Shown: positions 1-64,000 of the stretch, in pieces
How the letters are laid out: the number at the start of each line of letters is the position of its first letter
How positions within the stretch are numbered: the stretch's first letter is position 1
From: Pempheris klunzingeri
Lineage: Eukaryota > Chordata > Actinopteri > Acropomatiformes > Pempheridae
Assembly (NCBI RefSeq): GCF_042242105.1
Contig: NC_092012.1
Coordinates: forward strand, 8,189,470-8,253,469
DNA length: 64,000 nucleotides
Reading direction: 5' to 3'
Translations under genes and position numbers: made by a program
Notes under the pieces: generated by a model
What the model saw: the letters and a program-made list of their open reading frames with translations, nothing else
What the model was told of the DNA's origin: nothing
Databases searched by the model: none

Positions 1-239
1 AAAAAGTGGTGACCAGAACATAACCTCCTTGATTAAGGTTTGCTGAGAGTGTGGCAGTTCAACACAGAACACATTTAATATAACATAACAGAATTAGATT
101 TCATTGTACTAGGGGCACATATGTACAGTGTTTCAAATTATGGTCTTTATTTACCAAGTGAGTTATCCAAAAAAACTAAAAACTTTAAATATACCCGTCG
201 GTTCACAGTAAATGAAAATAAACCCGTATCTTTGCTGTT

Positions 240-254
240 GATGATGATGATGAT
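240..254. repeat. Short (GAT)n tract
   Basis: Four to five GAT units just upstream of the first visible slc30a4 exon. It is a simple repeat with no sign of function. Confidence 0.7.
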
Positions 255-352
255 CTGTATAAACTTGTTTGTTTTGTATTTCAAAATCTGTGCATAAATA
301 ACTTAGCCAGGGCTCAGCAAATAATATTCTTATTGTTGTCTTTTACTCTCAG

Positions 353-3300
353 GTGGTTATGTGTCAAACAGCTTAGCCATTATGACTGATGCTGTGCACA
401 TGCTAGCAGACGTGGTGGGCATTTTGTTTTCTCTGCTGGCCCTCTGGCTCTCCACCAAGCCACCCACCAAAAGGTTCACCTTCGGCCTCCATCGCCTGGG
501 TAAGTCTCAGGTTTCAGAAGCCCACACACTCCCTCTTTCCAGCCCACCTTCCTCAATTTCTTTTGTCCTGTTTGACAGATGTGCTGCATGTAGTTTTGAT
601 GCCGATGAATCATGTTCAAAGAATAAAGTGTGTCTTCAGCAGGGGCTCAAGCCAAATAGGATTTCTGCCACTAATTGATAAATTTAAGTCACTTCAGGTG
701 TTTGTTATATCTTTTATGAGTTGCTGGCCCTTGTGTTTTGTCCCTGTCAGATTAAAGCTGAAGTGAAGAGTGAAATAAAGGCTATGGCCTAATACACAAA
801 TTCCACAACTATCATCCACTATGGAAATGTAGTCTTGTAAATGATGAATTAATGGACAACACTGAAAAAACTTTATTGTGTGAATTTATTGACAAATTTC
901 CTCACTCTGACTCGGGCTTTGTTTTTACAGATAAATGTGCACAGTCTGCATATACGCGCATTGATAACCCTACGTCCACTGGACTAAAATGAAGGCCCTG
1001 CTCTTTATTTACCAGTTGCTGTGGTGACTCGCAGTATGAGAGCTTCACTCATGATGGCTTTTTATAGTTACTTTGAACATGTTTCCATCAGGTTCAACCT
1101 ACTCAGTTGATAGAACAAATTCTGAGCAGAGAGTTCAGTGTTAGGCTCAGAGTTTGTTAAACTGGCTATCTGAAACAGGCTCCTGTCCTGATTTATTAAT
1201 GAGCATCACACTGTTTCAAAACTTCTACAATCACTCACGAAGGAAAGTTACTTTAACTCAAATGCAGAAAAACACAATGTAATTTATGTGTTGATTTTGG
1301 TATAACATTATCAAACATTCGTTTAGCATTTTTTCACAGCGGTTGGATCGTTTAAAGCTTCCCTGGAAGAAGCTAAGTGTCACACAATCGCCTGAAGCAA
1401 ACTAAACAAGATTCATGTAATACACGCTTGATTATACAGATCCGGTTGGCTGAACAGTTACAGTGAAAACAAGAAAAGGTGGAAAAGCGAGTCATTGATA
1501 AAACAGAATAATAGACAACGTCAACAAGACGTTGGCAGAGGACAATCTTTCAAATATTTCAACATTTAGATGACACTGCAGATTATTCCATGAGGAATGC
1601 TGCAGGAACAGTAAATCTGATCTTTGCTAGATCAGATCTGGCATGTGGTTCACAAAGCATCAAGCAGTTACTGCAGCAGGGTAAGAATGCACCAGAGTGT
1701 TGTGATTATCACCAGTTTTGATCATTGCGACAAAATGACAAATGAAATCTAGAAGTGAGAAGGAAACTGCTTCCCAAAGCTCTCTCTACATAGCTTCTGT
1801 TCTGTGCGATACTGTGTTTAAATGTTATATAATTTCTCGTCAGGCTAGATATTTGCAATTTGTGACCCTCTTTTTTGTTTTTGTTAACTGAGATTCATAA
1901 GGGAATCTTTCAGTGTATTCAACTTAAACTGCAGTAGTTTCTCAGTGGATTATCACCAACACAGTGTGAAATTAAATTGTGTTGTCTGCTTAAGTTGAAT
2001 TTGACAGTTACTTGTGAAAAAGACACGGCCGGGACTAATCTGGTTCCCTGTAGAAGCCATAAATTCAACTATATTTGATCAGAAATAACATGTAGCATAG
2101 AGACTACTTTATTATTAGATTCATTTATCTTCCCAATATATCCCACTATTATATGAACGTTATTTTGATATTTGTGAGCAGTTTTTGCCCTGCACTGTTA
2201 AGCTAAACTCCCTACTTATTTAGGCACATTCCTTCTGTCTTAGATTTGCTGTACTTCAGGTTTTTGTCACAGCTATTTCTATTGCTATGACAGTGCTTTG
2301 TACGCACAGCTGATGTGATTTCCTGTCTTAGAGGTGGTATCGGCAGTCCTCAGTGTGGTGCTCATCTACATTCTGACGGCCATACTGCTGTACGAGGCCA
2401 TTCAGAGGACGGTACACCAAGACTTCGACATAGATGGAGATGTCATGCTCATCACTGCAGCTGTGGGGGTGGCTGTCAACCTCATGTAAGCGAGATGCTC
2501 ACGTGTAAAAGTGTGTTTAGAGGAATGAAGTGTGGCGTCAGCAAAAATGTAACAGTAACAGTTCAGTCCAAAGTGCTGTCTAAAATGTGCTCTAAGTTGC
2601 TGTGTGAATGTTTGACCACACATTCATAAATGAAGACTCCCTGACTGCAGTTTCTAAGTCAGTTAAAACATTGCGTAAATTAGACTAAATATATGTAACA
2701 TTATGCCTGAAATAAATCCCCCTTGCTTTGTTTTCTTGTGTCTTTTTAGAATGGGTTTCTTGTTAAACCAAGGTGGTCACCTCCACTCTCACGGCCACGG
2801 TCACTCCCACGGCCCTGCAGCTGCCTCAAGTTCGCAGTCAGCTGGGCCCGGCCCGCAGCAGAGGCCGCACGGCAGCCTGGCTGTAAGAGCCGCCTTCATC
2901 CACGCTTTGGGAGACCTCCTCCAGAGTGTCGGGGTGCTCATAGCCGCCTACGTTGTCCGCTTCAAGGTATCGTGAAGCCGTTTGTTTACAGTGGATGTTA
3001 ACAATTATCCCAGTTTGCTTTTTACGTCACTTCCTCGAACAATTGTTTAGGCAACATTAAAAGTCTTTGAGCTGAAATAACTGATCTCATTTAGAAGACT
3101 AGCTAGATCTTCTTTCTATATATTATTGCATTCAACTGTAAGGTCATTTTGGATGATGTAGTTTGTGGTTTTATTGAATTGTACTACATTATACGGAGAG
3201 GTGTTTATATCAGTTAGCCTACCCTCATTGTTATAATTGGTGTGGACAAAATAACACCTAAAATAACCTTATCCCTCTGTAAAATGCTATACAGCTCAAT

Positions 3301-5861
3301 AGCACCACAAACTACATCCTCCAAAATGACCAAACAGTGGAATCTACACCTCTAAAACAGTTTCAACAAAAATTGAACATCAAAACTTAATAACATCTTT
3401 CTACAAAGGCTCACAAGCACATGTGAACTTTGCCAAAAATACCTTATTGCACTACATGCATTAATTACAGTAACCAACTATGCTCCAAGAAATGTAAAAA
3501 CCTTGGATTATAGTTGATGTGATGTAACCCTCTGACTTCACAGCCGGAGTTTAAGTTGGCGGACCCCATCTGTACGTACATCTTCTCCGTTCTGGTTCTC
3601 TTCACCACATTCCGCATCATACGAGACACGATAGTCATTGTGCTGGAGGGTAAGTCTTTGCTCACGGTCCCGGAGTCCTGTCATAATATGTTTTTAAGTG
3701 TTAGTGTTGTTGTGGTGTCGCTTCATTATGGTGTTGTTCCCATCCTGCTGTGCCAGGTGTTCCCAGGCATCTGGATACTCAGCGAATCAAAGAGGACCTT
3801 CTGAACCTGGAGGACGTGCAGTCAGTCGATGAGCTGAATGTCTGGGCGCTGACCGCCGACAAGACTGCAGCAATAGTGCATATCCAGCTTAGTGAGTAGC
3901 TACATAACATCAACACACCCACTAAGGGAGAGGGATTTCTCAGAATGAGGACATATAATCCTAAACTGTTGTGTGAATTAAAGTCAACTCTGGGATTTAT
4001 ACAGACAAAATAGTAATAGCTGCCCGTATTTATATTTACTCGCTCAGTTTTCTCAAAACAGATTTTTTTCAATCTTCCAATCTATGCATTTTTCACTTTT
4101 TTTTTTTTAAATGAATCCATTTAAAGGAAAATAGTGAAAAACATGCATCACAAGTTACTAAAGCCCCGAGGTGACGTCATCAAGCTGCTTGTCTCTTCTG
4201 AGCAAAAGTCCAAAACACAAAGATATTCAGTTTACACTCTTGAGACCAAGAAGAGCAGCAAATCCTCAAAACAGAAATTGTAACTAGCTGAATCTGGGAT
4301 TCATACATGACTGAAAAATGACTGAAACGAATAATTGATTATCAGAATACTTGCAGATTATTATACTGTTTATTAACTAATCAATTAGTTGCCTCAGCTT
4401 TGATAATGTCACTCACGTATTTATTTAAACAACATTTCTGTATTAAGATTTCAGTAAATAATCAAACAGCCAAGTAAACATTTGTTAGAAATACTGTTAC
4501 AGCTTAAAGTGTTGTTGGATTTGTTTCTCTCGGCTTCGTGCGTCTCGATTCTGGCATGTCATTTGTTTAAAAATGTCTCAAACTCAGTCAAGTTCTATAA
4601 AGAGTGTCCAGGAAACATCTCTCTTCGAGTCTCTCCATAAATCCTCAGGGGAATAAATGTCAGTGTCCTGGCTTAGCTGCTTTTGGCTGGACCACTTTGA
4701 TTTAGACAGATCCTGTGTCGATTTGGCAGTGTGTTAAATGTCAGTGAAAAATGTTTGTCTGAGGTCTTGATCCCTCTGTAACAAGTTCTGCTCTGGAATT
4801 TGCTTGTATTTGGCTTTCGTCTTTGTTTTACCGATGCTGCCACCATCAGGCTTCACAGTAGGGATGATGTTCAGTGGATGATGATGTGATGAGACTTGTT
4901 TTTGCCAAGTATAAAAATGCTGCAGTGGGGCTCAAGACTTCAGCTTTCATTTCATCAGACCACAGAATGTTGTTGCCTCTCATCTCTCAAGAAGCCTCAG
5001 TGCCAGTTCTACCCTTCGCTCTCACCTTAGATCCTCGTACCGTCCATGTTCATGTTAAAAAAAGACAGATCATATTAATGCTAATATGTGTAGATTTCAA
5101 TTCAAGCTGTTGCTCACAAAGTGTTCAGATGGACTTTCTGCAGACTTCCAGAGAGTCTGCTTGGGAGTGCAGACTTTGCTGATTTAATTACCCACAATTC
5201 ATTGCAATACATACATGACGTACTTTTTAAAAATTTTACTTGAATCATCATGATACAAAAATATGTGTAACTGTGAGCTACAGAGGTAATGAAAAATGAA
5301 AAAATGCATTTTATTATTGTAGTCTGTGAGTGATGGTAACCTGTAGCAGCTGTGCAGCGTATGGCCAATTGAAGAAAAATAGTAGAAAACAGCAAAAGAA
5401 GGTCTTTAATGTATGATTGTAGTTGTTGCTAGACTGTTGTGAAACAGACTTGAGGCCTGTCTGTTAAATAGCAGACAGTCTCCTGCCCTCAGATTTCACC
5501 TGATGGCTTAAACACGTCATGGTAGGAATGTTAAAGTCTACGAGGGCTCAGCCCCCAGGTGCCTGAAACTGTTTCCCCTAAATGGAATTCAGTCATCATT
5601 GATTTGATTAATTACACCTGTGTTCTTCCTGTCTGCTGTGAAAAAGGTCTTCTGCTACTCACTCTAAGCTGTTACATTTATAGTTGCATGTATTTTGTGT
5701 TCACAGTGCCCTCTAGTGCCAACAACTGGGAGGACGTCCAGGCGAAGGCCCGCCACCTGCTGCTTCACACCTACGGTCTCACCAGGTGCACCGTGCAGGT
5801 CCAGACACACAGGCTGAGGCTGGTACGCAGCTGTGCGCACTGCCACCAGCCCAGCGCCTAA
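353..5861 (+). CDS. slc30a4: Zinc transporter ZnT4-like, 3' six exons (5' end outside window)
   Basis: Cation diffusion facilitator that moves Zn2+ from cytosol into vesicles in exchange for protons. Six coding exons are visible: 353-499, 2332-2485, 2750-2966, 3544-3649, 3757-3891, 5707-5861 (stop TAA). All have AG/GT borders and phases that close, giving about 304 residues. Human ZnT4 has about 430, so roughly the first 120 residues lie upstream. Visible hallmarks are the two HxxxD zinc sites (HMLAD in the first exon, HALGD in the third), the His-rich cytosolic loop [12 protein letters not shown] (third exon), the MGFLLNQ and ADPICTY helices, and a C-terminal domain ending in a CxxC (CAHC) close to the stop, as in ZnT4. 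Inside NSLAIMTDA the Asn-Ser favours ZnT4 over ZnT2/3/8. The second and fifth introns carry repeats. The subfamily call rests on recall of human sequence and on the human neighbours of the gene. Confidence 0.9.
3129..3344. repeat. Long imperfect inverted repeat (MITE-like hairpin) in slc30a4 intron
   Basis: The segment 3129-3200 reads almost the same as the reverse complement of 3273-3344. Shared blocks include ggtcatttt, gatgtagtttgtggt and attga.ctgta, with roughly four of five bases matching over about 70 nt and a spacer of about 70 nt. Such palindromes with a GTCATTTTGG start are common in teleost introns and 3' UTRs and look like non-autonomous DNA transposons. If transcribed it would fold into a long stem. 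Confidence 0.75.
4100..4405. mobile_element. Decayed teleost interspersed repeat
   Basis: The phrase gtccaaaacacaaagatatt followed about 100 bases on by aatgactgaaacgaataatt and an attaactaatcaattagttg tail is the pattern of a very common fish repeat (the version with AACGATTAATCGATTATC). The copy is diverged and lies in the last slc30a4 intron. I did not assign a family name. Confidence 0.6.
4800..5045 (-). mobile_element. Tc1/mariner transposase remnant
   Basis: On the minus strand, ATTCTGTGGTCTGATGAAA near 4968-4986 corresponds to the transposase block LWSDE(T)K, and catccctactgtgaagcctg followed by atggtggcagcatc near 4832-4867 corresponds to IPTVKxGGGSI. Both are well-known Tc1-family landmarks in the right order and spacing. 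The intervening frame is broken, so it is an inactive relic in the last slc30a4 intron. Confidence 0.6.
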
Positions 5862-8785
5862 AGAGAGAAGGGCTTATTCTCACATTGACTTCCACAGTGC
5901 ATTTCATAGAGGTGAGACGTCAGGGAACAGGGCACACACAGAGAGGGTGGATGTCTCACTGCTGTCACAGCTCAGCGCCGCAGCAGGAGCCACAGCGTTA
6001 GTGGTTATAGGTGGGGAAAAGAGTGGTGCCAAAGGACAGTAGGTGGAACAGCAGCGGATGCACATTTCTAATTAAAGGATCACCATGGCCTCCAGGGACC
6101 TTATGCTCTTACACCTGCAAAGCTTTTCGGAGTGTAATATGAATGCTTAAAGTCTCAGTCGAGAAGAATGAAAAACAAAACTTGCTCTTAATTCACCATT
6201 AAAGCCTATTCCAACTGGTAACTTCTTTTTTTGTATTTTACTGTTTGATTTATCACTTAACTGATGTAAATTTACATTTTTGTTACTGGGTGTGAGGACT
6301 GCACACTAAGATTTAATTATTTTACCAAGGATGTCAAAAAATGAAAAGGTACCTCATGTCATTTAATAATAGCTGTAGTCACAGTGTGTATAAGCTGTAC
6401 TCCTCACATCTGACATAAGCGAGGCAGAAAAAATCTGTTGTTTTCATGTTCCTTTAGTAGACATTACATCTCATCAAATGCACTTAATTCTTAATAATTT
6501 TCAGCCAAAGTCTGCTGTAAGGCAGATTTTTGAGAGCACAACAACCTTAGATATTCTTAAAGCAGTCTATACTGGCTGTACTGAACAACACTGACATTTT
6601 GTTCTAGCATGTCTCTTATTATTTATCGTGAGCAGGCTACTGACAATCAAAGTGTGACTGACTTTGAAGGGTAAATGCTACAGTGTTTGTTCCGACTTCA
6701 GCATGTTTTCAGCCTTACACTCTATACTCAGCTTTGTTTTCAAGTCATTGACAGTATGATAATGCAGACAGGTTTGGGATGTCCACAGTGTATCAGAGTT
6801 ACGGTGTTTTCAGGGAGGGCGGTGTGAGCTGAAATGTGCCAATAATGGTGTTTATAGTGTTTTTTCTGTCAAGTGTTGAGAGGCTGTTGGGGGGTTCATG
6901 GTGAACCTTTCCACGTCTCGGGTATTAATCATCAAGAGAAATCAGGAACTGGATCACTGTTTTTGTTTATAATAAAGTATTACATCTTTTGTGTCTCTCA
7001 GTATCTCGTTTTTTCTGGACAACTTCACGTCAGGACATTGAAACTTTTTATTCTGCAAAATGTATCCACTTATTTCAAGATAAGATATTCCTTTATTTAT
7101 TGTTATTTTCACAATCTATGTGAAAGCTGCACAAATCTGGATAGTTATTTTCCACCAAACTACATTTTGAGAGTGCCTTATTTCAGTTTCCAATCAAAGA
7201 TGTACTTGAATTTAAATGTGAATTTTAAAAGAGGAGAGCGTGAATTTGAGCTGCCTAGTCGGATGCAACAGACTGCACACTGTCATGTTCTGGATATGCT
7301 GCTGTGCTTTTCAACACTAGGTGGTGCACTTCTACAACAGCTGAGAAATTATTTCCATGGCAGGTTCATTTTGATGCGATAACATACATCTGCATGCTTA
7401 TTTCCGTACACTTATTTGTTTGGCGCCTTTGAGATAATGGTGCACACATGGGCTGGACAGTAGCATAAAACACATTTCTGTGTTAAGAGATCGTTTTTTA
7501 CACGAGGAAACTAGTTTTTCTTGCATTATTGGCAAATAAAAGGGGAAAAAAATATGTTTCATACAGCAGGTAAAAACAAATACAACAAGTACATAAATAC
7601 ATTTAGGGCTGAAACTGATCCATACTTAAAAGGAGCGTACTGTACGTATGCACCACATTTGAAACATTCTCATCAACTACTTCCGGCTTTTCATACAAAA
7701 CAAGGTTAATATTACAAATGTAGGCATATCATGGGTTAATTATTGACAACATGAATAGTCTGGGAGTGTCTCAGTTTACAGGCAATGGCCTTGTTAACAT
7801 AAAGCCACTGAACCAAAGGCAGCAACTGCTGTTTTACAGCAGAGCCAATAGCTTAATCCTGCTTTACTTTAGAGTACCATAAACTGTAGCCCTGTCAGTC
7901 ACTAGTATTTGAAAAGAGTTCACTTTCACAAGAGTTTTCAGTTTTCAGAGAGGTTTACATGTTTTCAAAGTTATGAATATGCTTAAATAAAAACACACTT
8001 AAAAAAAATATACCTTCAAAAATGTTTGATTTTCAATATAAACAGGTGCTTCGTCCACACAATCACGTCATCATGTCAAAACATGTCACATTTGTTTGTT
8101 GTCTCACACTAGATATCAATCATAATCAAAACATCGAATCAACATTGACAACTGTACATTGATTTCTGTGGGTATAAAGGAATTCTGTAAACTTTTCGTC
8201 GTTGCTTTTGTAGTAACAATTTAGATGTGATTATAAAGGTGTCGAGAGTCTCGAATTTTTAGGTTTAGGTACCTTGAAAGTGCTTGAGATTTACTTTTAA
8301 GAAGCCGTACGATCCCTGATTGAAATGCCTCAATCAACACGTGTGGAATTTCATCTTCCACTTCTTCTGCATTGTGGGAGCAATACCTGCTTTACTTGCT
8401 GATCACGCGGTCTGTGGTGTCATCTGTGTGTTCATGACTCACGTCACGTACACAAACTCGAGCGACACACATAACATCCTTCCTCTTCTGTCATTGTTTC
8501 CCTAAATAACCCTTCAGTTGCACACCGCTTGCTAAGTCAAATGAAGTTCAGACTGCAGCATGGCCCCCTCTGACCTTACGGTACATTTGACTACATGATA
8601 ACAGAGCACCGAAAATGCCCTCCAGCCATTAAGGGGAAATATTTATCCACAATATTTCCTGTTTACATTCTCCAAAGGTATTAAATGTGACTGGAAAGCA
8701 TCCGTGTAGCAATTTTCTAACACTAAAGAGGACTGAAATGTTTGAAAATGTGACACACCCTTGATGACAGCGACTATACTCATGC

Positions 8786-8820
8786 CTCTCTCTCTCTCTC
8801 ACTCTCTCTCTCTCTCTCTC
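8786..8820. repeat. (TC)n microsatellite
   Basis: About 17 TC units with one interruption. It creates an artificial Arg-Glu repeat frame on the minus strand. Confidence 0.9.
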
Positions 8821-9954
8821 CACATCCTTTATTTAGCGTTTGACAAATTATCAAAAAATCCTTTCAGATTTAAGGTGCAGCCCACAGTCCAGTAGGCTGT
8901 GTAGGCCACACTGCCATGGTCAGCAGCAGGGAGGGTTTTCTGGTGTTTGCGCTCTCCTATGCGATACGAGATACGAGATGGATGTTAAAAGGATTGTCTC
9001 TGATTATGAGACACAATGGGGACGTTGAATGCCCACGCAGCCATAAACTAAGTAGATGAGTACATTTGATCATTGCTTGGATGGCAGTAATTACTTTACA
9101 GCTGTCCTCTCTGGCAACATCTCACCATTGTCAGATCTGCAAAGAACATTCAAACATACGACTACTGAAGTGGCATAGAAATAGAAGAGAGGGAAATAAT
9201 TTTTCACTGAACTATTTTGTTTGGATCTATTATATTTTTCTAATGATTATGTCAGAGGTGCACATATATACTGATAAGACTACAAAGGCAGTTCATCCTC
9301 TGACACCTTGGCAACTGATGAAACTGTTAAAGAATAAACTAGGATAGATTAACACCACAGCATGATGCACCATTGCAGCATGACACATTCATCAACCAGA
9401 CGGCATGGCCAGTCTGCTCTGTCTACTAGACTTTAACCAGGTTAAACGATCAGATGTAACAAAGTTCTCATCTGCTTAACTGTTCAGTTAAACTCACAAC
9501 TATGCATCAAATCCATGCCAGATAATGTGTTGTATTTAAATTATTAGAGTTGTGGATGCAAAGACCATCAACACATTGAGTTTGTCTTTCCCCTGCTGAC
9601 ATTGGACTCTAAGTGGACTCTCAGTGCTTTGCTTTAACTCTGGTGAGCTTTCTGACTACATGTAGACACTGATAGTGGCCGTTATCAGTGTGCATAGACT
9701 CCTGGAGAGGCTGTCTGCGTGATCACTGATAACGCCACGACACGGCCTCACGGACACGTATGAATTTGTTTTTAACTGCGTGAAAATTTGATGTGTGAAA
9801 ATAGTGGTCATGATCGGTGAGTGAGAGCTGGCAGCCCTGTTTTATACATCCTGACCTCTCCGTCCTGTCTGTGGCACTACTCAGCTACAAACCCACCCCT
9901 CTCTACTAAAACAGAAATATTTAGTCTGTCATTTGAGATATATACTGATTTTAT

Positions 9955-10260
9955 GCTGAGAGTTAAAGGAGAAGAACAATACTCCTATATAGATATGAAG
10001 CTAGAGTTAGCAGATTCTAGCTTAGCTTAGCATAGCATAAAGAAATAGGGAAACAGCCCAGCTTTGTCCTCAAGTAACAAAATGTATTTGTTATCATAAT
10101 ATCTGTTTCTTTAATCCAAAAAAGTGTACAAACTAGAGTACAACTAAGTGTTCAACTAAATATGGTGTTAAAGTTACGGCAGGTACATTTTGTTACCTTT
10201 AGATTGAACCAGATTGTTTAAGCTAATGCTAAGCTAAGTGGTTGCTGGCAGTCGTGTCTT
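9955..10260. mobile_element. Teleost SINE/MITE-like repeat with TTAGCTTAGCATA motif
   Basis: The block contains gcttagcttagcatagcata, aaataggg.aaacagcc.agctttgtcc, aagtaacaaaatgta and a distal gctaatgctaagctaag. Together these are the signature of a repeat found in thousands of copies in percomorph genomes. The copy is moderately diverged. Family assignment would need a repeat library. Confidence 0.65.
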
Positions 10261-10919
10261 TTAAAAATGGTTTAAAAAATCGTTTCAATTCTTTTAAAAA
10301 AGGCTCAGTTATTTCTTAAAAGAGTTGGGCACTGCAGTTCTTAGCAAATGTTACTCAAATAGGACTAACAAGTGCACTTGTTTGGGGACTATTTTCAGTG
10401 GTGGATTGGCACACTTTTGGTGCTCTAGTAAGTATGTAGGTTACAGCAGCTGTAACTCTAAAGGACATGTTGGATAGACTCAAAATCAACTATAGTGCCC
10501 GTGTTCATCGTAATGGAAGAGCACTGCATAGAGTGCAATGATGTGGCTCATGTGTGTATTATAGTTTCTAATAGAGATTTCACAGCCAGGTGTAAATAAT
10601 AAAATGAGTGAATTAACTGATTAAATGCATTGATATCTTGTTAATTGTCACAGAAACACCTGTGCAAGTCAAAATGGCAGCAGTGAAGACGGTCAGTAGA
10701 GGTTTCCAGAGTAGAAATCTTAATTTTGCTTTAGTTACACAGCTCCAGCATTTGTTCGGAGGATCAGTTCATTGTTAGCTTTGGTCTTTTCACAAAGAAA
10801 AAAGAAACCGACATCATCCCTTTTGATATGATCAGTGAGTAATGTATTCACATTAAATGAGGGGAAGCAGCAACTCTTCTAGTGAAAATGTTAGCATCAC
10901 ATTTTTAATTCAGACCCAC

Positions 10920-10921
<2 letters not shown>

Positions 10922-10950
<29 letters not shown>
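10922..10950. repeat. (TGA)n microsatellite
   Basis: Nine consecutive trinucleotide units. Confidence 0.9.
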
Positions 10951-11111
10951 CTGAGAGTTCATATTACTATATCACAATTAGCTCTACAAAACAAAGAAAG
11001 AATATCAGCCTAAAGGCCTGAAAATAATGCAAATGTTCATAGCCTACTTCCTTAACTTTTTATAACAAAGGCAACACTGGCGAAGAAAGTAGAGGATAAT
11101 CAAAATAATAA

Positions 11112-11117
11112 TTTATT
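11112..11117 (-). other. Candidate poly(A) signal of nmes1/C15orf48 transcript
   Basis: TTTATT on the plus strand reads AATAAA on the minus strand, about 390 nt after the nmes1 stop codon. If used, it places the miR-147 hairpin inside the last exon, as in human. Confidence 0.5.
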
Positions 11118-11367
11118 GACACTGTACAGTACATTATTTAATGAGTTTACATTTTGCCTTTCACATTTAGACACTATTGTACATTTACATCTACTGCAGC
11201 ACTTGGGTTACTATGACTACCAACTTCCATGTCATATTAAAAACCACAACTTATCCTTTATAAATACAGATCTCCAGCTGTACCCAAAGAAACCCAGAGT
11301 AAGACAACATTGTTTGTGGATGGATGTCCTTGGGCTGGGCCACTACAGAGCAGGGTGAAACCCCACC

Positions 11368-11437
11368 AGTGGAGCAGAAGCATTTCCGCACACTGAGTGT
11401 CAAAGCGTCCTAGTTTGTGCAGAAAGGATTCTGTTAG
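11368..11437 (-). ncRNA. mir147: microRNA miR-147 precursor
   Basis: The minus strand at 11373-11393 reads GTGTGCGGAAATGCTTCTGC plus one base, the miR-147/147b 3p mature sequence as I remember it. The opposite arm at 11408-11427 (CCTTTCTGCACAAACTAGGA) matches the human 5p arm (TTTCTGCACAAACTAG). The two arms pair over about 20 positions with two or three mismatches around a short loop at 11394-11407. It lies 68 nt downstream of the nmes1 stop codon on the same strand. In human, miR-147b is made from the 3' UTR of C15orf48, so both sequence and host position agree. Expression in fish is inferred. Confidence 0.93.
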
Positions 11438-11504
11438 ACTGATGGGGGGCAGGCTGCAGGCAGGTAGTCTCACTGTTGATCTTTCTAGCAGATGCCCATC
11501 TATT

Positions 11505-12331
11505 TCACTTGGTAAGGCTCCTCACGGCCTCCAGCTCCTCGATTGGTTTCCACTGCTGATTGATGGTGATGAGCTGCAGCGAAATGCCAGAATTAAAATT
11601 GAAGCCTCATCTGACCTTTATGCAAGTGAGTTACACTTACAGGTAATGTGAACAGCTGCAGAGCGGACTGTGTCAACATGCAGTATGTGGCAACAAAAAC
11701 ATCATTACTCTGAGATCACAATAGCAGGCTGGTCCTAATTTGATAAGGTTTCTTCCTCAGTGACTCAGCAGACTGAAGCTGTATGCTGGAAGATTCTGCT
11801 CATATTTAAGTGCCAAAAAACAAAAAAGGGCTTATTAACAACCATCTAAACATTATAAATTATGTAATGTTCGGCATGTCAGAGATTACCTTTTGGGATT
11901 TTGATGGATCCACTCTGTCCCATGGTTCTGGGTTTTTGCTCTTATTTAAACTAAAAACCGTGAGTGAAAATGTAATGTCATTATTGAGCATTTCTTGCTG
12001 ATAGAAGTCAGATTTAAGTATGAAAATAGTGCAATTTAAAGCACTTTATATTATAAAATCAATACAAAAAGTACAATAACACTCACATAACATCAGGTTT
12101 AGTAAAGAGAAAGTAGATCGAAGCCGTAGTGGCTCCTGTTGCAGCAAAGCCCACAAACCCTATGAGAGGGATCAGCTGGAAAAAACATGTAAAAATAAGT
12201 GCATCATTATTTTAAATCACATATATTATCCAACATAAGTTCCAATATTCTCAATAAAAATAATCACTTTTAACATTGTAAAAATGGCTCACCTCCTTTT
12301 TCTTTCTCAACATTTGAAAAAATCCAACCAT
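11505..12331 (-). CDS. c15orf48: NMES1/C15orf48 (MOCCI) homologue, 85 aa
   Basis: Human C15orf48 encodes a small inner-membrane protein of cytochrome c oxidase that replaces NDUFA4 during inflammation. Four coding exons: 12293-12331, 12087-12175, 11890-11950, 11505-11573. All have GT-AG borders and closing phases, giving 85 residues (human 83). The N-terminus MVGFFQMLRKKKE precedes a single membrane segment (LIPLIGFVGFAATGATTAS). Then come NPEPWDRVDPSKSQK and LITINQQWKPIEEL, which match the human blocks NPEPWETVDP and LITINQQWKPIEEL. A 5' UTR acceptor sits at 12352 (the exon continues 20 nt before ATG), and a strong donor ending an upstream non-coding exon sits at 12454. The gene is tandem to spata5l1 with under 400 nt between them. 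No exon exceeds 90 coding bases, so simple ORF finding misses it. Confidence 0.95.
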
Positions 12332-12344
12332 TTTTCTGATTTCT

Positions 12345-12771
12345 CAAACACCTAAAGAGAAATTGATCATATTTGCACTTAGAAATGAGGCCAAGTCCAG
12401 TCAGTCAATGTTTAGGATGTGGCCATAAGTGGTTTGTGTGCAGCAGGTCTCACCTGTTGTCGCCGAGAAGTCCTTAGTGTCTCTTAGCGCAGCATCCTGT
12501 GAGGCCAGCTGATGTAGGCTGGATGAGAGGTTGTACGAGGTGAAAGGCACGTAGACAGACACAGCTTCCTGTACTGAAATGCACCAGTAGTTCAACCCAA
12601 CAACAAAATCCACTTTGCTGATGATCAACACATTTTCTGAGTCTGGAGCACCCTCTTGTGGCCACATTTAAAAACTGAAAGTTCAAAGATAGTTTGAAAT
12701 GAAGATCTCAAACGTTAAGAACAAACAAAAAAAAAAATCATACCAGACAGCAAAAGCAAAGTTTCACAAGT
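12345..12771 (-). promoter_or_regulatory. Compact promoter/5' UTR region of nmes1
   Basis: This short spacer lies between the spata5l1 poly(A) signal and the nmes1 start codon. It holds a non-coding exon ending at 12454 (CGACAACAG followed by GTGAGA). The nmes1 promoter must therefore lie within a few hundred bases, overlapping or abutting the end of spata5l1. I did not identify a TATA box or specific factor sites. Confidence 0.45.
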
Positions 12772-12777
12772 TTTATT
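12772..12777 (-). other. Candidate poly(A) signal of afg2b/spata5l1
   Basis: TTTATT on the plus strand reads AATAAA on the minus strand, 64 nt past the stop codon. It is the only canonical signal I see between the stop and the next gene. Confidence 0.6.
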
Positions 12778-12841
12778 TCAAACCAATTTTAGCATAACAA
12801 TGTGATTTCTGGGTGCACAGGATATGGTCATATAAGGTTTG

Positions 12842-16950
<4,109 letters not shown>

Positions 16951-16957
16951 CACCGTC

Positions 16958-16960
16958 CAT
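16958..16960 (-). promoter_or_regulatory. Upstream out-of-frame ATG overlapping afg2b start
   Basis: An ATG in the context CTGCTGATGG lies 10 nt before the chosen afg2b start and opens a different frame that runs to about 16790, overlapping the main CDS. If the transcript starts upstream of it, ribosomes could be diverted, which would lower translation of the main frame. Neither the transcription start nor an effect is shown by sequence alone. Confidence 0.4.
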
Positions 16961-16999
16961 CAGCAGCCACCGGCCCCACTGACAGTAAAACAAACCAGC

Positions 17000-18640
17000 G
17001 GGTAAATTCAGACTTAATAATGCAGAAACACACACACGTGCAGAGAGTGAAGCCAGTACTTTACCTTAAGCTAGGCTACATGCCATTAGCTGCTAGCTAC
17101 AACTTCATTCTTAGCTGCGATACTTTTTTAGAGGAAACACTGACATAGTTACATACCAGAGAAAAGGGAGACGGTGACACTGGTGGATAGAGGCTAAAAT
17201 ACTAATCATTTAAAGAAATACTGATCAGTATTAGCGGCGCTGATTGATCAGGGCGACTACTGTTTACAAAATCCATGTGGCGTGAAAAGGAGGTGGCCAA
17301 CCAAAACGTTTCCCTGTGTGAGAGCCTGGCTTCCGCCTGATGGTGTTATGGATTTAAAAGGGAAGAATGTATTTTTATACTCTATGTATTATAAATATTA
17401 TACATTTTATTATATATTTTTTATTAACACGAAAGACAAAGCCCTTAATGCCATAATTATACTGTTTACATAAGATTTTAGAAAAATCATCTTTTCGTAT
17501 TTTACATAAAGTTTTTTTCTTTGTTTTATTATTTCTTCTTATACGTGCCAGTAAATGACTGATCATAACTGTGGTCTACATGATAATGTGTTTTGTGTTT
17601 ATGTCTATATATTTTTTGGCACTGTTGCCATTTTATACATAAAAATGATAAAACATAAAATAAAATACGTGGTTTTGATATTTTACACACCTATATTTAC
17701 AATTCTAGATGTATTTCATACATATGTAAATAATATTTTAACAACAATAGCGTTTGTAATAAGCGTGATTACGTTTAAACGGATGTGTTTAAGGACGTAT
17801 TTGAGAGATAAGATAAGATATTCCTTTATTAGTCCCACGGGGGGGATTTACACTGTCACAGCAGACACGATGGGATATTTAAAAAAATATGTACAGCTTC
17901 GGTAAAGAAAGTATAAGAAAATAGAAACAATATAGTATACAAGTGGGAGATATTACAAAGTATTGCACATTGTGAAGTGGGGTTAAAGGATGTTATTGTC
18001 AGTTTTAGTGCAGTTTGGTCTCTTCTTGCCCCCAGCAGCCCTCTGCATTTAAGATGGCTCCTGAGCAGGTACAGTCTGCTCTACCCTCTCCTAAAAAGTG
18101 CATTTGAGTGGTCAGTCCAGTCCAGTTTATTGTTTCTATGATCACCTAGGTATTTATAAGGTGTCACCATCTTCACCCTGGATGCTTTGTTAGGGGGTGT
18201 GTGTGCGTCAGAGAGAGTAAGGGAGAGAGAGTAAGGGAATGGTAATAATAGTAATAGTCATGTTTGTTTAAAAAGAAGAACATGTTATTCTTCTCTCTGT
18301 GGCTCTGGCGTCTCCATGTGTGCACACATGAAAGTGCAGTAAAAGAAATCCCCTAAATATGCCTGTGTGCTCCTTTATCATACTTCATGTTGGACAGCTT
18401 GACATCAATCAAGTGGAACTATCGCGAGATTGTCCGTATTTCTTGTTTTTTTTCCTTTATTTTTTTTATTTTTACAAAATTAGTCGTGACAATTTCTGAT
18501 AAACACGTTAATCCAGCCTTTAATCCTTAATTTGCAGGTAGTCTGGCGGAGTTTTAAGCAGCGGCTGCTTGTCTGCTTCAGTGGTGGTCATGAGTGAAGT
18601 CACATGGTTTGCTATTTATACATAAATAGTGCGGCAGTGA
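17000..18640. other. Intergenic region between divergent afg2b and nnt
   Basis: It holds the afg2b 5' UTR and promoter near 16980-17170, AT-rich DNA, a LINE 3' end (17808-18200) and then the nnt promoter region. Open frames such as 17555-17905 (+) are low-complexity AT-rich and run into the LINE. No gene is recognised. Confidence 0.55.
17808..18200 (-). mobile_element. 5'-truncated non-LTR retrotransposon (LINE) 3' end
   Basis: Read on the minus strand, 18180-18010 encodes a decayed reverse-transcriptase C-terminal segment: VVTPYKYLG-like (here VKMVTPYKYLG), then NNKLDWTDHSNALFRRG, then SRLYLLR. This is the block common to an abundant teleost LINE. The element ends at 17808-17850 with ggactaataaaggaatatct followed by tatcttatctt repeats, a known 3' tail in fish. 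It is 5'-truncated and partly deleted. The clade was not assigned. Confidence 0.75.
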
Positions 18641-19471
18641 TATCGAAACTGCGGAAGGTCGTTTGTGTGTTCCTGCGAGCGGACCGGGGGTAATTTAGGG
18701 TGGGTAGGACGTCTCACAGGTGACCCTGCCGCGGAGGGAAAGTAGATCCACCAACCTGCTCTGTTTGGACACTCAGAAAGGCAAGTCTGCGAATAATCAC
18801 CAAATCCTACAGTTTATGAATGAGTTAGTCAAAGGTGGAAGTTGAAGGACACTGATCGACTGTGTGATTCAGTAAATTAATGAATGGACAAAAGTGCATT
18901 ATCAGAAACACTCTAACTCAAAACGCCTGGCAGAGTAGCTCACTGCACATTTCCACACACTTGTTTGCTTTTTGGTAATGAAAGTGTGTGCTTTCTATTT
19001 GCAAACACCACTTTTTTTTTTTTAGTCTACTTGTGTTAGTGTGTCTGACTCCTGAGCTGCACCCTCCAGCCCCACAACATTTTCTCTGAATGCTGATTTC
19101 TCTGCACACTTCTCTCTGCTCCTGCTCACAACAACCAGGCCACACTTGGCACAGTTTCTCTCCCCTGTGCCGTCATAATTCCAGAGTGTGTAATCAACCC
19201 AGTGCCCTGTGTAAGTGTGTGTGTGTGTGTGTGTGTGTCCTGTCCTGTCCTGCAGAGCTGAAATGTCACACTGCTGTCTGTAGGCCTCTCTGCACAGACA
19301 ACCTGAGTGTGTGACTGAGGGGATCCGGACCTACTTGTTTGGAGGAGGGGGGTTATAATGTGCTTTATTTGACAGCAGATGCAGAAGTAGTGATAATTTA
19401 CCACCTCCCTCTGCTTGTCTGCGTTCATATTCAAGGGCCAGAGGGAGTCTCCAGGCGAACGCTCAGTGACC
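18640..19471 (+). promoter_or_regulatory. nnt promoter region and non-coding 5' exon(s)
   Basis: A locally GC-richer stretch near 18650-18790 (gcgagcggaccggggg, ccctgccgcggaggg) lies about 0.7 kb upstream of the nnt start codon, after an AT-rich spacer. It ends in AGAAAG followed by GCAAGT, which would make a GC-AG donor for a non-coding first exon. Possible acceptors precede the ATG near 19435 or 19452. A GT microsatellite lies between. All of this is inference from base composition and splice-like motifs. Confidence 0.4.
19215..19238. repeat. (GT)n microsatellite
   Basis: Twelve GT units, followed by tcctg repeats at 19238-19252. Confidence 0.9.
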
Positions 19472-31494
<12,023 letters not shown>

Positions 31495-31717
31495 TGAACC
31501 TCTCATTAGCTTACCATCATGGACATTAGCTATCAAGTACACAAGCAGGTTGACAGATATTTCCAGCATCGGCTTTCAGCATATATTTATATATCTGGAC
31601 AGCAGATTTATTGGGAATGCAGCAATTATGATTCTATTATAAAATGTGCCCATGATTAAATTTTTTCTTTGAAAATAAGGGACGTGAATAATTTAAGCAA
31701 ATGTGTATGGATTTGTA

Positions 31718-31723
31718 AATAAA
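31718..31723 (+). other. Candidate nnt poly(A) signal
   Basis: AATAAA 224 nt after the nnt stop codon, followed by a T-rich stretch. Confidence 0.6.
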
Positions 31724-31724
31724 A

Positions 31725-32227
31725 AAATTTAAACTTATCTGGTCTATTTTTTTTTTTCTATTCTATTTTCTTAAGATTTAAATAGGCAGACTATACTGAC
31801 ATGTGGAAAAATCAATTACAAAATGCTCTAAAAGATGATCTCAAGATCACTCCAAAATCAAAAATGTCAAACATGCTTTTCTGTTTAAAAAAGAATGGTC
31901 TAATCTTAAAATTCCCTTATTGTTTTTTCACTTTGCAGATTTGGTTGAATATTTAGTCTGCTACCATCTCCTTTGTTGCTACTATAGGATTTTGATTTCA
32001 GTTGTATTTGTTATATTTCCTCATACATCAATCACACCTCATTCATGTTAAGCAACTGTAAACCCTTTTGTTTTATTGCATACTCTTATACAAATTAGAT
32101 GCCACGGTATCCCTTACAAAATAAAATATCACTCAGCCATAAAATAAAACATTTTAGGGGCTCATGTATATTCACACCTCAGCTACAGTTCTAAACAGTC
32201 TCTTGTAGCTGATGTCAGTTTTTCCTC
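31725..32227. other. Tail-to-tail spacer between nnt and dtwd1
   Basis: About 500 bases of AT-rich DNA hold the 3' ends of both convergent genes. A minus-strand AATAAA (plus-strand TTTATT) at 32072-32077 could end dtwd1. No other feature is seen. Confidence 0.6.
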
Positions 32228-34315
32228 TCAGCATTTTCCAGCAGAAGTCTTTGCTTTGTTGACAACTGAGTGCAGGTAGGAGTAGAAGAAGAGAAGGTTG
32301 TCATATTCTCCGTTGTACTCTTGAGCAAGGCAATGCTCGTGGAAGTCCTTGAGGAAATAATAAATGGCCTCAATAGTAGCGAGGTAGGTGTCTGGTTTGC
32401 CCTTCTGATGGCGCCAGAAACATGTTTTCCTCATCTTCAGCTCTACCTTGAGCAAATCTGGAGGGGAACACATGTCAGTCAGTGAGTGAGATCATGTTAA
32501 TCAGCACTGAGGGGTACATGTGCCCCTAATAATCACCAGCAGTCAGAGCTCTTTGAAGAACGGCACAAATGCAATCTTTCATGATTACCTTGCAGTCTCT
32601 CATCTGTGCTGATCTTGTTGGTCTGATTCCATGTGCTGTCAATGAAGACCACCCTCTGTAGGGGACACGCCCTTGACTCTGAGCCCTTTGCTTTCTCTGG
32701 GGTCCCTGACTCCGGGTTCCCAGCAGTGTGTGTGGCACCTTGAACCTCCTCACTTTTCAGCCTCTTTATGCAAGGTTCGTCAAAGGGGTAATGTGACCCG
32801 CTGTCAGTCCTGTCGTGCAAATGCTGCATCATGTCTTGAACAGAGACAGCCCCTGGACCAGGGAACACCAACACCACCTGGAGAGAGCAGAGAGACATCC
32901 CAGAGTCAAACACCATCATACAAACCTACACTACAAACACTAATAATAATGTGTAATGCTGTTTCTACAATATGACGATTTATTTATATGGATAAATGTA
33001 GGAAGCAGAGACAGAGGAATATAGTTTGACAGGCGCAGTTGAGTGAAATAGATGAGAAAAAAATCAAAGTTTGAAAAAGTCACATCTAATTAACTTGTGA
33101 CTAGTGCACTGAGGCTATTGCAATGTTAAGTTAAGCCAAATTACAGTAGCTGATCATGCCTAATGTAACAAGTGCTATGAAATTTGAATTTGTCAAGCAA
33201 AGAATATCAACATGCAACCACTGTGGATCAAAAAATGTATTATACTACAACAAATACAGGATACACAAAACGAGCACTTACTTCAATAGTAACAATAGTT
33301 CAGTGGATTCACTGGAACAGTATCAAAACGTCAAATAAATAGATATTAAGATAATGAAGAGCACTGGAGCTGAAACAATTGGTCTCCCTCTTGAATCACA
33401 CTTATATTTTTCAAACAACAAATACCAAATATTCCCAGCTTAAGCTTCTTAATTTTTTGCTGGTCTTTGTATTATGTAATATCTTTGGGTTTTCGACAGT
33501 TGGGCGGACAAAACAAAACATGTGAATGTGTTGCCTTGGGCTTTAGAGCAATGTGAGTTAGCTAGTTACTGCCTCTTTCTATTCAACAGACCAAAAAATT
33601 AACTTAGAAAACAATGGGCAGATTAATTGGTAAGGAAAAAGAGAGCACAAAGAGTACAGCTCACATAGTACAATAAGAGTTAAACTCCATTCACTCGTGA
33701 TGAAAAAGAAACTAACCATGTCCTCGTCAAAGTTGGGTATGCAGGGGTAAGTGTATATGGTGACTTCACTGGGTGCGAGGATCTTGGCATGGATTGCAGT
33801 GCTCTTGCCATCTGTCTCATTGGGATGCTTGATGATGTCTATCTTCACAGGAAGCTGAGCACAACATACAATGCGTAGAGTCAGGTCAGAGGAAGACAGG
33901 TACATTTCAACTGCACCATGTGCAAAATTTCATAGATATCACATAAAAGAATGACTTAATATTTTCCACCACATTAGGATAATAATTACAGCAGCAACTC
34001 CATAGCTGAAGGCCTCTCTTAAAAGAACAATCAAGTGAGTCCTAACCTCTTACTGACCTTGATTAGGGGGATTTCTTGCTGGGTGACACCCACTAATGAG
34101 CAGCATGTGTAGCAGAAGAACATCCTTGATCCTCCACATTTAGAGCATTTCAACCTGCCCTTCTGCTGTGCTTTCTCCAGCACTGCATGTGATGCCAATT
34201 TTAGGTCTTGGAGAGGCTGCTTGGCAAGCTCATGGGTGTCTGATGAATCACTAGAGACTGTTGTTTTGTCACGGCAACTAGAATAGAGACTCTGGTCTTG
34301 GTCCAGGCGGCTCAT
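32228..34315 (-). CDS. dtwd1: tRNA-uridine aminocarboxypropyltransferase 1 (DTWD1), 304 aa
   Basis: DTW-domain enzyme that uses S-adenosylmethionine to add the 3-amino-3-carboxypropyl group to uridine (acp3U20) in tRNA D-loops. Four coding exons: 34058-34315, 33717-33854, 32589-32877, 32228-32457. Phases close to 305 codons, giving 304 aa, the same as I recall for human DTWD1. Features in order: N-terminal linker; a CSKCGG...CYTC zinc-type CxxC pair (about residues 58-76); [43 protein letters not shown]; the signature [10 protein letters not shown] with D-x-T-W at about 212-215; and [13 protein letters not shown] with TIEAIYYFL near the C-terminus. The region between FPGPG and DSTW is low-conservation, as in human. 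Transcription is convergent with nnt. A non-coding 5' exon is likely at about 35747-35820 (donor CACACAG/GTAATAC). Confidence 0.97.
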
Positions 34316-35746
34316 GCTTGCTCTTCAAATGCTGACAGATCAGGGCTGGAGTATGTCAGTATGTATTGCTGAACAACAATAACAAAACAAATGAAGCAAA
34401 TATTAGCAGACAGAAATCATCCACCATTTTCATAACCTTAGAAGTAAGGCGTGCAATAATGTGGAAAAGCCATTAAACAAGCTAGAGGTTGTTATTAAAC
34501 AGGGCATGTAGGATTCATTTGGCAAGTTGAAAGATATTGGGTATATCAATATAACATTAATATTGTGGTGATTTTAGGTGCTGTAATACTGTGCTATATG
34601 TCGAATGCTGTATTTTCCTGCTGTCAAAGATGAATAGCAGTTAAGTATAAAATCTAAAATATCTATCTATCACAAGCTTTCTGTTAGGATACCTTAACTC
34701 TGAAATGAGCTGCCTGATAAACTCATGAGCTCATAAATCAATATCTTCTTTTAATACCCACTTAAACAAAAGAGGCTGTCTAGTAATTTCATTTAAAGTG
34801 GCTAACATATGTGCATGTCTGTACGTATGTATCATTTTTCTTTTGTACATGTTTTTAGGTACAGCTGCTGTTTTGATCAATACTTGTAATCATATAATTT
34901 TTCATTATCGTGATTGTCACTTGATCTTTATTTTTTACTATTTACTTGCAGTTTCATGTTTGCTTGGTATAACTTCATTACGATTAGTGTTACTATCATT
35001 ATTAGAAGTAGTGGTAGTATTAGTAATAGTATTTAATGCCATACAATTTCCTGACCTTGTTTAACTGTTCATCAGAGAGAAATGATCAATAATGTTCTCT
35101 GCTTGTACCCACAATAATTAACACGTGGTATGACACCAGCCATTTTTAATTTAAATATAAAACATCAACATTGATACTCAAAATATCCTGACCACTTAAA
35201 AAAGGGAATAACTTTCAAGAAGGAGAGACCTGTTGCACTAAGGCATTAGCACATTAGCTACAAGACTTTTGCCATTTGACAAAGTCAGTAGAAAGACTAT
35301 TGCTCTCTGACATGGAGAGCATTAGCTAATGCTAACGCACCTGAGTGAGAAAGCAAGTGAACAAATGGAAATGGGGCTAAACACAAGTAACAAGCTACAC
35401 ACGACCATGGATGTATCAGCATCATGGTGTTCAAGAGCACAATAAGCAGCCAGCATTGTATCTTTATGCATCTCTTCCCCTTAAGTCTCTTCAGGTACGT
35501 AAACTGTGATGGTAGACTATAAACAGTCCATACGCAACAGCATATACACTGTGTCTAACGTTAGCTAATTCAGTTAACATTACCTGGTCCGTGCTAGTGA
35601 AGCTAGCTAAACAACCGTAGCTTCGGCTGCTAGCACACACAAATAGCTAATAGAGCAAAGACTAACAACAAGCAGCCGCTGGGGTAAATCAGTTGAGTTG
35701 CAAGCCAGACGTTTGTATGTTAATCGCGGCGAAAACGTGGTATTAC

Positions 35747-35940
35747 CTGTGTGTATTTAGATGATGTACAGCGGCGTGAACTTTCTTCTTCTACACCGGA
35801 AATACTGCACAGTGCGAAGGAAACAGCACATTCGCCAGTTGCCCGTTGCTAGCATGGATGATAGTTGCTAGGCACCGGTTCCGACAGTGTGCTGTAGGGT
35901 AGCCACCTTAGCAACCGATGGAGGACGGTACAAGCAAAAG
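35747..35940. promoter_or_regulatory. dtwd1 promoter, possibly bidirectional
   Basis: On the minus strand, a non-coding exon appears to end at 35747 with CACACAG followed by GTAATAC, giving dtwd1 a first exon and start in this interval. On the plus strand an ATG at 35918-35920 with seven following codons ends in CAAAAG followed by GTACAA, a possible first coding exon of a divergent gene. In human, FAM227B is, as I recall, head-to-head with DTWD1. I could not confirm further fam227b exons, so bidirectionality is a hypothesis. Confidence 0.35.
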
Positions 35941-36164
35941 GTACAAACACTAGAAAGCTGCTCTTATTTTAATGTACAAAAAACGCTAATCATTTGTTAC
36001 TGTTAATGCAAACTCTTAAGAACGGCGCGGTTAGTGGTAGCGTTTAAATTGGCTTTTTGTAACCATCCGGGAACTTTTTACTCATTAATGATGGTACCGT
36101 TAAGGAGCTTGTTTGCTAAGTTCACGTTACTTTCATGAAAATGTTCAGCAAACAACCAGAGTTA

Positions 36165-36690
36165 GTGTTCCGTGCAGTGCTGGTAGAGGTATTCACATGC
36201 TTGACTTGAGGAAAAGTGCTAATACCACAATGAGAAAATACTCCACTACAAGTAAAAGTCCTGAATTCAAAAGCTTACAAAGTTAAAGTGTGAAAAAGTG
36301 CTGCAAAATGCACTGAAAGTATCAGAGTTAAAACACTCATAGTGCAATAACATTAAAATGCTCCTTGTCAGTGTTTGGGGATTAGTATTAGTGCTGCAGC
36401 AATGTGCATGTTGCATTTTACTGCTGTGGATGTTTAAGGTTGTGTTGATTTTAACTATATATTATATACAGTATATACTAATGCATCATATCCTATAAGA
36501 TCATAACACACTATATTTCCTGCGTTTGTAATTTGTAAATTAGCTAAAGCCGTCAAACCAACATAATTAGTGGAGTTAAAAGAATAACATTTCCCTCTGA
36601 GATGTAGTGGAGTAGAATTATAAACTGGCATGAAATGGAAATACTCAAGTAAAGTAATGCGCCTCAAATTTCTTCTTAAGTTCAGTATTT
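36165..36690 (+). mobile_element. Non-autonomous DNA transposon (MITE-like), near full length
   Basis: Starts cagtgctggtagaggtattc and runs through aataccacaatgagaaaata, ctccactacaagtaaaagtc, gcatcatatcctataagatc, ttccctctgagatgtagtgg and tggaaatactcaagtaaagt, ending near aagttcagtatttaaa. This is the order of a roughly 500-bp element that is extremely common in percomorph fish (consensus start CAGTGGTGGAA). The 3' terminal inverted repeat is eroded. Family name not assigned. Confidence 0.8.
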
Positions 36691-39054
36691 AAAAAAAAAA
36701 AAAAAAAAAGTAGGGTTACGGTTCTGATTGTGTGTTTCATTATTAACACAGTTTGACAAATATTCTCATTTCATTAACATTAGCTTTTATTTATTTATTC
36801 AGAATAATGAGACACTCAGGTTTGGTCATATCAAAATAAAAATGTTGAAAAAAGTGAATAAATCAAGAGTAAATGCGCTTTGTCCTGTGATGTATGTTAA
36901 TTACAACTAGTTATAAAGAAATATTTTACTCAGCTTAAACATTTTTGAGGATTTCTGTGTCAACACAATATAAAATTCTTGAAACTTCTAATTTTTATGG
37001 ACTATCTGAAGAGCTCTAGACTTTTTCCATTTTTGCTGCCCTTTCAGTATTTCCATTTTGTTTAAAAACCCACCACTTTCCCCATAGAAAATACTGTCAA
37101 CAATTGATAATATAATTTAATCTATGGTTTTTGATGAATAACAGTGCATAAAAGATTCCTTAACCATGTCACATTCTACGTCTGAGCTACAACTGACTCC
37201 CTGGGTATCCCAGTCCTTTTGGCCCACAATTTTAGTGTATGTACATTACATGTGTATGTACAGCTGTCCAATTGATGAGTTGCACAATATCAAGAAGTGA
37301 TATTATTCTGTAATGTCAATTTGTTAAATTTTGTGTTTGCAGTTATTATCCACTAATATCATTGCAGATGCCTACATAATGTTTAGTTTTCACGTGTTTG
37401 ATGTGGTGTACTTTTTGTAGTCTAATTATGTTCTGTTTGCACAATTCTGAATTTATGTTTTCCTGGAACCAGACCTCTGAATTTTTGTCCACACCTCTTT
37501 TTTTTTCATCTGTTGACACAACATTGAAGTCAGATAAAATAATAATACAGTGGAACTTTTATGATTTATTTTCACTCCACTATAGTGAGAGCTTCTGGGA
37601 TTCTCTGCAGCCTGTCTTTATGATCTAAGAAGATGGTGCCCATTAGAAAAAATCAAGTTGAACAGAAGATATTTCCACATTATTGCTGATCAAAACCTGA
37701 AAGATTAGATCAGGGAAAATAGTCTAAAATGTTTATATGTATTTGTTAAGCCAGATGTGTTTGGTGTGATGCAAAACAGATTGTTTTATGTCAGATTTCA
37801 AACATGTCTGAGCTGTCACCCTTTTTATGAAACAGACAACCGCATGTAGACTTGCATGGCAAACAGATGTGTATCGAATGAGACCTTCCTGTGTCTGAGA
37901 TATCAGATTCCAAGCAATCGGAAATTTGCCAGTTGTGTACTCTGTGCCAGCCTCTTTTGAGAATCATGACAGTGAAATATGGTTTATAAATATTCATCAA
38001 ATTAATTACACCAGTCATGCCATCGGTGCGTGCCATCCATGCACAAAGTGTTGCTCAAGATAGGAGCCTGTCTTTGTGTCTTCTTTGTATGGGGTCATGC
38101 TGGAAGACACCATCTGGTGGTTCTTCACAGATTCAACATGACTTCCTTATAATGTTTTCCATTGTCTTTTGGTCTTTGGCATTGAATTGTCACATAGCTA
38201 GACACAACAATATCATGGTTGAGATCCAGCTGTGGTTAGATTGACTGCTCTTAACATGTCTTATCGTTAGATTTCAATCATGTTCCCTCATTTTCTGTTC
38301 AGTGTAACACAGAGGAATGAAAAAAAACAAACTGTCTGACCACATTCAGGAATGTCTGTTTTACTGTTAACAGCAGTCCAGATAAGATTCAGAGAAAACC
38401 GTTAGCGACACGTTGTTTTCTTCTGTATTCTATGTTGTTGTCAGTTCGACAAATGAAAATATTAAATCAAATATTTGAACTATGGTCCTTCAGGTGATTC
38501 CAGGCTGCTTGGTCTAAGCAGCCAACATTACATTTTACTGAGCATTCTCTGAATCAGAAGAGCAACTGGATGATAGCTTCAACAGATACATTGTGAACCC
38601 TGCGATCTGCTGTATCTCAGGTAACCACACACTGACGATACATACCTGCAATGCATCTCAGACTGACAGACTTTCCATATTTGATGTAGTGTGAGTTTTT
38701 TAACAGTTGCACTGTGAGCTTTGCAGGTATGAAGCATGAGCTCTTTTCCTGGCAGCACAGGAACCTAAGCTGGCTCACTACAGCAGCTGGAGATGAATAT
38801 GAGGAAGACCGCTCATGGTGAGAGATGCACTTAAAGTTTGTTTTTGCACTTGTCCCTGTTCCCACTTGCGCATGCATGTGTTCTTCATGTTTGCATATAT
38901 GTCAAAATAACCTCCTAAAACCCAGAGTGATTTTTTTTCTTGGAGGTATATTAAGCATGCATAATATATTTGTAAAACTGAACATCCAGTGTGCCTAGAA
39001 AATGTTTACATCATGAATGATACAGTGGCAATAGAGCCTTATTTTTTTATTTAA

Positions 39055-39400
39055 ACATTTAGAGGAATAGTCCACCCAAATCACAAAAAAACATTTCTCA
39101 ATTTTCTCTAGTGGTATCCAGCCATGGAAATAGTTTTGGTTTTATTTGCAAAGGTTTTGACATTTCACCCTTTTATAAACAAAATTTTCTTTGTGTTGAT
39201 CAAAACACTGAAAAATTACTTTTGAAAAACTCAATACCAGCATGTCTGTCCAACAACAATGTCCCTGTTCCTCTGGATAATCCACAGATCCGGCTGTCAG
39301 TAGTTTTCATTGAGACTAGTGGGGCTACATTGGGACGTCAGAATGTAGTTGCAGTCCAGCAACCATAATGTATGAGTGGGGTTTAAAAATTGTTGTGTCA
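39055..39400. mobile_element. Diverged teleost interspersed repeat
   Basis: Begins agaggaatagtccacccaaa followed by tcacaaaaaaacatttctca and agtggtatccagccatggaa, and ends with ttgagactagtggggctaca, cgtcagaatgtagttgcagt. This is the order of a common fish repeat whose consensus starts with a TAGT(T/C)CGACCCAAA-like phrase. The copy is decayed. Confidence 0.5.
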
Positions 39401-39739
39401 ACCATCAACCATCAATGTTAACAATTGCCAGCATACCTCTTTTAATAAAAAAGTTGGTGGGATTTCAAGTTTGCAAAACAAGCACTATATTTGCAAGAAA
39501 TAATGCGTACTCTCAGACCCCCTGAAGTAACCACTGAACATTATACACTTGGTTTATTCTCAGCATCAGAAAGATAGAGGAAGCATCTGTTATACAGTCG
39601 TCAATATACCGTGTTTGTTAGACAATTAAACAACCTAAATGGCCGACATTATTCACAAAAAGTAATGTTGATACAATGTGTGAAATATAACAAATATCAG
39701 CATTTGCCAGCATTTACAACTGAACATGAATGTAAATGT

Positions 39740-39870
39740 GTGAAACAAAGCCGTCTGAAGCACTGAATCACTATAAAGCAATTGCCTTGAAAATGGTTCA
39801 TTGTTTTGAAGCACATGGTGCAGTCAAACTGGCAACATCTGCTGGTGAAGAGATATTGCATTTCTATGAA
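39740..39870. mobile_element. hAT/MITE-like repeat remnant
   Basis: The block gaagcactgaatcactataa, ttgaaaatggttcattgttt, gaagcacatggtgcagtcaa and acatctgctggtgaag follows the pattern of a common fish repeat with the GAAGCA...CTTCGAA theme and a (G/C)CATCTGCTGGTG 3' part. Assignment is tentative. Confidence 0.4.
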
Positions 39871-40559
39871 TGGCTTAAAGCTGAGATTGTGCTAACAGAG
39901 TTTAAAATAGTGTGTTTAAATGCTGTAGCAGAATGAGAATCACATCCAATATTACAAACCTGTCGGATGATCATGTGATTTTTGGCGTCGTGAAGAGAGC
40001 CATTAAAGTTGCCTCCATATTTCTCCTTTGAAAGGTTGATGATGTGTCAAGAAGTGTGCCTCGAACGCAACATCTCTAACTCTAATGCACACAGCCTGTC
40101 CTGCCATTTTCTTACTGGAACAAATACGCTTAATGTTCCCTCGAAAGGCTCATAAAAATGGAGGACTGATTTACATCCAGACTTGTGTTTCCCAAGTGTA
40201 AAGACGTGACTCATGCTGTGGACCTTTTTTGATTTCAAAGATGTGACCCTTAAGATTATGTTACACCTGCTAAACTCACTGAAAGTAATGCAACACTTCA
40301 AGACTCGTATGACATTGACAGTTTCAAAGACAAAGTTATTGTCAAAAAAAAAACCCTGCAATCCAATAGAAACATTAACGGATTAGGCAAATATGAGCGC
40401 GGTTCAGTGGCTTTTAAATCAAAAAACAATTTATGGGGAATTTCAATACTAAACACATTTTTTTTTTTACTTCTTAAATTATGTTTCTGTCAGGCTCCTC
40501 CCAGCAGAATAACTGTGATGGGGGAGTGAGGACTTCTCCTCTTTCTTAAGCTAAATACA

Positions 40560-40920
40560 TTTTTCACAGCCCTCTTGGATCTTGGACAGTGTAAATCTAT
40601 GATGATATCATAGACCATGATGCATTTCTGTAGATTAAACTGTATATAAAGTAATTAAAATTAAGTCCTTTGACAGCAGTAAAATACAACATACATATTA
40701 ATGCAGCAGTAATATTAATCTAGAAAAGAGGAGCATTTTACTGCACAATGAGTACTTTTAGTTTTTATACTTTAAGCCAATTTTGCTTTTAATACTTACA
40801 TACTTTTACTTGAATAAAGTTTTGAATGCAGGAAGTTTATTTTCAGAGGAGTATTTTCACATTGTGGTAATAATATTTGAACTTAAATTAAAGATCTGAA
40901 TACTTCTTTCGTCACTAGAT
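40560..40920 (-). mobile_element. MITE-like repeat, inverted copy of the 36165 element
   Basis: Ends tttgaatgcaggaagtttat, agtattttcacattgtggta, gatctgaatacttctttcgt cactag, the reverse complement of the start of the 36165-36690 element (cagtgctggtagaggtattc, taataccacaatg). The copies share order but are diverged. Confidence 0.7.
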
Positions 40921-43900
40921 GACTTAATGGAACTTTCAGGTCAAAGGATTAGCATACAAGCTAGTTTTTAGCAACAAAAAAATACGTGAAATGTTGGAAA
41001 ACTCAAATGATGAACATAATACTCCAAAAAGAATCTATATGACCATGTTTACATCCCAAAATGATGAAAGTTTTAAAATCATGAATACGTTAACCGATGT
41101 CGTGAGGTTGTTTCTTAAATATGGCCATAGTGGTGGAGTTTACTGAGAGGTGTGGTAGATAGAACTATCATGAATGTGGTCTTAGCTGGAAAACAATCTT
41201 GAACGTCCATTTGGCAAAACAACAAGAAGTTGTTGAAATTATATTTTAAATCTTTGAGAGACACTGGACCATTTCAGTAGAATGATATAGCCATGACCTG
41301 TCAGCCATTTTTCAACCTGTAAAAATCAATAAACTTTCAACTTAATGTACATATCTGCACTGGTTTATAGGTTGAGTCTTTGCCCTTGAACAGAATCCTT
41401 TACTCCTGTAGTGCTGTAATTGGGCAATTGAGCTTTTTATTTATTTGTTTGTGGCCCATTGTAGATTCAAGTAATGCCAGTTGTCTTGTTGTCATGTAAA
41501 TACACGAGTGGTCTTTCAAATCTCAAATGCTGTATGTGATTTTCTTTTAATCATATATTGTTATCTCCCTGTGTGGATTTAATCCACTGTCAAGGAAAGT
41601 GCGATATTGTGGTGAGTTGTTGGAGGTCCTGACCCTCTTTCACAATGTTCTGGTGTTTGAGGGGTTCCGTACGAAGGTCTGCAAATACAGAATCCCCCAA
41701 GTTGCATAACCACATATTTCCTCTGGGGAAATGAAGGTTTACGGCCCTGAAACGTATCAAGTTCAGCTGTGCGTCCCCCCTCCCCCTCAGGGCCTCTCCT
41801 TTCTCCCGCTACCCTAAGACCACCTCTCCACATCGCACGAGACTCCCCAGCCTCTCTCCCTGTTTATATTCATTTGCCTTGCTTTCTCATCCTCCCCCTC
41901 TGTGCTTGTCTCACTCCATCCCTCCCTGTAGTGCTCTTCACAGCCAATGTCACATTTCACCCTCCCTGTAGACTTTGCCCTTGTCTGCACATGCTGTTTG
42001 TAATGTGGGACACATGTGGTTTTCTGTGATCGTGCTTCCACACAAATGCAAATATAATACTGCTGTTCTAAAGCATAGCAATCAACAGCAAATTCTTGTC
42101 ATTGAGTCATTATTTATCCCAGGAGCTCCATCAAACTGCACAGTAGCTCTTTAGCTGATTTTTTAGCAAAGGAAATAATGTAAAGACATGTAAACAGTAT
42201 CACTACTCTAAACTCATATTGTAGTTTGTAAAATTGTACTTGTGCTGTGCTTTAAGACCTCAGCATACCACTCCAACTATTGATGTGTTATCAGCTAATA
42301 AAGAATTTTGAATTTCATTATTATTAATCCATAAATTTGACCCTCAGTTATGACTATATCTTTATTAGAAATTGCTGATATGTAATTACTTATAATACAA
42401 ATAAGATCTATTAAGGCATTTGCTGTTTAAATAATCTAAATACATACATTCAGTGACATTACAGCAATATTACGAGACAGTGTTTTTTTCACTGTAAAAA
42501 AACAAAACTGAGCAAAAAAAAAAAACCCAACTCTTTGTTATTGCTGGTAAGAGTACAGCCGGATTCAGAATTTTTCTGTGTGATAACTCTAATGAACAAC
42601 AGATGCAGAAAACTGCATGGGAATCCCACATTTTTTAAAAAGGAAAAAAAATTATTTTGAAAAGTATTAAAAAGATTTGTGATTCCAGGAGCATTTTCTA
42701 AAACAAAAATCCACAGGTCTTGCAACACCTTGTAAGGATAATTTATGTGTCTGGCGTGCCTGCGTTGAGTCTTTTCTCTTGGAAGTCTGCAGCTTCCCGT
42801 CTATGACAGTTCTCTCTCATTCTGTTTGGCTCCAGACTCTCCTCATCCTGCTGGGAATACACGGCCCTGAGTCTGAAATGTGTTTACATTTTGAGCATGT
42901 TACAAATTATCTGCTAAGACTAACTTTGCGTGACTTGGCAGAAGCCTTCACCTTGCTCAGATGTTGTTTGGGTCAAACGTATTTCAGGGGTTGGCTCTCC
43001 CAATTTGACTGTCTTTATCTGACAGGGGTTCTCCAAGCCAGATGTGAACCCAGTCAAAAGGTAAAGCTCGCTCTCTGTGTTGGTGTGTGTTTGCCTGCAC
43101 ACATGTGCCTATATGAATGTATGTATGTATGAGCATATGGTGTGGGCACCCTGCCAATGTCTCTGGGATAGTTTCCTGCACTATCAAGACTCAAGACTCC
43201 ACTTATACACATATGATATGAACTCAGAGGGAATTAATGTGACATTTGACCATGTCGATGTATTTTTATCTTCCATGATAAATTAATGGATTTATCCTTG
43301 AGCTGTATTACTACATCTCAACCTCCATTATCAGCTTGAGTGATCTTATTTATGTGCGGAGGATTGTCTTAGGACACTGAAGTTTTCCCAAATGTTTCTT
43401 CGCAAAGTGTATTCAATCTTCTTCAGATTTGATTATCCTGTCATTAATTCAGCTAAGCTGGGAAATAGGCTGCTTAATATCTCTAGAGGACTGCAATAAT
43501 ATTTGAGAGTTTGAGAGGCTAGTTGCTTAATGTGTAATACGTTTTCTCTACAGACTTGTGCAAATTACAGTTAGAGGCCGAATAACCCCACTTTTATCAA
43601 AAGAATTTATTCAAAGATTAGATTCTAATCATTGAACATTGACATTTTCTAATAAGATTAAGATCACAGAAAATAACAGAGTTTAGTTTTTGTATTATTT
43701 TTCCCCCCGTACAGTTTCATCATGTACCAAAAATGAGGCCAAATCATTTGAGATTACCGCTATTTTAAAAGTTGTGATTGAGTAACAAGGTCATCTGTCT
43801 TGTTAATGGTAGGGTTATGATAAGTCATGCAAAGAGTAAAAAACTTGTTTGTCTCTAAAATCTGATTTATTGAGTTAATGGGGGTGTGTTAGATTTTGAA

Positions 43901-45489
43901 CTACAGTGTGTCAACAGAATACAGTTCTCTCTTCCTGATAGTCTAGAGCCTGCTGTTCAACTTGTTCAACTATAGTTTCATGTGTGGCAGAATAAGGGCA
44001 TGGCTCAAGATTTTCTCCCTGTAGTTTCTTCTTTTAACGTTAACATTGAATCAAATGACTTCCTACGATGAGAAATGGTTGCTTGTACTGCCAAATCCAC
44101 TAAGAATCAACCCTGCTCACAGACGTGGGTCTGGGATGAAATAATGGCTTGCTTATGTGCAGAGTGGCTGTTGATGGTAGAACATTTAGCACGTCAAGAA
44201 CCACCAGATATTTTTCTCAAAGGCTGTGAGAGCAAAGTATGAAACAGTGCTGGTGAATATTGGAAAATAACACCAAAGATGTCAGTGTTGCTCTTTTTTT
44301 TACTGAATGTCAAAGTCGGCAATTGCTTATTGTTAACAAGTGTTTTAAACCCTCAAATGGTCAAAAAACCCATGAATGTAATCTTTAATACCTCACCAGT
44401 TACACACATTCAGTCCAGATAGAACAATACACATTGTATCAAACATATATTTCATCTGTTTTACTGTATATAAATAAAACAAATAACTTACAACCATGAA
44501 TGATAAGGTCCTGTGATGTTACAGTCGGTATTGGGATATTGCAGTGATATGGCCCTTGAGACTGACAAGCGTGTTTGATTTGGTGTGTTAATAACCTTCT
44601 GGTCCATTTTGTGTCTTTGCCGTACATAGTTAAAATGGGACTGTCATAACTATTTTAGCGTACAGGAGTATTAACCCAGATGGAAAGAGATTGCATCACA
44701 TACATATGTCTTATGTTGTTCACTTTGTATTTTAATCTTGATATCTTTTCAGCAGCAGCAGATTTTTTTAGCATTTCAAAATCACACCTTGATAATAAAG
44801 AGAGAATCAGTGAGCAGCTACAATCAGCTACAACCACAGTTTTCAATGCAGGAAGGACAGACAGATCAAAACAGATCACTCACAAACAGATACTATACTT
44901 TAATTTTACTGAACGCTTTTACTGAGCTATTGTAATTCATTGTGTCTCCGTGCTCTGAGCACTTGTACCATTAAAAAAGACAAGTCCAGCTTGCTTCAGC
45001 ACATCTTAGTCAAGCCAAATCTCTACTCAGGACCTCTCTGTTCGTACAGGTCTCCTCATCTGGCCGGGTGTGGATCATCTTTGGAAAAGGATACAGTCCT
45101 GACTGTGCATAATACATTTTACTGTTTTATAAGAAAACACTTAACTGTTTTATAAGGAAATATAATATTTAACTCAAAATAACAATAACATTGAGTACAC
45201 TTGGGTGGTTTTACAGTTTGTGTACCAGTCCAAAGCTGTTTCAGATATTTCACCATTTTCTTGCTTCACCATTGTATTTGAAGATATTTGGAATACTTTC
45301 ATGTAGCCGTCTGCTATCTGTTGCTTTATCTTACCAAAATTACAACATATCATTGATACATAACATAACAGATCTACAAATGGAGAGGAGGGGAGTGTGA
45401 CGTTGGTAATGAGTTTATATGTGTTGTTAACATATATAATATGTGATTCAAATCATACACAATTTGCGACTCATTAGTCCTCTGCTCTT

Positions 45490-48400
45490 TCAGTCCACCC
45501 TCCGCTCCTCCTCCCTGCACTTCATGGGAATGAAGTGAGATGCTACATGCTCCCTCCTCGTCTTCTTCCCCCGCATTGGCTTTCCCTTCTGAGACAGGGC
45601 TATGAACATTTCTTTGCCATTTTTAGTCCACTTTGCAGAGGAGTAAGCATTAAAGTAGTTTTCTAGGAAAACCTCTTTGAAGTTGCAGTTTTCATTGTAG
45701 ATCCTCTGTAAAAGAGGAGACAAACATTACAGCATTCATACCAATCAATCTGCTGTTGCCAGCATTTGTCTTTATTGCCAGCTTTTGGTCTTGAATAGTC
45801 AGATGGTTGTTTTGCAATAATTGTTGTATTTCTGCTTGACTGCGTATTAGCGGAAAGCAGTGTATGGCTTTTCTCACTGAAGAAAAAATATTACCTTGCC
45901 TTGCAGCTGTCCAGCCTTGTTCATAGAGATATAATACTGACTCTTCACGCCTTTGATCGCCAGTATGCCCCCCTCAGACACTGTCCTGATCTCTAGGATA
46001 CCTGCCAGACATTCAGACAGTTAGGAAAATGAGACATATTACAGGACAGATAAGACTCTGTTGACATTCAGCCTTCACTCCAGCTCCAAACTGCTCTCAA
46101 CATTCATCTTCATTAACAAACGGGATGGAAGTTCCTGTGGTTAATCAGTCTGTGGTCTCTCTGGCTTTATTCAAGCCTTGTTAACTGGCCTGGGTGGCCA
46201 TTACACAAACCACAACCTATGCCATAGCACATATGGGAGACAGATTAGGCCTCTCTCTCCTGGGATTGGGAAAACTACCTCCTTGCATGTGCTTTGCACG
46301 CTACATTTTAGAACTGCTCTTCAAATCTGGGAGAGTAAAAACACTTGTTTTGGTATGATTTTTTTTTAAATCATTTTATTATGCAACCCTCAGAATGAAT
46401 GGCAGGTACTTTTGACGATATATTGTATATGCTGTACATACTATTGTATACATATACTATATGAGGCATGTTTTAAATATTTTGTTGGAGCAAATAGAAC
46501 TAAGCTTTCCAATGAGACACAATGACTGTAATTTAGAGACTTGATGCTTTAGTAGAAAATGTGAATAGACCAGTGTGCCATTTTGAAAGGCCGAAATAAA
46601 TCACTTACTGCTTACTAAATCAGAATCACGTATACAGCAATATTTCTAAATCACAAAGGAAAAAGATCTAATATTAACAATGTTTTCAGTAGTGATCACA
46701 GTATGGTGTTTCACCTCCCTTGAGACTAAAGGAGATAGTTACTTGCGGGACTTTAAAGTAAGAATGCTTTTTACTTAATCATTTAATCCATCAGATCCGC
46801 AGATCACTGATCATTTGTCCAGCGGTTATACAGACTTGGCTCAATAAAAAATGTAAAATGTTATCTCATCATGGAAATTTACATTACATACATACTGTTT
46901 TCTTAGCTTTTGTGATTGAAGGTAAGATGTCACTATTGCAGATACGGTGAATCATAATCATAATACATCAACTCAAAAGATTAACACAAAAATATGTATT
47001 TCAGGGACATCAACAAGGTCCAGATCATATCATTTTAATCTCAAAACTTTGTTAATTTTTACATATTGCAGAAATTATTTCATTTGACAAACAGAGAAAA
47101 GAGGGAAGAACTCTATTAGAGCTCTTCAGATTGACATTGAGCATGCTGCATTTTAGTTTTTGATCACAAACAGATGGCAGTCTCCCAATCTTGGAATGTT
47201 GTTTGTGCTCTGCTTTCACTGATATTTGGCTTAATATTACCGCCCTTTGACTGTGCACTCATATTTATTCAATCCTGCTTTACTATTCCCCTATTTGATT
47301 TTATTTATCATGACTTGAGGTAAAGGTGATCAAGTTCACATTAACAACTGTTAGTGATACATCTCAGCTTATTCATTGAAAATCATTTGGCCATTCATTT
47401 CCCTATAATCCACACACGGGTGGCAACTGCATGTTTATTTCTCAAGTAGGGATTTCAGCCTGAGTTTGTTGCTTTGATTAGTTATTACTTTTCCCATAGT
47501 ACTACATGTAACAGCTACAGTTGTTTGGTCTACTGTGGAAAGATGGAACACATTTCCACACACGCATATTGTTAACATTTTGGCTCTGATGCGGATAGCC
47601 TCTCAGACTATCCTCAGCTTGAACAAATTTGCTGGTCAGGCCCCTGGCTAAGTAAACTAACTTGTGGGTAATCCCTAATCGTGCTTTTTCTGAAAAGAGT
47701 TCGAATCCAGTGTTTACATTCATTGGTAAGGATGTTGCAGAGAGCCTTCCAGGAATAGTGCATTATTGTACAATGGAATGTCAGATTATTATTGACTGCT
47801 TCATACTAAATACTGTGACAACACGCAATGTCTGGAAAATGAATTTTAACACTTTAATCAATTTGTCTTCAAATGTGAATTTAATCCTTATCTGTACTGA
47901 AACTACAAAATACTCCATATCTTTATCAGATTATCTGTGTTTCTGTGGGGAATTTCTTAGATTACAGTGATTTAAATAGCAGGAATACGATACAGTAAGT
48001 CACTCAATTATTTTTATTTGGCCGCACCTGACATCAAGTCTATTATGCCACAATTTGAATTATCTAGTGTAGAGACCTTGGCAAAACATTCTGCTGCCCA
48101 GTTAAAAATTACTGCTTTCCACATATCATGTTGTGGTTGATAATTTGTTGACTGCCTGCTTGGAAGTTGTTTATCTACTCTGTGCTGGAGCTTAACACAA
48201 CTTTTTATTGACATTGTTATCACATTTTGATTATGCAATTTTTTTTTCACTTAGACACAAGCAATGCTAGTAATTACCATTTACGATTTTTTAGAAGGAA
48301 GTCTATCTGTTGTCTTATCTTATAATAGACATGGGTTTGTTTGCGCTTGAGGATTTGACAGAACAAAATTGTAGTAGAAACAATTGCAATACCCCTGACC

Positions 48401-50085
48401 AGAACTTTTTTAGAAACGGGATCTATAGCACAGGTGTTTTTTTTTATATGATGCCAATATTAATGTTAGACATTTAGGTGTACACTGCAGCTGTAAAAGC
48501 TTTAAAGAAATAACAGTGTGCGTTTCAGGCGTTTTGATTTTTGATGTGAACAATCCTTTGAAATATAAGTTAGAAAAAGTTTGTGTGGTGCAAGAGATGA
48601 GTAAGCCTGTATTTTTGTTAAAGGGACATACGGAATGTGAAGGCCAAAAATAATGCAGCTCCAAGTTTTTCATTTTGGTTTCTTCTTGTTTTTTTTTGCT
48701 CTCTCTTTTTGTAAAAGCAATCAGCTTTCCAGGACTTCTTGTTCACTGCTGCCAAAAAGTATGACTCACTGATTTATTACACACATATATGTATATATAT
48801 CTGCACCACACTAGTCTCTTCAAAGGCTTAGGGTGAAATTTTTCTGTGCTTTTAGCGTGCGATTGTCAGCCACATATGGGTGTATCAATTTTTCTGCCTA
48901 TGACTGCCAATTGTTGCACAAGCATCTTTTCCATCAACTTTGAGGCATTTCCCTGTCAAGCCAACATTCCTGCCACAGCCACACTGTCAGATAGGAGGAA
49001 ATGATAACTACTTAAAACATCCTCACCATGACAGAGACTTCCAGTGGTATCTCAAAACAGGAACTTCGAAAAATGTTGGCTCTAAATCAGCAATTCTAGC
49101 AATTTACCATGATAAATTACAGTTACCGTGGTTAGAAAACACAATTAGCCGTTCATGTGTTAATTGGCATGCGTAATTTGACAGATTTTACTTTCAATTG
49201 TATGGAACAGTGACTTTGGACTAGATGCCGTATGGTGGCTGTCTCTATATGAGACTTCAGTTGTTCATTCTGACACTGTGAGTTTGTGGGGGAGTAAATC
49301 AGGCTGAACAAATGTAAGTCTGTACAGGTGTGAGTCCGAGGTCACAGGGGCCCGGCACCCATCAGTCTCTAAGACCCTTCAGTTTACTTCATTACAGCCT
49401 GTGTTTACATGGTGTTATGGTTTAACAAGCCAAAGCCCCCACCTGCTTCATTTTACCTCTGTCACTTTGGCTGCTCTAACAGAGAGACGCATGACCCATT
49501 AACAGTGTGATTACACTGTAGAGAGCTCCGTATAACAATAACACCTCCCACGTGCTTCTGTCACCTTGACGGGCCAAAGGTTCTTCACTGACTCAGTGGA
49601 AAGATCTCACAGCTAAACTCTGCATGGCCTGCATTTCAACATTTCAAATTCTAGGACTAAGTTCACACAGACATTCAAGTTAATTCCCTTTTAGAAAATA
49701 TATTCTGGCAAATAAGTAGCACTGTTTTAATACTATAAATGCAGTGGATTTCATAGTAAACCGTTTGTTTCATAATTAGACAATCAAAATGATCCTTACT
49801 GTAGCAGTTGGTGGGATCTTGAGTCCCATTGATGTTGCCATTGTCATCAATTGTTAGGAACCATTGCGTGCGGCTGAACAGCTGTCGTATGCGCACATCT
49901 CCTCCCTCCATGTAGTCGTAATTCCTGGTGTGACGCTCGTGTTTTGAGCAGTTCATGATGGCAGCAAGTTGTTCTGGAGTGCAGTCACTGTAGACCACAC
50001 ACACGCTGCCAAACAGGAAGATTGCATGCAGGTACAGTCCCGAGAACAGATTTTGAAGGTTCCATGTCAGCATCCATTTGCGCAT
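45490..50085 (-). CDS. fgf7: Fibroblast growth factor 7 (keratinocyte growth factor), 202 aa
   Basis: Secreted paracrine growth factor; mammalian FGF7 is made by mesenchyme and signals to epithelium through FGFR2b. Three coding exons: 49800-50085, 45895-46001, 45490-45705 (TGA). Phases close to 203 codons, 202 aa (human 194). Residues 1-33 look like a signal peptide (hydrophobic [16 protein letters not shown]). Then come the sequon [25 protein letters not shown] (human differs by few residues), the beta-trefoil with [57 protein letters not shown] and a basic heparin-binding tail [12 protein letters not shown]. The long first intron (about 3.8 kb) and the second intron of 189 bp fit the family pattern. 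Two positions of the usual FGF signature differ (see findings). The C-terminus extends past the human end by a few charged residues. Confidence 0.97.
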
Positions 50086-51999
50086 TATAATACAATGCAG
50101 TGGGGATCAATGAACAACATACTGAAATGTGAGAACGAGATCTGTGCACTATCCCTCGGCCCAGCGACCCCCTGACTTGTGGCCCTTGTGTTGTGACCTC
50201 CAGGACCGTGATCCTGCAGCAGGGACTCCTAGTGGAACGTTGAGACACAGTGGTTGTGGAGGAGACTTTGTTATGCCGGTTGTGGTTAGCTGAAGCTTGA
50301 GAGCGGTGTGAAAAAGAGGACAGGTGACAGTATTATGAGATGATGTCTCTCAATCCTTTAGTCCTCAGTGATGGTGTGCGCTGACTGCTCCATCCTCTTG
50401 AGACCATCGTCAGACACAAGTCATAATCCAGTTCAGGAAATGTTGTTCAGGATATGTCTACAAAAAAAAAAAAATGCAGACCTGATTGATTCTAGGTAAC
50501 ACAATTGGAAAAAATAATTATACTCACTACACTTAGAAGTTGAAAGATTTTTGTTTAAGCATCTTCAAAAAAGGAATTAAATCATTACTGGGATTCACTC
50601 AGTTCTATTTAAGAGCTCCTATAAATTTTCAAACAACTTTCAAAGAGCGTAGCAGTAAATCAGCATTTCTGTGGCATACTTTGACAGGCATATGCTGCCC
50701 TGTCATACACCCAGAACAGTGAAATATTGCATCAATGCTGTTGGATACATACACTATGTATTTTCAAACAAGCAAACCATGCTGCTCTTCTTGTAAAGAT
50801 TAAAATCTGTAGTTTAATGACTTACATGTGCTCTGAGTGATGACAGGAGTTGTCAGAGATGTGTTCCCTCTCAGCAAAAGTTTTAATTTGAAGACTCTTG
50901 AGTTCTAAAGCTGTAGTCTCAGTTGTAAACCAAGCCCAGTAATGCAGTAAACCTAAGCAAGAGCTGGGAGCTTCTGTCAATTCCCATGGATGTCTCCCTG
51001 ATTCTGGCAGGCTGACTCTGTGCATCTTCCACTGTCGCTGTGCACTCTGCTTAGATAAATGCCTCCTGCTGACCTCACTTGAGAGCAATTAGATCCCAAC
51101 CAGTCAGCTGTCCCTGGCTGAGATGCAATGGAGAAACACCCTCTGCCTGCCTCTCACTGTTTCTCACCCACTGGACATGAGAGGGAGCTATAAACTCTTA
51201 GAATAGCAGGTTCTCCCTGGTATGCACTTCTAAATACTTTAAGAACATTTGCATGCACGCTCACTTGCAGAACTTACTACATCCTTTTCCAGGAAACATC
51301 ATGCACTTAAATAGGTTTGTGCTGTGCCTGTTACAGAACTCACAGTGACTCACATTCATTTAATTGATGGCTAAGCTATTTGTCCTAATGACAAAGCTTT
51401 AAGGAATTTCTTCCCTGTCATTTTAAATGTCACAATTAATTAGTGGTTTGACTTAGCTGCCCTGAATCATTGGTAAGGATTTATTGACTCAAGTTAAAAA
51501 AAACTTCAAAGAAGCCCTTCAGTTCTCATTCTTATTGAGTGTAATAGTAGGAAGCAATAAGTTATGCTTGGCAGTTATCTATTCAAGCAGAGAAAAACAG
51601 AGGACATAACTGCTCAGAAGTAGTCATCACTGTGTCAGGGGTCATGCACTCTTTCACTTTTTGTGTTTGTATTTAAAGTCACAATTTATTGCCTTGCATA
51701 CCTGGCCTTTCCTTGTACTCGCTACTTCAAAAGTTTATATGGGCCCTAATGATGCGCTCCCCTGGGGAGGTCAGGGCTGCAGACCTGAGAGAGAGGGACT
51801 TCTGGCCGCAGCAGGTCTCCTTCTCATCTCTAAACAGGGGGTCGTAAAACCCTGATCTATTAGGTGTCACTCTGGCCTGTTCATTTGTCCCTTCTATCAC
51901 CTCAGAGACAGTTCAAACTCTGGTCTTTTGAACGCATAGGCCAAGGAAATATTACTTAGCTGATCACTTCAGGCAGCAGCTATATTACAAATACCAGAG
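50086..51999. other. fgf7 upstream region, promoter not resolved
   Basis: This must contain the fgf7 5' UTR and promoter if the ATG at 50085 is in the first coding exon. I see no clear TATA box or further coding exon. Open frames such as 49985-50248 (-) overlap the start in another frame and look incidental. Confidence 0.4.
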
Positions 52000-52039
52000 A
52001 ACTAGACATTAAAATGAATGTAAAACCTAAATCTTCATA

Positions 52040-53160
52040 AATTAGGAGCTGTGTTATCTGGGCCAGGGAGTACCTGGCAGGGTCCCCCAAAGCAAATTGC
52101 TGCCAGGAGAGGGGCCAGACAAGGCGATTCCAAGACCCCTATAAACTGGCCTCAACAGAAAAGTGACCTTGCCTGGAAACTGGAAACTAGGCCCCCTCCT
52201 GTAGAAAGGTCTGTAAGGGGAGCTTGCAGGCGAGACCCTAGTGGCTTGGCCCATGGGGTCTGGTCATGCTCAAAACAATGCTGAGTCTCCATACGGGCTC
52301 ACTTCCTGCAGGGATCTGTGTTGGGTTATAGTGCCACGTGCGGCAGGCACAGGTGAAACCCTTGGGGGACTGACCCTTGGAGTGTCACTACCTTGGTGGG
52401 AAAGGAGCTGGAGCCAGTGGAGCCTGTGCAGGAGGCTGAGCAATACCATCTAGATTAGTCTGGCCTCACTGTAATACACAGCACCAGCTGATGAGCCAAA
52501 CTCCTAGACAGGGGCTGTGCTCTTTTCTTTTGCATATATGTCTAAGGTGAGAGGTATTCGTTAGGGGGGTTCTTCTTAGGAACATTTCTGGGTGTTGTCC
52601 TGGAGAAGGTTCTGTCTGACACACTTTCCATGAAGAAGGCATCAGGCCCTCAGGGAAGCCTTGCCCATCTGAGGTTAAAAATCCTCATAGTCACAAGGTG
52701 CCATGTTGCATGGAGGTCAGGAACATGAACTGACTTCTGTCCCAAGAGAATAAGTCAACATGTCTTCATGAGTAAGATTGAATGTGATATTGGGAGGTGA
52801 ATATGAGCTGTGAATCCCTCAAATTACTACTTCTCATCCTCTCCATGTTTGTGACCATGAACCCAAACCAAAAGAAAATATACAAGCAGTTCACCATGTG
52901 CCAGATATTTAACTGATGAGATATCCAAAATGAGCCCAGACTAGACTAGAACTATTGCTTCTTAGATCTGGGGTGAGTCGGGCATCTCATCTGTGGAGGT
53001 ATTTTTGTTATGTCCGACTGGGTGCAGACCTAGAACATGCTTGAAAGATCACCTGCCCTATGTGGCTTGGGAGCACCTCGGGCTCTACTAAGAAGAGTTC
53101 ATGGCTCAAGAGAAAGAGGTTTGACATTATTCCCCCAGCCTGTTGCCAGCATGACCCACC
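52040..53160 (+). mobile_element. Decayed LINE (non-LTR retrotransposon), internally deleted
   Basis: Blocks in the order of an abundant fish LINE are readable: gagtacctggcagggtcccc, aaagcaaattgctgccagga, ccaagacccctataaactgg, aagtgaccttgcctggaaac near 52068-52185; gggaaaggagctggagccag, caggaggctgagcaatacca and tagattagtctggcctcact near 52399-52470; ggtgttgtcctggagaaggt near 52592; and, after a large gap, cagacctagaacatgcttg, gcttgggagcacctcggg and ccccagcctgttgcc near 53023-53148, equal to the ORF end. Most of the reverse transcriptase core is missing and no frame is open, so it is dead. Clade not assigned. Confidence 0.75.
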
Positions 53161-53814
53161 ACTTCCTTTTCAATAAGTGTCTGCATGTCTCACCATTCCA
53201 GGCTTTAACCTCTTGGGAAAAGGTCACAGTGCTGACAGTCATCCACATGCTGGCCACTTCATGGCATTTGGTATGAGGCTGGGATGCTGGAAGAATGGTG
53301 GGTATTTTTCACTGCATAAGCAGTTGTTCAATCAGTGACCCTTGCTCTCACCTTGGGTTGGGTTGGGTGTCTAGGGCGACTACTTGGAAATGTGTAACAA
53401 CTTTGTGTCCGTAATTGAAGACCAGGTCATGCGAAAATGTAAAGGTTTAAATTCAGGTAGCTGAGAGGTCAAACAGCTGGAACACCTCTGTCATATCAGA
53501 TCAGTTTTTATCCTCTAAAAGTAGATCAGTTATCTCAGGAACTCTGTATTTATTTTCTCTGATCGGTATTGTAAATCACTCCTTAAAATGCATATACTGT
53601 TTTTTAGTTGTCTTTTGTTTTTTCAATTTTTTTGTGTGTTTGTTACTTTTTCTCTCTTGTAATAATAGTAATATTGATAATTATTGATAGTAGTTCACTA
53701 CTTTTAACTGTCTGTCTTACTTGCAAGCCTGGAAACTTGAAAGCTGAGGTGGTGTCCTAAAGTGACATGTACAGTGCATATACTGTAAGTTAGAAATTAC
53801 TTATATTTGATTTT

Positions 53815-53850
53815 TGTGTGTGTGTGTGTGTGTGTGTGCGTGCGCGTGCA
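53815..53850. repeat. (TG)n tract with GC interruptions
   Basis: Twelve or so TG units followed by tgcgtgcgcgtgcacaca. Confidence 0.85.
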
Positions 53851-54839
53851 CACAGGTATGTGTGTGTGGTTTTATAGCCTGAATGACTGCCTGCTGCCGT
53901 TCAAGGATCAAAGACCCAGCACTGTCTAGAGTTTACAGTAGCATAGGAAGTGCAGTGGCCGTGAGGCAGGCACACTAAACATGCGTGAGTGAGCCTCTTT
54001 AAATCTCAATGAGGGTATGCCTTCTCCCCCCCCCCACTACTTTGTTTATCTCTCTCTTTCTCTCTTTTGCTGTGCGAGTTAATTGCTGTTTTGTCGACTG
54101 GAGGTCAGCGTTTAAAATCTTACAGCTCCTTTTAATTGATTCCCATTGTTAAATGTTGTGTGAAATGTTGGTGAAACCAGTAGAGAGTCTGTGAGGGCTT
54201 AGATGATTGCACTGTAACACGCAAACATGCAAGCTCACCAGGAACTCAAGTCCTGTTCCAAATCCAAATTCAGACTAACCTCCAGCTCCAATCTCAGAGC
54301 GTTGTTGTGTATCCGTCTGCTTCATGCAGTATAACAGTGTTGCAGAGAAATCTTGTCACACAAATCACACAATTGTCTAAAGGCTCACTAGATAAGCAAT
54401 TGTTGAATGAATTGTTTCCAATCCCTTCAATCAAATTGTTTCCAATCCGTTCTATGCAGGATAGGAATAATTCTATGATTTATCACTATGTTGCATCTCA
54501 ATAACCTCTTGAAGCACATGAAACTAGAACCAGAATTTATGATAGTTTCCACTATTACTGCAGAGACATCTGCCTACACGCAGTGTCTGTTCTCAACACT
54601 CTAAAAGCATTCCTGGAGAGAGAATAGCCTCTGTGTCTGTGTGTGCGTGTTCTCTTTACCCTGTCTTCTAGTGATACGACTGCATTTATGCAGGGGGAAT
54701 GGATTATGTCTAAGGTCAGCCTATTCTTAGCACTGTTTTAGACTGTTTGGGTCTAGCTTTTGCTTTCTAAATTCCATGATAATTGGGGATCTCTGGGGAT
54801 GGAGCCTCACAACATTAGCTCCAACTATAAATAACTAGC

Positions 54840-54922
54840 TTACAAACACACGCACACACTCATATACACACAGTTTACACGTATACACACAAACACATAC
54901 ACACACACACACACACACACAA
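54840..54922. repeat. CA-rich tract
   Basis: Interrupted CA repeats with a clean run at 54899-54920. Confidence 0.85.
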
Positions 54923-55405
54923 TGGCAAAAGGATATTTTTTGTAACATAGCAGCAAATAGTTGAATTGCATGTTAAACCAATTCATTTCAAAAAGTGAAG
55001 TACTTTCAGTTCACTGGTCAGATCAGAAACAAAACACTTAATTCATATCATGTCTGTCCCAAGCCAATATCACTTTCTCAATCATACAGCCTTAAAATCA
55101 GTTTGATAGATCTGGATTTGATGAAAAGCAATATTTTCATGCTTAGAAAAATGTAATCTCACCATATAAGAAATGCTTTAGCTCCCTATATATTAAGATT
55201 ATTTTCTCTTAAATTGTTTTATGCAGATTAAGTGTATACAATTGCATTGTTTTGTTAGTTAAATATTGTCTTAGTAAAACAACAGGTTTCAAGTGTCGAG
55301 GCTGTACTCACCATTTAAGGTAGTGTACAAAGAGGAATAGTGAAGCTGTGTGAGTTCAGCCTTTGCAGTACACTGTTATACAGCATGTGTATACACAGCG
55401 TCTCC

Positions 55406-55428
55406 CACACACACACACACACACACAC
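55406..55428. repeat. (CA)n microsatellite
   Basis: About eleven CA units. Confidence 0.85.
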
Positions 55429-56301
55429 ATACACCCACATATGCACACTGCTGCTCTGCTTGGCTCTTTGAAGCTTCTCTTCCTGGGTCCTGCTGTCACA
55501 CTGGGTGTTAGCGCAGTAAAAGGCGACACATGGTCACAACTCAGGTTGTCACTGACTGGTCAGAGGTGTGAGATCGAGGTTAGCAACGTTCCTTGGCCTC
55601 CCTCAGTAAATGTTATTACCCATAAGGGTCTCTTCTTAACACAACCTGAGCATATAGAATGAAATATATTCAGTCAAACCTGATGATGAGACCACCCTGA
55701 CAGCATCATTTGCTCTTGAAATGTAATCTTATGCTGTACCTACAGGCCATGAAGTTAGATTTGTATGGCACAAATATGTAATGATAAAGTGACAGAAGTG
55801 AGTATGGAAACTTAATTTCACAAGTTTTCTGTAAAGTATGCGCTGATTTGTTAGTAGGCAGTCTTCGGGATGCTGAAGGCAGTTGCAGTGCATTAGGACT
55901 GGTGTAATCAGCCTTGTTAGAGAATGTGAACCAGCGTTGTGCTCCACTGTCGGGGGAATACTCTGATCCCATCTAATGCAGGAACAGCTGTTAGGGATCA
56001 CAGTCTTAACTGCTCACCATATCTGTTCATGTATCAGAAAAAAACAGAGCCTTACTTATAAAGACGCACTCTGCCTTAGTGGCTTTAAAGGGGGAAGAGC
56101 TTCTAAAATAAGCACTTTGAGTGTCTGAGTCAAAACAGTGGACAGTTTACATTGAAACCTCTAATTCAGTTCGTATTTATAATTTGAAGCATAAATCCAT
56201 GAAGAAATGATACCAGCTGTTTTCAGGAGTATAAATAAGTCCTTTTGTGCACCATCTAATTTTTCAGTGGCTGTTTCTTTTGTACTTGAACTCTCTTGTT
56301 G

Positions 56302-56547
56302 TTATGCTTCATGTATCTCCATTATGGAAATCCTCTCCTTCCCTTTTCCCTTAGGTAATAAATACCATACAGTATATGCACCGTTCAGTTTGTCTAAAAC
56401 TGACATGAGATTCAACAGAACATGCCACATCAGCAGCAGTCGCCTTGGTTGTTTACAAAAATGCCTCAACGGTGCTCCTCTGTCAGTCATCATATCAACT
56501 TTTGTGACATCGGACAGGTCTGCAGGAATTCTCTCTGATTTGCGAGT
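56302..56547 (-). other. Unassigned exon-like open frame
   Basis: After a strong acceptor (TTTATTTGCTCCAG at 56548-56561) a frame runs from 56547 to a stop at 56302-56304: ACTCGC... encoding TRKSERIPADLSDVTKVD, a basic RHFCKQPRRLLLMWHVLLN stretch and a final YLLPKGKGKE segment. Composition is protein-like and has no low-complexity bias. I do not recognise a family, and no clear donor ends it. It could be a diverged gene exon, a domesticated element or chance. Confidence 0.25.
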
Positions 56548-56974
56548 CTGGAGCAAATAAAACATAAGCTCACAGATTTGTCTCTTTCCCAGGCTACAGG
56601 AGACTTTGGGATTACTTGGTGAACAATAAGTGGATTTTTGAATGAGTGGAATTGAAAACTATAATTTATCCATTTAGTGTCACACAGTGTAATCTTGCCA
56701 GACTAGAATATGCTTTCCTATAGGTTTACACACACACAAAAGTTTGTGGTTACAAAGTACAATGTTGAAGCTGTAATTATGGTTCATATACTTTTTGTCT
56801 AAACACATGATAATTAGCCCTCAGAATATTCTGAGACCAGTCGTGCCCTGATTTTGCTGTCGCATGACCTCCACAATATTCCACTCTTAGTTACCTGTTA
56901 TAAGGCCAAATGCACTGAGAAAAAAGTGATGATCCTCACATTGCCAAAAAAATTCTGGTATGTGTCTCTGTCTT

Positions 56975-57253
56975 TTACCATTTATTTCCATTGGTTTTAT
57001 GTGTATTAACGTTGAATTTACTACCTCTGGCAGTATGAGCATTTTCATGTCTTTCCAGATGTGACAGTAATGTCAGAGTATCAAACGTTTCCACCTTACA
57101 ACCAACCAATGGACACTTTTGATTGTAGAACCTTGGAATGAATAATATCATATATTTTAGTATATTTTCAAGGACTGCCAGAATGTTCTGAAGGTAGAGA
57201 GACACCAGTTTTTTATGCTCCGTGGACGTTGGGCAGTTGCTGCAGACAGTCAT
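56975..57253 (-). other. Unassigned ORF with a C2H2-like zinc finger
   Basis: An ATG in good context (GGAGCCATGAC, 57253-57251) opens 92 codons. Residues about 50-71 spell C-x4-C-x12-H-x3-H (CPLVGC, then LSHLERH), a proper C2H2 spacing, followed by basic residues. A short N-terminal CSNC may add a second half-site. A possible donor (GCCAGAG/GTAGTA) lies at about 57020. I recognise no homologue. Whether it is expressed, and whether it joins the frame at 56302-56547, is open. Confidence 0.3.
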
Positions 57254-57675
57254 GGCTCCCGCAGGATGAAGACTAATGACTTTTATGATCCTCTGACTTT
57301 TCCTCTAGCGACACCATGAGTTTGACATTTGAGTATAGATAGCCTTGAAATTTGGTTCACACACCTTCATGCCTCCCTCAGAAAGAACTTTAATTACCCA
57401 AACCTCATCTAGCAACATCATCAGGTCAAAGTATTACTTTGTCCAATACTTTATTTATGACCAAATATCTACAAAATTAATGACCATCCCATTAGCCTCA
57501 GCAGTACTTTGTGTTTGGTGCTAATTGTTAGTGTGCAAACACACCTACCTAGAACACTATGTCTGCTAACAATAGCATGTTAGTAGTCATATTGTACTGT
57601 GGATGTATAAAGAGAACCCATTTTTTCCTATGAAAGTTGTTCAGTGCTACATGAAGTTAAAAAAGGTTGACTTAC
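57254..57675. other. Intergenic, nothing recognised
   Basis: About 420 bases of unique AT-rich DNA upstream of the C2H2-like ORF, with no repeat or gene signature. Confidence 0.5.
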
Positions 57676-57950
57676 ACATCCCAACACATCTCAATACATC
57701 CCAACATTCCCAGTATATCCCATCTCATCCCCCACACATCCCAACATATCCCAATACATTTAAACACATCCCAACGTATCCCAACACATCCCAATACATC
57801 CCAATAAATCCAAACACATCCCAATATATCCAAATGCATCCCAACACATCCCAACATACCCCAACAGATCCGAACACATCCCGATAAATCCGAACACATT
57901 CCAAGACATGCCAACACATCCCAATACATCCCAAAACATTCCAACATCAC
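57676..57950. repeat. 10-bp minisatellite, unit CCAACACATC
   Basis: Some 27 tandem copies of a 10-base unit (catcccaaca, catcccaata and variants), with substitutions but almost no length change. Because 10 is not a multiple of 3, each strand reads the same ten-residue cycle in all three frames, and stops are rare, so long spurious frames appear in all three minus-strand frames (roughly 57672-58050) and one on the plus strand. Confidence 0.9.
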
Positions 57951-60460
57951 ACCCTAAAACCCCTAGAAAGGTCCAGCGCAGGTCTAACTTCCAGTTAGAC
58001 AGACATGTCAACATTCTGAACCCGAAGTCTGACTGTAAAACAGAAATCATCCTTCATACTGATGAAAAGGGGCTACTACTACTGATCGTAGCATTTGAAC
58101 CTGATAGTTCTGATACTCTGCTAACGAACAGGTCACAGTCATACATGGAATTATAATACCATAATGCATAAGTTACATACATTTCAGCCAAGATCTGTAT
58201 AAATTGGCTATTTTTAATGACTAAAATCTGAGTTTTGTAGACTTCCTACTGGTGAAAAAAAAAATCACAATAGGACTATCCTAATAAATTGTGATCATAA
58301 TCACTCCCAGCAGCCATGCATTATCTGAAGCGAGCTTTATTCAACAAATTATCTGAAATTAATACGTCAGATACGTCTGTACTCTTGGTGATTGCTGTCA
58401 CAACTGTTTTCAGAACCACAGTTACTTTCCTCTTTGACACAAAATACTTCCAGATGAGTGTCTCATTATTACTGTGAGTCTATGCATCACTCTGTCAGTG
58501 CTGTTGCTCTCACTTCAACGTCTTTCTCGAGCCATTGCTGCTTTGTCACGTAAGCCATGTCTGTCTCATAGTTTACAGCCATGCAACTGAAGCGCAGGTT
58601 GTTTCACAATATTAACATGTTAAAAGCCCTGCACATCAAGCTTTTAAAAACAGACTAACAAATAGCGTGCTAATAAAATGCCATGGCTCATCAAGGTACA
58701 GAACTTTACATTCTAATCTAATCATTAAAAGTGTGGGGGGTGGGTTTCAAACAGCAGGGTGCAGTAATAATAACATGTTTGAGGTTCAAACACACCAAGT
58801 GTATTAACTTCATGAAAAGAGCCATGTGTGGGGCTTCACTGAGCTAAATGGGGCACTTAATGAACTTGGCATGAATCTGGCATTGAAGGGGGAATGAAGA
58901 AAGAGAGATGGGGCTCTAGGGGCTTGGGGGACAAAACTGTTTTACATAGTGTGTCTAGATTTGTTCTTTTGGGGGTTGATCACTGTGCTTTTGTCAGACT
59001 GTTATCTGTAAAGACATACATTGTTATTGGGGGTTTAATTGCCAAATTGAAATTAGCTGGCTGTCCTGATGTTGCTAACACTTTTGCATGGTAAGAATGC
59101 TATACATTCACACCGGGTGGGTTTTGTCATTAAAGCATTCACTCGATCACTTGATATTTTTATTATAAACATGTAAAATGTTCATTTTAAAACAAAAAGC
59201 AGGAGCCATACAAGAGGCTGTACCATAACTGCTGATGTCAGCACACTAAAATGCTCAAAAGTAAAAGTTTCTGTTTACTGTTTCAATGACAACAAATGTG
59301 TAGAATACATTTCTATTTCTTCAGTGGAATATCTTTTCCTATTTTAATTTGTCTGTAATGCTATTACTGTATATGTACTGCTTTACCTTCACACATCGGC
59401 AGGAAAAGGCACACATTAAAAAATATATCTCTCGGTTTTTTGAATTAATATGGGATCATTCAAGTGAAGATCGATTTCAATAAATAAATCGATTTTTTAA
59501 AAACCCAAACCCACCTCTAATGACATGGTTCTTGTGATCAAGACCACAATGGCCCTAACATTAGCATTTTAACATTCTCCAACATTTTAATTTCTTTCAT
59601 CATAAGACAGATTCGATGCTAGACACTTTAAGCATGGGAAAAGAATTTGCTGAGGCACATTTTCAAAAGTGCGATCACCTCCCTTACATACTGTATCATT
59701 ACCTCTGTGCTAGTTTTACTGAACAAACTGTTGTTTATAGTCAACTTCTAGAGTTCATACAAGTATATACTCTGCACACGCAGTAACAGCTCACTGCTTG
59801 ACAACTTTTACTTTTCTCTCTTGTACAGTGTATGATTGGCACTGGGCAGCGCAAAATGTGTGAGGTTTTAGAATCCAAAAATAAGATGTGTGCCCTGAAA
59901 GTGGATTCACTAAAAACAAAACAAAAACCAAAGCCCCAAAATAAACAAAGACAGCAAATGCTCTGTGAATCACTTGTATGGAACACTTGAGTTGTGGTGT
60001 GGTTTGGAGTTGTTACAGGCATACAGACAGCAGGAGAGGCCAGCGAGGGAGGCAGTGGGTGGACACACCTCCAGCTGGCCATAAGGCACGCACGCATGCA
60101 CACACACACACAAATCAGCTGTCCCTCACTTTTGTATCGGCTATGGTAATTAGTGAAAATAATAAGCAGACAAAAAGGACTCATGATCAAAATGAATCTC
60201 CCTCGAGTGAAAGGCCAAATAAGATTCTTCTTCTGGGACAGAGCTCGTTTTGGACCCATCCAAGCCCTCCTTAATCTTCTCATAGCTACTGGCTTTAGTG
60301 GAGCCATAACCATAACACTGAGTCACTCAACTGTTCATTAGCTTCTGAGAGGAACGTCTGTGTCATGTGTTATGACAGAAGATAACGAGAGCCAGTGTTT
60401 TGTGTTTTATTTTCATAACTCTCATTACAAAAGGATGACAAGTTCATGGATTCACGAGTC

Positions 60461-60511
<51 letters not shown>

Positions 60512-62196
60512 CTGAGAATTTATATGCAAGGATTTCTCAAAACACGTAGCAAAACAAATATCTTTTATTAAGTTTACATCTATTGCTTTCAACACTGAAC
60601 ATAATCTCAGTGGCATTTACGTGTTTATTTGCATCCACAAGTTAGTCATCATTCATGTTTGTTTGTCTAAGTGGATTATGCATGCAGATGTAAGTGAGTC
60701 TGCGTGTTTGTGTATGCGCACATGTCGAGGCTTGTCTATGTCCATGCCATGTATTCATATGGTTTTATTTTCGACAAGTAAAGCACCGCCGTCTGTAGCT
60801 TTTAGATAACAGTGCTTCTCAATGTCTGTCATGCTTCCATCTCTGTCTCTTTGTAAGGATGGATGTCTTTTTAATAGTGGGAGGGAGAAGCAGAGCAGAG
60901 CTGGAGAACAGGAGCTGATGTTGGAGGCAGAACAGACACAATTTACCCCCTTTGAATTCCTTATAGCGGCTAACTCGCCAGGAAGTTTCTCTGCTTGCCT
61001 CCTGTGACTGGCCTTGAGCTTGATAGGTGAATGGGTGATGATAAGGCATCAGCTTGGGTTTTCCTCCATTTCCCCCATTTCTCTTCTTTCTTTCTTCTTC
61101 TTTCATCCACCTTTTTGTCTCTTGATCTCCATCTTGCATTACTGGCTAATTATTATTCTGGTAAGGTCAGGGGTCAGAGTTTCTTAGTGTTTCATTAAAG
61201 CCATGACTGGCCATGAGGGGAGGAGTTTAGTAGTGAGACAGAGGTGGATGAACGGGGGTTGTTCGTGTGGAGAGCAGGTGTTGTCTAGAGGAAAGAGCGT
61301 GGTGCGTGTTGTGTATGTATATATGTGTCTCCGAGAGGTTAGGCCATGGGCCAGAGGAAATAACTTTTGTGGCCAGTTCTGTCCTGAACTGGTCTGGTTT
61401 ATAACCAAAGGTGCGCTGCTGTTGTCTGCTTGAACAAAACAAACTGTTAAATCTACAAGGGCGACATGTGTTTCTGTTTACCTGTGACATCTGTTATAGG
61501 GAATTAGTCATAAAAAGCACTTGAAACATTTACCTAACTGCCACTCTGCTTAGTAGCAAAGCATGCATAGTGAAAACAGTTAACATTTTTGAGTAAAATG
61601 TTAAAACAATTACTAAATTAATACACGATTTTATTTTCCACTTCCATTCCAACATAGTATTCAGATGCCATCAAATTGAAAGTAAATGGTGGAAGGTAAT
61701 TTGTTGTACTTTCAAGTCTTCTTTATGCATCTTTATTATAGTTTAAGATTAAATCTTAAAGCTGTAACTTTCCACATATTCCTTCCCTTTTCAGCTGTGG
61801 AAAGTAATTGAAATGAATGAACTACAGCAAACATGGCAGAGATGTTGTTGCAGGTTGTCTGGGAAATCTGCCATTGCAAAAACTTGGAAAATGTGCCAGC
61901 TATGAATTGCATGAAATGCATCAATTCCAGTGTGCTTGCTCTGTTTATTGGCATTGCCAGCCAGGGCAGGTGCAACTCCGCAAGCTAACCAAAGTGTCTA
62001 ATTCACAGAGCGTCTAGCTAGTCTGCCAAATAAATAAATGTTAACACTGTATTGAGAGCGAGTGACTGTGGTCAATGGCATTTCACCAGGAGTGCAGGAG
62101 GTATAATAACCCTATCTAGGGGTCAGTGCAAAGAACTGACATTTTAATCACCAAATTACATTGTTTTTTCGAATGTATGAATTTATTATCACTATC
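57951..62196. other. Gene-poor region with scattered weak ORFs
   Basis: Unique sequence plus a CA microsatellite. I find no exon with both good splice sites and recognisable protein. The longest frame (59741-60313, -) crosses a CA-rich segment and shows no domain. Confidence 0.5.
60462..60512. repeat. (CA)n microsatellite, about 25 units
   Basis: A long uninterrupted CA run after a gcac junction. Good polymorphic-marker candidate. Confidence 0.95.
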
Positions 62197-62355
62197 TTAT
62201 GTCACATCGTTGTAATTGAGAATAACACTTCTCGCCCCAATGACAGTTATTTCGACCTTGCGACCTCGTAGAGAAGCCTGAATTTCCTGTCTCAGGGGCA
62301 TGCTTTTTCCATTAGTCAAAGAAGACATTGTTCCTGTATTTGAGAAGATGACATG
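62197..62355 (-). other. Unassigned candidate 3' terminal exon
   Basis: After a strong acceptor (TTTTCATCCTTTCAG, 62356-62370), an in-frame run of 52 codons from 62355 ends with a TAA stop at 62197-62199. The protein is rich in ordinary residues: HVIFSNTGTMSSLTNGKS, RQEIQASLRGRKVEITVIGA, then SVILNYNDVT. It reads like a real C-terminus but I cannot name it, and I did not find an upstream donor exon. Chance is possible. Confidence 0.3.
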
Positions 62356-63204
62356 CTGAAAGGATGAAAACACTGAATAAACAGTCCTGGTCAAATGGAG
62401 GGATAGCATGAGTTTACAGATTAGTCCTTCCCACAGGGCGGAGGGGCCTGTTTCACAATGTGCTTTCACTCAGCCCATATCTTGAGTTGCGTGAGAGATT
62501 TCCATATCTCACACACTCTTGTAAATCACAATTGAACAGTAGTAACTCAGAGAATGAACTCCAAACACGTCTGCTTTCAATTTGGGCCCAGGGGTCCTGC
62601 CAAGGCTGGGGCAGGCTCCTCAGACCACCCCTCAGTGCACATTTTCTGGCCTCATCACCTCTTAGGACTGCAGGAACGCTTGCCCTGCTCCCATCACACC
62701 CGACACGCACCTCACACCTATACAGCTGGGGGTGGGGGAAGTGTTGGAAGGTGTGCGGCGGAGTGCGGGGGTTCATATGGTAGAATATTTGAACACTACA
62801 AAAACACACACTGATGGCATGCATGCTAAAAAGGAAAGTACTTACATTAAAGTTGAATTGAAAAGAATTTAGCAAGTCAGTTAAGAATGTAGTTTTATTT
62901 TTATTCATTTTCACCAAAATTGTCAAAATTGACTATAACAGAAAGAAATTGTAAAAAGATATTATTTTGCTATACAAAGTGAATGTTGTTAATGAATAAA
63001 TAAATGAATAGTAATAATATTAAAAATCACCTCTCAGCTGCACTGTGCGTGCACCCATGCTGGCTCTATCTGATCTTTAAAATTACACAATTCATGCAAG
63101 CCAGAGTTATATCCTCTCTCCAGCCCACTGCTGGCCTTACTCAGCAATTGGACACACTAGTTCACATTCTGGAGAGTAAATACTCCCCAGTTTGTGATCC
63201 ATGA

Positions 63205-63647
63205 GATCCATGTGATTCCATACATGGAATGCGTGCATGCATGAATCAGTTTCAAAGTTCATCAATATAGTATCTGGTGTGTGACTTCTACATGGTCACA
63301 CCACTCATCTGTACCAAAGACCAGCGTAGCTTAGGGGCTCTACCGGAGAAGATTACAGTGACGTTGTACAACCTGCAGAGGTTGAAGAAAGCTGCCTGTT
63401 GAATCCAGCTCACTATGGTGATTTCTGCACATTCTTGAAGCAGACAGTGTGGGTTGCCATTGCCCTGAAGGTGGTCTTGCAGTTGTGGCCTGCACAAACA
63501 GTGGACACAGTGCTCAGTTAGGATTTCTTTAAAGCACACAGATGCCGGTGCAGCATTAGGATGTGCATCAGCAGTATGTGTAAACTCACCCTGAAGAAGT
63601 CTTTTCGTTAGAGCTGTCAAATCAATCGCATGACTCGATGAAGATGA

Positions 63648-63689
<42 letters not shown>

Positions 63690-64000
63690 GATCACAAGAA
63701 CACACTCACAAGGTCATGAGAACTTTTGGGACATTTGAACGAGCCAGCTGCACTTCACCTTGTGGAAGTAAAACTCTGACCAATCTCACTTCAAGTGGGA
63801 GTTTTAACAAGTGAACAATGAATCTTTATCTTCCATTCCTCAAGCTGAACTGGATTTAATGAATCACTAGTGTCAGTGACTGACATGGATCCACGTATAT
63901 AATCATGATGCCGGTGCGTTCTGCTGGCCCGGGGCTTTAAGTGCTTTTTTTTTTTTACCAAACTGAATGAAGCAAAAGTAATTTCCTCCCCAAATGTCGT
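63205..64000. other. Right edge: CA microsatellite and unassigned frames
   Basis: The minus-strand frame 63288-63695 is open for 135 codons, but its N-terminal part is the CA repeat. The rest (QDHLQGNGNPHCLLQE, LCRLYNVTVIFSGRAP) has no family I recognise. It could be an exon of a gene continuing beyond the window or chance. Confidence 0.3.
63652..63688. repeat. (CA)n microsatellite, about 18 units
   Basis: Clean CA run, read as Cys-Val repeats on the minus strand. Confidence 0.95.

Follow-up and report, generated by a model that had tools for sequence, protein, structure and literature searches.

In light of an initial annotation that had placed a C15orf48/MOCCI homologue and the microRNA miR-147b on a single transcript, and had dated their pairing to before the fish-tetrapod split, we asked whether a stretch of 64,000 nucleotides from Pempheris klunzingeri (the window) carries the fish counterpart of this gene, and what its two products would do. 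The reading frame of a small protein, its domain, a microRNA hairpin, the sequence of its mature arm and the neighbouring genes are seen directly in this DNA. Since a B12D protein is accompanied by a mir-147 hairpin past its stop codon and by a zinc transporter and afg2b as neighbours, the gene in question is very probably the orthologue in fish of C15orf48, also named MOCCI, NMES1 or MISTRAV. With a probability of about 0.93, we consider it to be this orthologue, from which one mRNA would give rise to both a B12D protein replacing NDUFA4 and miR-147-3p repressing ndufa4.

The candidate coding sequence comprises 258 nt including the stop codon and is distributed over four coding exons on the minus strand, whose ends were picked by eye from the genomic sequence. 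The first exon (12331-12293, 39 nt) contains the start codon and is followed by the splice donor gtgagc, the second (12175-12087, 89 nt) lies inside the B12D domain, the third (11950-11890) spans 61 nt and the coding part of the fourth (11573-11505) terminates with the stop codon at 11507-11505. All three predicted introns are of the GT-AG type, with phases 0, 2 and 0. The encoded protein of 85 residues contains a B12D domain at residues 9-61 (Pfam, 77.5 bits, E 4.9e-22), and we thus recover, as a four-exon frame, the homologue of 85 amino acids that had been claimed for the minus strand. A protein of this size with one B12D domain is what would be expected of C15orf48/MOCCI, although the domain on its own is not diagnostic since it is common to NDUFA4 and NDUFA4L2 too (PMC8035321). 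A search of NCBIfam with the 85-residue peptide returned no family. Viral homologues of MISTR proteins have been described (Sorouri 2020, PMC7793259); when viral_contigs was scanned with six short peptides, none of the 16 pattern matches was confirmed by tblastn, which, coming from one scan, is weak evidence.

Downstream of the stop codon and on the same strand, in the order and orientation proposed initially, we find the mir-147 precursor hairpin (11444-11364). The Rfam family RF00693 (mir-147) matches this region over its entire model (positions 1-78 of 78) with 71 bits (E 1.4e-14; gathering score 57) and is the sole Rfam family to reach its gathering score in the 64-kb window. If folded alone, the region 11450-11350 yields -36.5 kcal/mol compared to a mean of -24.1 kcal/mol in shuffled sequences (sd 3.06, z -4.05), with none of 200 shuffles folding as well, and its predicted stem reaches 11447-11361; the folding that the initial annotation had suggested as a check has thus come out in its favour. 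The mature miR-147-3p would occupy 22 nt at 11393-11372, where 21 of 22 positions, including the entire seed, equal the Rfam consensus and the last is a C instead of an A, as it is also in a flounder sequence and in oni-miR-147. On the 5p side, a stretch of 26 nt differs from the consensus at four positions. With the ends of the 5p arm (miR-147 star) assumed to be at 11433-11412, the stop codon is separated from this arm by 71 nt and from the extended stem by 57 nt, and the distance of 68 nt given previously is therefore approximately right.

A shared transcript would require its 3' end to lie beyond the hairpin. In a search for 12 poly(A) signal hexamers within 520 nt after the stop codon we encountered five occurrences, namely AATAGA at offset 0, TATAAA at 11262, ATTAAA at 11142, AATAAA at 11117 and TATAAA at 11064. 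AATAGA, a weak variant located directly after the stop, is the only one of the 12 hexamers found between stop codon and hairpin and counts against a shared transcript that bears the hairpin. The AATAAA on the minus strand at 11117-11112, located 387 nt after the stop, would be the likely poly(A) signal.

The assignment is further informed by the surrounding genes. A Pfam scan of the six frames of positions 1-11000, two of which gave matches, detected Cation_efflux pieces at 340-498 and 2328-2969 and a ZT_dimer piece at 3762-3899, the latter with 22.4 bits below the cut-off of 26.7, all on the plus strand. Together they point to a zinc transporter at 340-3899 that converges on C15orf48 and is probably slc30a4, a name that we infer from these matches. 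Upstream of C15orf48 and on the same strand resides afg2b, with AFG2B (SPATA5L1) being the best PDB match for the minus-strand reading frames 13784-14194 and 16339-16959. In human, C15orf48 is located between SPATA5L1 (AFG2B) and SLC30A4 with the same relative orientations. The window shows the human order of zinc transporter, C15orf48 and afg2b, and the locus is therefore very probably orthologous. Farther away, the plus-strand segment 21884-22300 shows a partial match to the NCBIfam model pntA (82.7 bits, below the model cut-off of 444.4), and probably represents an exon of nnt, the gene for the mitochondrial transhydrogenase; the frame 25266-25772, suspected to be a second nnt exon, had no match in NCBIfam. 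Similarly, an NCBIfam search gave nothing for the minus-strand frame 49675-50106, which in our estimation resembles fgf7.

If the gene functions like its mammalian counterpart, one C15orf48 mRNA would encode the 85-residue B12D protein and contain the hairpin in its 3' UTR. Within cytochrome c oxidase, the protein would substitute for its paralogue NDUFA4, and the hairpin would yield miR-147-3p, which in turn would repress the ndufa4 mRNA, so that the induction of a single gene would drive the subunit swap in two ways. By the rules of seed pairing, the best target of GUGUGCGG... is CCGCACA followed by A, and we correct the CGCACAC-type site of the initial annotation accordingly. The sequence CCGCACAA is found on neither strand of the 64-kb window, in which CCGCACA occurs four times, once as antisense of the microRNA itself (11386, plus strand), and we claim no significance for these occurrences. 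The single transcript, its inflammatory induction, the replacement of the protein and the repression of ndufa4 would be expected in this fish by analogy with mammalian work, and processing of the microRNA is presumed likewise. Work in human cells has shown that NDUFA4 is displaced from complex IV by the C15ORF48 protein and that miR-147b reduces NDUFA4 at both the mRNA and the protein level (PMC8035321, PMC8654286). Against a tight partnership stands the statement that MOCCI can bring about the protein switch on its own (Lee 2021, PMC8035321), in a study that also doubted the miR-147b site of chicken Ndufa4. As the inducing signals differ between human and mouse (Clayton 2021, PMC8654286), induction in fish cannot be assumed.

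Some of the described features would also suit a coding part that is an additional copy of ndufa4 or ndufa4l2 instead of C15orf48. The B12D domain would be the same, and a PDB search with the 85-residue protein returned four sequences at E <1e-8, all of them NDUFA4 chains (E 1.1e-9 to 8.6e-9), one of which is identical in 23 of 67 aligned columns; this kinship with NDUFA4 speaks for C15orf48 as well. The resulting 34% is slightly above the less than 30% given for the human C15ORF48-NDUFA4 pair, a value that stems from a different alignment (Clayton 2021, PMC8654286). This comparison of proteins is one-sided, though, because the named PDB matches include no C15orf48 chain, and the mir-147 hairpin following the stop and the neighbouring zinc transporter and afg2b both argue against a further ndufa4 copy, which we regard as highly improbable.

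A different objection accepts the shared transcript and concerns its microRNA, which might act mainly on targets other than ndufa4, whose site would be kept for miR-210. Such a role of miR-210 was suggested for zebrafish, where the site is kept but perhaps not the microRNA (Sorouri 2020, PMC7793259). It would be facilitated by a six-base seed that miR-210 and miR-147b have in common (PMC3441733) and is compatible with the expectation of Lee 2021 (PMC8035321) that miR-147b has roles beyond the switch. Conversely, the 8-mer site for miR-147b in NDUFA4 is conserved to fish and is present twice in certain species, gar and medaka among them (Sorouri 2020, PMC7793259). We consider this reading unlikely and favour a repression of ndufa4 by miR-147-3p. 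Two checks named in the initial annotation have in part been addressed by published work on other fish, namely miR-147 sites in ndufa4 by this 8-mer and small-RNA reads by the listing of miR-147 or miR-147* for halibut, flounder and icefish (PMC3398304, PMC8003733, PMC11209021).

The observation on this locus is correct, but the pairing and its evolutionary depth were already published in 2020-2021. In coelacanth and six ray-finned fish, Clayton 2021 (PMC8654286) found that C15orf48 mRNAs contain the miR-147b sequence, with at most two differences and none in the seed, and inferred that selection has acted for over 450 million years, and miR-147b is identical between human and spotted gar (Sorouri 2020, PMC7793259). 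The proposed origin before the fish-tetrapod split is in this way supported by existing literature, and a gene encoding a protein side by side with a microRNA that represses the paralogue of this protein would be an arrangement older than that split. Since in zebrafish the peptide gene is kept and miR-147b may be nonfunctional (Sorouri 2020, PMC7793259), not every teleost has the pair. It is conceivable, and we propose it tentatively, that the two parts are separable in teleosts, with the microRNA perhaps lost in zebrafish and both kept here, in which case fish would offer a natural test of the contribution of the microRNA to the protein swap.

The window thus provides one more probable teleost instance of a known bifunctional gene and not a discovery. 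Among fish, its 3p arm agrees by eye in 22 of 22 nt with oni-miR-147, for which a table on icefish gives counts (PMC11209021). It agrees in 21 of 22 with the flounder miR-147-y, which a study of spleen lists in what seems to be a table of primers (PMC8003733). For Atlantic halibut, a miR-147 precursor was obtained from an EST, with reads of miR-147* (PMC3398304). The passages of these sources that concern the halibut, flounder and oni-miR-147 sequences do not mention a host gene, and a literature search on croaker contained no paper on fish miR-147 among the matches listed. Two further papers proved unrelated, their single hits being a reference title on miR-147a (PMC9926789) and odi-mir-1473 (PMC4390885). 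In human, C15orf48 likewise encodes a small B12D protein, with 83 residues compared to 85 here (PMC8654286). Its microRNA also resides past the stop codon, in the fourth exon (PMC8654286, PMC3441733), as already stated in 2012 for miR-147b and exon 4 of NMES1 (PMC3441733), which would correspond to the predicted fourth coding exon of the fish gene. The seed is the same here as in the mir-147 consensus, from which the mature 3p arm departs only in its final base.
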